This document shows positions 1 through 64,000 of a DNA stretch of 64,000 bases, piece after piece (position 1 is the first letter of the stretch; each line of letters begins with the position of its first letter). A model generated the notes under the pieces. That model had not been told where the DNA came from. It did not search any database and saw only the letters and a list, made by a program, of their open reading frames with translations. The DNA comes from Dietzia sp. B32 (GTDB lineage: Bacteria > Actinomycetota > Actinomycetes > Mycobacteriales > Mycobacteriaceae): NCBI RefSeq assembly GCF_024732245.1, contig NZ_CP093845.1, forward strand, positions 2,986,272 to 3,050,271. Reading direction: 5' to 3'. The position numbers and the translations under genes were made by a program.

Positions 1-222
1 AGTAGCCCGCGTTGAGGGCTCGCTCGCGGATACCAGCCACTGAACAGCAGGATGAGCAGAGCCAAGTCGATGACCTCGCCGCCGTAGAACATCAGTTGCG
101 CGCCAATCCGCGCGCTGGCCGGATCCACGCCGGTCGGCGGGTGTCCGTATAGCCACCTACCGAGCATCGAGTGAGCGGCGATGAACAGCACCAGCACCAC
201 CGCCGGCGGCGTAGGTGGCCCG
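1..222 (-). pseudogene. C-terminal fragment of a CtaG-like cytochrome c oxidase assembly protein
   Basis: A minus-strand reading frame runs from about 222 to the window edge. It shows a hydrophobic segment (VVLVLFIAAHSMLG), a short loop rich in P/T/G/D, then GAQLMFYGGEVIDLALL followed by FSGWYPR. This H..LG / (L)M.YGG..(I/E)xL / WY layout matches the last two membrane helices of the caa3-type CtaG family, which helps insert copper into cytochrome oxidase. Everything upstream of about 222 is missing and is replaced, in another frame, by a serine recombinase. It therefore looks like the 3' remnant of a deleted gene. The family call is from recalled motifs and is moderate; the true stop lies outside the window. 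Confidence 0.5.
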
Positions 223-699
223 TTCGTGGACGAACTCCACGCTCGCGCCCTTGGCGGTGATCTCACCCACGATCTGCTTGAGGTCGACCAAGGAGCGAGC
301 GAGTCGGTCCATCGAAGCAACAACAAGCTCGTCACCGTCTCGCAGGTACCCGATGCACTCAGCGAGCTTCTCTCGGCCAGTACGCGATCGCCCCGACTCC
401 TTTTCTACATAAATCCGGTCGCACTCCCCCACCGCTTGGAGCTGGCGAGCTTCGTTCTGGTCGGCGGCGGACACTCGCACGTACGCCACCCGCTGTCCGC
501 GTGGCCGTGACGATCGGCGGGCCGGCTTCTGTTTCCCCTCGACGATGTTCTCCGAGTCCGTCGTCTCCACGCGCAAGCCCCAGTCCAACTCGTCTCGGCG
601 ACGGAACCGTGTCTGGACCTTCCCGCGGCTGACGATGAGGACCTCTTCGCCACCGTCACCCGACCGCCCCCGCAGCGTCCCAATCCGCTCCGCTATCAA
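157..699 (-). pseudogene. Truncated serine recombinase (resolvase/invertase N-terminal domain)
   Basis: The frame encodes a resolvase catalytic domain: YVRVSAADQN with the nucleophilic Ser, then SGRSRTGREKL, then SMDRLARSLVDL with the conserved Arg pair, ending at EFVHERATYA. The usual E-helix and C-terminal helix-turn-helix are absent. At about 215-222 the homology stops and the sequence becomes the 3' end of a ctaG-like gene in another frame; the recombinase frame then runs into a stop at 157. The start is uncertain. A TTG at 699 opens the frame, but about 68 residues precede the catalytic domain, and a GTG near 490 would give a canonical N-terminus. Probably inactive. Confidence 0.75.
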
Positions 700-721
700 A
701 AGGCCCCTCCGCCGAGTCTGT

Positions 722-744
722 GTATCAATAGACTCTAGATTGTA
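722..744. promoter_or_regulatory. Quasi-palindrome upstream of the recombinase fragment, possible res subsite
   Basis: The AT-rich sequence GTATCAATAGA followed by CTCTAGATTGTAC forms an imperfect dyad (GTA.CAAT..GA in both half sites) in an otherwise very GC-rich region. It sits just upstream of the serine recombinase frame, where resolvases usually place their res crossover and binding subsites. The reverse strand also reads TACAAT, a possible -10. The assignment rests on symmetry and position only. Confidence 0.3.
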
Positions 745-914
745 CGGGACCGCGTGTCATAATTAGGCATACCTGTGGACTTGATCGCTTTGTGGCGGTC
801 TTCTGTGGTTACTTCTTGGCGGCGACGTACGACGTACCAATCGGGCGTTCTGGCCGAAAGGGTTAGAGCGAGTCGGCGGCTCACGGGTGGGCGGCCGGGT
901 TTGCGTCTGTTTTG

Positions 915-1511
915 TCAGAGTCCGAATGCTCCGCCGCTGATCAGAATGAAGGCGCCTAGGCCGATCAGGACAATCGGGAACAGGATGTGTTCCCAGCGCT
1001 CCAGGACTTCGGCGATCGGTCGGCGGGTGGCGACGAACCTTGCCAGGCCCACCAGTCCCGCCACCAGCACCAGGAACACGATGCAGTAGGCGACCACGGC
1101 TCCCGGGCCCACGTTGAGAAAGACGGGGACGTAAACGCCGATGTTGTCTCCACCGTTGGCGAAGGTTACGCCGGCCACGGTCCACACGGCGACGTTCTTG
1201 CCCTCGACCTTTGCATCGTCGTCATCATCGTCCCCGCGCCAGGCCTGCCACGCGGCCCACAGTCCCAAGCCCAGTGGGATCAGCCCGAAGTAAGGGATGG
1301 CCTGCGGGGGCAGGAAGACTCCCGCGCCCAGGGAGACGAGCACAGCCACGCCGAGGATGCCGGCGAACCCGAGATACTGGCCGGCCAGAATGCGTGCGGT
1401 GGTTCCGCGTTGGCCTGCTCCGCGGGCGAAAAACAGCGACAGGACGATGATGTCGTCGATATTGGTGGCAATGAACAGGCCGATCGCCTGCAGGGCCGAG
1501 GACAGGATCAC
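915..1511 (-). CDS. cadD: CadD-family cadmium resistance transporter
   Basis: 198 residues when started at the GTG at 1511. That GTG follows GGAGG by 7 nt and overlaps the cmtR stop as GTGA; the ATG 24 nt further upstream lies inside cmtR. The protein is a polytopic membrane protein of the LysE/CadD superfamily. It begins with ALQAIGLFIATNIDDIIVLSLFF, whose N-ID-D motif is typical, and has a second FANGGDNIGVYVPVF motif near residue 115. An Asp-rich cytoplasmic loop (GDDDDDDAK) may bind metal. CadD proteins export Cd(II) from the cytoplasm. Co-transcription with a CmtR-type sensor supports a Cd/Pb resistance role. Confidence 0.85.
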   Translation of the reverse strand: MILSSALQAIGLFIATNIDDIIVLSLFFARGAGQRGTTARILAGQYLGFAGILGVAVLVSLGAGVFLPPQAIPYFGLIPLGLGLWAAWQAWRGDDDDDDAKVEGKNVAVWTVAGVTFANGGDNIGVYVPVFLNVGPGAVVAYCIVFLVLVAGLVGLARFVATRRPIAEVLERWEHILFPIVLIGLGAFILISGGAFGL

Positions 1512-1867
1512 GCCTGCACCTCCGTGGCGTGACAACCCGGCACTGAGCAGTCGGGCTCCAAGCAGGAGGCGTTTTCGTTGACCGCGAGGGTGATCTCGAC
1601 CAAGGAAGATAGCGACCGGGCCAAGTGCGGGTCTGCGATCTCATACCGGGTCTGGCGACCTTCGGGCACTGCGACAACGATCCCGCAGTCGCGCAGGCAT
1701 GCCAGATGGTTCGACACGTTCGACCGTGTCAGCTCCAGATCCCGGGCCAGCTCCGCCGGGTAGGCCGGCTGCTCCAGCAAGGTCAGCAGTATTCGGGACC
1801 GTGTCGGGTCGGCCATCGCCCGCCCTAACCGGTTCATCACATCGACACGAGAAGCAATAGTCAGCAC
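1508..1867 (-). CDS. cmtR: CmtR-like Cd(II)/Pb(II)-sensing ArsR-family repressor
   Basis: 119 residues from a GTG at 1867. The winged-helix ArsR core contains LTRSNVSNHLACLRDCG. With this start the cysteines fall at 57, 61 and 102, the same numbers I recall for the Cd/Pb ligands of M. tuberculosis CmtR, and the N-terminus aligns without a gap. Two extra Cys (107, 112) follow in the tail. A TATAGT hexamer lies 7 nt before the GTG, so a leaderless transcript is likely. A longer frame from a TTG at 1906 would run through the operator palindrome and is rejected. The protein should repress itself and cadD, with metal binding releasing DNA. Confidence 0.87.
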   Translation of the reverse strand: MLTIASRVDVMNRLGRAMADPTRSRILLTLLEQPAYPAELARDLELTRSNVSNHLACLRDCGIVVAVPEGRQTRYEIADPHLARSLSSLVEITLAVNENASCLEPDCSVPGCHATEVQA

Positions 1868-1880
1868 TTGCTGAACTATA
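1857..1880 (-). promoter_or_regulatory. cmtR-cadD promoter and operator
   Basis: On the minus strand TATAGT (1880-1875) is followed by 7 nt and the GTG start. The sequence ATAGTTCAGCA-AG-TGCTGACTAT (1879-1857) is a nearly perfect palindrome covering the -10 and the first codons. A second GTTCAGCA direct repeat lies upstream near 1897-1888. Position and symmetry fit autorepression by CmtR by occlusion of RNA polymerase. Confidence 0.6.
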
Positions 1881-1927
1881 CAGCGTCTGCTGAACTGTTG
1901 TGACAACGCCCTAAAAACCTAAAGGTT

Positions 1928-2023
1928 GTCAAGACACTTAATCTCGTCCAGGACTACGGCCAGTTTTGAACAGGTTTCCTGGCGCTACAGGCACCCACCG
2001 GAGTCTCACTAAGTCGTCTTGAC
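1928..2023. repeat. Imperfect inverted repeat pair in the accessory intergenic region
   Basis: The arm at 1928-1943 (GTCAAGACACTTAATC) and the arm at 2007-2023 (CACTAAGTCGTCTTGAC) are inverted with one base insertion and a few mismatches, separated by about 63 bp without an obvious gene. This could be the termini of a degraded small insertion or a fossil transposon end. Nothing else is recognisable between 1881 and 2042. Confidence 0.35.
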
Positions 2024-2076
2024 GTAATTTGTTTCAGAGCCGGCTTCGGTAGGGATTTGTGGGGCAGAATCGGGCT

Positions 2077-2160
2077 ATGAGGCATCTGGGGTACACCCGC
2101 GTCAGCACTGCGAGTCAGGACGCGCAGTGCTCACGCGGGTGTACCCCAAGAGCCTCATGA
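2077..2160 (+). pseudogene. Resolvase N-terminal remnant, left copy
   Basis: The ATG at 2077 opens a 27-codon frame reading MRHLGYTRVSTASQDAQ, the canonical first beta-strand of a serine resolvase with the catalytic Ser, before the sequence folds back on itself and hits a stop at 2160. No remaining catalytic domain is present, so it is a fragment. Confidence 0.65.
2102..2158 (-). pseudogene. Resolvase N-terminal remnant, right copy
   Basis: Inverted counterpart of the left copy: an ATG at 2158 reads MRLLGYTRVSTA and stops after 18 codons. Differences between the arms (HL versus LL, GTC versus GTG codons) show these are two diverged copies rather than a recent perfect duplication. Confidence 0.6.
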
Positions 2161-2378
2161 CATGATTATGACTCACAAACCCCTACCGAGCACCACCCTG
2201 CGACAGTTCACGGTGAGACGACTTCGCGAGAGGCAGAAGGTGCCCATCGGCCCATGAAGCGGTCTCGGCGTCCGGTCCCCGCCTGGTGTCTCATAAGACT
2301 GTAGGTTTTTAAGGCACATTCACGGCGCCAGGCGGGCCGCCGCGGGAGCCCTCGTCCACCCCGCTGGGGCCGCGGGTT

Positions 2379-3779
2379 TCAGGCGCAGCATGACGTCGGC
2401 ATCTGGTTTCGGAAGAGGCCGGCCACGATGCGCAGGCTTTCGCTCATGGTCAGGTACGGCGCCCAGGTGTCGGCCAGATCGTCGACGGTCATGCCGCTTT
2501 TGATGGCGTAGGTGGCCGCCAGCATGATCTCCCCGGCCCCGTCCGCCAGAGCGTGCACGCCCAGAACCTTGCCGCTCACGGCGTCGGCGACGAGCTTCAC
2601 CGCCCCGCGGGTGTCGTGCTGGACGAGCGCCCGGGGGACATCGGACAGGTCCAGGACGCGGCAGTCGCACGCGTGCCCTCGGGTGAGGGCCTCGTCCTCG
2701 GTCAACCCCGCCGAGGCCAGCTGGGGCCGGGTGAACACGACCGCAGGAAAGCCGGCGTAGTCGACCCGAGCTGCCGGCGGGTACCTGTCCTCGGTCAGGG
2801 CGTTGAGCGCGGCGGCCCGACCGCCGGCGGCGGCGGCGTAGACGTACTGGGGAGCCCCCGAGACGTCACCGGCGGCCCAGACGCGCGGGTTGGAGGTGCG
2901 CTGGGTCTGGTCGACCACGACGAAGCCGCGCTCGTCCACGTCCACACCGGCAGCGGCCAGGTTCAGGCCGTCGGTGCGGGGCAGGCGTCCGGTGGCCACC
3001 AGGACCTGCGCGCCGCGCACCTGTTCGCCCGAGTCCGTGGTCACCACCACCTCTCCTGCGGGGCCTGGTTCGCGGGCCACAGTGGTCGCGCGCTCTTCGA
3101 CCACGGTGATGCCGTCGTCGGTGAAGACTTCCCGAAGTCTCTGGGCCAGCTCCGGCTCGGCGTGCGGCGCCAGACGCCCGACCACAGAGACCCGGGTGCC
3201 GAGGTGAGCGAACAGCTGGGCCTGCTCCATCCCGACGTACCCGCCACCGATAACGACCAGGGACTCAGGCAGCTCGGTCAGCTGCATCGCGGTGGTGGAC
3301 GTCAGCCGGTCCACAGAGTCGAGACCGACCACCTCCGGGATGGCGGGGGTGGCACCGGTGGCGACCAGATAGGCCCGGGCCCGCAGCGCCTGGCCGTCGA
3401 CGGCCAGGGTGTCCCCGTCCAGGAAGCTGGCCTGACCTGGGCGGACCTGGAAGCCGTAGGCAGCGGCCACATCGGCGTACTTCGCATCACGCAGGCGCTC
3501 GATGAGTGCGTCCTTCTGGGCCACCAGATCGCCGAGGTTCACCGGTGCGGCTGACGTTGGGGCACCTTTGAAGGGATTGGTGAGCGCGGCGTGCCGGGCC
3601 CCGGCGGCCGCCAGGAGCGTCTTGGACGGCACGCAGCCGATGTTCACGCACGTCCCGCCCAGAACACCGCGCTCAACCAGCACGACGCTCTTACCGGCCT
3701 GGCTGGCCGCGATGGCGGCGGACATCGCCGCGCCTCCTGAGCCGATCACGGCCAGATCGACGTCGTAGTCCACACCCAT
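2379..3779 (-). CDS. merA: Mercuric reductase MerA, short form without NmerA domain
   Basis: 466 residues, a class I pyridine nucleotide-disulfide oxidoreductase. The FAD-binding GSGGAAMSAA motif is near residue 13, the redox disulfide GGTCVNIGCVPSK at C44/C49, the NADPH site VIGGGYVGMEQAQ near 175-190, and a second FAD motif VWAAGDV near 303. The C-terminus ends SCCA, the vicinal Cys pair that delivers Hg(II) to the active site in MerA, which separates it from lipoamide dehydrogenase. It reduces Hg(II) to volatile Hg(0) in the cytoplasm. The N-terminal metal-binding domain found in many Gram-negative MerA proteins is missing. AAGGAAGG precedes the ATG. No merT, merP or merB is in the window, so uptake must rely on other proteins. 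Confidence 0.93.
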   Translation of the reverse strand: MGVDYDVDLAVIGSGGAAMSAAIAASQAGKSVVLVERGVLGGTCVNIGCVPSKTLLAAAGARHAALTNPFKGAPTSAAPVNLGDLVAQKDALIERLRDAKYADVAAAYGFQVRPGQASFLDGDTLAVDGQALRARAYLVATGATPAIPEVVGLDSVDRLTSTTAMQLTELPESLVVIGGGYVGMEQAQLFAHLGTRVSVVGRLAPHAEPELAQRLREVFTDDGITVVEERATTVAREPGPAGEVVVTTDSGEQVRGAQVLVATGRLPRTDGLNLAAAGVDVDERGFVVVDQTQRTSNPRVWAAGDVSGAPQYVYAAAAGGRAAALNALTEDRYPPAARVDYAGFPAVVFTRPQLASAGLTEDEALTRGHACDCRVLDLSDVPRALVQHDTRGAVKLVADAVSGKVLGVHALADGAGEIMLAATYAIKSGMTVDDLADTWAPYLTMSESLRIVAGLFRNQMPTSCCA

Positions 3780-3817
3780 TTGCCCACCTTCCTTCGCGTG
3801 ACCCCTCTTCAGCGTCC

Positions 3818-3849
3818 ATAGTGGACGTTCCAGCGCAGGGGAAGGTCAA
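3818..3849 (-). promoter_or_regulatory. merA promoter with MerR-type operator (20-bp spacer)
   Basis: On the minus strand TTGACC (3849-3844) and CACTAT (3823-3818) are separated by 20 bp. The overlong spacer contains the dyad ACCTTCC...GGAACGT centred between the hexamers. This is the hallmark of promoters that a MerR-family activator untwists. It lies in the 105-bp gap between divergent merA and merR, so one operator can serve both. Confidence 0.6.
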
Positions 3850-3884
3850 GGCGAACATGGACGAGAGCCGAGAAAGGGGCCACT

Positions 3885-4274
3885 GTGCGCATCGGTGAGT
3901 TGGCCGTGGCCAGCGGCACCACAACCAAGACGCTGCGCTTCTACGAAGAAGCCGGCCTACTACCTGCGCCTGAGCGCACCGCCAACGGATACCGCGACTA
4001 CACCCCTGCGGCCCTGGCGCGCCTGGACTTCGTTCGCCGCGGCCGCACCGCTGGGCTCACCCTGGCCCAGATTCGCGAGATCCTCGACATCCGCGACGCC
4101 GGAGTCGCACCCTGCCAGCACGTGCACGCCCTGCTCGAAGCCCACCTGGGCGACCTGGACCGCCAAATCGCCGACCTGCAAGCACTGCGACACACCGTCG
4201 CGCACCTTCACCACAGTGCCACCACCAGCGACCCCACCAAATGCGACACCACGACCGTCTGCCGCTATCTGTGA
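3885..4274 (+). CDS. merR: MerR-family heavy-metal-responsive regulator
   Basis: 129 residues from a GTG. The N-terminal winged helix (MRIGELAVASGTTTKTLRFYEEAGLL) and wing RTANGYRDYT are typical, followed by a dimerisation helix (about 79-110) and a Cys-bearing tail. Candidate metal ligands are C77 (in CQHVH, with H79 and H81), C120 and C126. Divergence from merA points to Hg(II). However, the C77 position and the C-x5-C tail differ from the 82/117/126 pattern of classical MerR and resemble CadR/ZntR-type sensors, so Cd, Pb or Zn is possible. It probably represses and activates the shared promoter. Confidence 0.85.
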   Translation: MRIGELAVASGTTTKTLRFYEEAGLLPAPERTANGYRDYTPAALARLDFVRRGRTAGLTLAQIREILDIRDAGVAPCQHVHALLEAHLGDLDRQIADLQALRHTVAHLHHSATTSDPTKCDTTTVCRYL

Positions 4275-4607
4275 CCAGACCGGTGCTCGCGTGTATCGCC
4301 ATGAGCAGATGCCGCCACAGAGCGTCGACAGAACCCCGCCATATAACGGCGAAAGCCACAGGCATACCCACCCTGCGACACAGCGTCAATGCCCAATCCT
4401 CGACCGTATCGTAAGGGTGTACCCCACAGGGGACGTGACTACGCCTCGATGCTGGCGAGCGCAGCTGAAGCCTCTCCGATCCTCACGGGTCTCGCAGCTG
4501 GCGTTCCTGGCGAGCCACGCGGCCCTTCGCCGATACCGTTGCGTCGGTTCGGGCTTCCTGGCGGCCGGAGGACACTGTCTGTTGCCCGCTGCCTTCGGCC
4601 TATCCGT
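4275..4607. other. Gene-free stretch at the right edge of the metal-resistance island
   Basis: No convincing coding frame is seen in these 333 bp; the long frames crossing it are out of phase with known genes. A 12-nt block GGGTGTACCCCA at 4415-4426 is identical to a block in the resolvase foldback at 2137-2148 and may be a decayed third copy. The cobalamin cluster begins immediately afterwards, so the island boundary lies here. Confidence 0.4.
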
Positions 4608-5366
4608 TCAGCCCCGCCGCTTCGACTCTCGCTCCGGGCTCGACGCGTACAACCACGATTCCGCTTCGCCCGGCCGCACCAGCGCCGGTCCCACGAGGAT
4701 CACCGCTGCCTGGCGCAGGCCAGCCGCCTCCACCTCTGCCGCGATGTCAGCGAGAGTGCCGCGCAGCTCCACGCGGTGCGAGCGGCTCGCGTTGGCCACC
4801 ACCGCCACCGGGCAGTCGGCACCGTGCGTGGGCACCAGACGCTCGGCCAGCTCACGGATCCGGGTGATCGCCAGGTGCAGCACCAGCGTGGCGCCGGTGG
4901 CGGCGAAGTTCTCCAGTGACTCCGTCGACGGCATCGCCGTCGACCGAGCCTGAACGCGGGTGAGCACCACCGACTGCACCACCTCGGGAACCGTGAGCTC
5001 CACCCCCAGCTCGGCGGCGGCCGCCGCATAGGCCGGAACACCAGGAACGACGTCCCACGGCACGCCAGCCGAGTCGAGCCGGCGAGTTTGCTCGGCGAGA
5101 GCCGAGTACAGCGACGGGTCACCCGAACACAGCCGAACCACCTCGAGCCCATCGGCGTGAGCGGCGACGATCTCGCCGATGATCCCGTCGAGGTCCAGAT
5201 GCTGGGTGTCCACCAGCCGGGCCTCGGGTCGGCAGTGGTCGAGCACACCGTCGTCGAGGTACGTCCCCGCGTACAGGCAGACGTCGGCCTCGCGCAGGGA
5301 CGCAGCCGCGCGCAGCGTCAGCAGATCAGCGGCGCCGGGGCCGGCTCCTACGAAGTGAACGGTCAC
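4608..5366 (-). CDS. cobM: Precorrin-4 C11-methyltransferase CobM
   Basis: 252 residues. The tetrapyrrole methylase fold is visible: VHFVGAGPGAADLLTLRA at the N-terminus, LCSGDPSLYSAL near 80-91 (the SAM-binding GDP loop) and VPGVPAYAAAAAELGVELT near 107-126. The protein transfers a methyl group from SAM to C11 of precorrin-4 in aerobic cobalamin synthesis. Its start overlaps the end of cobL by 4 bp (ATGA), so the two are translationally coupled. The TVPEVVQSVVLTR stretch is typical of CobM/CbiF, which supports this assignment over other SAM-dependent Cob methylases. Confidence 0.9.
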   Translation of the reverse strand: MTVHFVGAGPGAADLLTLRAAASLREADVCLYAGTYLDDGVLDHCRPEARLVDTQHLDLDGIIGEIVAAHADGLEVVRLCSGDPSLYSALAEQTRRLDSAGVPWDVVPGVPAYAAAAAELGVELTVPEVVQSVVLTRVQARSTAMPSTESLENFAATGATLVLHLAITRIRELAERLVPTHGADCPVAVVANASRSHRVELRGTLADIAAEVEAAGLRQAAVILVGPALVRPGEAESWLYASSPERESKRRG

Positions 5367-6607
5367 GAGCTCTCCCCTGTTTCCGAAGTATCAGCCGCAG
5401 CGACGAATGGCTTCACGGCCGCCCACTGCACCACCGCACGGGCGGGGGCCCAGCCGGCGAACCGGCCGATCGAGTCCGCGTGCTCGACCTGGATCCTGGT
5501 CAGCTCCCCGCCGAACTCGGCGCGGGCGTCGACCACCACGCGCTCGGTCTCCAGAGTCACCGCATGCGCGACCAGCCGTCCGCCGGGACGAAGTGCGTCC
5601 CAGCACTGTCTCAGCAGGCCAGGAGCAGTGCCGCCTCCACCGATGAACACCGCGTCCGGCCGCGGCAGACCGTCCAGAGCCTGGGGCGCCCGTCCGTGGA
5701 CGACCTCCAACGACGGCACCCCCAGCCGCACGGCGTTGCGCGCGACACGCGCCGCCCGCTCGGGATCGGCCTCCACCGCGATCGCCCGACATGACGGGTG
5801 GGCGCGCATCCACTCGATGCCCACCGACCCGGCGCCGGCGCCCACGTCCCACAGCAAATCACCGGCCATCGGTGCGAGCCGCGACAGGGCGGAAGCCCGC
5901 AGGTCGCGGCGGGTGAGCTGGCCGTCGTTCTCGAAGGCGTCGTCGGGCAGGCCCGGCACCAGTCCGAGCGGGTGGGCGGACGCGTCGGCCACGCACTCAA
6001 CCGCCAGGACGTGCAGGGCGGGGGCCTCGTGATCGACAGCCCAGTCGCGCGCCGCGCGGGAAAACCGGGCCTCGGTCGGACTCCCCAGATCGGCGAGCAC
6101 GGTCATCTCGCTCCCCCCGTATCCGGCGCCCCGGAGCGTCGCGGCGACCTCTCCCGGCGTGTTCCGATCCGCCGAGAGCACCAGCACCCGCCGCCCCGGC
6201 GCCAGCTCACGGGGCAGCGCGCGGTGGTCGCGCAGCACCGCCACGGACTCGGCCGGCCACCGCATCCTGGCGCGGGCCAGCGCGACCGAGGACACCGCCG
6301 GGAGCACCTCCACCGCGTCCGCGCCGAGCAGCTCGATCAGGGTGGTGCCGATCCCGGCGACCAGCGGATCGCCCGAGGCCAGGGCCACGATCGACCGCCC
6401 GACCCACCGCTGGAGCAGCTCCGGCAACCCGTCCCGCAGCGGCCGCGGCCACGGCACGCGTTCGGCCGTCACCTCGCCCGGAATCATCGCCAGATGACGC
6501 TCGCCGCCGAGCACCACATCGGCGCCCATGATGGCGCGACGGCGGGCCTCGTCGAGCCCCGCCCACCCGTCGCCGCCGATGCCGACGACCACCACCCGTG
6601 CATTCAT
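5363..6607 (-). CDS. cobL: Bifunctional precorrin-6Y C5,15-methyltransferase (decarboxylating) CobL
   Basis: 414 residues, a CbiE-CbiT fusion. The N-terminal half (about 1-200) is a tetrapyrrole methylase with VVVGIGGDGWAGL and LASGDPLVAGIG. The C-terminal half (about 215-400) is a Rossmann methyltransferase with DVGAGAGSVGIEW and AIAVEADPERAARVARNA. It methylates C5 and C15 and decarboxylates the C12 acetate side chain of precorrin-6B. It is the first gene of a minus-strand pair with cobM. It diverges from the riboswitch-controlled chelatase operon, with about 280 bp between the start codons. Confidence 0.93.
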   Translation of the reverse strand: MNARVVVVGIGGDGWAGLDEARRRAIMGADVVLGGERHLAMIPGEVTAERVPWPRPLRDGLPELLQRWVGRSIVALASGDPLVAGIGTTLIELLGADAVEVLPAVSSVALARARMRWPAESVAVLRDHRALPRELAPGRRVLVLSADRNTPGEVAATLRGAGYGGSEMTVLADLGSPTEARFSRAARDWAVDHEAPALHVLAVECVADASAHPLGLVPGLPDDAFENDGQLTRRDLRASALSRLAPMAGDLLWDVGAGAGSVGIEWMRAHPSCRAIAVEADPERAARVARNAVRLGVPSLEVVHGRAPQALDGLPRPDAVFIGGGGTAPGLLRQCWDALRPGGRLVAHAVTLETERVVVDARAEFGGELTRIQVEHADSIGRFAGWAPARAVVQWAAVKPFVAAADTSETGESS

Positions 6608-6689
6608 GACGCGGAACCCTACCGCGACACCTGAGGCGCCCCGGGACAGGCCGTTGGGCTAGCCTCGGCACCACACAACCGAACAGACC

Positions 6690-6882
6690 CCACAGCACGA
6701 GGTGCCCCACGACCGCGAGAGCGGGCGGAGGGGAGAATCAGGGAAGCCGGTGAGAATCCGGCACAGGGCCCGCTACGGTAACCCGGCCTCTCAGGCGATC
6801 GCGCCCCGCGCGCACATCCGAGATGAGCCGGGAAGTCCGGAGACCGGCCTCGCGCTGACCAGCCTGGCAGACGAGAGCGGGA
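6690..6882 (+). ncRNA. Cobalamin (B12) riboswitch
   Basis: The leader of the plus-strand operon contains GGGAAGCCGGTGAGAATCCGGCACAG followed by CCCGCTACGGTA, the conserved core of the cobalamin aptamer. Further on GAGCCGGGAAGTCCGGAGACC (6826-6845) corresponds to the B12 box. AGGTGCC at about 6701 marks the 5' side of P1. The element ends within about 10 nt of the chelatase ATG, with GCGGGAGC as the only ribosome-binding candidate and no clear terminator. It therefore probably acts by hiding the ribosome-binding site when B12 is bound. It faces only the plus-strand genes. Confidence 0.88.
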
Positions 6883-6888
6883 GCCCCC

Positions 6889-9153
6889 ATGCCACTGCAC
6901 TACCCCTTCAGCGCTGTCGTCGGTTCCGACGACATGGCGCTGGCCCTGACCCTGACCGCGGTGTCCCCGGCGGTCGGCGGCGTGCTGATCCGCGGCGAGA
7001 AGGGCACGGCCAAGTCCACGATGGTCCGCGCCCTCACCGGGATCCTGCCGGAGGTCGAGGTCGTCACCGGCGACCGCTTCTCCTCCGCACCTGACGACCG
7101 CGGCTCCGAGACCCCGGACGGGCGTATCCCCCACGACGCGCCCACCGAGCGGCGGCCCGTCCGCCTGGTCGAGCTACCAATCGGGGTGTCCGAGGACCGC
7201 ATCACCGGATCACTACACCTGGAGAGTGCGCTTGCCGACGGGGTGACCGTGTTCCAACCGGGCCTACTCGCCCGCGCACACCGCGGACTGCTCTACGTGG
7301 ACGAGGTCAACCTGCTCCACGACCACGTGGTGGACCTGCTGCTCGACGCCGCCGCGATGGGCCGGGTGACCGTGGAGCGCGACGGCATCTCGGTGGAGCA
7401 CGCCGCGCGCTTCGTGCTGATCGGCACCATGAACCCCGAGGAGGGTGAGCTCCGGCCCCAGCTCCTGGACCGCTTCGGCCTCACCGTGGAGGTGGCCGCG
7501 CCCCGGGACCCGGAGCTGCGCGCCGAGGTGGTGCGCCGCCGGATCGCGTTCGAGGCCGACCCGGCGGGATTCGTCGCCGCCCACGCCGCCGACGAGGCCG
7601 CAGTGCGCGAGCGGATCGCCGCCGCGCGGCGCGTACTCGACCGGGTGAGACTGACCCCCTGGGCGCTGTCCACCATCGCCCGGGTGTGTGCGGGCTTCGA
7701 CGTGGACGGCATGCGCGCCGACATCGTTACCGCCCGCACCGCCGCCGCCCACGCCGCATGGCAGGGCCGGACCCGGATCACCCGCGAGGACATCCGCGTC
7801 GCCGCGCGCATGGCACTGCCCCACCGCCGCCGTCGTGCCCCGTTCGATGCGCCGGGGCTCGACGAGGACCTGTTGGAACGGCTCCTGGGCGACGACGACG
7901 AGCCCGATCCCGACCCCCGGGACGAGACCGCGCCAGCCGACGACGCCGAACAGTCGGAGTCCGCAGACGAGTCCGCGTCGGCAGACACGACGGATGCCGA
8001 GTCGACCCCGGCGCGGGCCTCGGCCGAGGACGCCGGGCACGAGCACGCACCCGAGCAGACCGAGCAGACCGAGGACAGCCCCGACGCTGCCGACGCCTCC
8101 GGCACCGCGGGCACCGACCAGGCGGACGGCCACTCGGACGACGACGCCGACAGCCGAGCCGACGAGCTGCCCGGCGGACACGCCGCGGAGGACACCCCCG
8201 GCGACGGCTCGCGGTCCGACGCACCCGGGCCCATCCCGCCCGAGCCGGGCACAGTCACCGCGGCCGCGGCGCCGTACCGCACCCGCCTGCTCGCCGTCGC
8301 CGGTACCGGCCAGGGCGCGGCCGGCCGCCGGTCGAGGGCCATTACCAGCACTGGCCGCCGCATCGGCGCGGGCGCGTTCACCGGGGCCGACCTGCACCTG
8401 CCCGCCACGATCCGCTCCGCCGCGCCGCAGCAGTCCGCCCGGGGTCGCGAGGCCGGCCGCAACGGCGGTCGACTCCGGCTGGCCGCCGAGGACCTGCGCT
8501 CGGCGGTGCGCGAGGGCCGCGAGTCCAACCTCGTGCTGTTCTGCGTGGACGCCTCCGGCTCCATGGCCGCCCGCACCCGGATGGAGCAGGTCAAGACCGC
8601 GATCCTCTCCCTACTGCTGGACGCCTACCGCCGCCGCGACAAGGTGGGACTGGTGACCTTCCGCGGGTCCGCGGCCCACGTGACCCTGCCGCCCACCTCG
8701 TCGGTCGACATCGCGGCCACCCGCCTCGCGGAACTCCCAGCGGGCGGCCGGACCCCACTGGCCGAGGGACTGCTCACCGCCGCCGAGGTCCTGCGCATCG
8801 AAGGCGTCCGCGATCCGCGGCGGCGGGCCCTCCTCGTCGTCGTCACCGACGGCCGCGCCACCCACGGCCCGGACGCCCTCGCCAGGTCCCGCACCGCGGC
8901 GACCGGGCTGGCCTCCCTCGGCGTGGCCTCGGTGGTGGTGGACTGCGAGACCGGCCGCTTCCGGATGGGCCTGGCCTCCGAGCTCGCCGGGCACCTGGGC
9001 GCCGACCACGTGCCGTTGGGCGAGGTCACCGCCGAGGGACTCACCGATACCGTCCGCGCCCGCACCGCGCACCCAGGTTCCGCCGACCGCGGCCCGGCCC
9101 CGGACGACCGCATGCGACCCGGCCATCCGCGCACCGAAGGTGAGGTGGCCTGA
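6889..9153 (+). CDS. Fused ChlI/ChlD-type chelatase subunit (AAA+ plus VWA), probable cobaltochelatase component
   Basis: 754 residues. An N-terminal AAA+ ATPase has Walker A GEKGTAKST (36-44) and Walker B LLYVDEVNLL. A very acidic Asp/Glu/Ala/Ser-rich linker spans about 335-450. The C-terminal VWA domain begins near 546 with the MIDAS motif VDASGSM, followed by TDGRATHG. It unites the BchI/ChlI and BchD/ChlD subunits of magnesium chelatase. Placement behind a B12 riboswitch and before cobO indicates cobalt insertion into hydrogenobyrinic acid diamide, with a CobN-type large subunit encoded elsewhere. The stop overlaps the cobO start by 1 nt. Confidence 0.9.
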   Translation: MPLHYPFSAVVGSDDMALALTLTAVSPAVGGVLIRGEKGTAKSTMVRALTGILPEVEVVTGDRFSSAPDDRGSETPDGRIPHDAPTERRPVRLVELPIGVSEDRITGSLHLESALADGVTVFQPGLLARAHRGLLYVDEVNLLHDHVVDLLLDAAAMGRVTVERDGISVEHAARFVLIGTMNPEEGELRPQLLDRFGLTVEVAAPRDPELRAEVVRRRIAFEADPAGFVAAHAADEAAVRERIAAARRVLDRVRLTPWALSTIARVCAGFDVDGMRADIVTARTAAAHAAWQGRTRITREDIRVAARMALPHRRRRAPFDAPGLDEDLLERLLGDDDEPDPDPRDETAPADDAEQSESADESASADTTDAESTPARASAEDAGHEHAPEQTEQTEDSPDAADASGTAGTDQADGHSDDDADSRADELPGGHAAEDTPGDGSRSDAPGPIPPEPGTVTAAAAPYRTRLLAVAGTGQGAAGRRSRAITSTGRRIGAGAFTGADLHLPATIRSAAPQQSARGREAGRNGGRLRLAAEDLRSAVREGRESNLVLFCVDASGSMAARTRMEQVKTAILSLLLDAYRRRDKVGLVTFRGSAAHVTLPPTSSVDIAATRLAELPAGGRTPLAEGLLTAAEVLRIEGVRDPRRRALLVVVTDGRATHGPDALARSRTAATGLASLGVASVVVDCETGRFRMGLASELAGHLGADHVPLGEVTAEGLTDTVRARTAHPGSADRGPAPDDRMRPGHPRTEGEVA

Positions 9154-9767
9154 TGCCCAAGGGACAGCCGGAGATCGTGCCCGACGACGGGCTCAGCACC
9201 CGCCAACGCCGCAACCGGCCGCTGGTCATGGTCCACACCGGGCCCGGCAAGGGAAAGTCCACCGCCGCGTTCGGCCTGGCGATGCGCGCCTGGAACCAGG
9301 GCTGGGACATCGGGGTGTTCCAGTTCGTCAAGTCCGCCAAGTGGCGCATCGGCGAGCAGACCGTCATGGAACGCCTCGCCCGCCTGCACGACGAGACCGG
9401 CGAGGGCGGGCCCGTCGAGTGGCACAAGATGGGCTCGGGGTGGTCGTGGTCGCGCAAGGACGGCACCGAGGACGACCACGCCGCCGACGCCGCCGAAGGA
9501 TGGGCCGAGATCAAGCGGCGCCTCGCCGACGAGCGGCACGACCTCTACCTGCTCGACGAGTTCACCTATCCCATGAAATGGGGCTGGGTGGATGTCGACG
9601 ACGTGGTCGCCACCCTCGCGAACCGCCCCGGCCGGCAACACGTGGTGATCACCGGCCGCGACGCCGACCCCCGGCTGCTCGAGGTCGCCGACCTGGTCAC
9701 CGAGATGGGCAAGGTCAAGCACCCGATGGACGCCGGGCAGAAGGGGCAGCGGGGCATCGAATGGTGA
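9153..9767 (+). CDS. cobO: Cob(I)yrinic acid a,c-diamide adenosyltransferase CobO
   Basis: 204 residues of the BtuR/CobO/CobP family. The P-loop GPGKGKSTAAFGLAMR is near residue 28, and WHKMGSGWSW and LYLLDEFTYPMKWGW are typical. It transfers the 5'-deoxyadenosyl group of ATP to reduced corrinoid. The ATG at 9153 overlaps the TGA of the chelatase gene, and its own stop overlaps the cobB start, so the three genes form one tightly coupled unit under the B12 riboswitch. Confidence 0.94.
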   Translation: MPKGQPEIVPDDGLSTRQRRNRPLVMVHTGPGKGKSTAAFGLAMRAWNQGWDIGVFQFVKSAKWRIGEQTVMERLARLHDETGEGGPVEWHKMGSGWSWSRKDGTEDDHAADAAEGWAEIKRRLADERHDLYLLDEFTYPMKWGWVDVDDVVATLANRPGRQHVVITGRDADPRLLEVADLVTEMGKVKHPMDAGQKGQRGIEW

Positions 9768-11275
9768 CCGAGCTGCCGCGCATCGTGGTGGCCGCACCGG
9801 CGTCGGGGCACGGCAAGACCACCGTCGCGACCGGCCTCATGGCGGCGCTACGCCGCACCGGGCTGGAGGTCTCGGGGCACAAGGTGGGCCCCGACTACAT
9901 CGACCCCGGGTACCACGCTCTGGCCACCGGGCGGGCGGGCCGCAATCTGGACCCGCACCTGGTGGGCGAGGAGCGGATCGTGCCGCTGCTGCTGCACGGC
10001 GCCGGCGCGGGAGGGGGCGCGGGCGGGACCGGGATCGGCGCCGGGCGGCCCGCCGACGTCGCGGTGATCGAGGGCGTCATGGGCCTGTACGACGGGCACA
10101 TCGGCGGCGACGGGTTCGCCTCCACCGCCCACGTCGCCGCGCTCACCGGGACCCCCGTCGTGCTGGTGGTGGACATCTCCCACGCCTCGCGCAGCATCGC
10201 CGCGGTGGTGCTGGGGATGGCCTCCTTCGACCCGGCTGTGCGGATCGCCGGGGTGGTGCTCAACAAGGCTGGCTCGGTCCGCCACTCCGACGAGGTCCGA
10301 CGCGCGCTGGCGCCCCTCGGCATCCCGGTGCTGGGTGTCCTCCAGCGCGACGACGACGTCACCGCCCCCTCCCGCCATCTCGGCCTGGTCCCCGCCGCCG
10401 AACGCCCGGAGGCCGCGCGCTCGCTCGACCACCTGGCCGGGAAGGTGGCCGCGTCGATCGACCTGGAGGCCGTCATGCGGATCGCGCGTGAGGCGCCGCC
10501 GCTGGCGGGCGAGGCGTGGTCGGCGGGAGCAGCGTTGGGCGGCATCGGCACTGGTGGTGTCGGCGCGGGCCGAGGCACGGCGGTGGATGACCGGGCCCAC
10601 GAGGTCGACGACGACGAGGTCCGCCCGCTCATCGCCGTGGCCGGTGGCCGGGCCTTCACCTTCCGCTACGCCGAGACGGTCGAGTTGCTCGAGGCGGCCG
10701 GTTGCTCGGTCGCGCCGTTCGACCCGCTGGCCGACGAGACACTTCCCGAGACCACTGCGGGGATCTACCTCGGGGGCGGGTTCCCCGAGGTGCACGCCGC
10801 GGACCTCGCCGCCAACGCGCCGATGCTGGGGGCGCTGCGCGCGGCGACGATGGCCGGGACGCCAACGGTCGCCGAGTGCGCGGGCCTGCTCTACCTCTGT
10901 CGCACCCTCGACGGGACGCCGATGGTCGGTGCGGTCGACGCCGACGCGGCCATGGCCCCGCGGCTCACGCTGGCCTACCGCCGGTCGACCGCCGTCGCCG
11001 ACAGTGTCCTGGCGACCGCCGGCACCGAGGTCACCGGCCACGAGTTCCACCGCACGGCCGTGAACCCGCCCGCCGGCGCGGCGGGCTCGCGCGCGGACGA
11101 ATCGGGAGCAGCTCCCGCATGGACCAGCAGCGCCGGACCGGAGGGCTTCGTCAGCGGGTCGGTCCACGCGTCCTACCTACACACGCACTGGGCGGGGCAT
11201 CCGGCGATGGCGGCCCGGTTCGCGGCGCACGCGCGGCGCTTCGCCACCGCGCGTCGGCCCGCCCGACTCGGCTAG
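9761..11275 (+). CDS. cobB: Hydrogenobyrinic/cobyrinic acid a,c-diamide synthase CobB
   Basis: 504 residues from the ATG at 9761, which overlaps the end of cobO; a GTG one codon later is possible. The N-terminal ATPase half has PASGHGKTTVATGLM, KVGPDYIDPGYH and VIEGVMGLYDG. The C-terminal glutamine amidotransferase half has GIYLGGGFPEVHA, VAECAGLLYL with the catalytic Cys, and SYLHTHWAGHP with the His. It amidates the a and c carboxylates using glutamine and ATP. Gly/Ala-rich insertions at about 84-103 and 250-275 lengthen the protein compared with relatives. The upstream in-frame extension inside cobO is not coding for this gene. Confidence 0.92.
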   Translation: MVTELPRIVVAAPASGHGKTTVATGLMAALRRTGLEVSGHKVGPDYIDPGYHALATGRAGRNLDPHLVGEERIVPLLLHGAGAGGGAGGTGIGAGRPADVAVIEGVMGLYDGHIGGDGFASTAHVAALTGTPVVLVVDISHASRSIAAVVLGMASFDPAVRIAGVVLNKAGSVRHSDEVRRALAPLGIPVLGVLQRDDDVTAPSRHLGLVPAAERPEAARSLDHLAGKVAASIDLEAVMRIAREAPPLAGEAWSAGAALGGIGTGGVGAGRGTAVDDRAHEVDDDEVRPLIAVAGGRAFTFRYAETVELLEAAGCSVAPFDPLADETLPETTAGIYLGGGFPEVHAADLAANAPMLGALRAATMAGTPTVAECAGLLYLCRTLDGTPMVGAVDADAAMAPRLTLAYRRSTAVADSVLATAGTEVTGHEFHRTAVNPPAGAAGSRADESGAAPAWTSSAGPEGFVSGSVHASYLHTHWAGHPAMAARFAAHARRFATARRPARLG

Positions 11276-11284
11276 CCGGGCCCC

Positions 11285-11551
11285 TTGCGGTCGCGGGCGC
11301 GTTCTGGCCGAATAGGCGTAGACCCGGCATCCGGTTCGCTGACCGCCCGGGGCGGGACGACCACCGAGGAGATCGAGATCGACGGCGACACGGCCACCGT
11401 CACGGTGGTCAACACGCTCACCGCACGCGCCGACGTGAAGGACTTCATGGGGATGTCACTGGACGAGGGGCAGACCATGACGTTGACTCTGCGCGGCCGC
11501 TACACGGTGGACGACGACCGGATCCGCGAGATCCACATCAAGTTGCTCTAA
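11285..11551 (+). pseudogene. C-terminal fragment resembling an NTF2/SnoaL-like domain
   Basis: The 88-residue frame has a convincing beta-rich half (EEIEIDGDTATVTVVNTL ... TMTLTLRGRYTVDDDRIREIHIKL) resembling the last strands of an NTF2/SnoaL fold. It lacks the N-terminal helices and has no good ribosome-binding site. The first 20 or so residues do not look related. It lies between convergent cobB and cobK, where decayed genes are tolerated. A real small protein cannot be excluded. Confidence 0.4.
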
Positions 11552-11577
11552 CCGCGATCCTCGGGGCGCCGGCCAGG

Positions 11578-12318
11578 TCAGTCAGCGACGCTGGCCCACT
11601 CCGCGGCGGCAGCGGCACTGCCCACCACCGGAACGCCCGGCGCGGACCCGGGCCGCCGCACCACCACGACCGGTACGCCGAGCTCGTCGGCCACGGCCAT
11701 CTTCGACCACGTGTGACCGCCGCCCGAGTCCTTGGTGACCAGCACGTCCACGCCGTGGTCGGCGAAGAGCTCGCGCTCACCCTCCACCGAGTAGGGGCCG
11801 CGGTTCAGCAGCAGTCGCCACGACGCGGGCAGCTCCACCTCCGGCGGGTCCACCACCCTGACGAGCGCGTGGTGCTCGGCGAGCGGGCCGACGAACCTGT
11901 CCAGCGACTGCCGGCCGATCGTGAGGAACGGCCGCCGGCCCACGCGGGACGCGGTAGCGGCGGCCTCGTCGTGGTCGTCCACCCAGTGCCAGCCGTCCGC
12001 ACCGGGGGCGGCGACCCACCCCGGTCGCTCGAGGCGCAGCAGCGGGACCTCTGCGGCCGCGCAGGCGGCTGCGGCATTGGCCGAGATGCCGGCGGCGAAG
12101 GGGTGGGTGGCGTCCACGACCGCGGTGACGCCGGCCTCCGTGAGGTGCCGCCGGAGCCCGTCGATGCCGCCGAACCCGCCGACGCGCACCTCCCCCACCG
12201 GCAACCGGGGCCGCGCGACCCGGCCCGCCAGAGACGAGGAGAACCGCAGGCCGCCCTCCTGCAGCAGGACGGCGAGGTCGCGGGCCTCGGCGGTGCCGCC
12301 GAGGATCAGCACGCTCAT
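11578..12318 (-). CDS. cobK: Precorrin-6A reductase CobK
   Basis: 246 residues from the ATG at 12318, which overlaps the cobQ stop by 4 bp (ATGA); the 80-residue in-frame extension upstream lies inside cobQ and is not used. MSVLILGGTAEARDLA is the signature N-terminus of CobK/CbiJ, followed by VDATHPFAAGISANA, the GRQSLDRF region and VTKDSGGGHTWSKM. The enzyme reduces precorrin-6A to precorrin-6B with NAD(P)H. It is the downstream member of a minus-strand pair with cobQ. Confidence 0.92.
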   Translation of the reverse strand: MSVLILGGTAEARDLAVLLQEGGLRFSSSLAGRVARPRLPVGEVRVGGFGGIDGLRRHLTEAGVTAVVDATHPFAAGISANAAAACAAAEVPLLRLERPGWVAAPGADGWHWVDDHDEAAATASRVGRRPFLTIGRQSLDRFVGPLAEHHALVRVVDPPEVELPASWRLLLNRGPYSVEGERELFADHGVDVLVTKDSGGGHTWSKMAVADELGVPVVVVRRPGSAPGVPVVGSAAAAAEWASVAD

Positions 12319-13865
12319 CGGTCCGCCCCCGGCGGCAGCAGCGGCAGCTCCGGAGCACCCGAGCGGGCCAACTCGAGAAGCGCGTCCAGGTCGAGGTGCT
12401 CCTCGGCGAGATCGGCCAGCAGGTCGAGGCGGGCCTCGCGGGCCCGCGCGAAGCTCACCGATGACGCCGGGCGCGCACGACCCACGCCGCCACAGCCGCC
12501 GACGACCTCGGCCAGCAGCGCCGACCGGAAGCCGTCCGATTCGAGGGTTCCGTGCCACATGGTGCCGAACACGCGGCCCCGCCGGGCTCCGCCGGGGAAC
12601 TCCTCGTCGTCGTCGACCCGCTCGGCCCCGCCGCCGACGCTCACCCTGCCGTGGTGGATCTCATACCCGCCCACGTCCTGACCCAGCGCACGTCCGGTGG
12701 GCAGTCGCAGGACCTTCTCGGCGCCGAAGCGAGTGGTGGCGGGAAGCAGTCCGAGGCCGGTCACCCGCGCGCCGGGCTCGCCCTCGATGCCGTCCGGGTC
12801 GGAGATCTCCCCGCCGAGCATCTGGAAGCCGCCACAAATCCCCAGCACCGCGCCGCCGCGCTCGACGTGGGAGGTGAGCGCCCGGTCGAGGCCCCGGGCG
12901 CAGAGCCAGGCGAGGTCGTCGAGGGTGGCGCGGGTCCCGGGGACGACGACGAGGTCCGCCCCCGCGAGGTCGCGGGGCTCCGTGACGTACTCCAGATCGA
13001 CGTCCGCCTCCAGGCCGAGGGCGTCGACGTCGGTGAAGTTGCTGATCCGCGGCAGACGGATCACGGCCACCCGCAGGGTGGCGGCGGCGTCGGCGGCGCG
13101 GGGACCCACCGCGAGGGCGTCCTCCGAGTCCAGCCAGAGGTCGGGATTCCAGGGCAGCACCCCGTGGACCGGCCGGCCGGTGAGGTCCTCGATCTGCCGC
13201 AGCCCGGGGGCCAGCAGCGTCGGGTCGCCGCGGAACTTGTTGATGACGAACCCGGCGACCAGCCGCTGATCGGCGGGCTCGAGCAGCGCGACCGTGCCGT
13301 AGAGGGCGGCGAAAACGCCTCCGCGGTCGATGTCCCCCACCACGACGACGGGCATGTCCGCGTGACGGGCCAGCCCCATGTTGACGTAGTCGCTCGAGCG
13401 CAGGTTGATCTCGGTGGGGCTGCCGGCTCCCTCGCAGATGACGAGCTCGTGGCGGGAGGCGAGGTCGGAGTAGGCGGCGAACGCGGCGTCGGCCAGGTGG
13501 GCCCGTCCGTCGACGAAGTCGCGGGAGGACACCGACCCGGCCGGCTGTCCCATCACCACCACGTGGCTACGCCGGTCGCCACCGGGCTTGAGGAGCACAG
13601 GGTTCATCGCCGGCTCCGGGGCCACGCCCGCGGCCAGGGCCTGGATCCACTGCGCGCGCCCGATCTCGGCGGTGCCGTCCGGGCCTGTGCCGTGCGGACC
13701 TGTGCGGCGAGGGGCGGCGACCACCATCGAGTTGTTGGACATGTTCTGGGCCTTGAACGGGGCCACGTCGATGCCGCGTCGGGCGAACGCCCGACACAGC
13801 GCGGTGGCCACGACGCTCTTCCCAGAATCCGAGGTCGTACCGGCGATGAGCAGGGAGGCGACCAT
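12315..13865 (-). CDS. cobQ: Cobyric acid synthase CobQ
   Basis: 516 residues. The ATPase domain starts LLIAGTTSDSGKSVVATALCR, with FKAQNMSNNSMV near 40, CEGAGSPTEINLR near 144 and VVVGDIDRGGVFAALYGT near 175. The C-terminal glutamine amidotransferase half has GICGGFQMLGG with the nucleophile Cys and YEIHHGRV. It amidates the b, d, e and g side chains of adenosylcobyrinic acid diamide. TAGGAT lies 8 nt before the ATG, so the mRNA may be nearly leaderless. No second B12 riboswitch is visible in front of it. Confidence 0.94.
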   Translation of the reverse strand: MVASLLIAGTTSDSGKSVVATALCRAFARRGIDVAPFKAQNMSNNSMVVAAPRRTGPHGTGPDGTAEIGRAQWIQALAAGVAPEPAMNPVLLKPGGDRRSHVVVMGQPAGSVSSRDFVDGRAHLADAAFAAYSDLASRHELVICEGAGSPTEINLRSSDYVNMGLARHADMPVVVVGDIDRGGVFAALYGTVALLEPADQRLVAGFVINKFRGDPTLLAPGLRQIEDLTGRPVHGVLPWNPDLWLDSEDALAVGPRAADAAATLRVAVIRLPRISNFTDVDALGLEADVDLEYVTEPRDLAGADLVVVPGTRATLDDLAWLCARGLDRALTSHVERGGAVLGICGGFQMLGGEISDPDGIEGEPGARVTGLGLLPATTRFGAEKVLRLPTGRALGQDVGGYEIHHGRVSVGGGAERVDDDEEFPGGARRGRVFGTMWHGTLESDGFRSALLAEVVGGCGGVGRARPASSVSFARAREARLDLLADLAEEHLDLDALLELARSGAPELPLLPPGADR

Positions 13866-13879
13866 GGAGATCGATCCTA
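13866..13879 (-). promoter_or_regulatory. Probable cobQ-cobK -10 element with very short or absent leader
   Basis: The minus strand reads TAGGAT (13879-13874), then 8 nt, then the cobQ ATG. A TANNNT hexamer at this distance would place the transcription start at or within a base or two of the initiation codon. No Shine-Dalgarno sequence is present. Confidence 0.4.
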
Positions 13880-13977
13880 GTCGGGCGCTCCTGACCCGCC
13901 CGACCGGGCCGACCCGCGTCCGAGGTGGGGTCGCGGCGTGGTGGTGGGGCCAGCTGTGGTGATGAGTCGAGCGATGG

Positions 13978-14051
13978 TGGGGCCAGCGGGGCTCGAACCC
14001 GCGACCAGCGGATTATGAGTCCGCGGCTCTAACCAACTGAGCTATAGCCCC
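13978..14051 (-). tRNA. tRNA with CAT anticodon (elongator Met or Ile2)
   Basis: A full cloverleaf: acceptor GGGGCTA paired with TGGCCCC (one G.U), D arm GCTC/GAGC, anticodon arm GCGGA-CTCATAA-TCCGC, and T arm GCGGG-TTCGAGC-CCCGC. CCA is encoded at 13975-13977. The anticodon is CAT. It is not the initiator, because position 1 pairs normally and the anticodon stem lacks the three G-C pairs. It could be elongator Met or the lysidine-modified Ile2; I cannot tell which. Confidence 0.92.
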
Positions 14052-14103
14052 CCGCACGCGCCGGGTACGTCACCGGCACGCGCGGCGCAATCGTAGCAAG
14101 GCG

Positions 14104-15492
14104 TCAGGAGCCTCCGGCGGGCCACCAGACCGCGCGGACATCGGCCAGTCCGTCCTCGACGACAGCGGGAGGGTCATCCCACACCTGCACGCGCCTCCCG
14201 GGGGCCTCGTAGGGCGGGGACCCCGGGTCCCCGGAGCGGACGAAGTCGACCCACGACCGGTGCATCGCATCGACGAGCTCCGGCGGCGCATCCGCTCCGA
14301 GGTAGGCCCGCACGTTCGCGGCTTCCGGAACCGACCAGAAGAACGGCAGGTCCGCGCAGTGGACGGCGCCGCGGCCCTCGGCCCAGCGGAAGTCGTACAC
14401 CCAGGTGGGCGCGCCGGCGGCCACCCGGGTCTCCGCCGCCCGCACGACGGTCGAGTGGATGGTCGCGGCGTCGACCACCGCCCCCACCGCCCGGCGCAGC
14501 GACTTGCCCGCCGACTGCCTGGCCAGCGCGCGCAGTCCGGTGGTGGGCAGCTCCTGGGACCGCAGGATCATCGCGGCACCCGGCACCAGCGCCGGCCCGG
14601 GGAGGGCCCGGACGACCCCCTCGAACTCCGTGGCCGTGGAGCCGATGAGCAGTGGCAGGTCGAGCCCGGGACCGCTCCCGATGCCCTCCAGGGGCGGGAC
14701 CGGGACGGTGTCGTCGCCGACCGTCGGCCGGAACGGCATGAGGAAGGGATTGTCCTTGCGCAGGCGCCGGTGGAACTCGTCGACGGCACCCCGGCCGCCG
14801 GCGGCCAACTCCGCGGCGGTCGTCCCCTTGGGTGCCTGAGCGGCGGGCGATCGCAGTACCGCGGGCGACGAGGCGATCCCCCGGTGGAACAGGCCGGCCG
14901 CCAACGGCGAGGCGAGCAGGCAGAGCACCGCCCCGCCGCCCGCCGACTGACCCGACACCGTGACCTGCCCGGGGTCGCCGCCGAACGCCGCGATCTCGTC
15001 GCGGACCCACTCCAGGGCCATGATCCAATCCCGCACCCCGCGGTTGTCCGGGGCGTCGGGGAACGCGGTGAACCCCTCGACGCCCAGGCGGTAGCCCACC
15101 GAGACCACGACGATCCCGGCGCGCGCGAAGGCGGTCCCGTCGAACCAGGGCTGGTGCGACGATCCGGACTCCCAGCCGCCGCCGTGGATCCACACCAGCA
15201 CCGGGTGGCCCGTGCCCTGGGCGGGAGCCCACACGTCGACGTGCAGGATGTCCGTGCCGGCGACGATCGGCTCGGGGATCGCCGGATCGGGGTCGAAGCG
15301 CAGCCGCTGCGCGGTGGCCGCCGGCCGGGTGGCGTCGCGGACGCCCGGCCACGGTTCGCGGCGGACCGGGGCGGCGAACCGCAGGTCGCCGACGGGGTCC
15401 TCGGCGTACGGAATGCCGTAGTAGCGGACCACATCCCCCAGATCGGTGCCCTTGACGCGGCCGGTGGACAGCGCGATCTCGACGTCGGTCAT
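14104..15492 (-). CDS. Type B carboxylesterase/lipase
   Basis: 462 residues of the COesterase alpha/beta-hydrolase family. Visible motifs are the oxyanion-hole block VLVWIHGGGWESGS (near 95-108), WVRDEIAAFGGDPGQVTVSGQSAGG with the nucleophilic Ser in GQSAG, and the late His-containing region HCADLPFFW. No signal peptide is seen, so it is cytoplasmic. Substrates are probably short-chain esters or xenobiotics and cannot be deduced. It stands alone between a tRNA and a divergent SnoaL-like gene. Confidence 0.88.
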   Translation of the reverse strand: MTDVEIALSTGRVKGTDLGDVVRYYGIPYAEDPVGDLRFAAPVRREPWPGVRDATRPAATAQRLRFDPDPAIPEPIVAGTDILHVDVWAPAQGTGHPVLVWIHGGGWESGSSHQPWFDGTAFARAGIVVVSVGYRLGVEGFTAFPDAPDNRGVRDWIMALEWVRDEIAAFGGDPGQVTVSGQSAGGGAVLCLLASPLAAGLFHRGIASSPAVLRSPAAQAPKGTTAAELAAGGRGAVDEFHRRLRKDNPFLMPFRPTVGDDTVPVPPLEGIGSGPGLDLPLLIGSTATEFEGVVRALPGPALVPGAAMILRSQELPTTGLRALARQSAGKSLRRAVGAVVDAATIHSTVVRAAETRVAAGAPTWVYDFRWAEGRGAVHCADLPFFWSVPEAANVRAYLGADAPPELVDAMHRSWVDFVRSGDPGSPPYEAPGRRVQVWDDPPAVVEDGLADVRAVWWPAGGS

Positions 15493-15551
15493 GGCGGCCA
15501 GATTAGCGACGACAGCTGAGATCCCCCGGCGATCACTGCTACCAAGGGGAG

Positions 15552-15974
15552 ATGACGAGTGACAGGGACCTGATCATCGAGCGTCTGGCCGACGTGGCCG
15601 CAGCGTTGGACTCACGTGACTGGGCCGGGCTGGGCGAGCTGTTCACCGAGTCCGCGACCGGGTACGGCGCGACCGGTCGGCAGGCGATCGTCGAGAGGGT
15701 CAGGGAGCACCTCGGGGGCTGCGGACCATCCCAGCACCTGTTGGGCAACCATCGGGTGCAGCTCGCCTTCCATGGAGACGAGGACCGGGCGCGGAGCCTC
15801 ACGTATGCGCGGGTCCTCCACCTCGGCGCCGGGGACCGGTCCGATCTGTCCTACGAGTGCTTCGGCGAGTACTCGGACCTGTGGACCCGGACGCCGGACG
15901 GCTGGCGGATCGACTCGAGGAGGTTCCACATCAGCTTCGACCGAGGCGATTTCCGGACACTCCAACCGGGCTGA
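15552..15974 (+). CDS. SnoaL/NTF2-like domain protein
   Basis: 140 residues, a single cone-shaped NTF2-like domain: helix DLIIERLADVAAALDSRDWAGLGELFTESA, then GRQAIVERVREHLGG, then beta strands ending WRIDSRRFHISFDRGDF. Members include polyketide cyclases, ketosteroid isomerases and many non-enzymatic binders, so no reaction is proposed. AAGGGGAG lies just before the ATG. The gene diverges from the carboxylesterase and precedes the broken RibD_C gene. Confidence 0.75.
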   Translation: MTSDRDLIIERLADVAAALDSRDWAGLGELFTESATGYGATGRQAIVERVREHLGGCGPSQHLLGNHRVQLAFHGDEDRARSLTYARVLHLGAGDRSDLSYECFGEYSDLWTRTPDGWRIDSRRFHISFDRGDFRTLQPG

Positions 15975-16023
15975 CCTCCGGGCACCTCCCATGGGAGGCG
16001 TCCACGATCTAGGACGCAACACC

Positions 16024-16420
16024 ATGACCGCCACCTCCACGTTTGACGTCTTCGCCAGCCTCGACGGCTTCGGGTCGTACAACGACAACGGTGATTGGGG
16101 CGGCTACTGACGATTCCGGCGTGTTCGACCCCTGGGTCACCCAGATGACCACGCTGCCGACGACGGTGGTGTCAACGACCCTGGATGGTCCCCTCGACTG
16201 GCCGGACGCGGCCATCGTCAGCGGAGACGCCGTCGAGGTGGTCGCTCGCTTGAAGCAGCAATCCGACGTGTCGTTGCGCTCGCACGGCAGCTTGTCGATG
16301 AACCGGGCGCTGATGGCCGCCGGTCTGGTCGATCGGGTGCAGGTGACGGTGTTTCCCTGGCGCAGTGGGTGGGTACCCGGTTGGGATGAGCATTCGAACG
16401 TGATCGAACCCTTGTGCTAG
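16024..16420 (+). pseudogene. RibD_C/dihydrofolate-reductase-family gene, 5' part, deleted and interrupted
   Basis: The ATG at 16024 starts TATSTFDVFASLDGFGSYNDNGDWGGY, the classic N-terminus of the RibD C-terminal-domain family, then stops at 16110. The next frame resumes with DDSGVFDPWVTQM, VVSTTLDGPLDWPDAAIVSGD and SLRSHGSLSMNRALMAAGLVDRVQVTVFP. About 60 residues between the two blocks are missing, which also shifts the frame. Homology ends near 16357, replaced by unrelated sequence to the stop at 16420. The true C-terminal tail is found at 18331-18423. Inactive. Confidence 0.8.
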
Positions 16421-16439
16421 TCCGCCTGCGTGGGTATCG

Positions 16440-16455
16440 TCGAATGTAAGTTCGA
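16440..16455. promoter_or_regulatory. Actinobacterial SOS box (LexA site) upstream of the HNH gene
   Basis: TCGAATGTAAGTTCGA matches the mycobacterial LexA consensus TCGAAC-N4-GTTCGA at 11 of 12 fixed positions, and lies 21 nt before the ATG of the HNH gene. The flanking G and C extend the palindrome to GTCGAA/TTCGAC. Half sites (TTCGAACG, TCGAAC) occur 35-50 bp further upstream. It predicts DNA-damage induction. Confidence 0.7.
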
Positions 16456-16476
16456 CACCGACAGGGCGGGGGTGGA

Positions 16477-18033
16477 ATGGTGACGACGACGAGTTCGCTG
16501 TTCGCCGTACCCGAGCCCCTCGGCATGGTCGACATGGAGGCTGTCAGCGAGGCGGCCCGTGCCGCGACGCTGGCGCAGAACCGTGCCGGGGCCACGCGGC
16601 TCGAGGCGGCACACGTCCTGGTCGACCAGTTCGCCCGGTCCGCCCAGGCCCAGGCGGACGAGGGAGGCGCCGGCGCCGGGTCGCGTCGGCCCGCGTACGC
16701 CCGGCTGGATCCGGAGGCCCGGGCCCGCGATCACCTCGTGGCGGCGTGTCAGCTCACGTGCTGGCACGCCGCGCGGTTGGTGACGGCCGGGACGCAGATC
16801 CACCGCCGGCTGCCCCGTCTGCGATCCACGGTCGACCGCGGGCTGCTGCCCGAGCAGGTGGCGGTCGATATCGCGTGTCGCCTGGCGGAGGTGCCCGACG
16901 CGATCGTGTCGGCCGTGGAGGACGAGGTGGTCGCGCGCTTCACGGACGATCTCGACGGTGGCGACCGGCCGACCCGCAACGCGGTGGACTCGGCGATCGA
17001 TGACGCCGTGGAGCGACACGACCCGGCTGCCGCGCAGGACGCCGCCGCAGCGGCGGCCGCCACCCGCTCGGTCCGATTCCGCGGCGACCGGAACGGCATG
17101 GCCACGATGTGGGCCAAGCTCACCGCCGCCGATGCCGAACTCCTCCGTCGTCGCATCGAGACCGATGCGTCGGCCGCCTCGGCGGACGGACTGGACGGTT
17201 CCCTGGACCAGCTCCGCGCCGACGCCCTCGCCGCGCTCGCCGTCTATCCGCCTGCTGGTGGCCCGTCCGCGACCAGCCCCGGCCCCGGCTCCGGCTCCGG
17301 CCCCGGCTCCGGCTCCGACCCGGCCCCTGCGTCCGAGTACGACGGCATCGAACTCGGCGACGTCAGGCTCGGGGCGGACCTCCCCCGGCCCACGCTGGGC
17401 AACGCCGCGCGGGCCGGTCAGCCGATCCGCATCAGCGTGATCGCCTCCGCGGCCCGGGGCCTGCCCAACCGCGTCGAGTTCGTCCACGGCACGTACAGCA
17501 GCGTCGAATGGCTCTGCACGGAACTGCTCGAGGGCGACGACGCGAGCGTGCGGTTCGAGCTCATCGACCCCGCCCCCGGCGTGCTCGACTCCCCCGAGCA
17601 CGCCCTGCGCTACGTGATCACCCCGGCGATGGCCGAGCGAATCCGCATGCGCGACGGGACCTGCCGCCACCCGGGATGCTCGGTTCCCGCCGAGGCCTGC
17701 GACGTGGACCATGTGATCGCGTTCAACACGAAGGACCCCGAGCTCGGCGGGCCGACCACCGAGTGGAACCTCGTCTGCCTGTGCCGCAAACACCACCGGG
17801 AGAAGACGTTCGGGACCAATGCCTACCGGTCCGGGCCGTTGGGTGAACTCGTCATCATCACCGACACCGGACACGAACACCGCACCAGACCCAAGGGCCC
17901 CTTGGCCCGTGCCCGTGACGCCATCTGGGAACGCGAGTGGAACGCCTTCGCCGACCGCATCGTCGCCGACGACGGCACACTCATCAATCCGCCGGGTCAG
18001 GACAGGTACGGACCCCGCAGACGGCCGGCCTGA
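16477..18033 (+). CDS. DUF222-HNH endonuclease domain protein (13E12 repeat family)
   Basis: 518 residues. The N-terminal two thirds is the helical DUF222 region (ARDHLVAACQLTCWHAARLV, STVDRGLLPEQVAVDIACRLAEVPD). A Gly/Ser/Pro-rich linker (PGPGSGSGPGSGSDPAPA) is near 265-282. The C-terminal HNH motif contains CRHPGCSVPAEACDVDHV and ends WNLVCLCRKHHREKTF, with the paired Cys of a zinc-bound HNH fold. This architecture is the REP13E12 family of M. tuberculosis relatives, usually multicopy and linked to mobile DNA. The gene lies between two halves of a RibD_C gene and carries an SOS box. Its biochemical role in this family is not established. Confidence 0.85.
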   Translation: MVTTTSSLFAVPEPLGMVDMEAVSEAARAATLAQNRAGATRLEAAHVLVDQFARSAQAQADEGGAGAGSRRPAYARLDPEARARDHLVAACQLTCWHAARLVTAGTQIHRRLPRLRSTVDRGLLPEQVAVDIACRLAEVPDAIVSAVEDEVVARFTDDLDGGDRPTRNAVDSAIDDAVERHDPAAAQDAAAAAAATRSVRFRGDRNGMATMWAKLTAADAELLRRRIETDASAASADGLDGSLDQLRADALAALAVYPPAGGPSATSPGPGSGSGPGSGSDPAPASEYDGIELGDVRLGADLPRPTLGNAARAGQPIRISVIASAARGLPNRVEFVHGTYSSVEWLCTELLEGDDASVRFELIDPAPGVLDSPEHALRYVITPAMAERIRMRDGTCRHPGCSVPAEACDVDHVIAFNTKDPELGGPTTEWNLVCLCRKHHREKTFGTNAYRSGPLGELVIITDTGHEHRTRPKGPLARARDAIWEREWNAFADRIVADDGTLINPPGQDRYGPRRRPA

Positions 18034-18038
18034 CCAAC

Positions 18039-18335
18039 TCAGCAGTCGCCGACGCCCACCCATTCGGAGACGCCGTCGGTGAAGCGCTGCCGCTTCCAGA
18101 TGGGCACCCCGTGCTTGAGCCGCTCGATGAGCTCCGAACACGCCGCGAACGCCTCGGCCCGATGCGGAGCCACAGCGACCACCACCACCGCGACCTCGCC
18201 CACCGGCAGCACGCCCACGCGGTGGACGGCGGACACGCGGACCGTGCGCCCGGAATCGGCCGCCGAGGTGTGCTCGGCCGCGACCTCGTCGCAGAGCCGG
18301 GCGAGAGTGTCCCGGGCCGTGGGGTGAGCGGAGTA
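18039..18335 (-). pseudogene. moaE: 3' half of molybdopterin synthase large subunit moaE
   Basis: Reading on the minus strand from YSAHPTARDTLARLCDEV, the frame continues VRVSAVHRVGVLPVGEVAVVVVAVAPHRAEAFAACSELIERLKHGVPIWKRQRFTDGVSEWVG, the C-terminal two thirds of MoaE including the invariant HRVG and PIWK(K/R) motifs. The N-terminal third, about 45-60 residues, is missing: upstream of Y the frame runs into the antisense of the RibD_C tail at 18333-18335. Its stop lies 5 bp from the HNH stop. It is therefore a truncated passenger. Confidence 0.8.
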
Positions 18336-18423
18336 TGACCTCGAACTGCTCGAGAGCCGCACCCTCGACGGCCGGATCCAGGAGCTGATCTACCGGCCCA
18401 CCCTGCACGCCCCACCCGGCTGA
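18331..18423 (+). pseudogene. RibD_C gene, detached C-terminal tail
   Basis: The frame reads EYDLELLESRTLDGRIQELIYRPTLHAPPG and then stops. LELLESRTLDGR.QEL.Y.P.LH is the conserved last strand and helix of the same RibD_C family whose 5' part lies at 16024-16357. Together they show that one gene was split by about 2 kb of inserted or rearranged DNA. Confidence 0.75.
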
Positions 18424-18479
18424 CCACCCTGAAATGCAGACCAGGCCAGGGCTCGGAAGCCACTGACCTGGTTGCTGAG

Positions 18480-18552
18480 CTCCCCCAATTGGACTCGAAC
18501 CAATAACCCTTCGATTAACAGTCGAATGCTCTGCCAATTGAGCTATGGGGGA
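18480..18552 (-). tRNA. tRNA-Asn (GTT)
   Basis: The cloverleaf has acceptor TCCCCCA/TGGGGGA with discriminator G, D arm GCTC/GAGC, anticodon arm TTCGA-CTGTTAA-TCGAA giving anticodon GTT, and T arm TTGG-TTCGAGT-CCAA. CCA is not encoded. It lies between the RibD_C remnant and dnaG, a typical flank for chromosomal rearrangements. Confidence 0.95.
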
Positions 18553-18633
18553 TCACTGCTGGCACCCGGCGGTGATGCCGGATACCGAGAACTCACCTTA
18601 GTGCGCCGCAGGCCGACGAACCAAATCGGCTGG

Positions 18634-20664
18634 TCAGGCGATATCCGGAGTAGCGCCGACCGCCTGGTTCAACAGGCCACGCCGGTACTCCTCCAGAGCC
18701 ACCAGATCACCGAACAACGCCGAGTACCCCTCGGGGTCCTCGGCGGGGCTCATCCGCTGCACCTTGGACTTGAGATCCGCGATCTGACCCGAGACCCACA
18801 CCTCCTGCAGACGCGCCAGGACACCGGAGATGTAGCGGGGCAACGCCTCCTCGGACACGCGCAGTGTCTCCACCGCGAGGCTCCCGACCAGTCGGCGCAG
18901 CCCGTCGTCGCCCAGCCCCTCGGAGACCTCGGCGACCCAGTTCGCGCCGCTCTTGCCGGCCGCGCACCCCCCGGCCTTCGACAGCGCCTGCGCGATCGTG
19001 GCATAGGCGGGGTGGGTGTAGCACTCCTCCGGTAGGGAGTCGAAGAGCGGACCCGCCAGGCCCGGGTACTGCAGGGCCGCCTTCACGGCCTCCCGCTGGG
19101 GCCACCGCACCGGGTCCGCCGCGGCGGGGATGGGCACGCCCGTCGGCACCTCCGGCGTCTGCGGAGCTTCGCGGCCGCCGGCCTCGTCGTCGTCGTATCC
19201 CCCACGGCCACGACCCGCGCCGCCCCCACGCTCGGCGGCGTCCCACCCCGGTCGGGCTCCCCCGCCGGGTCCACCGGGGGCACGCTTGCGCAGCCCCGGA
19301 CCCGACCCGGCCGACCGCGCGCGGCCCTTCTTGCGCGCCTCCTCGCGGACGCGGCGTACCACCGTCGCAGGATCGTCCCAACCGACCCAGCCGGCGAGCT
19401 GGCGGGCGTACTCGTCACGCAGCGTCGAATCGCGGATGTCGGCCACCACCGGCACCGTGCGCCGCAGGGCCTCCACACGCCCCTCGGCGTGGTCGAGGTC
19501 GTAGTCCTCCAGCATCGACCGGATCGCGAACTCGAACATCGGCACCCGCGCGGACACGAGATCCCGCACCGCCGCATCGCCCTTGTTCTGACGCAGGTCG
19601 CACGGATCCGTCCCCGGCGGGGCCACCGCCACGAACGTCCGGCCGGAGAACTGCTGATCACCCGAGAACGCCCGGAGCGCGGCCTTCTTGCCGGCCTCGT
19701 CGCCGTCGAAGGTGTAGATGATCTCGCCGCGGAAGTAGTTGTCGTCCAACATCAGGCGCCGCAGCGTGGACAGGTGGTCCTCGCCGAACGCGGTGCCACA
19801 CGCAGCCACCGCCGTCGTGACGCCGGCCGCGTGCATGGCCATGACGTCGGTGTACCCCTCGACCACGACCGCGCGGCGCTGCGAGGCGATCTCCCGCTTG
19901 GACAGGTCCAGACCGAACAGCACCTGCGACTTCTTGTAGAGCATCGTCTCGGGCGTGTTCATGTACTTGCCCAGGGTGTCGTCCTCGAACAGCTTGCGCG
20001 CGCCGAACCCGATCACCTCACCGCCGAGGTTGCGGATGGGCCACAGCAACCGGCGGTGGAAACGGTCGATGAGGGTGCCACGCGAACTCGTCTTGGACAG
20101 CCCGGCCGCCTCCAGCTCCTTGGGCTCGAACCCCTGGCGCATGAGGTGCTTGCTCATGGTGTCCCAGCCGGCGGGCGCGTACCCACAGCCGAAGTGCTGG
20201 GCCTGGGCCATGTCGAACCCGCGGTCGGTGAGGAAGGTGCGCGCCGTCTCCGCCTCCGGGTCCTGCGCCAGGCGCTCGGCGTAGAACGTCTGCGCGGCCG
20301 CGTTGGCCTGCGCCAGCCGGGACCGCGTGCCGCGATCGCGCTGGACGACCTGACCGCCACCCTCGTAGGAGATGCGATAGCCCAGCCTGTCGGCCAGCTG
20401 CTCCACCGCCTCGACGAAGCTGATGTGCTCCATCTTCATGAGGAACGCGAAGACGTCGCCGCCCTCACCCGTCGAGAAACAGTGGAAGTAGCCGTGCTGC
20501 GGACGCACGTGGAACGAGGGGGTCTTCTCGTCCTTGAACGGGGACAGCCCCTTGAGCGAGTCCGCGCCACCTGGTTTGAGCGCGACGTACTCGCCGACGA
20601 TCTCCTCGATACGGGTGCGTTCGCGGATCGCGGCGATGTCCTGCTCCGGAATCCGCCCTGCCAT
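18634..20664 (-). CDS. dnaG: DNA primase DnaG
   Basis: 676 residues. An N-terminal zinc-ribbon-type domain (1-100) precedes the TOPRIM catalytic domain (VVVEGYTDVMAMHAAGV near 265, YTFDGDEAGKKAALR near 312) and a C-terminal DnaB-interaction region after a Gly-rich linker (about 435-480). The enzyme makes RNA primers for replication. The zinc ribbon is degenerate: at the four ligand positions it has S41, K44, C62 and T65 (LKGLSPFKDEK and HCFSTGEGG). I recall the same in Corynebacterium. TACTCT lies 7 nt before the ATG, and the gene diverges from a TPM-domain gene across 68 bp. Confidence 0.95.
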   Translation of the reverse strand: MAGRIPEQDIAAIRERTRIEEIVGEYVALKPGGADSLKGLSPFKDEKTPSFHVRPQHGYFHCFSTGEGGDVFAFLMKMEHISFVEAVEQLADRLGYRISYEGGGQVVQRDRGTRSRLAQANAAAQTFYAERLAQDPEAETARTFLTDRGFDMAQAQHFGCGYAPAGWDTMSKHLMRQGFEPKELEAAGLSKTSSRGTLIDRFHRRLLWPIRNLGGEVIGFGARKLFEDDTLGKYMNTPETMLYKKSQVLFGLDLSKREIASQRRAVVVEGYTDVMAMHAAGVTTAVAACGTAFGEDHLSTLRRLMLDDNYFRGEIIYTFDGDEAGKKAALRAFSGDQQFSGRTFVAVAPPGTDPCDLRQNKGDAAVRDLVSARVPMFEFAIRSMLEDYDLDHAEGRVEALRRTVPVVADIRDSTLRDEYARQLAGWVGWDDPATVVRRVREEARKKGRARSAGSGPGLRKRAPGGPGGGARPGWDAAERGGGAGRGRGGYDDDEAGGREAPQTPEVPTGVPIPAAADPVRWPQREAVKAALQYPGLAGPLFDSLPEECYTHPAYATIAQALSKAGGCAAGKSGANWVAEVSEGLGDDGLRRLVGSLAVETLRVSEEALPRYISGVLARLQEVWVSGQIADLKSKVQRMSPAEDPEGYSALFGDLVALEEYRRGLLNQAVGATPDIA

Positions 20665-20732
20665 GACGCCCAGAGTAGCCGCCTCCGGCGAGGACCGGCG
20701 TGCCCCCTGTTCGGGGCCGATACGCTGGGGCC

Positions 20733-22796
20733 ATGATCGCCGCCCGACTCCTGCCCGCCGCCGCCCGGCGACCCCGTTCCCGGTTCAGCCAGGCCCCGGT
20801 GACAGCGCTCGCGACGGTGGTCGCGTTCCTGGCCTGCGCGCTGGTGTGGGCCGCCCCCGGCGCCTCGGCCGAGCCCCCGTCGAACCTGCAGCAGCAGCTC
20901 ACCGACTCCGCGGGGGTCCTCGGCGGTGACACCCCCGAGGTGGAGAGCCGACTGGCCGAACTGCGCTCGTCCGACCAGATCCAGCTGTGGGTGACGTTCG
21001 TCGACAGCTTCGACGGGATCCCGCCCGACCAGTGGGCCCGGCAGACCGCGCAACTGTCCGACCTGGGGTCCTCGGACGTCCTTCTCGCGGTGGCCGTCGA
21101 GGACGGAAGGTACTGGTTCGAGTCCGCAGACCAGCGTTCCGATCAGCGGATCGCCGACCGCGACATCGAACCGCGCCTGGCCGTAGGCGACTGGGCGGGC
21201 GCGGTGACCGGCGCCGCCGACGGGCTCGAGCGGCAGGGCTCCGGCTCGGAGATCTCGCCGTTCGCCCTGCTGGCCACCATCGCGGTGATCATCGCCCTGG
21301 TCGTGGCAGTGGTCCTGTTCTCCCGCCGGCGCCGCACCACCCGGGCCGCCAAGCAGGCCGAGGACGCCCGCGAGATCCCCGGCGACGACACCGCGAGGAT
21401 GTCCGCCCTGCCGGTGGAGGTGCTCGACGCCCGGGCCCGCTCCGGCCTCGCCGACGCCGATCAGTCGGTGGCCGCCTCCACCGAAGCACTCGAGACCGCC
21501 GCGGGCGAGTTCGGCGAGCTGCGGACCCGGCCGTTCCGCGCGGCCCTCGACTCGGCCAGGTCCGACGTCGCCGCCGCCCACGCGCTCGTCCAGCGACTCG
21601 ACGACGACATCCCCGAGACACCCGACCAACGCAAGGCCATGCTGCTCGAGGTGGCCGCCCGCGCCGAACGCGCCGAACGCGGCCTGGAGGGGCAGTCCAC
21701 GGCTTTCGCCGAGATGCGCGATCTGCTGATCAACGGCGCCGCCTCCGTCGACGCGCTCACCCGCCGCGCGGTCACCCTCCGCGCCCGGCTCCCCGAGGCC
21801 GAGAAGTCGATGGCGGACCTGCGCGAGCGGTTCTCGTCCGGCGTGCTCACCTCCATCTCCGACAACCTCTCCCTGGCCGCGGAGCTGCTCGACGCCGCGG
21901 AGGGTGAGACCGCACGCGCACGGGCGGCACTGGCCCGGCCCGTCGGCGAGCAGGGCGAGGCCGTGGACGCCATCACCTCCGCCGAGGGCGAGCTCTCCCG
22001 GGCCGAGAAGCTCGTCGACGGGGTGGACCACGCCGCCGACGACATCGCCACCGCGCGCCGCGACCTCGCTCCGCTGATCGAGGAGGTCGAGGACGAGCTC
22101 ACGATGGCCTCGCGGCTGCTCGCCTCCACCGACGTCAGCGACACCTCCAGCCGGACCCTCACGCAGGTGGCCGCCGCCGCACGCGAGGCCGTCGACGAGG
22201 CCCGCCGTGACGGGCAGACCGACCCTCTGGGGACGTTCTCCCGACTCATCGACGTGGACCGCGACCTCGACGAGGCCCTTGCGGCCGCCGGGCACGAGGC
22301 CGAGGCGGCCAGCCGCGCCCGTGCCGCCCGCCGGGCCGCGATCACCCGCGCCGCCGGAGCAGTCCGTGAGGCCGACGACTTTATCGGCAGCCGCTCGTAC
22401 GTGATCGGGCAGGCCGCCCGCACCCGCCTCGCGGCCGCGAAGAGCTCGCTGGCGACCGCCGAGGGCACGGTCGGGCCGGCCGCGTTCCCCGCCGCCGAGC
22501 GCGCCCTCAACCTCGCCCGCGAGGCCCTGCGGCTGGCGCAGAGCGACGCCTCCCGGCCCCAGTACTCCGGGGGTTACGGAGGCTACGGCGGACGGCGCGG
22601 ACCCTACGGCCGCGGCGGGTCCAGCACCGGTGCGATGGTCGGCGGCATGGTCGCGGGCGCGCTGATCCAGGGAATGCTCCGCGGCGGCGGGGGCGGCTTC
22701 GGCTCCGCCCGCGGTTTCGGCGGCGGAGGCCTGGGCGGCGGCGGTGGCTTCGGTGGCGGCGGCTTCGGTGGCGGCGGCGCGGGCGGGCGGTTCTGA
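20733..22796 (+). CDS. TPM-domain membrane protein with coiled-coil and Gly-rich tail
   Basis: 687 residues. A signal peptide/TM (about 22-47, ending PGASAEPP) leads into an extracytoplasmic TPM (DUF477) domain (LQQQLTDSAGVLGGD to about 150). A second TM segment (ISPFALLATIAVIIALVVAVVLF near 178-200) is followed by a long Ala/Glu/Arg-rich helical cytoplasmic region (about 235-620) and a Gly-rich C-terminus (FGGGGLGGGGGFGGGG). TPM proteins are linked to photosystem repair in plants and envelope functions in bacteria; the role here is unknown. The ATG at 20733 follows a -10-like TACGCT by 8 nt. Confidence 0.8.
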   Translation: MIAARLLPAAARRPRSRFSQAPVTALATVVAFLACALVWAAPGASAEPPSNLQQQLTDSAGVLGGDTPEVESRLAELRSSDQIQLWVTFVDSFDGIPPDQWARQTAQLSDLGSSDVLLAVAVEDGRYWFESADQRSDQRIADRDIEPRLAVGDWAGAVTGAADGLERQGSGSEISPFALLATIAVIIALVVAVVLFSRRRRTTRAAKQAEDAREIPGDDTARMSALPVEVLDARARSGLADADQSVAASTEALETAAGEFGELRTRPFRAALDSARSDVAAAHALVQRLDDDIPETPDQRKAMLLEVAARAERAERGLEGQSTAFAEMRDLLINGAASVDALTRRAVTLRARLPEAEKSMADLRERFSSGVLTSISDNLSLAAELLDAAEGETARARAALARPVGEQGEAVDAITSAEGELSRAEKLVDGVDHAADDIATARRDLAPLIEEVEDELTMASRLLASTDVSDTSSRTLTQVAAAAREAVDEARRDGQTDPLGTFSRLIDVDRDLDEALAAAGHEAEAASRARAARRAAITRAAGAVREADDFIGSRSYVIGQAARTRLAAAKSSLATAEGTVGPAAFPAAERALNLAREALRLAQSDASRPQYSGGYGGYGGRRGPYGRGGSSTGAMVGGMVAGALIQGMLRGGGGGFGSARGFGGGGLGGGGGFGGGGFGGGGAGGRF

Positions 22797-22800
22797 CCCC

Positions 22801-24141
22801 ATGACTCGTCGGCGCAGAGCCCTCATCGCGGTGGTCGCGGTGATCGTCCTCCTCGTCGCGGCCGTCGTCGCGGTGGGCGCCTGGTACCGGCCGATGCTGC
22901 TCACCGGCACCGGGTACGCCGCCCACAACGCGTGCGCCCTGCACTACCTCGCGGGCCGCGAGGACTACGGGTCAGACCTCCCGCCCAACCCGCTCGTCCC
23001 CGTCATGCGGACGTCTGTCGACGAGCAGGCCGGGACCGCGACCGCCTCGGTGCTGGGGGTGGGCTTCCGGCAGACCGCCCACGTCTCCGAGCACGGCTGC
23101 GCCCTCGGCGACCGCGCCGCGGGAGCGCAGGGCAGTGAGCCGCCCCCGCCACTGCGCGAGGACGGCGCACAGGGTGTCCGCCTGGCCGAGGCGACCGACG
23201 CCCCGGACGAGGTCTCGTCGGCACTGGATGAGGCCGCGGCGCAGGAGGGGACGCGGGGCCTCGTCGTCGTCCATCGCGGCGAGATCCTCGGCGAGCGGTA
23301 CGCCGACGGTTTCGGCCCGGACACCCGCCAGCTCGGCTGGTCCATGGCCAAGAGCGTGGCCTCCACGCTCGTCGGGCGCGCACAGGTCGAGTTCCCCGAC
23401 GCCGGCCTCGACCCCGCCGCCACCGGCCTGCGCCCCGAGTGGACCGACGAACGGTCGCGGATCTCGCTGGACCACCTGCTGCGCATGACGTCCGGCCTCG
23501 ACTGGGACGAGGAGTACGACCTGGGCACACCCATCACCCGGATGCTCTTCCTCGAACCGGACATGGCCGCGTTCGCCGCGTCACAGCCGACCGCCCACGC
23601 CCCCGGCGAGTTCCGTCAGTACTCGTCAGGCACGAGCAACATTCTCTGCGACCTGCTGCACGAACGCACCGGACTGGGGCCGGAGATGGCCGCGGAACTG
23701 CTCTTCCGCCCGCTGGGGATGCGCAGCGCTGTCCTCGAGGCCGACGCCTCCGGCGGATCGGTGTGCAGTTCGTACCTGTGGGCGAGCCCGCGCGACTGGG
23801 CGCGGTTCGGTCGGTTCGTGCTCGACGACGGCGAGGTGGACGGACAGCGGCTGCTGCCCGCGGGATGGATGGACTACGCCACGACCGGGGTCCCGGCGGG
23901 CGGCGAACCCGAACCGTACGGCGCCCAGTGGTGGCTCAACGAGGCCGGCGACGGCTCCCCGCCCCGGTTCGCGGAAATGCCGGCGGACGCCTTCTGGGCC
24001 TCCGGGCACGACGGGCAGTACGTCGTGGTGGTCCCCTCGGCCGACCTCGTGGTGGTCCGGACCGGCTTCTCCCCCGGCTCGAGCCTCGACGCGGTGGGCG
24101 TGGAGCGACTGGTCGGCGCGGTCGTGCGCGCGGTCGGCTGA
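22801..24141 (+). CDS. Membrane-anchored serine hydrolase, beta-lactamase/6-aminohexanoate-dimer hydrolase type
   Basis: 446 residues from the ATG at 22801. A single N-terminal TM (ALIAVVAVIVLLVAAVVAVGAW) anchors an extracytoplasmic class C beta-lactamase-like domain. The catalytic SxxK motif is SMAKS (near 180), the second motif is QYSSGTSNIL, and the last conserved block is ASGHDGQYVVVVPSADLVVVRTG. The layout is closest to the NylB-like hydrolases. The substrate is unknown; peptidoglycan-type or small amide compounds are possible. It starts 4 nt after the TPM gene stop and is probably co-transcribed with it. Confidence 0.82.
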   Translation: MTRRRRALIAVVAVIVLLVAAVVAVGAWYRPMLLTGTGYAAHNACALHYLAGREDYGSDLPPNPLVPVMRTSVDEQAGTATASVLGVGFRQTAHVSEHGCALGDRAAGAQGSEPPPPLREDGAQGVRLAEATDAPDEVSSALDEAAAQEGTRGLVVVHRGEILGERYADGFGPDTRQLGWSMAKSVASTLVGRAQVEFPDAGLDPAATGLRPEWTDERSRISLDHLLRMTSGLDWDEEYDLGTPITRMLFLEPDMAAFAASQPTAHAPGEFRQYSSGTSNILCDLLHERTGLGPEMAAELLFRPLGMRSAVLEADASGGSVCSSYLWASPRDWARFGRFVLDDGEVDGQRLLPAGWMDYATTGVPAGGEPEPYGAQWWLNEAGDGSPPRFAEMPADAFWASGHDGQYVVVVPSADLVVVRTGFSPGSSLDAVGVERLVGAVVRAVG

Positions 24142-24202
24142 CGGGGGCCCCGAGCGCGGGCGGCGGCCGGCGGCCGCGGGGTCGGGGGCGGGGGCGAGCT
24201 GC

Positions 24203-25465
24203 TCAGCCCCAGGCGGCCTGGATGCCCGCGCTCGCCCGGTCGACCCGCTCGAGCCGGCTCTCCGTGTACAGGGCGATCTGGTCGACGATCACCCGCATCC
24301 GAGCGGCGTCGTCCGGGGCCGAGTCCCACAGGGGCCGCAGGACCGGGTCGAGGCCCGCGGGCGCGGACTGGGCGAGGAACTCCGCCACCCGGTGGATCCG
24401 GTCCCGCTGGCGGTCCTGACGGAGGCGGTGGCCGGGGTCGCTCATGACGTAGCGCACGGCCATCGTCTTGAGCATCACCACCTCGGCCTCGACCTCCTCC
24501 GGCACCTCGAGGTCCGCGCTGTAGCGCCCGTGCGGCTTCGCGCCGTGCACCTCGCGGGTGGCGTGGATGGCGGGCATGACGAACCGGCCGACCAGCTCAC
24601 TGGTCAGGGCCTTGAGCGCGACGAACCCGGTGAAACTCTCGTCGAACGGCTGCACGGCGCGCACCACCTCGAGCGAACCGAGGCGCCCGGCCGCGCGCGC
24701 CAGCTGGTCGGCGTCCGGTCCTCGGAACTCCTCGGCACCCAGTTCGGCCAGCGCCGCGACCTCCGAGCGGTCGGACAGTGAGCGCAGGTCGAGTCGGCCG
24801 GCGACGATCGCGTCCTCGACGTCGTGCACCGAGTACGCCACGTCGTCGGAGAAGTCCATGATCTGGGCCTCGAGACACCGCGTGTCCCCGGGAGCGCCCT
24901 GCCGGATCCAGGCGAGGGTGTCCGCGTCATCGGCGTACGCGCCGAACTTCCGCGTCCCCTCCCGCGGCAGCCACGGGTACTTGGTGGCGGCGTCCAGCGC
25001 CGCGCGGGTGAGGTTCAGCCCCACCCCACGGCCGGAGGCGTCGACGACCTTGGGCTCGAGCCGCGACAGGATCCGGACGGTCTGGGCGTTGCCCTCGTAA
25101 CCGCCGAACCCGCGCGCGACCTCGTCCAGCGCCCGCTCGCCGTTGTGACCGTAGGGCGGATGCCCGATGTCGTGGCTCAGCCCGGCGAGGTCCGCCAGGT
25201 CCGGGTCGCAGCCCAGTCCGGCCGCGATGCTGCGGGAGATCTGGGCGACCTCGAGCGAATGGGTGAGGCGGGTCCGCGGGGTGTCGCCGTCCCCGGGGCC
25301 GACCACCTGGGTCTTGTCCGCGAGACGGCGCAACGCGGCCGAGTGCAGAACGCGAGCACGGTCACGGTCGAACGGGCTGCGCTCGCTGGCCTTCTCCCGG
25401 GCGCGGCCGGAGCCCTCGACGACCCGGCGCTCGGCGTCCGCGGCGTCGTACGCGTATCCCGTCAT
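24203..25465 (-). CDS. dgt: Deoxyguanosinetriphosphate triphosphohydrolase-like protein
   Basis: 420 residues of the HD-domain dGTPase family. The key residues are seen in [16 protein letters not shown] and [21 protein letters not shown] (HD motif), with [10 protein letters not shown] downstream. GGAGGAG precedes the ATG. The enzyme hydrolyses dNTPs to deoxynucleoside and triphosphate; members of this clade are often activated by other dNTPs. It sits near dnaG as in other Mycobacteriales, which fits a role in replication fidelity. Confidence 0.9.
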
Positions 25466-25540
25466 CCACTTCTCCTCCGGGCGTCACCGCCCCGTCATCC
25501 CTGCCGCGGCCGGGCCGGCTCATGCGACCCGTCCCGGGGC

Positions 25541-26188
25541 TCAGTCCGGGAAGTCCACATCGCTCCCGGCGATCCGGTGGTACTGGTACCAGAGCACCGC
25601 GCCCGTCTCACGGACGATGCCCATGATCTGGTTCTCCCGGGTCCAGACCGCCGGCCCGTGCCTGGTCGGCGAGGTCCACGCCTCCAACCCCGCGTCCCGC
25701 GCCATCATGCGCGAACGGTACGAGTGCGTGGGGTCACTGACCAGCACCACCGACTGGCCGCCCTGATCGCGCACGGTCTGAGCCACCGCTTCCAGACTGC
25801 CTTCGGTGTTGGTCCCCGTCTCCACCGCCAGGATCACCTCAGCGGGCACACCGAGCTGGGTCAGATAGGCCCGTCCGGAGCCGGCCTCGGTGTAGAGGTC
25901 CCCCGGCTGGTTACCGCCGACCGTGATGATCTGCGGTGCAACCCCCTCCTCGAAGAGCAGGGCCGCGTGCTCGAGCCGCGCCTGGAACACCGGGGTGGGG
26001 ATGCCGTTGTGTTGCGCGGCGCCGAGCACCACGATCGCGTCCGCCGGCGCGCGGTCGTCGACCCGCGCGACGTGCCATACCCGGAACGAGATGAATCCGG
26101 GTATGACCAGGCACAACAGCAGTGCGATGGCCAGGAGCCAGCCGACGGCCCTGGACACCGCGCGGAGCGGGGACCGGGATCTACTCAC
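25541..26188 (-). CDS. YdcF/ElyC-family DUF218 membrane protein
   Basis: 215 residues from a GTG. One N-terminal TM (AVGWLLAIALLLCLVIPGFI) is followed by a DUF218 domain with ADAIVVLGAA near 50, GVAPQIITVGGNQPGD and VLVSDPTHSYRSRMMARDAG. Relatives (SanA, ElyC, YdcF) act in envelope permeability or lipid-carrier metabolism. It sits between glyS and dgt, all on the minus strand, with a 25-bp gap from glyS. Confidence 0.82.
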   Translation of the reverse strand: MSRSRSPLRAVSRAVGWLLAIALLLCLVIPGFISFRVWHVARVDDRAPADAIVVLGAAQHNGIPTPVFQARLEHAALLFEEGVAPQIITVGGNQPGDLYTEAGSGRAYLTQLGVPAEVILAVETGTNTEGSLEAVAQTVRDQGGQSVVLVSDPTHSYRSRMMARDAGLEAWTSPTRHGPAVWTRENQIMGIVRETGAVLWYQYHRIAGSDVDFPD

Positions 26189-26213
26189 CCGACCAGTGTG
26201 CCAGGGGACTCCG

Positions 26214-27608
26214 TCAGCACCCGATCAGGCGCTGCGCGAGGTACCCCTCGACCTGGTCGATCGCCACGCGCTCCTGCGCCATGGTGTCGCGCTCACGGAT
26301 GGTCACGGCCTGGTCCTCGAGAGTGTCGAAGTCGACCGTGATGCAGAACGGGGTGCCGATCTCGTCGTGGCGGCGGTAGCGGCGGCCGATCGCCTGCGCG
26401 TCGTCGAAGTCCACGTTCCAGTTCTTGCGCAGCTGGGCCGCCAGGTCGCGGGCCTTCGGCGACAGGTCGGCGTTGCGCGACAGCGGAAGCACCGCGGCCT
26501 TGATCGGCGCGAGGCGACGGTCGAGCTTGAGCACGGTCCGGGTGTCCACCCCGCCCTTGGCGTTGGGGGCCTCGTCCTCGGTGTAGGCGTCGACGAGGAA
26601 GGCCATGAGCGCGCGGGTCAGACCGAAGCTCGGCTCGATGACGTACGGGATGTACTTCTCGCCCGATGCCTGGTCGAAGTACTGCAGGTCCTCCCCGGAA
26701 TGGGTCTGGTGCTGCGTCAGGTCGTAGTCCGTGCGGTTGGCGATCCCCATGAGCTCGCCCCACTCGTTGCCGGAGAACCCGAACTTGTACTCGAAGTCGA
26801 TGGTGCCCGCCGAGTAGTGCGCGCGCTCGTCGTCCGGGACGTCGAACCGACGCAGATTCCCCGGGTCGATGCCCAGGTCCACGAACCAGTCCCAGCAGTC
26901 CTCGACCCACGCCTTGAAGTGCTCGTCGGCCTCATCGGGCTTGACGAAGTACTCGATCTCCATCTGCTCGAACTCGCGGGTGCGGAAAATGAAGTTGCCG
27001 GGGGTGATCTCGTTGCGGAACGCCTTGCCGATCTGACCGATGCCGAACGGCGGCTTGCGACGCGCGGTGGTCATGACGTTCTTGTAGTTGACGAAGATCC
27101 CCTGCGCGGTCTCCGGGCGCAGGTAGTGCAGGCCGGTCTCGTTGTCCACCGGGCCCAGGAAGGTCTTCATCAGGCCCGAGAACAGCTGGGGCTCTGTCCA
27201 CTGCCCCTTGTTCCCACAATTGGGGCAGGCGATCTCCGACATCGGGGCGTCGGACGGATGGTCCAGCTTCTTCTTGAGGGCGTAGGCCTCCTGGAGGTGG
27301 TCCTGACGCAGCCGGGTGTGGCAGGACCGGCACTCGATGAGCGGGTCGGTGAACGTCTCGACGTGGCCGGACGCCTCCCACACCTGGCGGGGCAGGATGA
27401 TCGAGGAGTCCAGGCCCACCACGTCCTCGCGGCCGGTCACGAAGGTGCGCCACCACTGCTTCTTGATGTTGTCCTTGAGTTCCACGCCCAGGGGGCCGTA
27501 GTCCCACGCCGAGCGCGTGCCGCCGTAGATCTCGCCACACTGGTACACCAGTCCTCGGCGCTTGCAGAGGTTGACGACGGTGTCGATGACGGAAGCTGAG
27601 GCTGCCAC
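26214..27608 (-). CDS. glyS: Glycyl-tRNA synthetase, alpha2 (eukaryote-like) type
   Basis: 464 residues, a class II synthetase of the dimeric glyQS type. Motif 2 is [25 protein letters not shown], motif 3 is [14 protein letters not shown], and the C-terminal anticodon-binding domain starts near [14 protein letters not shown]. The zinc-binding region SCHTRLRQD / ACPNCGNKG is visible. The start is a GTG. It charges tRNA-Gly and neighbours the divergent smtB-zur operon exactly as in M. tuberculosis. Confidence 0.95.
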
Positions 27609-27796
27609 GTCGGGGGTTCTCCCTTTGGTGAGTCGGTGGGCGGAGGTGTCGGGTGGACCACCTCGGCACGGGCCGGCGCCCGGGCACTTTCACCAGGGTA
27701 TCCGGTCGGGGCCCCGGGTCTGGGATACTGGGGTCCCCTACCCGATACGGCGCCGGCGGCGACCGAGCCCATCAGCGAGCCCGGAAGGCGGAGACG

Positions 27797-28165
27797 ATGC
27801 CAAGCGGACCCCGATCGACCGGATCCGACCCGGTCACGGACGTCCACGACGCCGACCACCGGGCCTCTCCCGTTCCCCTGCCACCCGAGCACGTGGTGTC
27901 CGCGGCGGGTGAACTCCTCCGCGCCCTGTCCGCCCCGCTGCGCATCGGGATCGTCCTGCAGTTGCGGGAGGGGCCGCGATGCGTGCACGAACTCGTGGAC
28001 GCCCTGGGCGTCACCCAGCCACTGGTGAGCCAACACCTGCGGGTCCTCAAGTCGTCCGGGGTGGTCTCCTCCCATCGGCAGGGTCGTGAGATGCGCTACG
28101 AACTGCTGGACGGGCATCTCCTCAACATCGTCGAGGCGGCCGTCGGGCACGCCGGGGAGCAGTAG
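27797..28165 (+). CDS. smtB: SmtB-like ArsR-family zinc repressor
   Basis: 122 residues from the ATG at 27797, preceded by GGAAGGCGGAG. The ArsR winged helix is LLRALSAPLRIGIVLQLREGPRCVHELVDALGVTQPLVSQHLRVLKSSGVV. The C-terminal alpha-5 helix carries Asp and two His (LLDGHLLNIVEAAVGHAGEQ), the zinc-site pattern of SmtB/CzrA proteins. It is followed after 4 bp by zur, the M. tuberculosis smtB-furB arrangement in which zinc releases SmtB from its own operon. Confidence 0.87.
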   Translation: MPSGPRSTGSDPVTDVHDADHRASPVPLPPEHVVSAAGELLRALSAPLRIGIVLQLREGPRCVHELVDALGVTQPLVSQHLRVLKSSGVVSSHRQGREMRYELLDGHLLNIVEAAVGHAGEQ

Positions 28166-28169
28166 CGCG

Positions 28170-28604
28170 ATGACCACTCCGGACAAACCCATCGGTGTGC
28201 GGTCGACGCGTCAACGCAGCGCGATCTCCGCCCTGCTCGACGAGTCCAAGGGATTCCGCTCAGCGCAGGACCTGCACGCCGAACTCCGCGAGCGCGGCGA
28301 CACGATCGGGCTCACGACGGTGTACCGGACCCTCCAGTCGATGGCCGACGCTGAGGCGGTCGACGTGCTGCGGACCGACTCCGGCGAGCTCATCTTCCGG
28401 AAGTGCTCCGACTCGCACCACCATCATCTGGTGTGCCGCGTCTGCGGGTTCACCGTCGAGGTGGAGGAGCCGGGGGTCGAGGTCTGGGCCCACCGCGCGG
28501 GCCGGGCTCACGGGTTCACCGACGTCAGCCACACCGTCGAGCTGTTCGGGCTGTGCGCGGAGTGCGCGGCGGGCCAGGCGGGCGGGGCTGGCCTGGCTGA
28601 CTGA
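28170..28604 (+). CDS. zur: Zinc uptake regulator Zur (Fur family)
   Basis: 144 residues from the ATG at 28170. The DNA-binding half is STRQRSAISALLDESKGFRSAQDLHAELRERGDTIGLTTVYRTLQSMADA. The metal-binding half has KCSDSHHHHLVCRVCG and a second CxxC near the end (LCAEC), which hold the structural zinc. With zinc it represses uptake and ribosomal-protein paralog genes. It is the second gene of the smtB-zur operon and converges with uppS, with 15 bp between the stops. Confidence 0.9.
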   Translation: MTTPDKPIGVRSTRQRSAISALLDESKGFRSAQDLHAELRERGDTIGLTTVYRTLQSMADAEAVDVLRTDSGELIFRKCSDSHHHHLVCRVCGFTVEVEEPGVEVWAHRAGRAHGFTDVSHTVELFGLCAECAAGQAGGAGLAD

Positions 28605-28619
28605 CCGGGCGCCCGCGAG

Positions 28620-29432
28620 TCAGGGGCTGGTGACGCCGCCGAAGCGCCGGTCGCGCTCGGCGTACTCCAGGCACGCCGCCCACAGGTCGCGGCGGTCGAA
28701 GTCCGGGAACAGCGTGTCCTGGAAGACGAACTCGGCGTAGGCGGCCTGCCACAGCATGAAGTTGGACGTGCGCAGCTCCCCGGACGGCCGCAGGAAGAGG
28801 TCGACGTCCGGCATGTCCGGCTCGTCGAGGAACTGGGAGAAGTTGTCCTCCGTGAGGTCCTCGGGCGAGAGTTCGCCGGCGGCCACGCGGCGGGCGAAGT
28901 CGCGGGCGGCGTCGACGATCTCGGCGCGGCCCCCGTAGTTCACGCACATGGCCAGGGTCATGACCGTGTTGTCGCGGGTGAGCTCCTCGGCCTCCTCCAG
29001 CTCCGAGATGACCGACCGCCACAGCCGGGGTCGCTGCCCCGCCCACCGCACGCGCACGCCCAGCGCGTGCATCTCATCCCGGCGCCGCCGCAGGACGTCC
29101 CGGTTGAACCCCATGAGGAACCGCACCTCCTCGGGGCTGCGCTTCCAGTTCTCGGTGGAGAAGGCGTACGCGGACAGGTACGGGATACCCATCTCGATGC
29201 AGCCCTGGACGACGTCCATGAGCACGGCCTCGCCGCGTTTGTGCCCCTCCGTGCGGGGCAGGCCGCGCTCCTGCGCCCAGCGTCCGTTGCCGTCCATGAC
29301 CAGCGCGACGTGGCGGGGCACGAACTCTGCCGGGATGGCCGGCGGGCGGGCACCCGACGCGTGCGGGGTGGGTGGCCGGACCACGCTCTGCTGAGGGGCG
29401 GGACGCTTACGAAATCTGGGTAGTCCGGGCAC
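28620..29432 (-). CDS. uppS: Cis-prenyltransferase UppS (decaprenyl/undecaprenyl diphosphate synthase)
   Basis: 270 residues. Motifs are [30 protein letters not shown] (region I), [19 protein letters not shown] (region III) and [27 protein letters not shown] (region V). The GTG at 29432 has AGAGGAG 5 nt upstream and overlaps recO by 26 bp. It extends farnesyl diphosphate with isopentenyl units to the long polyprenyl carrier for cell-wall synthesis; in Mycobacteriales the homologue is decaprenyl-diphosphate synthase. Confidence 0.93.
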
Positions 29433-30204
29433 GGGACTCCTCTGCTCGATCGACGGGGCCGACCGTGCCGCGGTCGACCAGGGGCAGGCTGCGCAGGTCT
29501 CGTTCGAGATGCCACTGCAGGTGGGCGGCGGCGATGCCGGAGGCCTGGCGCACGACGGCGGGCGAGGACATCCCCACGGCGTCCCACTCCCCCGCCAGCA
29601 GCGCGGACAGGTGTTCGGCCACGCCGGGTGAGAGCATGGCGCATCCCTGCGGGCGGCAGTGCACGCACACGGTCCCCCCGGATGCGACGTGGAAGGCCCG
29701 GTGCGGACCCACCACGCCGCAGCGCACGCAGCAGTCCAGGACGGGCTCCCACCCGGAGGCGGACATGGCGCGCAGGAGGAACGCGTCGGCGACCAGGCCC
29801 GGCTCGCGACGGTTCTCGGCCAGGGAGCGCAGGGCGTTCACGGCGAGGCCCAGCAACCGCGGGGTGGGCGCCCCCTCCTCGCCCGCGAGACGCTCGGCGG
29901 TCTCCAGGACCACGCACCCGGAGGTGTAGGCGGGGTAGTCGGCCACCAGGGGACGCGCCAGCGACTCACGGCTACTGGCCTGGCGGATCGTTCCCAGACC
30001 ACTGCGGCCACGGCCCGGGGCGATCTGTACCTCCACCACCGCGAACGGCTCGAGGCTCGCGCCCATCCGGGACCGGGTGCGGCGCACGGCCCGGGCGACG
30101 GCGCGGACCAGCCCGTGCCGCTCGGTCAGCAGGGTGACGATCCGGTCGGCTTCCCCGAGGTCGTAGGTCCGCACGACGAGGCCCGTGTCGGTGAAGGGAT
30201 GCAT
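29407..30204 (-). CDS. recO: DNA repair protein RecO
   Basis: 265 residues from the ATG at 30204 with AAGGAGG upstream; the longer frame to 30282 lacks a ribosome-binding site. An N-terminal OB fold ([37 protein letters not shown]) is followed by a helical domain with a four-Cys zinc motif (CCVRCG ... CVHCRPQG). RecO loads RecA on SSB-coated DNA with RecR. It overlaps uppS by 26 bp and lies behind era, separated by 99 bp with two hairpins. Confidence 0.92.
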
Positions 30205-30276
30205 CCGGGCCTCCTTCCGGGGCGACTTCCGGGGCGGGGCGCGCACGCGGGTGCGTGCGCACTCAGGTGTCCATTG

Positions 30277-30299
30277 TCCCACGGGCGAAAGCCGTGGGA
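30277..30299 (-). terminator. Hairpin between era and recO
   Basis: TCCCACGG and CCGTGGGA flank a GCGAAAG loop (inner GC/GC pairs would leave a GAAA tetraloop). The hairpin begins 5 nt after the era stop on the minus strand. There is no U-run, so it may be a weak terminator, an attenuator or an mRNA-stabilising element. A second hairpin (GCGCACGC/GCGTGCGC) lies at 30241-30260. Confidence 0.45.
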
Positions 30300-30303
30300 G
30301 AGG

Positions 30304-31212
30304 CTAGAAGCCCAGGCGTCCCAGCATCTTGGGGTCGCGCTGCCACTCCTTGAGGACCTTGACGTGCAGGTCGAGGTAGACCCTGGTGCCGAGCAGTTTC
30401 TCGATGCCGGCCCGGGCGGTGGTACCGACCTCGCGCATGCGCGAGCCGCCCTTGCCGAGCACGATGGACTTCTGGCTCTGCCGTTCCACGTACACGGTGG
30501 CGTGGACGTCCACCATGTCGTCGCGCCCCTCGTGCGGGAGGATCTCCTCGATGGACACGGCGATCGAGTGGGGCAGCTCGTCACGGACACCCTCGAGGGC
30601 CGCCTCGCGGATGAGCTCGGCCATCCGGCTCTCGTCGGACTCCTCGGTGATGATGTCGTCGGGGTAGAACTGCGGTCCCTCGGGCAGCAGGGTCGCGATG
30701 ACGTCGGCCACCACGTCGACCTGTTCGCCCGACGCCGCCGACACCGGGACGACCTCCGAGTCCGGTCCGAGGAACTTCGACACCGCCACGAGCTGCTCCA
30801 TGACCCTCTTCTTGGAGACGGTGTCGATCTTGGTCACCAACCCGAGAACCGGGGTGGTGGGGCAGAGCTTGCGGACCTGCTCGAGGATCCACCGGTCACC
30901 GGGGCCGATGCGCTCCCCGGCAGGGATGCACAGACCGATGAGGTCGACGTCGGAGTAGGTGTCCTCCACCAGCGCGTTGAGACGCTCGCCGAGCAGGGTG
31001 CGGGGGCGGTGGAGTCCGGGGGTGTCGACCAGGATGATCTGGGCGTCCGGCCGGTGCACGATCCCGCGGATCGCGTGCCGGGTGGTCTGCGGCCGGGAGG
31101 AGGTGATGGCGATCTTCTCCCCCACGAGCGCGTTGGTCAGCGTGGACTTGCCCGTGTTGGGCCGGCCCACGAAGCTGACGAACCCGCTCCGGTAGCCCTC
31201 GGGGGTGCTCAT
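30304..31212 (-). CDS. era: GTPase Era
   Basis: 302 residues. G1 is [15 protein letters not shown]3 is VDTPGLH and G4 is TKID. The C-terminal KH domain carries the typical [33 protein letters not shown] and [13 protein letters not shown]. Era binds the 3' end of 16S rRNA during 30S assembly. It overlaps the CBS-domain gene by 4 bp and closes the operon dnaJ-rsmE-phoH-ybeY-CBS-era. Confidence 0.96.
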
Positions 31213-32528
31213 CTGTTCTCCTCGTCGTGGTCTCTGGTGTCGTCCTCATTCGTCTCGACGGGCGTCGCCACCACCGTGACCACCTTGACCCGTCCGCGCC
31301 GGTCGTGGCCGCCCTCGGCGCGCAGGTCGAGCCCGGTGGACACGACGTGTGCCCCGGGCAGCGGGACGCGCCCGAGCTCCAGGGCGAGCAGCCCGCCCAG
31401 GGTCTCGACCTCCTCGGTCACCTCGTCGGCGAACTCGACGTCGAACAGCTCGGCCACCTCGTCCAGTCCGAGCCGGGCGGACAGGCGGTAGCGCCCGTCG
31501 CCGAGGTCCTCGACGGGCGGCACCTCGGTGGTGTCGTACTCGTCGACGATCTCCCCGACGATCTCCTCGAGGATGTCCTCGATGGAGACCAGCCCGGCGG
31601 TCCCCCCGTATTCGTCGACGAGGATCGCCAGGTGGTTGTGGTCGCGCTGCATCTCGGCCAGCAGGTCGTCGATCCGTTTGGCGTCGGGCACGAACACCGC
31701 GGGGCGCATCACGTCGGCCACCGGGGCGGCGCGCCCGTCGGGGTCGTCGAGACGGGCGACGATGTCACGCAGGTAGACCACGCCCACCACGTCGTCGGAG
31801 TTGTCCCCGTCGACCACCGGGATCCGCGAGTACCCGGACTTGACGGTGAGCCGCGCGGCCTGGCCGACGGTCTTGTCCGACTCGATCCACACCATCTCGG
31901 TGCGCGGGGTCATGACCTCGCGGGCGGTGGTGTCGCCGAGCTCGAAAACCGACTGGATCATGCGGGACTCGTCGTCGGCCACCACGCCGCGCTCGCGCGC
32001 CATGTCGACGATCTCGAGCAACTCGATCTCGGAGGCGAACGGTCCGTTGCGGAAACCCCGCCCCGGGGTGACCGCGTTGCCGACCCCCACCAGGAGGGAG
32101 GCCACCGGGCCGAGGACGAACCCGACCACGGTGAGCGCGGTCGCGGAGCTCAGGGCGATCGAGTAGGCGTGTTGGCGGCCGAGGGTGCGGGGACCGACGC
32201 CGGCAACGACGTAGGCGGCGACGGTCGTCACCACGGCGGCGACGCCGAGCGCCCAGGCCGAGGAGTCGATGACGTCGTTGAACACCACGGTGAACAGCAC
32301 GGCGGCCGCCACGAGGCTGAGCAGGTGCAGCAGGACGGTGACGTTGATGTACCGCGGCCGGGTGGCGAGCATCCGCGACAGTCTGGCCGCGCCGTACCGG
32401 TTCTCCTTGGCCATCTCCTCCACCCGGGCCACCGAGACGGTGCTCAGGGCGGCGTCGAGGGCGGCGAACAGTCCGGCGACGAGGATGAGCAGCACGGCGC
32501 CGACGGCCGCGGTGATGGTCTCGTTCAC
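31209..32528 (-). CDS. CNNM/CorC-type membrane protein (DUF21, two CBS domains, CorC_HlyC)
   Basis: 439 residues from a GTG. An N-terminal DUF21 domain has four hydrophobic segments ([21 protein letters not shown] and on to about 165). A CBS pair follows ([22 protein letters not shown] and [17 protein letters not shown]), with [31 protein letters not shown], then a CorC_HlyC domain to the C-terminus. Relatives export or sense magnesium/cobalt; older annotations call them hemolysins. It is located between ybeY and era, as in many actinobacteria. Confidence 0.88.
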
Positions 32529-32531
32529 GAG

Positions 32532-33010
32532 TCAGGCGTCCACTCTCGGGGCCTCGTCGCGGTGGTCGTACCACTCACCCAGCAGCTCGTTCTGCAGGCC
32601 GAACATCTCCCGCTCCTCGGCGGGCTCGGCGTGGTCGTACCCGAGCAGGTGCAGGCACCCGTGGACGGTGAGCAACGCGAGCTCGTGCGCGAGCGGGTGG
32701 CCGGAGCTGGCTGCCTGGTCGGCGGCGAAGGCCGGGCACAGCACGATGTCGCCGAGCATCGCCGGGCCGGGCTCGGGCAGGTCGGGCCGCCCACCGGGGG
32801 TGAGCTCGTCCATGGGGAAGCTCATGACGTCGGTGGGGCCGGGCAGGTTCATCCACGTCACGTGGAGATCGGCCATCGTGTCCTTGTCGACGAGCGTGAT
32901 CGACAGCTCGGCGGCGGGGTGGACGTCCATCCGGGCGATGACGAACGCGGCCACGTCGATGAGTTCTGCCTCGTCGACCTCCACGCCCGACTCGTTGGCG
33001 ACCTCGATGC

Positions 33011-33014
<4 letters not shown>
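32532..33014 (-). CDS. ybeY: Endoribonuclease YbeY
   Basis: 160 residues. The zinc-binding signature is [16 protein letters not shown], matching H-G-x-L-H-L-x-G-Y-D-H. [17 protein letters not shown] is the other family block. YbeY takes part in 16S rRNA 3' maturation and 70S quality control. The ATG overlaps the phoH stop by 4 bp, and the next gene follows after 3 bp. Confidence 0.95.
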
Positions 33015-34062
<1,048 letters not shown>

Positions 34063-34066
<4 letters not shown>

Positions 34067-34860
34067 TTCCCGTGTCGTGGTGAGGTTGGGTCGAGTGTAG
34101 ACCCCGCGGCCGACCATCTCGGAGTGAGAACGCCGAGCGCGGCGAGTGCGACGGTGGCGGCGGTGGAGGTGCGGAGCACCTCCGGGCCCAGGACGACCGG
34201 CCGGGCGCCGGCCGCCGTGAGGGCGTCGAGCTCGGCGTCGGAGACCCCGCCCTCGGGTCCGACGACGACGAGGACCCGCGCCGCCGGCGGGCCCGCGGCC
34301 ACGGCGTCCGCGAAACCGGCGGCGCCGTCCTCGTGCAGGACGAGTACGCGGGCACCCGCGTCGACCTCGGAGGCGACGAGGGCGGCGAGGGCCGTGGAGT
34401 CGACGAGGTCGCCGATCTGGGGCTCCCACGCCCGCCGCGACTGCTTGGCGGCGGCGCGGGCGGCGTTGGTCCACTTGGTGCGGCCCTTGTCGACCTTGGG
34501 GCCGGTCCAACGGCTCACGCAGCGGTCGGCCTGCCACGGCACGATCCGATCGGCGCCGGCCTCGGTCGCCAACTCGACCGCCAGCTCCGACCGTTCGGAC
34601 TTGGGCAGGGCCTGGACGACGGTGACCTCCGGGGTCGGGCGGGGCACGTCGACCCGGGAGACGACCTCCGCCTCGACCCTGCCGGGGCTCGTCGTCGTCA
34701 CCACACAGTCCGCCACCGCACCGCGGCCGTCACCGACCCGGATGGCCTCCCCCACCCGGACCCGCAGCGCGGATCCGGCGTGCCGCCCCTCGGGCCCGTC
34801 GAGCACGATCGTCTCACCGACACCGGGGACCGTCCCGGCCCGGAACAACGACGGGGTCAC
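34063..34860 (-). CDS. rsmE: 16S rRNA m3U1498 methyltransferase RsmE
   Basis: 265 residues from the GTG at 34860, 7 bp after the dnaJ stop; the 61-residue upstream extension is dnaJ in another frame. An N-terminal PUA-like domain (SLFRAGTVPGVGETIVLDGPEGRHAGSALRV) precedes a SPOUT knot domain with VVVGPEGGVSDAELDAL and LGPEVLRTSTAATVALAAL. It methylates N3 of U1498 in 16S rRNA. It is coupled to phoH by GTGA. Confidence 0.93.
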
Positions 34861-34867
34861 GCCGCCC

Positions 34868-36028
34868 TCAGTGCCCGGCGACGGCGTCGCGCAGGCGGGA
34901 GAACAGGCCACCGCGGCGGGCGGTGTCCTCGTTGACGACCTCGGCGGAGTCCCCGTCGAGGCGGCGCAGCTGCTCGACGAGGTCGCGGCGCTTGCGGTCG
35001 AGCTTCTCCGGGACCACGACCTCCATGTGGACGGTGAGGTCACCGGCGCCGCCGCCGCGCACGCGGGGCATCCCGCGCCCGGTCAGCGTGACGGTGTGGC
35101 CGGGCTGGGTACCGGCCGGGATGTCGATCGTCAGCGGGTCGCCCACGACGGTCTCGAGCTCGACCTCGCCGCCGAGCATCGCGTCGACCACGGGCACGCG
35201 GACGGTGCAGTGCAGGTCCTCGCCGTCTCGGACGAACACCGGGTGGTTGCGCTCGGTGACCTCGATGTACAGGTCGCCGGCGGGACCGCCACCGGGGCCG
35301 ACCTCGCCCTGCCCGGACAGGCGGATGCGCATGCCGCCGCCGACACCGGCCGGGATCTTGGCCGAGACGGTGCGGCGCTTGCGGACGCGGCCCTGGCCGG
35401 TGCACTCGCCGCACGGGTCGGTGATGATCTCCCCGGTTCCGGCGCAGGTGGGGCACGGGCGGCTTGTCATGATGTTGCCGAGCAGCGAACGCTGGACGGA
35501 CTGGATCTCGCCCTGGCCCTGACACATGCCACAGGTGGCCGGCGGCGCGTCGGTGGCCGAGCCCTTGCCGTGGCACTTCTCGCACAGCACGGCGGTGTCC
35601 ACCTGGATCTCCTTGGTGACGCCGGTGGCGCACTCGTCCAGTCCCAGGGTCACGCGGATGAGTGCGTCCGAGCCGGGCTGCACGCGGCTGCGGGGACCGC
35701 GGCCACCTCCGCCTCCCCCGCCGCCGCCGAAGAACGCCTCGAACACGTCGCCCAGGCCTCCGCTGCCGAAGCCACCACCGAAGCCGCCGCCGTAACCGGC
35801 GCCCGGCGAGGAATCCAGCGGGTCCCCGCCCATGTCGACGATCCGGCGCTTCTCGGGATCGGTGAGGACCTCGTAGATCGCGGTGATCTCGGTGAACTTC
35901 TCACGCGCCTCGTCCGACGGGTTGACGTCGGGGTGGAGCTCCCGGGCGAGCTTGCGGTAGGCGCGCTTGATCTCGGATTCCGAGGCACCCCTATCGACCC
36001 CGAGGGTCCCGTAGTAGTCGCGTGACAC
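34868..36028 (-). CDS. dnaJ: Chaperone DnaJ (DnaJ2 type)
   Basis: 386 residues from the GTG at 36028 with GAAAGG upstream; an ATG 13 codons earlier is possible but unsupported. The J domain is [34 protein letters not shown] with HPD. A Gly-rich region follows ([27 protein letters not shown]). The four zinc repeats are [24 protein letters not shown] and CGECTGQG. It is DnaK co-chaperone number two, paired with hrcA 53 bp upstream as in mycobacteria (hrcA-dnaJ2). Confidence 0.94.
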
Positions 36029-36081
36029 GTCTGGCCTTTCGTAGAGAGGAAGATCTGGCTCCGGCAAGGAGCGTACGGGCG

Positions 36082-37122
36082 TCAGCGCCCGGAGATGAGC
36101 TCGCCCACGTAGTGGGCAACAGCGGCGACCGAGGCGATTGTTCCCGGGTAGTCCATCCGTGTGGGCCCGAGCACCCCCATCCCGCCGAATGTCTGGCCCT
36201 CCGACCCGTACTGGGAGGAGACCACCGAGGCGCCGCGGATCTCGGCGGCCTGGGTCTCCGCACCGATCTGGACGGTGACGCCACCCGGCCCTCCCCGGCC
36301 CACCGAGTGGGCCGCGGTGAGCAGGCGCAGGATGACGACCTGCTCCTCGAGCGCCTCGAGGACCGAGCGCAGGGAACCGTCGAAGTCGGCTGCCGAACGG
36401 GTGAGGTTGGCCGTGCCGCCCAGAACGATCCGGTCGTCGGGGTGTTCGACGAGCGTGTCGACCAGGACCGTGACGCAGCGCTCGACCGCGTCGCGGATCT
36501 CGGGGCGGGCCCGCTCACCGGTGGCTGCCAGCGCGTCGGAGGCGTCGGGCAGACGCTTGTCGGCGACCGCCTCGGACAGCAGGGTCCGCAGCTGACCGAG
36601 GTGATCGTCGGTCAGCGGCGCGGCGAGCTCGACCGTCCGCTGGTCGACGCGACCGGTGTCGGTGATGAGGACGAGCAGCAGCCGGGTGGGGCTCAGACTC
36701 ACCACCTCGAGGTGGCGCACCGTGGAGCGACCCAGGACCGGGTACTGGACGACGGCGACCTGACGGGTGAGCTGGGACAGCAACCTCGCGGCCCGCCGGA
36801 GGACGTCGTCGAGGTCGACGGCGCCCTCGAGGAAGACCTGGATCGCCCTTCGCTGCGCGCGGGACAGCGGGGTGATCTCCTCGATGGAGTCGACGAAGTG
36901 CCGGTACCCCTTCTCCGTGGGGACACGGCCGGAACTGGTGTGGGGTTGGACGATGAACCCCTCGGCCTCGAGCACGGCCATGTCGTTGCGGATGGTCGCG
37001 CTGGACACACCCAGCGAGTGGCGATCCACGAGGGCCTTGGAGCCCACCGGCTCGTGGGAGGCGATGTAGTCGGACACGATCGCGCGTAGGACATCGGTCC
37101 TACGATCGGCCGTACTCGACAT
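36082..37122 (-). CDS. hrcA: Heat-inducible transcription repressor HrcA
   Basis: 346 residues. The N-terminal winged helix is [67 protein letters not shown], followed by a GAF-like domain. HrcA binds CIRCE elements and represses groE-type genes until GroEL is titrated. GGGGAGGAG lies before the ATG, and TAGAAT is a candidate -10 about 38 nt upstream. No CIRCE palindrome (TTAGCACTC/GAGTGCTAA) is visible here, so it is probably not autoregulated through this site. Confidence 0.95.
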
Positions 37123-37185
37123 GTCCGCTCCTCCCCGCCGTCGTCAGTGACTTTCGATTCTAGGTGAGTTCCCGCCGACCGCGGT

Positions 37186-38403
37186 TCAGACGAGGACGTC
37201 GCGGACCACACCGTCGGCCAACAACCGGCCCGCGTCGGTCAGCGCGTACCCGGGACCCGCGGGATCGCCCGCGGCCCGGCGCCGGAGGAGTCCGGCCGTC
37301 ACCTGGGTGTCGGCGCGGGACCGCTCGTCGGGGGTGAAGGCGCTGTCGCCGAGCCCCTCGGCGAGGCGCAGTCCGGTCATGATGCGCTCGATGTGTCGGT
37401 CCTCGCCGGTGAGGAGTTCTCCGCCGCCCACGGGTAGCCGGCCTGCATCGCACTCGGCGGCGTAGCGGGCGGGGTGTTTGACGTTCCACCACCGCGCGCC
37501 GGCCACGTGCGAGTGCGCGCCCGGTCCGATGCCCCACCAGTCACCGCCACGCCAATACCCCATGTTGTGGCGGCAGTACCCGGACTCCGCGGTGGCGAAA
37601 TTGGAGACCTCGTACCAGTGGAACCCGGCGCGGGCGAGACGCTCCGCGACCTGCTCGTAGCGGTCTGCCAGGACGTCGTCGACCGTTCCCGGCATCTCGC
37701 CGCGACGGATCCGGCGGGCCAGCGCGGTGCCGTCCTCCACGATCAGCGAGTAGGCCGAGACGTGGTCCACCCCGGCGTCGACGACGGCGTCGAGTGTCCG
37801 TGCCAGATCGTCGTCCGTCTCGCCGGGCGTGCCGTAGATGACGTCGAGGTTCACGTGCTCGAACCCGGCCCGCAGGGCCTCGGCCACCGCTTCCTGCGGA
37901 CGTCCGGGGGTGTGGGTCCGGTCCAGGATGCGCAGGACGTGCGCCGCGGTCGACTGCATTCCGAGGGAGATGCGGGTGAACCCGCCCTCCCGCAGCCGGG
38001 CGAAGAACTCCGGCGAGGTGGACTCCGGATTGCTCTCCGTGGTCACCTCCGCCCCGGGTGCCAGCCCGAAGGTCGAGTCGATGCGCCCGAGCAGCCCCAC
38101 GAGGACGTCCGCGCCGACCAGCGACGGGGTGCCGCCACCGATGAAGACGGTGTCGACCTGTGGGGGCGTCCCCGTCGCGGCGAGGGCCTGCGCGGCGCGG
38201 TCGATCTCGATGGCCGCGGCCCGCTCCCAGTCCACCGGGGAGGTCGCCGAGCCGAGTTCACCGGCGGTGTACGTGTTGAAGTCGCAGTAGCCGCACCGCG
38301 TGGAGCAGAACGGTACGTGGAGGTAGATACCGAAGGGGGCCCGCGGATCCCGGGCCGGGGGCGCGCTCGCCAGTGTGGCGGGGTCGTGGGGCGCGGTGGT
38401 CAC
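37186..38403 (-). CDS. hemW: Radical SAM protein HemW (heme chaperone)
   Basis: 405 residues from a GTG. The radical SAM motif is HVPFCSTRCGYCDFNTYTAG (C-x3-C-x2-C). GGGTPSLVG and NPESTSPEF follow, and the C-terminal HemN_C domain is present. Once called coproporphyrinogen III oxidase, this clade lacks the oxidase-specific Cys pattern and acts as a heme chaperone. The start overlaps the preceding acyltransferase stop (GTGA). Confidence 0.92.
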   Translation of the reverse strand: MTTAPHDPATLASAPPARDPRAPFGIYLHVPFCSTRCGYCDFNTYTAGELGSATSPVDWERAAAIEIDRAAQALAATGTPPQVDTVFIGGGTPSLVGADVLVGLLGRIDSTFGLAPGAEVTTESNPESTSPEFFARLREGGFTRISLGMQSTAAHVLRILDRTHTPGRPQEAVAEALRAGFEHVNLDVIYGTPGETDDDLARTLDAVVDAGVDHVSAYSLIVEDGTALARRIRRGEMPGTVDDVLADRYEQVAERLARAGFHWYEVSNFATAESGYCRHNMGYWRGGDWWGIGPGAHSHVAGARWWNVKHPARYAAECDAGRLPVGGGELLTGEDRHIERIMTGLRLAEGLGDSAFTPDERSRADTQVTAGLLRRRAAGDPAGPGYALTDAGRLLADGVVRDVLV

Positions 38404-40439
38404 ACCTGACCGGTCTGGGTGTCCGATGCGGTCTCATCTCCAGTCGGATCCGGGGTGGGCAGCGTCTCGACGGGCGGGGTCGGCGTCGCCGAGAACTCGT
38501 CGTCGCCAAGGACTGTAGCGGCGGGCGCGCTGTAGGTGGGCACCCGGCCGACGTCATCGGGGGTACCCGGTCCCGCCGGCGTGGACCCCGCCGGCGCGGA
38601 CCCCGTGGGCTTGGAGCCCGAGGGTGTGGAGCCAGTCGGCTTCGCCGCCCGCTTCTTCGCGGCCGCCTTCTTGGCCGGCGCCTTCGTCGCGGCCGCCTTC
38701 TTCGCCGGCGCCTTCGTCGCGGTTGTCTTCTTGGCCGGCGACTTCGTCGCGGCCGCCTTCTTGGCCGGCGCCTTCTTCGCGGCCGCCTTCTTCGCCGGAG
38801 ATTTCTTCGCCGGGGCCGTTGAGCCGGACGTGGCGGCGGCGGGCTGCGGCACGACGCCCGCGACGTCGCCGGCACCGTCCTGCGCGACCACCTCCGTCGA
38901 GGTGTTCTCGCGTGTGGCCACCGCCGTGGACTTCGACCCTGACTTCGCGGCATCCTTCGAGGCCTGGCGGGCGGCACTGCGCTGGTCCTTGCGCTGCTGC
39001 GCCAACTCCCCCGCCGACTTCCGCGTGGCGGAGGGGATACCGCTCTTCTCCCGCTCCTCCGCCGCGACGACGAACTCCGCCAGCGCGTCCTCGACCGCGT
39101 TCGCCAGTGGCCAGGGATCCGGGACGAGGTCCCGGCATCCGATGAACCCGAAGTGCAGGCTGCCGTCCAACGACATCACGGTGCAGTTGAGCCCCGCGCC
39201 GTGGAAGACCGGGCCCAGGGGCAGCATCTTCTCGATCTTGGCGCCGAGGAAGTACAGCGGGAAGTTGGGGCCGGGCACGTTCGAGATGACGAGATTGTGC
39301 ACCACGGGGTGGCGCTCGGAGAGCCGTAGGCGCGAGTACATCCGGACCGCGGAGCCGAACACCGACGGCGCCGCGAACTGCGCCCAGTCGGTGAGGAGGT
39401 TGGCGTCCAGTGCGTCGGTGTGGTCCTTGGCGACGGTATTGGCGTCGCGGATGGCCTCGAGCCGACCGACCGGGTCGTCGATGTCGGTGGCCAGCGACAT
39501 GAACATGCCCGACACGCGGTTCGTACCCGGGCGGGACTCCGCGGCGTGTACGGACATCGGCACCATGGCGATCAACGGTTTACGCGGCAGCGCGTCCTGG
39601 TCGTCGAGGTACTTGCGCAGGGCGGTCGAGCAGACGGCGAGCACCACGTCGTTGACCGTGGTTCCGAACGCGTTCTTGACCCGCTTGATGTCCGCCAGGT
39701 CCACGCTCGCGTAGGAGATCGACCGGTGCCCGGTGATCGTGCGGTTGAACGGGGTCCGCGGGGCGGTGAACGGCGCGGGCATCGCCAGTCCCTTGCGGGC
39801 GCGGTTGATCCAGGACGGCAGCACCCCGACCGTCCCGGGCAACAGCGAGGCCAGCCTCCACGGCGTGGCCAGCCGCGACAACGCACCCCCCACTGCGAGC
39901 TCCAGGGCACCGGACCCACCGGCGGTCTCCTCGACCAGTTCCTGGTCGAGCTCCGGCTCGTCCGGGGTGAGGGTGCACAGCTGCGAGAGCATGTTGGCGC
40001 CGGTGACGCCGTCGACGGTCGAGTGGTGCATCTTGGCGAAGACCGCGACCCGGCCGTCCGGCAGTCCCTCGATGACGTACATCTGCCACAGCGGCATGGA
40101 CCGGTCGATCGGCTGGCTGGCCAGATGCGCGCACAGCTCGGCGAGCTCGTGGTCCCCGCCGGGCTCCGGGATGCCGATGCGGTGGAGGTGGTGATCGATA
40201 TCGAAGTCCTCGGCCTCGACCCACACCGGATGGTCCACGTTGAGAAGCGAGTCGTGCAGCTTGCGCCGGAACGGCGGCATCGCCGTGATCCGGCGATGCA
40301 GCTCGGTCCGTAGGGCGTCGTAGGAGTACCCGCCCGCCATCTCGGACACGTCCAGGACGATCAACCCGCACACGTGCAGGAGCTGGGACCTGGTCTCGAA
40401 GTAGAGGAAGCTGGCATCGAGCCCACTCAAGCGCTGCAT
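38400..40439 (-). CDS. Wax ester synthase/diacylglycerol acyltransferase with Lys/Ala/Pro-rich tail
   Basis: 679 residues from the ATG at 40439. The WES_acyltransf domain starts MQRLSGLDASFLYFETRSQLLHVCGL, with the catalytic HHSTVDG (HHxxxDG) near 136 and the C-terminal block NLVISNVPGPNFPLYFLGAKIEKMLPLGP. Such enzymes esterify diacylglycerol or fatty alcohols for storage lipid. After residue 440 an unusual tail follows: a KSTAVATREN linker, five 10-residue repeats such as APAKKAAATK, and an acidic/Pro-Thr end. The tail resembles histone H1/HupB basic tails and is not part of the usual family. Coupled to hemW. Confidence 0.9.
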   Translation of the reverse strand: MQRLSGLDASFLYFETRSQLLHVCGLIVLDVSEMAGGYSYDALRTELHRRITAMPPFRRKLHDSLLNVDHPVWVEAEDFDIDHHLHRIGIPEPGGDHELAELCAHLASQPIDRSMPLWQMYVIEGLPDGRVAVFAKMHHSTVDGVTGANMLSQLCTLTPDEPELDQELVEETAGGSGALELAVGGALSRLATPWRLASLLPGTVGVLPSWINRARKGLAMPAPFTAPRTPFNRTITGHRSISYASVDLADIKRVKNAFGTTVNDVVLAVCSTALRKYLDDQDALPRKPLIAMVPMSVHAAESRPGTNRVSGMFMSLATDIDDPVGRLEAIRDANTVAKDHTDALDANLLTDWAQFAAPSVFGSAVRMYSRLRLSERHPVVHNLVISNVPGPNFPLYFLGAKIEKMLPLGPVFHGAGLNCTVMSLDGSLHFGFIGCRDLVPDPWPLANAVEDALAEFVVAAEEREKSGIPSATRKSAGELAQQRKDQRSAARQASKDAAKSGSKSTAVATRENTSTEVVAQDGAGDVAGVVPQPAAATSGSTAPAKKSPAKKAAAKKAPAKKAAATKSPAKKTTATKAPAKKAAATKAPAKKAAAKKRAAKPTGSTPSGSKPTGSAPAGSTPAGPGTPDDVGRVPTYSAPAATVLGDDEFSATPTPPVETLPTPDPTGDETASDTQTGQV
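38653..38802 (-). repeat. Five 30-bp tandem repeats encoding the basic tail
   Basis: Five consecutive 30-bp units, each a variant of TTCGTCGCGGCCGCCTTCTT followed by GGCCGGCGCC on the plus strand. They encode 10-residue repeats of the form (A/S)PAKK(A/T)(A/T)A(T/K)K. Units differ at 2-5 positions. Unit number could vary by replication slippage without breaking the frame. Confidence 0.85.
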
Positions 40440-40526
40440 GCCGAGGAGTGTACGTCCGGGGAGCACTCTGCGGAGGTCGTTGCACTTCCGTGGTGACCGC
40501 GGAAGAAACAGCCCGGAAAAAGGGGG

Positions 40527-40610
40527 TCAGAGCACCTCGACGAGGAGCCACGCGATCACGACGAGCGCGATCAGCAGGACCAGGGCGAGTGTCACACGCG
40601 ACCGGGGCAT
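40527..40610 (-). CDS. 27-residue single-TM small protein
   Basis: The ATG at 40610 overlaps the stop of the upstream 69-residue gene as TGATG, giving translational coupling. The frame reads MPRSRVTLALVLLIALVVIAWLLVEVL: two Arg, then a hydrophobic helix, a minimal membrane protein. It has no recognised family. The hydrophobic pattern and coupling suggest it is real, but such short frames arise by chance. Confidence 0.45.
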   Translation of the reverse strand: MPRSRVTLALVLLIALVVIAWLLVEVL

Positions 40611-40819
40611 CAACGGACCTCCTTCCCGGTCTCGGCGGCTCCCGGGGCGACGAGCGCCCGGAACCTGTGGACGAGTATGTCCGCGACCTTCTCGACCGCC
40701 ACCGCGGCGACGAGGAACAGCGGGATCCCCATCGCCAGCAGGATGACCACCTGCAACGGGAACGGCAGGGTGGCGAGCCACAGCTCGACCCTGTCCCAGA
40801 ACTGCAGGAACGCCGTCAC
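40610..40819 (-). CDS. Small single-TM membrane protein
   Basis: 69 residues: an amphipathic start (MTAFLQFWDRVELWLATLPF), one strong TM (LQVVILLAMGIPLFLVAAVAVEKVADILV), then a short basic tail (HRFRALVAPGAAETGKEVR). It starts 10 bp downstream of the M3 peptidase stop on the same strand, so it is likely the same transcript. The family resembles conserved actinobacterial small membrane proteins of unknown function. Confidence 0.65.
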   Translation of the reverse strand: MTAFLQFWDRVELWLATLPFPLQVVILLAMGIPLFLVAAVAVEKVADILVHRFRALVAPGAAETGKEVR

Positions 40820-40828
40820 CTGGGGATC

Positions 40829-42937
40829 CTACGACCGCCCGGCGGTGGCGGCGCCGCGGCCTCCCACCACCGAGGAGTCGAGCCCGCGACGACGCAGCAG
40901 CGCGGCGGAGCTCGGTTCCGCCCCCCGCATCCGACGATAGGCGTCGAGGAAGTCGATGGCCCCTCCCCTGGAGAGCACCTCCCGGCGCATCTGCTCGCCC
41001 GAGGACCGCTGCAGTCCCCCGCGTTCGACGAACCACTCGGCTGCGTCGGCGTCCAGCACCTCGGCCCAGAAGTAGGAGTAGTAGGCAGCGGAGTAGCCAC
41101 CGGCGAAGATGTGCTGGAAGTACCGGGACCGGTAGCGCGGTTCGATGCCCGGCACGTCGAGCCCCGCGTCGGCGAGGACGCGGGCCTCGAACGCGTCGAC
41201 GTCGGTGACGGCCTCGGCCTCCTCCGGCGACAGCGAGTGCCACGCGAGGTCCAGCAGGGCGGCGGCGAGGTACTCGACGGTGGCCTGGCCCTCACCGAAG
41301 CGCTCGGCCTCCCGCATCCGCTCGACGAGGTCCCCGGCGATCGGCTCCCCCGTCTCCACGTGGTGGGCGTAGTGCGCGAGCATCTCCGGTCGACGCGCCC
41401 ACATCTCGTTGACCTGGGACGGGAACTCGACGAAGTCGCGGGGTACCGACGTGCCGGAGAACACGGGGTACTCCACGTCGGACAACAGCCCGTGCAGGGC
41501 GTGGCCGAACTCGTGGAACATCGTGGTGACCTCGTCCATCGTCAGCAGCGTGGGCTGCCCCGCGGCGGGACGGGCCAGGTTCATGACGTTGACGACGACC
41601 GGCCGCGAGTCCAGGAGACGGGACTGGTCGCGCAGTGAGCTCATCCACGCCCCGCCGCGCTTGGTCGGGCGGGCGTAGTAGTCCAGCAGCAGGAGGCCGA
41701 CGCCGGCGTCGCGCTCGGCCCGCTCGTCGTCGAACACCTCGATCACCCGGACGTCCGGAAGGAACCCACTCAGGTCCGGCCGCTCGGAGAAGCGCAGCCC
41801 GTACAGCTCGGAGGCCGCGTGCATCACCCCGTCCCGCAGCACCCGCTCCAGCTCGAAGTAGGGACGGACGGTGGCGTCGTCCACCTGGAACCGCTCGGCC
41901 CGCAACTGCTCGGACGCCCACGCCCAGTCGGCCGGGTTCAGCTCACGATCGTCGCCGCCGAGCAGATCCTTGGCCTCGTTCCGGGCGTTGGTGACGGCGG
42001 CGTCGACCACGTCGAGCAGCAGCCCCCGCGCCGCCTCGGGCGACCCGGCGGTCTCCACCGCGAGGACGTGCTCCGCGTGGCACCCCAGACCGAGCAACCG
42101 TGCGCGCTCGGCGCGCAGGCGGACGATCTCCAGCACGATCGGGGTGTTGTCGTGGCCCGGCGTCGCGCCCCGGCCGAGGGAGGCCTCCATGACGCGGTGG
42201 CGCAGACCCGCGTGGCCCAGCAGCGCGGTGATCGGCTGCACGGTGGGCAGCCCCAGCGGGATCAGCCAGCCCTCACGCCCCGCCGCGGCGGCGGCCGCGG
42301 CGAGCGTGGACCGCATCGACTCCGGCAGACCCGTGAGTTCGGCCTCGTCGGTCACGGGGACGGCCAACTCGGTCGTGGAGGCCAGCAGGTTCTCGCCGAA
42401 CTCCGTGGTCAGTTCGGCCAGCCGGGTGTCGATCGCGGTGAGCCGGGCGCGCCCGGCATCGTCGAGCGCGGCGCCCGCACGTAGCAGGTCGCGGTGGTGC
42501 CGGCGGACGAGTCGCTCCGTCTCGTCGTCGACGGTCAACTCCCCCGCCTCGAGCGCCGCGTGGAGGGCCTCCACGCGGCTGTACAGGACGGGGTTCGTCA
42601 TCACGGCCGAGTGGTGCGCGGCCAGGAGCGGCGAGACGACCCGGTCGACGTCGAGGCGGGCGGGCGTCGCGTCCGGGCCGAGCAGCCCGTAGAACACCGA
42701 CAGGACCCGGTTCAGGGCGAGTCCCGAGCGCTCGAGAGCGACCACGGTGTTATCCACCGTCGGCGGCTCCGGGTTGGCGACGATCGCGGCGACCTCGGCC
42801 GCGTGGTCGTCGATCGCGGTCCGGATGGCCGGCTCCAGATCCTCGTCCCGGACGGCCGCGAAGTCCGGCAGGCCGTACGGCAACGGCGACTCGTCGAGCA
42901 GCGGGTGTGGGGAGGTCTCGGGGCTCGGGAGGGTCAT
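40829..42937 (-). CDS. M3-family peptidyl-dipeptidase (Dcp-like oligopeptidase)
   Basis: 702 residues. The metallopeptidase motif is MFHEFGHALHGLL (HExxH variant F-H-E-F-G-H) near 475, and downstream EFPSQVNEMWARRPEML supplies the third ligand region. The helical N-terminal domain is typical of thimet-like oligopeptidases. No signal peptide is seen, so it is a cytoplasmic peptide-degrading enzyme. It is followed by two small membrane-protein genes. Confidence 0.92.
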   Translation of the reverse strand: MTLPSPETSPHPLLDESPLPYGLPDFAAVRDEDLEPAIRTAIDDHAAEVAAIVANPEPPTVDNTVVALERSGLALNRVLSVFYGLLGPDATPARLDVDRVVSPLLAAHHSAVMTNPVLYSRVEALHAALEAGELTVDDETERLVRRHHRDLLRAGAALDDAGRARLTAIDTRLAELTTEFGENLLASTTELAVPVTDEAELTGLPESMRSTLAAAAAAAGREGWLIPLGLPTVQPITALLGHAGLRHRVMEASLGRGATPGHDNTPIVLEIVRLRAERARLLGLGCHAEHVLAVETAGSPEAARGLLLDVVDAAVTNARNEAKDLLGGDDRELNPADWAWASEQLRAERFQVDDATVRPYFELERVLRDGVMHAASELYGLRFSERPDLSGFLPDVRVIEVFDDERAERDAGVGLLLLDYYARPTKRGGAWMSSLRDQSRLLDSRPVVVNVMNLARPAAGQPTLLTMDEVTTMFHEFGHALHGLLSDVEYPVFSGTSVPRDFVEFPSQVNEMWARRPEMLAHYAHHVETGEPIAGDLVERMREAERFGEGQATVEYLAAALLDLAWHSLSPEEAEAVTDVDAFEARVLADAGLDVPGIEPRYRSRYFQHIFAGGYSAAYYSYFWAEVLDADAAEWFVERGGLQRSSGEQMRREVLSRGGAIDFLDAYRRMRGAEPSSAALLRRRGLDSSVVGGRGAATAGRS

Positions 42938-42993
42938 ACCGGGAGTCTACGTCCGCTCTCGGAGGCGCCGACGCCCGCCGGTGCGGCCCGACG

Positions 42994-43815
42994 TCACAGC
43001 CACTGTGACGCGGTGTCCCACGCCAGCCGGACCGCCAGGATGCTGATGACCACGAGGAACACGGTCCGGATGAACTCGTTGCCGTGACGCATCGCCATCC
43101 GCGCCCCGATGAACCCCCCGGCCAGGTTGGCCACCGCCATGCACCCACCGATGATCCACAACAGCTCGCCGTGGATGCCGAACACCAGGATCGAGGCGAT
43201 GTTCGTGGTGAGGTTGGCGAGCTTGGCCGCCACGGTGCCCTGGAGGAACCCGAACCCGAGGAACGCGACGATCGCGATGACGAAGAACGACCCCGTTCCC
43301 GGGCCCAGCACCCCGTCGTAGAAGCCGATCACCCCGCCGATGAGCGCCGAGCGCCAGGTCCGCGCCCAGCCGGTGTGACGCTCCTCGTGGACCCGCCCCA
43401 TGGTCGGCTTGACGTAGGTGTAGGCGCCCACCGCCACGACGGCCACCAGGACGATCGGCGTGAGGAGCTCCTTGGGGATGAACCGGGCCACCGAGGACCC
43501 GGCCGCGGACCCCGCGAAGGCCGCCACCACCAGCGGGAGCACCATCGCCACCGGCACGCGGATCCTCCGGAGATAGGTCAGCGTCGCGACCAGGGTGCCG
43601 GCGACCGAGGAGAGCTTGTTGGTGCCGAGGATCTCCGGGGTCGAGGCGTCGGCCGGCAGCGCGATGACGAGCGCCGGCAACTGGATGAGTCCTCCCCCGC
43701 CGACCACCGAGTCCACCCAGCCGGCGACGAACGCCGCCAGGACCAGCGCGGCGAGCACCCACACGGACACACCGACCGCGGGGGACGCGGCGACGGCCGC
43801 GAATGACGAAGGCAT
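42994..43815 (-). CDS. TSUP-family permease (TauE/SafE)
   Basis: 273 residues from the ATG at 43815; a GTG 9 nt upstream is equally possible. Eight or so hydrophobic segments are predicted. The signature FVAGWVDSVVGGGGLIQLPAL is near residue 25 and the second repeat GGVIGFYDGVLGPGTGSFFVIAIVAFLGFGFLQGTVAAK is near 155. TSUP proteins export or import sulfonate-, sulfite- or thiosulfate-type anions. It is divergent from the CGNR regulator with 26 bp between starts, so both are probably controlled from one overlapping promoter. Confidence 0.88.
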   Translation of the reverse strand: MPSSFAAVAASPAVGVSVWVLAALVLAAFVAGWVDSVVGGGGLIQLPALVIALPADASTPEILGTNKLSSVAGTLVATLTYLRRIRVPVAMVLPLVVAAFAGSAAGSSVARFIPKELLTPIVLVAVVAVGAYTYVKPTMGRVHEERHTGWARTWRSALIGGVIGFYDGVLGPGTGSFFVIAIVAFLGFGFLQGTVAAKLANLTTNIASILVFGIHGELLWIIGGCMAVANLAGGFIGARMAMRHGNEFIRTVFLVVISILAVRLAWDTASQWL

Positions 43816-43829
43816 GGCGATCACTGTGC

Positions 43830-43848
43830 TGTAATCGGTTTGTGTATA
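43830..43848. promoter_or_regulatory. Overlapping divergent promoters between TSUP permease and CGNR gene
   Basis: Plus strand: TGTAAT (43830-43835), 6 nt, then the GTG start of the CGNR gene, indicating a leaderless transcript. Minus strand: TATACA (43848-43843), about 19-30 nt before the permease start. The two -10 elements are interleaved within 19 bp, so the promoters must compete. Confidence 0.5.
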
Positions 43849-44354
43849 TCAACCCTTACGGGGCCGATCCGGTCACCCTGGCCGCCGACCTGGCCAATCG
43901 CCGCCCCCGCACCACCCGCGAACTGGTGGATCGCTGCCGTGAGGCGGGGGTGACCATCGATCGGGCCGCCTCGGACGCGGACCTGGCGGAGGTCGGCGAC
44001 TTCCTCGACGCATGGCTCGTCGTCGTCGACACCCCCGCTCCGCACGGGCGCGCCGACGCCCTCAACGCCCTGCTGGCCGAACACTCGGCGCCGCCGCGTC
44101 TCACCGACCACGACGGGCACTGGCACGTGCACTACCGCGCCGACGACGTCTCGTTCGCCCGCCTGCTCACCGCCATGTTCTCGGTGGGCACCGCCCTGCA
44201 CCTGACCTCGCGGGGGATCGACCGGCTCGCGCGGTGCGCGGCGGACGACTGCGACGCCGTCTTCGCCGACACCACCCGAAACGGGCGCAAGACCTACTGC
44301 TCGACGCGGTGCACCAACCGCTGCGCCGTACGCCGGCACCGCGCGCGGACGTGA
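43842..44354 (+). CDS. CGNR zinc-finger protein (ABATE domain, putative regulator)
   Basis: 170 residues from the GTG at 43842. An ABATE-like N-terminal domain (YGADPVTLAADLANRRPRTTRELVDRCREAGV ... FLDAWLVVVD) is followed by a CGNR-type zinc finger RCAADDCDAVFADTTRNGRKTYCSTRCTNRCAVRRHR. Cys pairs flank the finger, and the usual CGNR box reads CTNR here. These proteins are probable ligand-binding transcription factors. Divergent overlap with the TSUP gene suggests that gene is its target. Confidence 0.85.
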   Translation: MYINPYGADPVTLAADLANRRPRTTRELVDRCREAGVTIDRAASDADLAEVGDFLDAWLVVVDTPAPHGRADALNALLAEHSAPPRLTDHDGHWHVHYRADDVSFARLLTAMFSVGTALHLTSRGIDRLARCAADDCDAVFADTTRNGRKTYCSTRCTNRCAVRRHRART

Positions 44355-44397
44355 GCCCCCGCCGCCCGGGCGGATCGCACCCGCGCGGCGGCCGGGC

Positions 44398-46257
44398 CTA
44401 CTTCTTGTCCGCGCTCGAATCCGCCGACAGGGCCGCGACGAAGGCCTCCTGCGGCACGTCCACCCGACCGATGGACTTCATGCGCTTCTTGCCCTCCTTC
44501 TGCTTCTCCAGCAGCTTGCGCTTACGGCTGATGTCGCCGCCGTAGCACTTGGAGAGCACGTCCTTGCGGATCGCGCGGATGTTCTCACGGGAGATGATCT
44601 TCGCGCCGATCGCCGCCTGGATCGGGACCTCGTACTGCTGGCGCGGGATGAGCTCCTTGAGCTTGCCCGTCATCTTGTTGCCGTAGGCCTGCGCGTAGTC
44701 CCGGTGCACGATCGCCGAGAACGCGTCCACCGCCTCGCCCTGGAGCAGGATGTCGACCTTGACCAGGTCCGCCGCCTGCTCGCCGGCCTCCTCGTAGTCC
44801 ATCGACGCGTAGCCCTTGGTGCGGGACTTCAGCGAGTCGAAGAAGTCGAAGATGATCTCGCCCATCGGCATGACGTAGCGCAGCTCGACACGGGTCTCGG
44901 ACAGGTAGTCCATGCCCTTCATCTCGCCGCGCTTGGACTGGCACAGCTCCATGACCGTGCCCACGTACTCGCTGGGGACGATGATGGTGCACTTGACGAT
45001 CGGCTCGAAGATCTCGCGGTGCTTGCCCTCGGGCCAGTACGACGGGTTGGTGACCTGGTGCTCGGAGCCGTCCTCCGCGACCACGCGGTACACCACGTTC
45101 GGCGCGGTGGAGATGAGGTCGAGGTTGAACTCGCGCTCCAGCCGGTCCCGGGTGATCTCCATGTGCAGCAGTCCGAGGAAGCCGCACCGGAAGCCGAAGC
45201 CCAGCGCGACGGAGGTCTCCGGCTCGTAGTCCAACGACGCGTCGTTGAGCTGCAGCTTGTCGAGCGCGTCACGCAGCACCGGGTAGTCGGACCCGTCGAT
45301 CGGGTACAGGCCGGAGAAGACCATCGGGTTGGGTTCGGCGTACCCCGCCAGCGGCTCCTCCGCCCCACCGCGGGCGCTGGTGATCGTGTCGCCGACCTTG
45401 GACTGACGGACGTCCTTGACGCCGGTGATCAGGTAGCCGACCTCGCCCGGTCCGAGCCCCTTCGTGGCCTTGGGCTCCGGCGAGATGATGCCGACCTCGA
45501 GCGCCTCGTGGGTCGAGCCGGTCGACATCATCTTGACCTTCTCACGCGGGGTGAGGGTGCCGTCGAACACGCGCACGTAGGTCACGACGCCGCGGTAGGT
45601 GTCGTACACCGAGTCGAAGATCATCGCGCGCGCCGGGGCGTCCGGATCGCCCACCGGCGCGGGGACCTTCTCGCACACCCTGTCCAGCAGCGCCTCGACG
45701 CCCATGCCGGTCTTGCCCGACACCCGCAGCACGTCGTCCGGCTCGCACCCCACGATGTGGGAGATCTCCTCGGCGAACCGGTCCGGGTCGGCGGCCGGCA
45801 GGTCGATCTTGTTGAGCACGGGGATGATCTCGAGGTCGTTCTCCATGGCCAGATAGAGGTTGGCCAGGGTTTGCGCCTCGATCCCCTGCGCGGCATCGAC
45901 CAGCAGGATCGCGCCCTCACACGCCTCGAGCGCGCGGGAGACCTCGTAGGTGAAGTCCACGTGGCCCGGGGTGTCGATCATGTGCAGGACGATCTCCTCG
46001 CCCTCGTGCGCACCGGAACGGGGCACCCACGGCAGGCGCACGTTCTGCGCCTTGATGGTGATGCCGCGCTCGCGCTCGATGTCCATGCGGTCGAGGTACT
46101 GGGCGCGCATCAGCCGCTCCTCGACCACACCGGTGAGCTGCAGCATGCGGTCGGCGAGCGTCGACTTGCCGTGGTCGATGTGGGCGATGATGCAGAAGTT
46201 CCTGATCCTGGCGGGATCGGTGAACGTCGTCTCTGCGAAGTTGGGAATCTCGATCAC
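44398..46257 (-). CDS. lepA: Elongation factor 4 (LepA)
   Basis: 619 residues from a GTG. G1 is [16 protein letters not shown]3 is [36 protein letters not shown], and G4 is [10 protein letters not shown]. The LepA-specific C-terminal domain contains RREDHI-like replacements such as [57 protein letters not shown]. It acts on stalled or back-translocated ribosomes. GAGGA directly abuts the GTG, an unusually short spacing. Confidence 0.97.
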
Positions 46258-46314
46258 TCCTCGGGCGGGCCCGGGCGTGGCTGGGTACGGTCCGACCGGG
46301 CGATCACCCCATTG

Positions 46315-47037
46315 TCACACGCTCGTGGCGCGAACACCCATCACGTACCGGCCCGTGGGGATCGCGTCCACGGCGCCCTCGTCGAGGAACCGAGCGGTGG
46401 AGGCGGTCATGGCTTGAATGTTGGCTGCCATTCGGGCGTCGTCACCGGGAGCGCCGAAGAACACCCCGAGATCGGTCGCGGCCTCGACGGGGAACACCTC
46501 CTCGACGATCGCGGCGATCTGCGGGGCGTCGTCGGTGAGCGCCCGCACCACCACGTGCTGGATGTACCCGGAAGTCGACTGGGTCTCGATCGCGACCTCG
46601 GTGTGCTCCTCGAGCCAGGTGTGCAGCCACTGCTCGCGCCCGATCCGGTCCGGTCGGCGCAGGAACGCCATCTGGGCCATGCCCTCGCACCGCTCGCCCT
46701 CCGTGGGGTCCGCGACGGGCAGCGGCTCGGACGCGGTCACCGACCACGCGGATACGGGCCCGATCGCGCGCAGGCCGTCCAGCAGGTCCGCCAGGGCCGA
46801 CGCCGAGGCGACCGGTACGCGTGCCCGGACCACCGCGAGCACGGGCCGCTCCGTGACCTGCACGCTGATGAGGGCTCCCGCCACCGCCTCGTCACGCACG
46901 TTGACCACGTACCGCTGCACCCCGAGCGCGGCCAGCGGCCCCTCGACGGCCTCGCCGATCCGCGACCGCAACCGCGCCGGGTCCGCGTCGACCGCGTCCG
47001 GACCCTCTGTCCACACCACCGCGCACACCATGTCCAT
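46315..47037 (-). CDS. EthD-domain-like hypothetical protein
   Basis: 240 residues with no membrane segment. The central part AFLRRPDRIGREQWLHTWLEEHTEVAIETQSTSGYIQHVV follows the EthD/dimeric alpha-beta-barrel pattern (R.P..S.E.F...W...H). The N-terminal half looks like a second, diverged barrel copy. Function unknown; EthD relatives act in degradation of ethers or polyketides, and no such genes are near. It lies upstream of lepA, 57 bp away. Confidence 0.55.
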   Translation of the reverse strand: MDMVCAVVWTEGPDAVDADPARLRSRIGEAVEGPLAALGVQRYVVNVRDEAVAGALISVQVTERPVLAVVRARVPVASASALADLLDGLRAIGPVSAWSVTASEPLPVADPTEGERCEGMAQMAFLRRPDRIGREQWLHTWLEEHTEVAIETQSTSGYIQHVVVRALTDDAPQIAAIVEEVFPVEAATDLGVFFGAPGDDARMAANIQAMTASTARFLDEGAVDAIPTGRYVMGVRATSV

Positions 47038-47090
47038 AAGAACCGATCTTAATCCCGGCCGGACGGGGGTACGTCGTTATCCTGATCCCC

Positions 47091-47636
47091 ATGGCTATCG
47101 ACTGGGCCCGGGTGGGTCGAACGGCGGTGCGGGTGGGCCGCAGGTACGGACCGACCGTCGCGCGCGAGGTGCGCCGACGCCTGGACGACGGTGGGGCCTC
47201 CCCCGCCCTGTCCCGGAAGATCGCCGAGGGCCGTCCCGCCACCACCGTCACGGCTCCCACCTCGAGCCGGGCCCGCAGGATCGCCTACACGCCCGACCTC
47301 GACGGCCAGGCCGACCCCGGCGAGATCGTGTGGACCTGGGTCGAGTTCGAGGAGAACGACGGCCGCGGCAAGGACCGGCCGGTCCTGGTGGTGGGACGCG
47401 ACGGTGACCGTCTCCTCGGCCTCCAGCTCTCCTCGCAGGACTCCCGGGACGACGACGAGGGATGGCTCGGGCTCGGATCGGGCCCCTGGGACTCCGAGGG
47501 CCGACCGAGCTGGGTACGCCTCGACCGCGTGCTGGACGTCCCCGAGCAGGGCATCCGACGCGAGGGCGCGATCTGCCCGCGGCCGAAGTTCGACGCGGTA
47601 GCCGATCGGCTCCGCGCCGACTACGGCTGGCGCTGA
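47091..47636 (+). CDS. PemK/MazF-like domain protein, no antitoxin partner
   Basis: 181 residues. The basic N-terminus (about 1-65) is followed by a PemK-like fold: PGEIVWTWVEFEENDGRGKDRPVLVVGRDGDRLLGLQLSSQD and WVRLDRVLDVPEQGIRREGAICP. The first strands match the MazF pattern G.I.WV.f....g..RPVLVv. No antitoxin-sized gene adjoins, and the orthologous position beside lepA (Rv2405 in M. tuberculosis, as I recall) suggests a conserved domesticated member. TATCCT lies 7 nt before the ATG, so the transcript may be leaderless. Confidence 0.7.
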   Translation: MAIDWARVGRTAVRVGRRYGPTVAREVRRRLDDGGASPALSRKIAEGRPATTVTAPTSSRARRIAYTPDLDGQADPGEIVWTWVEFEENDGRGKDRPVLVVGRDGDRLLGLQLSSQDSRDDDEGWLGLGSGPWDSEGRPSWVRLDRVLDVPEQGIRREGAICPRPKFDAVADRLRADYGWR

Positions 47637-47667
47637 CCGCAGCGGAACCGACCACGGGCGGAGCCGA

Positions 47668-48456
47668 CTAGGGCTGGAGCCGGCGCCGATAGTCACGGGC
47701 CGAGAGCCCGAGGGTGGACCGGAAGTCCGCCGCCAGGTGCGACTGGTCGGCGTACCCGAGCTCGGCGGCGACACGCGCGACGGTCAGCCCGGGGTCCTCG
47801 CGCAGGCGCAGTGCCGCCTCCTGCAGTCGGTACCGCCTGATGATCCGCAGCGGCGACAGCCCGATGTACTCCTTCGCCAGCCGCTGCAGCGCCCTGGTGG
47901 ACAAGCCCATCTCGCGGGCCAGATGCTCTACCCCGACGATCCCCGGAGTGGACTCGACGATCTCGATCATCCGGTCGGCGAGCCCCGCCCCCTCGGAAAT
48001 CGGCTCCGCACGGCGCGAGACCCCGGCCCACCAGTCCGACATCACCCGCGCGGCCACCCCGCTGTCGCCCGCGTTCATGCACTCGGCGACCCCTGCCGCC
48101 AGGGCGGGGTCGGGGAAGTCGACCTCGTGGTCCACGATCCCGGCGGGGGCGAACCCGAGCGCGGCCAGCCCCGCGGACCGAAGCAGCACGCCGAACGCCC
48201 ACCCCCGGCCCGCCAGTTCCCGCGCGGAGGCCGCCGTGGTCGGCCCGGACAGAGTGATCCCCTCCGGCCCCACGACGAGGTTCGACGCCGGGAACGGCAG
48301 GACCGACTGCGTGGACACCATCCCGTCCGGCAGGTCCCACCGCGCGATCCAGTACCAACGCGCCAGGTGGGCCGACCCCGCCGGCACCTCCCGCCGATGG
48401 AAGCTCGGGAGCGCGTCGGGGAAGAGAATGCCCCGCGCGTCGTCGAGATCACCCAT
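47668..48456 (-). CDS. AraC-family transcriptional regulator
   Basis: 262 residues. The C-terminal double helix-turn-helix is visible: GVEHLAREMGLSTRALQRLAKEYIGLSPLRIIRRYRLQEAALRL and VARVAAELGYADQSHLAADFRSTLGLSARDYRRR. The N-terminal 150 residues (YWIARWDLPDGMVSTQSVLPFPASNLVV) resemble the cupin-like sensor of DUF6597-type AraC proteins. It is divergent from a VOC-family gene over 80 bp, a likely target. Confidence 0.88.
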   Translation of the reverse strand: MGDLDDARGILFPDALPSFHRREVPAGSAHLARWYWIARWDLPDGMVSTQSVLPFPASNLVVGPEGITLSGPTTAASARELAGRGWAFGVLLRSAGLAALGFAPAGIVDHEVDFPDPALAAGVAECMNAGDSGVAARVMSDWWAGVSRRAEPISEGAGLADRMIEIVESTPGIVGVEHLAREMGLSTRALQRLAKEYIGLSPLRIIRRYRLQEAALRLREDPGLTVARVAAELGYADQSHLAADFRSTLGLSARDYRRRLQP

Positions 48457-48536
48457 CCCGTGCCCCGATCCGTCAGGAGACCGTCCGTCGCAAATCTACA
48501 AGTCGGCACGGGGTTCACGCTCCTAATGTCGGCTCC

Positions 48537-49037
48537 ATGACCACACCGAACGAACCGGCCGGCGCGACCGGCGAGTACACGACCGACGGGGTCCCGCACG
48601 GACGGACCAGCCTGACCCCGTTCCTGGCACTGCGTGATCCCGCCGGGGCGCTCCGCTTCTACTCCGAGGCGTTCGGGGCGACGATCTGCGGGGTGACCGA
48701 GATGGGCGGGACCGTCGTCCACGCCGAACTCGACTTCGGCCACGGCCGACTCCAGCTCGGCGGCGTCGGTGCAGCGTACGGTCTCGTCCCCATGCCCGAC
48801 GGCGACGACGACTGCTACTCGCTGGGGCTCTACTGCAGCGACGTCGACGGCGTCGTGGCCAGGGCGGTCGCGCTCGGCGCGGCGATCCGCGAGGAGACCA
48901 CGACGTTCGTCTCCGGTGATCGCTACGCGTCTCTCCGCGATCCGTTCGGCGTGCGCTGGTCCGTCATGACCCGGGTCGAGGATCTCTCCGACGCGGAGAG
49001 TGACCGACGGGTGGCAGAATGGGCCGCGTCGCAGTAG
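48537..49037 (+). CDS. VOC-family (glyoxalase-like) protein
   Basis: 166 residues, a single VOC module pair of the PhnB/YwbC type: TPFLALRDPAGALRFYSEAFGATICGVTEMGGTVVHAELDFGHGRLQLG and LGLYCSDVDGVVARAVALGAAIREE..TFVSGDRYASLRDPFGVRWSVMTR. Glu/His ligands typical of metal-dependent members are only partly conserved. Divergent from the AraC regulator. Confidence 0.82.
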   Translation: MTTPNEPAGATGEYTTDGVPHGRTSLTPFLALRDPAGALRFYSEAFGATICGVTEMGGTVVHAELDFGHGRLQLGGVGAAYGLVPMPDGDDDCYSLGLYCSDVDGVVARAVALGAAIREETTTFVSGDRYASLRDPFGVRWSVMTRVEDLSDAESDRRVAEWAASQ

Positions 49038-49060
49038 CAGCACCAACGTCGTCCTACGTT

Positions 49061-49089
49061 TTGGCCGGTGACACCCCCGCTGGTAAAGT
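49061..49089 (+). promoter_or_regulatory. rpsT promoter
   Basis: TTGGCC (49061-49066), a 17-bp spacer and TAAAGT (49084-49089) form a good housekeeping-sigma promoter. The 5' leader to the rpsT start is about 110 nt, long enough for translational feedback control, though I see no defined structure. Confidence 0.55.
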
Positions 49090-49208
49090 GGGCCGTCGGT
49101 GTCCACCGGAGCACGTTGTGCACGTGTCCGCGCGGACGAGACGACAAGACATCCGATCGGCGGGATCCCCTCGTGGAGCCGTCGACACACGACAAAAAGG
49201 TGTGACGA

Positions 49209-49469
49209 GTGGCCAACATCAAGTCCCAGATCAAGCGGAACCTCACCAACGAGCGCAACCGCCTCCGTAACCAGTCGACCAAGTCGGGCCTGCGTTCCGC
49301 GATCCGCAACCTGCGTGAGGCCACCGCGGCCGGCGACAAGGAAAAGGCCGGCGCCCTGCTCGTCGCCACCTCGCGTCAGCTCGACAAGGCCGCCAGCAAG
49401 GGTGTCATCCACCCGAACCAGGCCGCCAACAAGAAGTCGGCGCTCACCAAGGCCGTCAACAGCCTCTGA
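49209..49469 (+). CDS. rpsT: 30S ribosomal protein S20
   Basis: 86 residues from a GTG with AAAAAGGTG upstream. [38 protein letters not shown] is the S20 signature, and the C-terminus has [22 protein letters not shown]. It binds the 5' domain of 16S rRNA and is monocistronic. Confidence 0.97.
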
Positions 49470-49539
49470 GAACCCCGGTTCCTCCCCTGACCGGGAGGTA
49501 CCCAGCCCCGCGTCCGCCGAACTGACGTGATGTGGCTCC

Positions 49540-49575
49540 GAGGGCCCACCCGCACCGCGTGCGAGGTGGGCCCTC
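49540..49575. terminator. Strong intrinsic terminator, rpsT/holA convergent
   Basis: GAGGGCCCACC (49540-49550) and GGTGGGCCCTC (49565-49575) form a perfect 11-bp stem around a 14-nt loop, followed by GTCGT. It lies between convergent rpsT and holA and can serve both, though the U-tract is poor as is common in actinobacteria. Confidence 0.75.
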
Positions 49576-49640
49576 GTCGTATGTGCGGCCCGCGCGGCCC
49601 GACGTGGTCCCCGCCTCCGGCGGTAGACGGACGGGCCCGG

Positions 49641-50618
49641 TCAGCCGGCCGACGCCAGTGACCCGACCGCGCGGACGGCCCGCTCGAGCGCGTAGGACGT
49701 GTCCTCCGCCTGTCCCTTGACCTCGCCGTTGAGCCGGGCGACGATCTGCAACGCGCTGCCGAGAGTATCGATCGACCAGAACCGGGTCTGGGCGGTCACC
49801 TTCTTGACCTTCCAGGGCGGCAGGCCCTGTCGGGCCAGATCCGCCGGCGGCACTCCCCGCTGGGTGCCGACCAGGGCGACGGAGTTCACCGCGTCCGCCA
49901 GGGCATCGGCGAGCACGACGTGCGGGACCCCGGTGTGCATGGCCCACTCCAGCGCCTCGATCGCACCGGCCACGTCCCCGGTGACCGCGCGTTCGGCCAC
50001 GGTGAAGCCGCTGACCCCCACGACTCCCGAGTGGTAGCGCCGCACCGCCTCGACGTCGACCTTGCCGCCGGTGTCGGCCACGAGTTGACCGCACGCCGAC
50101 GCCAATTGCCGCAGGTCGGTTCCCACCGCCTCCACCAGGGCTTCACACGCCTCGGGGGCGACCCGCACGCCGAGAGTCCGGAACTCTGCGCGGACGAACC
50201 CGACCACGTCCATGTGTCGGGTGAGCTTGCCCGCCGCGTGCTCCTCGGCCCCCGCCTTGCGCAGGTCCGCCACCAGCGCCTTGGCCCGGCCACCACCCGT
50301 GTGCTGGACGACCAGGACCGTCTCGGGGGGCAGATCGCGGGCCGCGCCGAGGACCGCGGACTGGGCGTCCTTGCCCAGTTCCGCCGCACCCGTGATCACC
50401 ACGACGCGGGCCTCACCGAACAGGGACGGCGAGAGCAACTCGAACAGCTGCGGAGCGGTGACCTCGGGCCCACCGAGCCTGGAGACCACCGGCGGGTCCT
50501 GCCCGGTGGGGGTCGAGGCCCGCACCGTCGAGACGATGCCCGTGGTGGCGCGTTCGGTGAGAAACTCGTCCTCGCCCAACACCAGATGCAACACAGCCGG
50601 TGCGGACCCCGATGCCAT
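49641..50618 (-). CDS. holA: DNA polymerase III delta subunit HolA
   Basis: 325 residues. The N-terminal AAA-like domain has HLVLGEDEFLTERATTGIV, FGEARVVVITGAAELGKDA and TVLVVQHTGGGRAKALVADLR, followed by the helical clamp-loader domain ending FWSIDTLGSALQIVARLNGEVKGQAEDTSYALERAVRAV. It opens the beta clamp during loading. Located between rpsT and comEC as in mycobacteria. Confidence 0.92.
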   Translation of the reverse strand: MASGSAPAVLHLVLGEDEFLTERATTGIVSTVRASTPTGQDPPVVSRLGGPEVTAPQLFELLSPSLFGEARVVVITGAAELGKDAQSAVLGAARDLPPETVLVVQHTGGGRAKALVADLRKAGAEEHAAGKLTRHMDVVGFVRAEFRTLGVRVAPEACEALVEAVGTDLRQLASACGQLVADTGGKVDVEAVRRYHSGVVGVSGFTVAERAVTGDVAGAIEALEWAMHTGVPHVVLADALADAVNSVALVGTQRGVPPADLARQGLPPWKVKKVTAQTRFWSIDTLGSALQIVARLNGEVKGQAEDTSYALERAVRAVGSLASAG

Positions 50619-50817
50619 GGGCGCTCCTCGTCGTCGTCGTTCTCGTCCCCGTCATCGTGCCACGTCGCACCGACAGGCCCGCACCACCACCGCACGCCGA
50701 CCGGTCGACCTGGCCCGGCCCGCGTCGTATCTTCGTGGCCACGACGCAGTCCGACCGCGCGGTACCCGCTCGGGCCCACCCCGGTGCGCGGTGTCGCAAC
50801 AGACGCGAAGGGAAGTC

Positions 50818-51741
50818 ATGAGCGAGAACCAGGACACCAACACCGAGACGACGGACCAGCTGACGTTCCAGAACCCGGCCACCCGCTACCCCTCCATCGA
50901 ACCGCCGGTCCAGCACCAGGACGAGCCTGGGCTGGACGCGCACCTCGAGCCCAAGGCGGACCTCGGCGAACACTCCTACCGCGGAACCGGCAGGCTCACC
51001 GGCCGCAAGGCGCTCATCACCGGCGGCGACTCCGGGATCGGCGCGGCCGTGGCGATCGCCTTCGCGCGCGAGGGCGCCGACGTGGCCATCCACCATCTGC
51101 CCGACGAGGAACCCGACGCCCGGGCGGTCGCCGAGATCATCGAACGCGAGGGCCGCACCGCCGCGCTCATCCCCGGAGACCTCACCGACCGCGCGTTCTG
51201 CGACGGCCTCGCGGACACCGCCGTCGAGCGGCTCGGCGGCCTCGACATCCTCGTCAACAACGCTGGCAAGCAGGTCGTCGCCCCCGCGCTCGAAGATCTG
51301 CCCGACGACCAGCTCACCGACACCTTCGAGGTCAACATCGTAGGGATGTTCAGGGTGACCAGGGCCGCGCTGCGCCATCTCCGGCCAGGGTCCACGATCA
51401 TCAACACCACCTCGGTGGTGGCCTACATGGCGCCGCCGAACCTGCTGGACTATGCGTCCACCAAGGCGGCGATCAACAACTTCACCAAGGGGCTGGCCCA
51501 ACAGCTCGCCCCCAAGGGCATCCGCGTCAACGCCGTGGCGCCCGGCCCGATCTGGACGCCTCTACAGGTGTCCGACGGGCAGCCCAAGGACGAACTGCCC
51601 GAGTTCGGCAAGTCCACCCCGCTCGGTCGCGCCGGGCAGCCCACCGAACTCGCGCCCGCCTACGTGTTCCTGGCCTCGCCCGAGTCCAGCTACGTTCTCG
51701 GCGAGACGCTCGCGGTCACCGGCGGGATGCCCACCCCGTAG
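50818..51741 (+). CDS. Short-chain dehydrogenase/reductase, general-stress (GSP39/YhdF) type
   Basis: 307 residues from the ATG at 50818 (GAAGGGAAG upstream). The N-terminal 45 residues (TFQNPATRYPSIEPPVQHQDEPGLDAHLEPKADLGEHSY) are the extension characteristic of this stress-related SDR group. Then come GRKALITGGDSGIGAAVAIAFAREGADVAI, NNAGKQ, Ser of NTTSVVAYM, and YASTK (YxxxK). An NAD(P)-dependent oxidoreductase; substrate unknown. Confidence 0.9.
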   Translation: MSENQDTNTETTDQLTFQNPATRYPSIEPPVQHQDEPGLDAHLEPKADLGEHSYRGTGRLTGRKALITGGDSGIGAAVAIAFAREGADVAIHHLPDEEPDARAVAEIIEREGRTAALIPGDLTDRAFCDGLADTAVERLGGLDILVNNAGKQVVAPALEDLPDDQLTDTFEVNIVGMFRVTRAALRHLRPGSTIINTTSVVAYMAPPNLLDYASTKAAINNFTKGLAQQLAPKGIRVNAVAPGPIWTPLQVSDGQPKDELPEFGKSTPLGRAGQPTELAPAYVFLASPESSYVLGETLAVTGGMPTP

Positions 51742-51776
51742 CGGGGATACGGTGCCGCCGGCGGGATACTGGACGC

Positions 51777-51860
51777 GTGGACCTGTCACCCGACGCCGTG
51801 CGCCCCCGGCTCGGGAACGTGGTGTCCGGAGCCGCCCCCGACGTGTCGCTCCGACGATGA
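51777..51860 (+). CDS. 27-codon leaderless small ORF ahead of the MobA-like gene
   Basis: GATACT (51765-51770) is followed by 6 nt and a GTG, a leaderless-start geometry. The frame reads VDLSPDAVRPRLGNVVSGAAPDVSLRR and its stop overlaps the ATG of the next gene as ATGA. It may be a translated leader coupling ribosomes to the downstream gene, or a chance frame. No family is recognised. Confidence 0.35.
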   Translation: MDLSPDAVRPRLGNVVSGAAPDVSLRR

Positions 51861-52414
51861 CCGGAGTGGTCCTCGCCGCGGGCGCCGGCCGACGATTCGG
51901 CGGCCCCAAGGCACTCGTCGACTTCCGCGGCGCCCGGTTGATCGACCGCGCCGTGCGGCTCCTCCACGCGGGCGGGTGCGAGCGGGTCGTGGTGGTCAGT
52001 GGCGCCGTCGAACTCGCCGTTCCGGACGCGGAGGTGGTGCACAACCCGGACTGGGAGACCGGCATGGGCTCCTCGCTCCGTGTCGGGCTCACGGCGGTCG
52101 GGGGTGAGGACGCGGTGGTCGTGCCCGTCGACATGCCGTGGCTGGGCCCGGAGTCGATCCGTCGGGTCCTCGCCGCCGACGCATCGCTGGCGATCGCCAC
52201 CTACGGCGGGGTCCGCGCCCACCCAGTCCTCCTCGGCGCGCCCCACCACCCAGGGATCATCGCCTCGGCGGTCGGGGACGCGGGCGCCCGCCACTACCTG
52301 CGAGAACACTCCCACCTCGTCGCCGAGGTGCCGTGCGACGACACGGGCTCGCCCCGCGATGTCGATCATCCCCGCGACCTGGAATCGGACGGCGACCCGC
52401 CGCGTGGTCACTGA
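51857..52414 (+). CDS. MobA/MocA-like nucleotidyltransferase
   Basis: 185 residues. The NTP_transferase_3 fold shows VVLAAGAGRRFGGPKALVDFRGARLIDRAVRLL (LAAGxGxRfG and PKaL) and VPVDMPWLGPESI. Relatives add GMP or CMP to molybdopterin (MobA, MocA) or act on sugar phosphates. The PVDMPW motif and HPVLLGAPHHPGI favour the MocA/molybdenum cofactor cytidylyltransferase-like group. Start overlaps a 27-codon small ORF. Confidence 0.8.
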   Translation: MTGVVLAAGAGRRFGGPKALVDFRGARLIDRAVRLLHAGGCERVVVVSGAVELAVPDAEVVHNPDWETGMGSSLRVGLTAVGGEDAVVVPVDMPWLGPESIRRVLAADASLAIATYGGVRAHPVLLGAPHHPGIIASAVGDAGARHYLREHSHLVAEVPCDDTGSPRDVDHPRDLESDGDPPRGH

Positions 52415-52546
52415 TCGACCGACCGGCGCCACCGCGGGCCGCCGGGGGCCCGTGCGGTGGGATCACCCGGTCGGGTGCGCCTACTCTCGATCACCCGGGA
52501 CCTTCCCACCGCGGGCCGCCCGACCGTGGATCGAGAGGACGCACAC

Positions 52547-54202
52547 GTGACGACGACTCAGGCCGACGCCACCGATCCCCACGAGGTGGCGCGTCGCGTC
52601 TTCGGCTGGGACGATCTGCGCCCACTGCAGGCCGAGGCCATCCAGGCGGCGGTCGGCGCCCGTGACGTGGTGGCGGTGCTTCCGACCGGGTACGGGAAAT
52701 CGGCGATCTACCAGCTCGCCGGGATCATGGCGGGCGGGCCGTGCATCGTGGTCTCGCCCCTCATCGCGCTGCAGTCCGACCAGTGCGAGGGGCTGAACTC
52801 GTACGCGGACTCCGCACCCACCCGATCGCTGGCGATCAACTCCTCGATGGGCGCTCGACAGCAGGCGGAGGCCTGGGACGAGGTCGTCGCCGGGCGCGTC
52901 CACTTCGTGTTCCTCACCCCCGAGCAGCTGGCCAAACGGGAGGTCCTCGACCGGATCCGCGAGGCCGGCCCGAGCTTCCTGGTGGTCGACGAGGCGCACT
53001 GCGTCTCCGCCTGGGGCCATGACTTCCGACCCGACTACCTGCGACTCGACGTGGCCCGCCACCGAATGGGGTCGCCCACCGTCATCGCACTCACCGCCAC
53101 CGCCTCGACCCCGGTGCGGGAGGAGATCGTCGAGCGGCTCGCCATGACCGATGCCCTGGTACTGGCCGGCGGGTTCGATCGCCCGGAGCTGCACCTCGCG
53201 GTGCGACGGCACGTCGAGGACGCGACCAAGCAGGACGCGGTCGTGGACAGGGCCGTCGAACTCCACGGCCCCGGGTTGGTCTACACCGCCACCCGCCGGT
53301 CCACCGAGGAGTACGCGGAACGGATCGCCGCACGAGCGGCCGACGCAGATCGCCCGCTGAGGGTCCGTGCCTACCACGCCGGGCAGAAGTCGGCAGAGCG
53401 AGAGGACACCCTGGGCGCCTTTCTCGCCGGCGAACTCGACGTGGTGGTGGCGACGAGCGCGTTCGGGATGGGAATCGACAAGGAGGACGTGCGCTTCGTC
53501 CTCCACGCCGACATCCCCGATTCGCTCGACACCTACTACCAGGAGACCGGCCGGGCGGGCCGCGACCGCGAGTCGGCGACGATCGAGCTGCACTACCGCA
53601 GCGAGGACCTGGGGTTGCGCAGCTTCTTCTCGTCCCACAGCGCGGACGAGGAGGTCATCCGGGCCGTCGTCAAGCACCTGCGACGGGCGGAGGGCCCGGT
53701 GCGGCTGAGCCAGTTGAAGAAGTCCCTCGACGTCGGCGCGAAACGCGTCACGGGCGCGGTCAACCTCCTCGAGGCCGCGGCCGTCGTGGGGTCGGGGCGC
53801 AAGGGATTGGAACTCGTAGACGACCTGCGGCCCAAGGAGGCGGTCGAGCGGGCCGAGGTGACGTCGGAGATGTTCGAGCGGATCGACCGGTCGCGGATCG
53901 AGATGATGCGCGGATACGCCGAGACCGACGGGTGCCGCCGCCAGTTCCTGCTCGGTTACTTCGGTGACGAGCTCGCGGACCCGTGCGGCAACTGCGACAC
54001 CTGCGACGCCGGCACCGCGGTCGACCTCACCCACGACGCGGCGGACTTCCCCCTACAGTCCGCCGTGGTGCACCGTGAGTGGGGGTCGGGGATCGTCATG
54101 AGCGTCGAGGACGACCGACTCACCGTGTTCTTCGAGGAACAGGGCTACCGGACGCTGTCGCTCGACCTCGTGCGCGACCAGGAGCTGCTCACCCGGGCGT
54201 GA
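52547..54202 (+). CDS. recQ: RecQ-family ATP-dependent DNA helicase with C-terminal DUF3553-like domain
   Basis: 551 residues from the GTG at 52547 (AGAGGA upstream). The helicase motifs are visible: FGWDDLRPLQAEAIQA (motif 0), VLPTGYGKSAIYQLAG (I), VVDEAHCVSAWGHDFRPDY (II plus aromatic loop), ALTATA (III), and ATSAFGMGIDKEDVRFVLHADIPDSLDTYYQETGRAGRD (V-VI). The zinc motif is CRRQFLLGYFGDELADPCGNCDTC. No RQC or HRDC domain follows. Instead a roughly 50-residue end (VVHREWGSGIVMSVEDDRLTVFFEEQGYRTL) resembles DUF3553. The last 14 bp overlap the convergent comEC. Confidence 0.9.
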   Translation: MTTTQADATDPHEVARRVFGWDDLRPLQAEAIQAAVGARDVVAVLPTGYGKSAIYQLAGIMAGGPCIVVSPLIALQSDQCEGLNSYADSAPTRSLAINSSMGARQQAEAWDEVVAGRVHFVFLTPEQLAKREVLDRIREAGPSFLVVDEAHCVSAWGHDFRPDYLRLDVARHRMGSPTVIALTATASTPVREEIVERLAMTDALVLAGGFDRPELHLAVRRHVEDATKQDAVVDRAVELHGPGLVYTATRRSTEEYAERIAARAADADRPLRVRAYHAGQKSAEREDTLGAFLAGELDVVVATSAFGMGIDKEDVRFVLHADIPDSLDTYYQETGRAGRDRESATIELHYRSEDLGLRSFFSSHSADEEVIRAVVKHLRRAEGPVRLSQLKKSLDVGAKRVTGAVNLLEAAAVVGSGRKGLELVDDLRPKEAVERAEVTSEMFERIDRSRIEMMRGYAETDGCRRQFLLGYFGDELADPCGNCDTCDAGTAVDLTHDAADFPLQSAVVHREWGSGIVMSVEDDRLTVFFEEQGYRTLSLDLVRDQELLTRA

Positions 54203-55634
54203 CCGGCGGTGAGCCCGGTAGTCCGGCCACGAAGCCGGCGACCGTGTCGAGCCACCACAGCGCCGGCGCGCACGCCGCGGCGAGCAGGACCGCCCCGCTC
54301 TCCCACACCGGGCCGAGTGCAGCGGCCGCCGTACCGAGCACCGTGACCAGAGGAACCGCGGGGGCCACGGCGATGTTCGCCGGCAGGGCCCAGGGACCCG
54401 CGCCGAGGCCCGAGGCCGCCAAGACCGGCAGCGTCGCCAGGTGTGCCACGACGCAGACCGCCAGGACGTCGGCGACCGTGTCCGGCATCCACTCTCGACG
54501 CATCCGCAGCGCCACGGGCCTGGCCGCGACCACCAGCGCAGCGGTCGCGGAGACCGACAGGACGAAGCCCGCACCCGTCGCCGTGGAAGGGTCGAGCAGC
54601 GCGACGAGCAGGACCACCGCGCCCAGCGCGGCCAGCGGACGGCCGGTGCGGTGCGCACCCATCGCCGCCAGACCGATGGCCCCGGTTCCGGCGGCGCGGA
54701 GAACAGCCGGCTCCGGACCGACCACGGCCACGAACCCGGCCAGTCCGACCCCCGCGGCCACGATGCGCCCGCGGCGACCGACCCCCAGGGCGGCAGCCGC
54801 GAGCAATACCGCCCCCACGACGTAGGTGGTGTTCGCGCCCGAGACCGCCGCGAGGTGAGCCAGACCGGAGGCCCGGAACTCGTCCCGGGTCTCGGTGGAC
54901 ACCCCTCCCTCGTCGCCGAGGACGAACGAGGGCAGCAAGCCCGCGGCCTCTCCCTCGAGCGCCCGGTCCGATACGGTCCGGAGCTTCTCCCGCACCGCCG
55001 CCGGAACCCGGCCGGTCCACCCCGGTGGACCCGTCACCCGGGGAGCCGACAGCGCCCGGAGTGCGGGCGGTTCCCCGGCGGAGCGGGGCTCGAGGACCGC
55101 CACCGAGGCCTGCACCCGGGTGCCCGGCGGGAGCCCGCTCCACCCGTTCCGGGCGAGCAGCACCACGTCCAGCTGTGCTTCCCGGGCGGAGGTTCCCGAC
55201 CCCGTGACCTCCACGCGGACCGGCACCATCACGCCTCCGGTGCGGACCGGCCGGTCGAAACCCGTCACCACCGCCCGTACCCCGGTCCGGCCGCCCACCG
55301 ACTCGATCAGAGGGTGCGCGGCGAGGGCGTGGACCCGTGCCGCCTGGACCCCCGCTGCAACCGCGCCCACCGCACACGCCAGCGCCAGCACGGCCAGCGC
55401 GGTGCGGTCGAGCTGCGCACGCGTACCGGGGCCGGGGCGGGTTCCGATCGCGACCGACCACAGCACGGCCACCCCGGCGGCCACCGCCAGCACCACGCCG
55501 ACAGCGGCGGCCTCGGCGGGGCGAACGGCCCCTGCCACCCAGGTCGCCGCGAACACCGCCAGGGTCGGGATGACCAGCCTGAGATCCCGCGCCGCCGGGG
55601 TCCTCCGCTCGGACGATCCATCCCGGTCCGTCAC
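54189..55634 (-). CDS. comEC: ComEC/Rec2-family membrane protein, no metallo-beta-lactamase domain
   Basis: 481 residues from the GTG at 55634, overlapping the comEA stop (GTGA). N-terminal TMs and a DUF4131-like region precede the Competence domain (LVLGDEGGVSTETRDEFRASGLAHLAAVSGANTTYVVGAVLLAAAALG), followed by several TMs to the C-terminus. The C-terminal metallo-beta-lactamase domain of classical ComEC is absent, as I recall for Mycobacteriales orthologues. It is expected to form the DNA-import channel. Its end overlaps recQ tail to tail by 14 bp. Confidence 0.9.
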   Translation of the reverse strand: MTDRDGSSERRTPAARDLRLVIPTLAVFAATWVAGAVRPAEAAAVGVVLAVAAGVAVLWSVAIGTRPGPGTRAQLDRTALAVLALACAVGAVAAGVQAARVHALAAHPLIESVGGRTGVRAVVTGFDRPVRTGGVMVPVRVEVTGSGTSAREAQLDVVLLARNGWSGLPPGTRVQASVAVLEPRSAGEPPALRALSAPRVTGPPGWTGRVPAAVREKLRTVSDRALEGEAAGLLPSFVLGDEGGVSTETRDEFRASGLAHLAAVSGANTTYVVGAVLLAAAALGVGRRGRIVAAGVGLAGFVAVVGPEPAVLRAAGTGAIGLAAMGAHRTGRPLAALGAVVLLVALLDPSTATGAGFVLSVSATAALVVAARPVALRMRREWMPDTVADVLAVCVVAHLATLPVLAASGLGAGPWALPANIAVAPAVPLVTVLGTAAAALGPVWESGAVLLAAACAPALWWLDTVAGFVAGLPGSPPVTPG

Positions 55635-56677
55635 ACCGTGACCAGTGGCCGGAGCCGCGCGAGGGTCGCCGGGCCGATGCCGTCGACCTCGACCAGCTGG
55701 TCCACGCTGGTGAACGATCCGTTCGCGGCTCGCCACGCGAGGATCGATGACGCGGTCACCGGCCCCACTCCCGGCAGCGATTCGAGCGCTGCGGCGTCAG
55801 CGGTGTTCAGGTCGACCAAACCGCCACCCGGCGCCGGGCCCGAGCCGCCTCCCCCGGGCGCGCCGGCCCCCGGCGCTCCCGGGCCCGGACCTGGGCCTGG
55901 GCCTGCGCCTGGGCCCGGGCCGATGATGTCACTGCGCGGGCCTCTCGGCCCGTCCGGCCCGGGGGCCGACCCGACGAGGATCTGTTCCCCGTCGGCGACC
56001 TTGCGTGCCAGGTTGAGCCCGTCGCGATCCCCGCCGTCCAGGACCCCGCCCGCACTGTCGAGCGCGTCGGCGACGCGCGCGCCCGGCGCGAGGGTGACGA
56101 GCCCGCTGCGCCCGACCAGTCCGACGACGGAGACGACGACGGGTTCGTCAGCGGACACCGGATCCGCACCAGCGCGCCCCGGGGGCTGCGACGGGCCCCG
56201 GGGGGTGGTGCCGTCCTCGGCGACCGTCTCCCCCACCGTGGCCATCGGCAGGTCGGGAACCGGTGGCCCGTCCGGGACCGACGAGAGCAGCCGGTGCACG
56301 GAGAATGCGCCGAGCCCCAGCACGAGCACGACCAGCACCACCCCGGCGAGCCGGTCGGGCGCCCACCGGATGCGCCCCCACCATGGCGGGTCGGCCCAGG
56401 CGGCCGCATCGACACTCCGGGGCGGGAGCCGCTCGGGCCTGTCCCCGGCAGGGTCGGGATCAGCCCAGGGCACGGCCGCCGACCGGTCGGGCCGGTCGGA
56501 TTCGCCACCCGCCGACGGAAGACCGCCACCGGGGGCCGGTCGTCGATCCTCCGGGGGGTCGCGGTGCGCGCCCTGCGTCGAGAGCGCACTGGTCAGCCGA
56601 TGCAGGGCGGCTGCCCGCGCCGGGTCCCGGTGGGAGTCGACGGGGCCGTCGGACCGGGCCCGGGTCTGGGTTCGCAT
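55631..56677 (-). CDS. comEA: ComEA-like helix-hairpin-helix DNA-binding protein
   Basis: 348 residues. A cytoplasmic Pro/Arg-rich N-terminus (about 1-100) leads into one TM (LAGVVLVVLVLGLGAFSVHRLL), then a SLBB domain (VVVSVVGLVGRSGLVTLAPGARVADALDSAGG). A Gly/Pro-rich linker (PGPGAGPGPGPGPGAPGAG) precedes a HhH pair, DLNTADAAALESLPGVGPVTASSILAWRAANGSFTSVDQLVEVDGIGPATLARLRPLV. It would bind DNA outside the membrane for ComEC. Confidence 0.92.
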   Translation of the reverse strand: MRTQTRARSDGPVDSHRDPARAAALHRLTSALSTQGAHRDPPEDRRPAPGGGLPSAGGESDRPDRSAAVPWADPDPAGDRPERLPPRSVDAAAWADPPWWGRIRWAPDRLAGVVLVVLVLGLGAFSVHRLLSSVPDGPPVPDLPMATVGETVAEDGTTPRGPSQPPGRAGADPVSADEPVVVSVVGLVGRSGLVTLAPGARVADALDSAGGVLDGGDRDGLNLARKVADGEQILVGSAPGPDGPRGPRSDIIGPGPGAGPGPGPGPGAPGAGAPGGGGSGPAPGGGLVDLNTADAAALESLPGVGPVTASSILAWRAANGSFTSVDQLVEVDGIGPATLARLRPLVTV

Positions 56678-56727
56678 GGCGCGAAGCTAGCCCGGAACAT
56701 CCTCCGCGACGCCCCGGAATGCGGCCG

Positions 56728-57558
56728 TCAGTCCGGTACCTGTGGAGAGGGGGGAGGGATGGGGAATGCGGTGTCGACCAGGTCCGTCACCGAGACCCCC
56801 ACTGTTCCCGGACCCAGGTGCCAGGCGAGGACCTCGTCGAACTCGACGATCATGACCCGCTCCGGGAACTGGGTCTCCTTGCGGATCTCGGTGGCCATCT
56901 CCTCGGCCCGTTCTCGAGCCTCGTGGTGGTGGACCACCACCAGCACGTCACCGCGGGCCACGTCGTCACGCAGGAGGGTCCGCAGTCGCGCGTGCGCCTT
57001 GGAGGTGGTGCGGGCCTTGGCTGCCAGGTCGACCGAGCCGGACCGCAACACGATCACCGGGCGCATGGACAAGGCGCTACCGAAGAGCGCGGCGAGCGCA
57101 CTGATCCGGCCGCCTCTGCGCAGGTTCTCGAGTGACTCCAGGGCGGCGTATGTCGAGGCGCCCCGGCAGAGCCGCTCGGCGAGTTCGTAGGTCGCGGACA
57201 GTCCGAGGCCGTTCTGCGCCGCCCAGGCGCACTGCGCGACGGCCGCACCGAACGCCATGCCGGCTCCGCGGGAATCGGAGACCAGGACCCTGCCCCCGAA
57301 CCTGGTCGCGGCATCGGCGGCCGACTGCCAGGTGCGCGAGAGCCCGCGGGACAGGTGCACCGACACCACGCCGGTGCAGTCGGGATCCGCGAGCAGTTCC
57401 TCGTAGATCTCCGCCAGTTCGTCGGGTGTGACCGCGGCCGTGGACACCGCCCGGTCGTTCTCCTCCACGACGTGCAGACCCACCACCGTGATGCCGAACT
57501 CGCGGACCCACCCGGCCGGCAGGTCCGCGCTGGAGTCGGTGACCAGTAGGATCGTCAT
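56728..57558 (-). CDS. DegV-family fatty-acid-binding protein
   Basis: 276 residues from the ATG at 57558, overlapping the upstream phosphatase stop (ATGA). ILLVTDSSADLPAGW is the DegV N-terminus. SVHLSRGLSRTWQSAADAA and LVSDSRGAGMAFG follow, then ALESLENLRRGGRISALAALFGSALSMRPVIVLRSG. DegV proteins present acyl chains, for example to acyl kinases. The genomic place next to gpgP and comEA matches Rv2417c. Confidence 0.9.
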   Translation of the reverse strand: MTILLVTDSSADLPAGWVREFGITVVGLHVVEENDRAVSTAAVTPDELAEIYEELLADPDCTGVVSVHLSRGLSRTWQSAADAATRFGGRVLVSDSRGAGMAFGAAVAQCAWAAQNGLGLSATYELAERLCRGASTYAALESLENLRRGGRISALAALFGSALSMRPVIVLRSGSVDLAAKARTTSKAHARLRTLLRDDVARGDVLVVVHHHEARERAEEMATEIRKETQFPERVMIVEFDEVLAWHLGPGTVGVSVTDLVDTAFPIPPPSPQVPD

Positions 57559-58253
57559 GACACGTCCACCGGAGGTGTGATCCCGGCGTTCCACTGATCC
57601 AGGCGCCACAGGACACCTCGGGCGGCCTCGGTGGTGGGTCCGATCCCGGGTTCCGCTACCCGCCCCGCCCCACCCTCGGGGCGGACGTGGGCGGACAGCT
57701 GCACCCAGCACGTGTTGCCCAGTCCGTTGAACACCGGGTACTGCTCCACCGGCAGTTCGAGCAGCGACGCGGTCAGGGCCGCGATCGCGCCGCCGTGGGC
57801 GACGATCACGGCGGGATGCTCGCTCCAGTCGGGCGACGACTCGACCAGCTCGTCGACGACCGCACGGGTCCGCCGGGCCACGTCCAGACGGCTCTCCCCC
57901 TCCGGCGGTGACCACTGGGGGTCGCTGCGCCAGTGGACCCGGGCGTCAGGCCACTGCGCGTCGACCTCGGAGTGACTCATCCCCTGCCAGGTGCCCAGGT
58001 GCGTCTCGCGCAGCCTCGGGTCGGTCCGGACGTCCACCCCCACCTCGGAGGCCAGTGCCCTCGCCGTCTCGTGCGCCCGCTGCAGGTCCGAGGACAGGAT
58101 CGTCCACGGACGACGGGACGCCAACACGCGACCGACGGCGTGCGCCTGCCGCACCCCCAGCTCACTGAGCTCGGTGTCCAGCTGACCCTGCATCCGCAGG
58201 GACGCGTTGTAGTGCGTCTGGCCGTGACGCAGGAGGATGAGACGTCGGGTCAC
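57555..58253 (-). CDS. gpgP: Histidine phosphatase (GpgP-like phosphoglycerate mutase family)
   Basis: 232 residues from a GTG. LILLRHGQTHYNASLRMQGQLDTELSELGVRQAHAVG is the catalytic RHG block, and the second His lies in VIVAHGGAIAAL. In Mycobacteriales the orthologue at this locus (Rv2419c) dephosphorylates glucosyl-3-phosphoglycerate for methylglucose lipopolysaccharide synthesis. The symbol rests on synteny and motif, not on substrate evidence. Confidence 0.8.
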   Translation of the reverse strand: MTRRLILLRHGQTHYNASLRMQGQLDTELSELGVRQAHAVGRVLASRRPWTILSSDLQRAHETARALASEVGVDVRTDPRLRETHLGTWQGMSHSEVDAQWPDARVHWRSDPQWSPPEGESRLDVARRTRAVVDELVESSPDWSEHPAVIVAHGGAIAALTASLLELPVEQYPVFNGLGNTCWVQLSAHVRPEGGAGRVAEPGIGPTTEAARGVLWRLDQWNAGITPPVDVS

Positions 58254-58261
58254 CGAGTAGG

Positions 58262-58705
58262 TCAGAGCTCCTGATCCCGCTGGGGCTCCTCCGGCGCGAG
58301 CGAATCGTCGGCGCGACCGGCGGCGTCATCGGACCGGCGCGACGTCTCGACGCCCTCGATCTCGACGAGCGGGCAGTCCTTCCACAGGCGGTCGAGCGAG
58401 TAGTAGTCGCGCTCGTCGACATGCTGGACGTGCACGACCAGCTCGTTGTAGTCGAGCAGCGCCCAGCGTCCCTCGCGCGTGCCCTCACGACGCAGCGGCT
58501 TGTGGCCGGCCTCGCGCAGCTTGTCCTCGATCTCGTCGACGACGGAGTTGACCTGCCGCTCCGTATCGGCGGACGCCAGGACGAAGCAGTCGGTGATGAT
58601 GAGCTGGCCGGAGACGTCGATGACGGCGATGTCGGTCGCCAGCTTGTCGTCGGCGGCGCGGGCCGCGATGGCGGCCATCTCAAGGGCCTCGGGGCTTGCG
58701 GTCAC
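58262..58705 (-). CDS. rsfS: Ribosomal silencing factor RsfS
   Basis: 147 residues from a GTG overlapping the nadD stop (GTGA). The fold is shown by [52 protein letters not shown] and [32 protein letters not shown]. It binds L14 and blocks subunit joining in starvation. A 40-residue acidic tail is extra. Confidence 0.95.
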
Positions 58706-59418
58706 TTGGGGTTCTCCTCGGGGTGGGGATCGGTGGGGACGGGCACCCGGTGTACCGGGGCCGTCGCTGCGGGGGTGCCGTCCAGGCGGGTGGAGCCCTC
58801 GGGCCGGTAGAGATTACGTTTCGCTATGTACTGCACGACACCGTCCGGCACGAGGTACCACACGGGCGCGTCCTCGGCCGCGCGGCGTCGGCACTCCGTG
58901 GAAGAGATGGCCAGGGCGGGGATCTCGAGCAGGTGGACGCGCCCGTCCCTGATCTCGGTGAGGTGCGTGTCCGACAGTTCGAACCCGGGCCGGGAGACCC
59001 CGACGAAGGTGGCGAAGTCGAACATCTCCTCCCAGCCGCGCCACGTGAGGATCTTCTCCAGCGCGTCGGCTCCCGTGATGAAGTACAGATCGGTGTCCGG
59101 GTGCTGGCGCAGCAGGTCCTTGAGCGTATCGAGCGTGTAGGTCGGTCCGTCTCGGTCGATGTCGACGCGACTGACCGAGAAGCGCGGGTTGGAGGCCGTG
59201 GCGATGACGGTCATCAGGTAGCGGTCCTCGGCCGGGGACACCTCGCGGCCCCGCTTCTGCCACGGCTCGCCGGTGGGGACGAACACCACGTCGTCGAGAT
59301 CGAACCGGTGTGCCACCTCACTGGCCGCGACGAGGTGACCGTGATGGATGGGATCGAAGGTCCCGCCCATCACTCCGACGCGGCGCCGTGCGCCGCCGGT
59401 GGTCCCCGTCGTGGTCAT
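58702..59418 (-). CDS. nadD: Nicotinate-mononucleotide adenylyltransferase NadD
   Basis: 238 residues from the ATG at 59418. [28 protein letters not shown] carries the (H)xGH motif, and [28 protein letters not shown] carries the SST-R nucleotide site. It adenylates nicotinate mononucleotide in NAD synthesis. TAGACT lies 8 nt upstream of the ATG, suggesting a leaderless or near-leaderless mRNA for nadD-rsfS. Confidence 0.96.
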
Positions 59419-59483
59419 GGTCGGTGAGTCTATCGGTCGGGGGTGAGGCTCAGTCGTCTGCCGCGCCCCGCCGCCTCTATCCC

Positions 59484-60914
59484 TCACACGGGGAGCAGGC
59501 TCGCGACGACCGCCGTGAGCTGCTCCACGTTGCGGCACTCGTGCATGGGCACGTACTGGGAGTAGAGCGTGGCCGCCGAGTCACCGGTCCCCCACTGCCG
59601 CTTGGGTTCCGGGTTGAGCCAGTGGGTGTGACCAACGCGCTCGCTGACGAACTCGAGCGACTCGACGGACGGATCGCGGTAATTGTTGCGACCGTCGCCC
59701 AGGATGAGCAGCGACCCCGTCCGGGTGAGGGTGTGCGCGTACCTGTCGGCGAATCCCTCCAGCGCGTGGCCGTAGTCGGAGTGGCCGTCGTAGGTGACGA
59801 TCTCGGCCTCGCGGACCATCCGGCTCATCGCGGAGCCGAGGTCCGACCCTGTCTCGAAGAACGAGGTCACCTCGTCGGTGGTGTCGACAAAGGCGAACAC
59901 CCGCACGCGGGAGAACTGCTCCCGGAGCGAGTGCACCAGCTGCAGGGTGAAGTGGCTGAACCCGGCCACCGAACCCGACACGTCGCACAACACGACCAGT
60001 TCCGGCCGCGCCGGCCTCGGCTTGCGCAGGACCAGCTCCACCGGCACACCGCCCGTGGACATGGACCGGCGCATGGTCTTGCGCATATCGATCGCACCGT
60101 GCCGGTGGCGACGTCGTCGGGCCGCCAGGCGACTGCCCAGTTGCCTGGCCAGGGGTCCCACCCTGCGGCGCAGCGCCTGCAGGTCCTGGTCGTTGGCGCG
60201 CAGGAAGTCGACCTGCTCGGCCGCGGGCCCCACCGCGTACTGGGCGACACGGTCGCGACCGACCGTCTCGGCGGTGCGGCGGCGCGTCTCGTCCGCGACC
60301 TCCCGCAGGAAGCCGCGGACCAGGTCCGCGGCCGAGTTGGCCGCGGCGGTCTTCTCCGCGTGTCGTTTGGAGCCGTCCGGGTCGAAGGGGTCGGCGCCGA
60401 GCAGCCCGTCGAGGATCCGCTGCATGATCGCCTTGGTGTCGAGCGGGCTCAGTGCCTGGTAGGCGGAGTAGCGCGGTCCGTTCACCGAGTCGTACGAGCC
60501 GAGCTGCTCGACCAGGAGTTCCGCCAGCGCCCGGGCCCTGGCCCGCGACTCCTCGGTGTCCTCGAGCAGGAGCGAGGCGATGAGCTCGTTCAGGGCCTCG
60601 GGATCCACCTTGCCGTCGTCGTCGGTCGGGATCTCCACCTCCAGCATCACCGCGTCGCCCCGGGCGTGAGTCCCGATGGCGGCCGGGAACCACAGATCGA
60701 AGAGCTGGTCGAACACACCACGGTGGGTGGGTTTGTGCAGGATCGTCGAGGCCAGCGCCTCGCGCAGCGCGGCGCGGTCCAGCAGGTCGATGAGCACCAT
60801 CGCCGCGGCGGCGTCCACCGCCTCGCTCGGGCCGACGGGGATGCCCTTGCGCCGCAGGGCGTCGACGAAGTCCACGAGGTGGCCGGGCATCCCGCCCGGG
60901 GTCCCCTTGGTCAC
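59484..60914 (-). CDS. VWA (CoxE-like) domain protein
   Basis: 476 residues from the GTG at 60914, which has AGGAGG 8 nt upstream; an ATG 8 codons earlier has none. The C-terminal VWA domain has [20 protein letters not shown] (DxSxS MIDAS) and [12 protein letters not shown]. The basic central helix [24 protein letters not shown] is conserved in the CoxE family. It partners the adjacent MoxR ATPase, likely for metal insertion or protein maturation. Rv2425c and Rv2426c show the same pair. Confidence 0.88.
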
Positions 60915-60941
60915 TGCGCCCACCTCCTGATCACCCATGAG

Positions 60942-61823
60942 CTAGTTGAGCCGCAGCTCGGCGGCCGCGCGCAGCTGGTCGGTCTGGTGCTTGAGCACCA
61001 CGCCGAGCGTCTGTAGGACGGTTTCGTCGTCGATCGTGTCCAGCCCCAGCGCGACGAGGGTGCGGCCCCAGTCGATCGTCTCGGACACACTCGGCACCTT
61101 CTTCAGCGCCATCGCGCGCAGCACTCCCACCACGCGCACGAGCTGCTCGGCCAGCTGGTCGTCCAGCTCGGGCACCCGCGATGCGAGGATCTTCCGCTCC
61201 AGCTCGGGAGTCGGGAAATCAAGGTGCAGGTACAGGCACCGGCGCTTGAGGGCCTCGGAGAGCTCGCGCGCAGCGTTGGAGGTGAGGACGACGAACGGTT
61301 TGCGGGTGGCCTCGATGGTCCCGAGTTCGGGGATCGTGACCGCGAAGTCGCTGAGAACCTCGAGCAGCAGGCCCTCGATCTCGATGTCGGCCTTGTCCAC
61401 CTCGTCGACCAGCAGCACGGTGGGCTCACTGCGCCGGATCGCGGTGAGCAACGGCCGTGACAGGAGGAACTCCTCGGAGAACACGTCGTCGCGCGTGGAG
61501 TCCCACCCCTCGCCCTGACCTGCCTGGATCCGCAGGATCTGCTTGGCGTGGTTCCACTCGTAGAGAGCACGGGCCTCGTCCACGCCCTCGTAGCACTGCA
61601 GGCGGATGAGCTCGGCCTCGGTGGCCGCGGCCACGGCCTTGGCGAGCTCCGTCTTGCCGACACCGGCCGGCCCCTCGATGAGCAGCGGCTTGCCCAACCG
61701 GTCGGCGAGGTAGACCACGGTCGCGGTCGACCGGTCGGCCAGGTAGCCCTGACCGCCGAGTGCCTCGATGACGTGGTCGATGCTCTCGAAGGCGGGGCGC
61801 TGGGCGGTGCGGGCTCGGTCCAT
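60942..61823 (-). CDS. MoxR-family AAA+ ATPase
   Basis: 293 residues from the ATG at 61823 (AAAGGGA upstream). Walker A is LLIEGPAGVGKTELAKAVA, followed by LIRLQCYEGVDEARALYEWNHAKQILRIQ. Walker B is VLLVDEVDKADIEIEGLLLEVLSD, with sensor PFVVLTSNAARELSEALKRRCLYLHLDFP. Such ATPases work with VWA partners as chaperones. It precedes the VWA gene by 27 bp. Confidence 0.92.
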   Translation of the reverse strand: MDRARTAQRPAFESIDHVIEALGGQGYLADRSTATVVYLADRLGKPLLIEGPAGVGKTELAKAVAAATEAELIRLQCYEGVDEARALYEWNHAKQILRIQAGQGEGWDSTRDDVFSEEFLLSRPLLTAIRRSEPTVLLVDEVDKADIEIEGLLLEVLSDFAVTIPELGTIEATRKPFVVLTSNAARELSEALKRRCLYLHLDFPTPELERKILASRVPELDDQLAEQLVRVVGVLRAMALKKVPSVSETIDWGRTLVALGLDTIDDETVLQTLGVVLKHQTDQLRAAAELRLN

Positions 61824-61887
61824 CGGATGGGTCCCTTTCGGTTCGGGGTCGTCGGTGGCGGGCCGGCGGGGCCCGGGCGCGTCTGCC

Positions 61888-63192
61888 TTACGGCCGCACA
61901 TGCCCCTTGCCGTGGGCGATCCACTTCGTACTGGTGAGTTCCTCGAGGCCCATCGGGCCGCGGGCGTGGAGTTTCTGGGTGGAGATACCGATCTCGGCGC
62001 CGAAGCCGAACATCTCGCCGTCCGTCCAGGCGGTGGAGGCGTTGACCATCACCGCCGCGGCGTCGACGCGGGCGCAGAACTGATCCGCCACGTCGATGCT
62101 GCGGGTGGAGATGGCCTCGGTGTGGCCCGAGGACCAGCGGTCGATGTGCTCGATCGCCTCGTCCACCCCGTCGACCACCTTGAGTGCGATGTCCATGCTG
62201 AGGTACTCCTCGCCCCAGTCGACGTCGTCGGCGGGGACGAGCCCCTCGCGGTCGCCGTGGACGGTGACGCCGGCGGACTTCAGCGCACCCACGACGCGGT
62301 CCACGGCCGCGTCGCCGAGTGCGGCGTCGAGCAGCACGGTCTCGGTGGCGTTGCAGACGCTGCAGCGGCGGGTCTTGCCGTTGAGCAGCAGGCTGATCGC
62401 CTCGTCGAGATCCGCGTCACCGTGGATGTAGAGGTGGCAGTTCCCGGTGCCGGTCTCGATGGCCGGGACCTTGGCGTTCTCCACCACGGTCTGGATCAGG
62501 CCCGCACCACCTCGGGGGATGACGACGTCGACCAACCCGCGAGCCTGGATCAGGTGGGTCACCGACGACCGGTCCTCGGAGGGCAGGAGCTGGGCCGCGT
62601 CCACGGGCAGGCCGTGCTCGGCGAGCACCCCCCGCAGGACCTCGACCAGCGCCTCGTTGGAGTTGCGGGCCGACCGCGACCCCCGCAGTAGGGCGGCGTT
62701 GCCGGACTTGAACGCCAGACCGAACGCGTCCACCGTGACGTTGGGGCGCCCCTCGTAGATCATTCCGACGACGCCCAGCGGCACGCGGACCTGCCGTAGT
62801 TGCAGCCCGTTGGGCCGGGTCGACCCACGGGTGACCGTCCCGACGGGGTCGGCCAGCCCCGCCACCTGCCGCAGGCCGCCGGCGATGCCCTCGATGCGCT
62901 CCGCGGTGAGCCGCAACCGGTCGAGCATGGCCTCACCCGTGCCTGCCTCTGCCTGCTCGGCGATGTCCCGGGCGTTGGCCTGGAGGATCGTCGACTCTGC
63001 GACCACCAGTGCGTCGGCAGCCGCCAGCAGGAGTGCGTTCTTGCGATCCGCGGTGAGCAGGGCCAACTCACGCGAGGCGGACCGGGCGCGGCGGGCGGCG
63101 TCGTGGACGGCGTCGCGGGTCGGGTCCGCGGCGGGCCCGTCGGCGTCCGTCCGGCCGGTGATCTCAGGAGCGTCGAGGTGGCTGGCTGTCAT
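61888..63192 (-). CDS. proA: Glutamate-5-semialdehyde dehydrogenase ProA
   Basis: 434 residues, aldehyde dehydrogenase superfamily. [41 protein letters not shown] is the family signature. The catalytic Cys lies in [19 protein letters not shown], and [38 protein letters not shown] is the C-terminal block. It reduces gamma-glutamyl phosphate in proline synthesis. proB is not adjacent in this window. Confidence 0.96.
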
Positions 63193-63237
63193 GGGTTCCA
63201 GCTTACCGATGCGGCCCGTGGGACCACCTCCGGCGAG

Positions 63238-64000
63238 TCAGACCGCCGGGACGACTCCGACCTCGCGCACGGCGAACTCCCGGAACCGGCGGGCGAGCCC
63301 GGAGTCGCCGGCCGGGCCCGAACGCTCACCGGGCCCGGGCGGGCCCGCGATCTGCCGAAAGCCGGTCGGACCGGTGTACGACGCCGGCGGCAGTTCCTCC
63401 GTCGCCGCGTACAGCAGTGGGCGGGCCCCGTCGGCCGCCGTGGGGACGATCCGCCGGCCGAGCAGGTTGAGTACGGCGTTGACCGGCGGGAACGGGGTCG
63501 GGTCGAGGATCGAGGTGGCGGCGAACCCGGGGTGGGCGAGCTGTACGTCCACCGGGGAGCCCGCGGCGGTGAGCCGGTTCTGCAGGTCGAGTCCCCAGAG
63601 CATGCACGCGAGTTTCGACTGCGCGTACGCCGCCGCCATCGAGTAGGGGCGCCGGCGGAAGTGGGGGTCGGCGAAGTCGATCCGCCCCTTGGCGTGGGCC
63701 ATCGAGGCCGTGATCACCACCCGCTCCCGGATCCGGGGCAGCAGGAGTTCGGTGAGCAGGAACGGCGCGAGGACGTTGACCCCCAGGTGCAGTTCGAAGC
63801 CGTCCGCGGTCTCCCGCCGGGTCTTGCTCATCAGACCGGCGTTGTCCAGCAGGATGTCGACGGGGTCCGTGTTCGAGGTCGCGAACTCCCGCACGGCGTG
63901 CAGGTCGCTCAGGTCCAGCTCGTGGACCTCGGTGGACCCGCCGATCTCCGCGGCCGCCGCCTCACCCTCGGCGCGGGTGATGGACGGGAGCACGACGTGG
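63238..64000 (-). CDS. Short-chain dehydrogenase/reductase, N-terminus beyond the window
   Basis: About 254 residues are visible and the frame is open through the right edge (HVVLPSITRAEGEAAAAEIGG at the start of what is seen), so the glycine-rich cofactor motif lies outside. LDLSDLHAVREFA, VDILLDNAGLMSKTRRETADGFELHLGVNVLAPFLLTELLLP, ITASMAHAKG and the YAQSK catalytic motif identify the retinol-dehydrogenase/POR-like SDR group. Substrate unknown. Confidence 0.85.
   Translation of the reverse strand, partial: HVVLPSITRAEGEAAAAEIGGSTEVHELDLSDLHAVREFATSNTDPVDILLDNAGLMSKTRRETADGFELHLGVNVLAPFLLTELLLPRIRERVVITASMAHAKGRIDFADPHFRRRPYSMAAAYAQSKLACMLWGLDLQNRLTAAGSPVDVQLAHPGFAATSILDPTPFPPVNAVLNLLGRRIVPTAADGARPLLYAATEELPPASYTGPTGFRQIAGPPGPGERSGPAGDSGLARRFREFAVREVGVVPAV

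What the first reader, a model, noticed from the sequence alone, without database searches (positions are those of the whole stretch)
16024..18423. RibD_C gene split by a DUF222-HNH element and a moaE fragment
The 5' part (16024-16357) and C-terminal tail (18331-18423) of one RibD_C gene flank about 2 kb holding an HNH (13E12-family) gene and the antisense 3' half of moaE. The 5' part also has an internal deletion with a frameshift. The moaE/RibD_C breakpoint can be placed within 3 bp (18333-18335). This records at least two rearrangements and shows how 13E12-type elements can carry or capture neighbouring DNA.
Basis: partly seen in the sequence, partly recalled or inferred. Interest (0 to 1): 0.72.

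Follow-up and report, generated by a model that had tools for sequence, protein, structure and literature searches.

The report
Broken RibD_C gene holding transplanted DNA
In a Dietzia chromosome a reductase-like gene is broken by a 2-kb piece cut out of another Dietzia locus (an intact nuclease gene with scraps of the genes on both sides), which looks like DNA captured while a chromosome break was repaired: clear, but largely an ordinary rearrangement.

Summary
16024-16357 and 18337-18423 are two parts of one RibD_C gene. It has lost about 116 bp internally (frameshift), and 54 bp where 1,978 bp of other DNA now sits. The reading changes in one respect: the inserted piece (16358-18335) is not an element that picked up moaE. 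It is a cut-out of one locus: the last ten codons of a nucleosidase-like (PNP_UDP_1) gene, an SOS-box promoter, an intact 518-aa DUF222-like HNH gene, and the last 99 codons of moaE. Nine of 20 Dietzia loci examined have this order with both neighbours whole, and the HNH tree puts the window copy beside such copies. The junctions show 0-3 bp of microhomology and Ku is present, so I infer break repair with DNA capture. A sister species shares the right junction to the base, which speaks against an assembly error. RibD_C itself is an insertion between a SnoaL-like gene and tRNA-Asn. In this genome the donor slot holds a 24-kb catabolic block. SOS-driven self-copying of the nuclease gene is not excluded: a relative holds a second, cleaner copy of the moaE-side gene.

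The parts
15552..15974 (+). SnoaL-like gene; left neighbour of the whole insertion
   Evidence: PF13577 SnoaL_4, 80 bits; beside tRNA-Asn without RibD_C in G002, G013, G015
16024..16357 (+). RibD_C gene, 5' part: start to the stop at 16108-16110, about 116 bp lost there, then out of frame up to codon 'P' of the TVFP motif
16358..18335 (.). inserted chunk, 1,978 bp, a cut-out of a nucleosidase-HNH-moaE locus
   Evidence: matches L038, L039 and L041 end to end at 77-83%; order in relatives; left edge shares 2-3 bases with the target
16358..16389 (+). last ten codons and stop of a nucleosidase-like gene
   Evidence: 29 of the last 31 bases identical to G000's own gene; that gene is PF01048 PNP_UDP_1
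16404..16419 (+). upstream promoter box TCGAACCCTTGTGCTA
   Evidence: lies 36 bp before the second box, as in 16 of 22 copies
16440..16455 (+). LexA/SOS-type box TCGAATGTAAGTTCGA
   Evidence: the mycobacterial consensus TCGAAC-N4-GTTCGA is recalled, not from a call
16477..18033 (+). intact DUF222-like HNH gene, 518 aa
   Evidence: PF02720 18.6 bits and PF01844 17.8 bits, both under their cut-offs; PHROG HNH endonuclease families, best E 6.4e-7; D411, H412, N431, H439 and H440 invariant in 22 of 22 rows
18039..18335 (-). last 99 codons (stop included) of moaE, antisense to HNH
18337..18423 (+). RibD_C gene, C-terminal tail with stop
18479..18552 (-). tRNA-Asn, right neighbour of the whole insertion

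Best explanation
A RibD_C gene came to lie between a SnoaL-like gene and tRNA-Asn in the ancestor of this Dietzia and its sister G019. Later a double-strand break inside it was repaired by end joining that lost 54 bp and sealed in a 1,978-bp piece of a nucleosidase / HNH / moaE locus of the same or a very near lineage. RibD_C is dead; a second lesion shifts its frame. The HNH gene arrived whole with its SOS-type promoter and is probably still functional. The donor slot of this genome now has no HNH gene and holds a 24-kb catabolic block. Shown: the pieces, their order, the junctions, the donor arrangement in relatives, the right junction shared with G019, the slot in this genome. Inferred: end joining as the route, the order of the two RibD_C lesions, that this genome's own slot once held HNH, and that the nuclease played no part.
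For: Chunk matches relatives end to end with scraps of both neighbours. Left edge closest to this genome's own nucleosidase (29/31, of 8 genomes compared); moaE remnant closest to this genome's own moaE (89.6%, best of 18 loci matched). Window HNH in a supported set (99/98) with 5 moaE-site and 2 site-3 copies. 54-bp target loss in 20 of 20 homologues, 2-3 and 0-1 bp of microhomology. Ku present. Right junction shared by G019. Vacant SnoaL/tRNA-Asn site in G002, G013, G015.
Against: The left junction is seen in G000 alone: G019's contig ends inside HNH. LigD was not searched. No genome was found with intact RibD_C at this place, so the target sequence is inferred from homologues elsewhere. moaE-site copies as a whole are not one clade in the tree (8 changes), so site and descent do not match simply. 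Why an intact, promoter-bearing nuclease gene should be the piece captured is left to chance.
Confidence: 0.68

Rival explanations
1. The SOS-induced HNH nuclease drives its own spread: it cuts new sites, and repair copies its own locus into the break, cleanly or with flanking debris.
For: SOS-type box upstream of the ORF, with a second box 36 bp before it in 16 of 22 copies. A second copy of the moaE-side gene in G015 at site 3, 1655 of 1676 bases alike, homology ending just outside the gene; that site is vacant in G003. Copies in one genome group across sites: G015 100/99, G004 98/95, G009 only 81/84. In print, M. [quoted passage not shown]
Against: The window insertion and the site-3 insertion share no end. 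The G015 pair looks converted: of 21 mismatches 8 lie in one 25-bp patch and 6 in the last 60 bases, 2 in the 1.2 kb between. REP13E12 regions are known conversion hot spots (PMC13061034, passages). No cutting activity or target is known here.
Confidence: 0.17
2. Homologous exchange or natural transformation with a donor Dietzia brought an already rearranged segment, so the capture happened in another species.
For: G019's HNH end and RibD_C tail are identical to the window while its dnaG part is not, as a recent exchange would give. The moaE remnant of G019 is a mosaic.
Against: The nucleosidase tail and the moaE remnant are closest to this genome's own genes. It only moves the capture event elsewhere and does not explain it.
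Confidence: 0.12
3. Assembly error joining repeats.
For: HNH genes are multi-copy (11 matches in 10 genes in this genome), and contigs of draft relatives end in them.
Against: The same right junction in a second assembly with its own substitutions nearby; G000 is a single contig.
Confidence: 0.03

Closest known systems
REP13E12 / 13E12 repeat family of mycobacteria (DUF222-HNH proteins)
   Same: HNH gene of the DUF222 type in many copies, SOS-type box upstream, sequence exchange between copies (literature).
   Different: Window protein is under both Pfam cut-offs. Here the copy sits as a cut-out with debris of both neighbours inside a pseudogene; prophage attachment, reported for REP13E12, was not examined.
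Capture of stray DNA at breaks by bacterial end joining (Ku-dependent)
   Same: Target loss, little microhomology, an insert cut at points inside genes (pattern recalled, not from a call); Ku present.
   Different: No direct evidence of the repair route; LigD not searched.

Membership tests
DUF222-HNH / 13E12 family | DUF222 domain over Pfam's curated cut-off | tested here: inconclusive
   Window protein 18.6 bits, or 22.2 in the genome search, against 24.4. Its relatives in the same genome at 59-77% identity score 26-38 bits, over the cut-off.
DUF222-HNH / 13E12 family | HNH nuclease domain with its residues | tested here: inconclusive
   PF01844 17.8 bits against 21.4; PHROG HNH families to E 6.4e-7; McrA HNH part E 5e-4; D411, H412, N431, H439, H440 invariant in 22 of 22 rows.
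DUF222-HNH / 13E12 family | SOS (LexA) box before the gene | tested here: met
   16440-16455, position conserved among copies. By count alone it is not beyond chance: 17 of 100 shuffles had as many matches. LexA binding not testable here.
Mobile element with defined ends | The same ends in independent insertions | tested here: not met
   Window chunk ends inside two host genes; G015 site-3 copy ends elsewhere.
End-joining capture | Target deletion and little microhomology | tested here: met
   54 bp lost in 20 of 20 comparisons; 2-3 bp left, 0-1 bp right.
End-joining capture | Ku and LigD in the genome | tested here: inconclusive
   Ku found, E 5.9e-52; LigD not searched.

The most novel reading that the evidence does not exclude
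DUF222-HNH genes are SOS-induced, single-gene selfish elements that copy themselves into chromosome breaks, as a bare promoter-plus-ORF unit (G015 site 3) or with flanking debris (this window). The moaE-side locus is an active source in Dietzia: it gave at least two new copies, and conversion keeps copies in one genome alike.
Probability: 0.17. Interest if true: 0.65.

Novelty: new member of a known kind. Interest (0 to 1): 0.32.

Why it matters
The role of 13E12/DUF222-HNH genes is unsettled (one paper seen here calls REP13E12 regions lacking in defined function). The Dietzia sites give occupied/vacant pairs (moaE slot, site 3, this RibD_C site) on which the question 'do these nucleases move themselves?' can be tested. 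The finding itself is a well-resolved example of a captured DNA piece that leaves an intact nuclease gene inside a pseudogene.

Tried and rejected
An element with ends shared by all copies: rejected. Flanks of the copies sort into six sites plus the window, and what they have in common is a promoter and an ORF.

Phage or plasmid origin of the nuclease: no tblastn match in 50,697 phage records (E 1e-10) or 72,556 plasmid records (E 1e-15). PADLOC and NCBIfam: no family up to E 0.1. Solved structures: one match, 5zmm (McrA), residues 367-452 only, E 5e-4.

Exact ends of the site-3 insertion: of 18 fetched loci (L211-L228) only G003 aligns over long stretches on both flanks, with 111 bp between them that were not resolved, so the ends stay open.

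Arrival of RibD_C with a target-site duplication: 8 exact bases (GGCTGACC) occur at 15969-15976 and 18418-18425, at the two ends of the insertion; too short to be more than a hint.

The G012 translation printed is out of frame; one search has it in frame.

Full report
What is there. The window lies in a single-contig 3.73-Mb genome, G000:C1:2986272-3050271. Of 19 loci found with its HNH protein in named genomes, 14 bear Dietzia titles, so I take the host to be a Dietzia. At 16024-18423 a RibD_C gene is present in two parts. Its 84-aa piece 16106-16357 has relatives in 56 of 298 genomes of the order (this genome included) but in only 2 of 23 of the genus. Against 20 intact homologues the window lacks about 116 bp after 16107, which shifts the frame, and 18 codons between 16357 and 18337.

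The insert. Window 16358-18335 matches loci L038, L039 and L041 of relatives end to end at 77-83%. In these the HNH gene stands convergent to an INTACT moaE, and on its other side is a nucleosidase-like gene (PNP_UDP_1 in this genome) whose last ten codons also lie in the window. Of 20 loci examined (around moaE, or around two further HNH copies), 9 have nucleosidase-HNH-moaE, 2 (G010, G013) have nucleosidase-moaE without HNH, and 9 show one or two of the three in the fetched stretch, contig ends among them. So the window holds a cut-out of that locus with scraps of both neighbours. In a 32-row tree of HNH proteins the window copy lies in a supported set (99/98) with 5 moaE-site and 2 site-3 copies; the moaE-site copies as a whole are not one clade (8 changes of label), and some rows are short or on long branches.

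The donor slot today. In G000 the nucleosidase is at 2397853-2398491 and moaE at 2422716-2423144. Relatives align up to the nucleosidase end and again from moaE on. Of eight proteins of the 24 kb between, seven match Pfam families: an AbrB-family membrane protein, an HpaB-type monooxygenase, an amidase, two amidohydrolases, an aldehyde dehydrogenase and an ABC transporter; one gave no match. The nucleosidase tail in the window is closest to this genome's own gene (29 of 31; best of 8 genomes), and the moaE remnant to this genome's own moaE (89.6%; best of 18 loci matched). The donor was thus the own lineage or a near one; that the own slot once held HNH is inferred.

Age and reality. The sister G019 (DnaG 99% identical) has the same moaE/RibD_C junction, with tRNA-Asn and dnaG beside it and differences elsewhere (983 of 1042 aligned columns identical). 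Its moaE remnant differs from the window's in the middle, where it resembles this genome's intact gene. The event precedes the split, or the segment was exchanged. G019's contig ends in the HNH gene, so the left junction is seen once.

The site before RibD_C. Of 17 loci searched, SnoaL-like genes were found in 5. In G002 homology runs to window 15975 and resumes at 18411 with 14 bases of overlap; in G013 51 bases, in G015 78 bases lie between the two matches. G004 has some hundreds of bases of other DNA there. RibD_C and all that lies in it are thus an insertion in this space.

How it works. The left junction can be drawn with 2-3 shared bases, the right with 0-1 and one base of unsure origin; 54 bp of target are gone; Ku is present, LigD was not searched. 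End joining with capture of a stray piece would leave this; the route is inferred. The HNH gene is open, its catalytic residues are invariant in 22 of 22 rows, and dN/dS against five copies is 0.19-0.24, a measure that mostly reflects other branches. Two boxes stand exactly 36 bp apart before the gene in 16 of 22 copies; in the other 6 one of the two was not matched by my pattern. The second is of the LexA type. With one mismatch allowed it occurs at one place in the window, on both strands, and 17 of 100 shuffles gave as many matches, so the conserved position, not the count, is the argument.

Does the gene move itself? For: G015 has a second copy at another site, 1655 of 1676 bases alike, homology ending just outside the gene; that site is vacant in G003; copies in one genome group across sites (G015 100/99, G004 98/95, G009 only 81/84). 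Against: of the 21 mismatches of the G015 pair 8 lie in one 25-bp patch and 6 in the last 60 bases, as conversion between older copies would give, and the window and site-3 inserts share no end. In print, seen as passages: LexA-controlled 13E12 HNH genes of M. tuberculosis (PMC4181829), their characteristics of mobile elements (PMC5005354), REP13E12 regions as conversion hot spots (PMC13061034), and 13E12 genes raised under stress in M. intracellulare (PMC11022373). A search for papers holding both Dietzia and 13E12 found none. I file the finding as a well-resolved rearrangement of a known kind, with a modest chance that it records self-spread.

Noticed in passing
L178 from 2495 to L179 11715 (G000:C1:2398494-2422715): A 24-kb block with amidase, amidohydrolases, HpaB-type monooxygenase, aldehyde dehydrogenase and ABC transporter genes sits in the nucleosidase/moaE slot where relatives carry the HNH gene.
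   Followed up: partly
L100 7326-9001 and L112 7235-8910 (G015): Two HNH copies 98.7% identical at different sites; mismatches sit in one patch and at the right end, as after gene conversion.
   Followed up: partly
L109 3019-3291 (G019): The moaE remnant is a mosaic: its middle resembles intact moaE, its ends the window remnant.
   Followed up: partly
L147, between SnoaL-like gene and tRNA-Asn (G004): Other DNA in the same space; one frame reads like the end of a LuxR-type regulator (by eye). The space seems to vary between species.
   Followed up: no
L048 (G009:C122): The HNH copy beside moaE has one in-frame TGA.
   Followed up: no
window 16393-16419: The upstream box motif TCGAAC occurs twice in short succession (TTCGAACGTGATCGAAC), unlike the other copies printed.
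   Followed up: no
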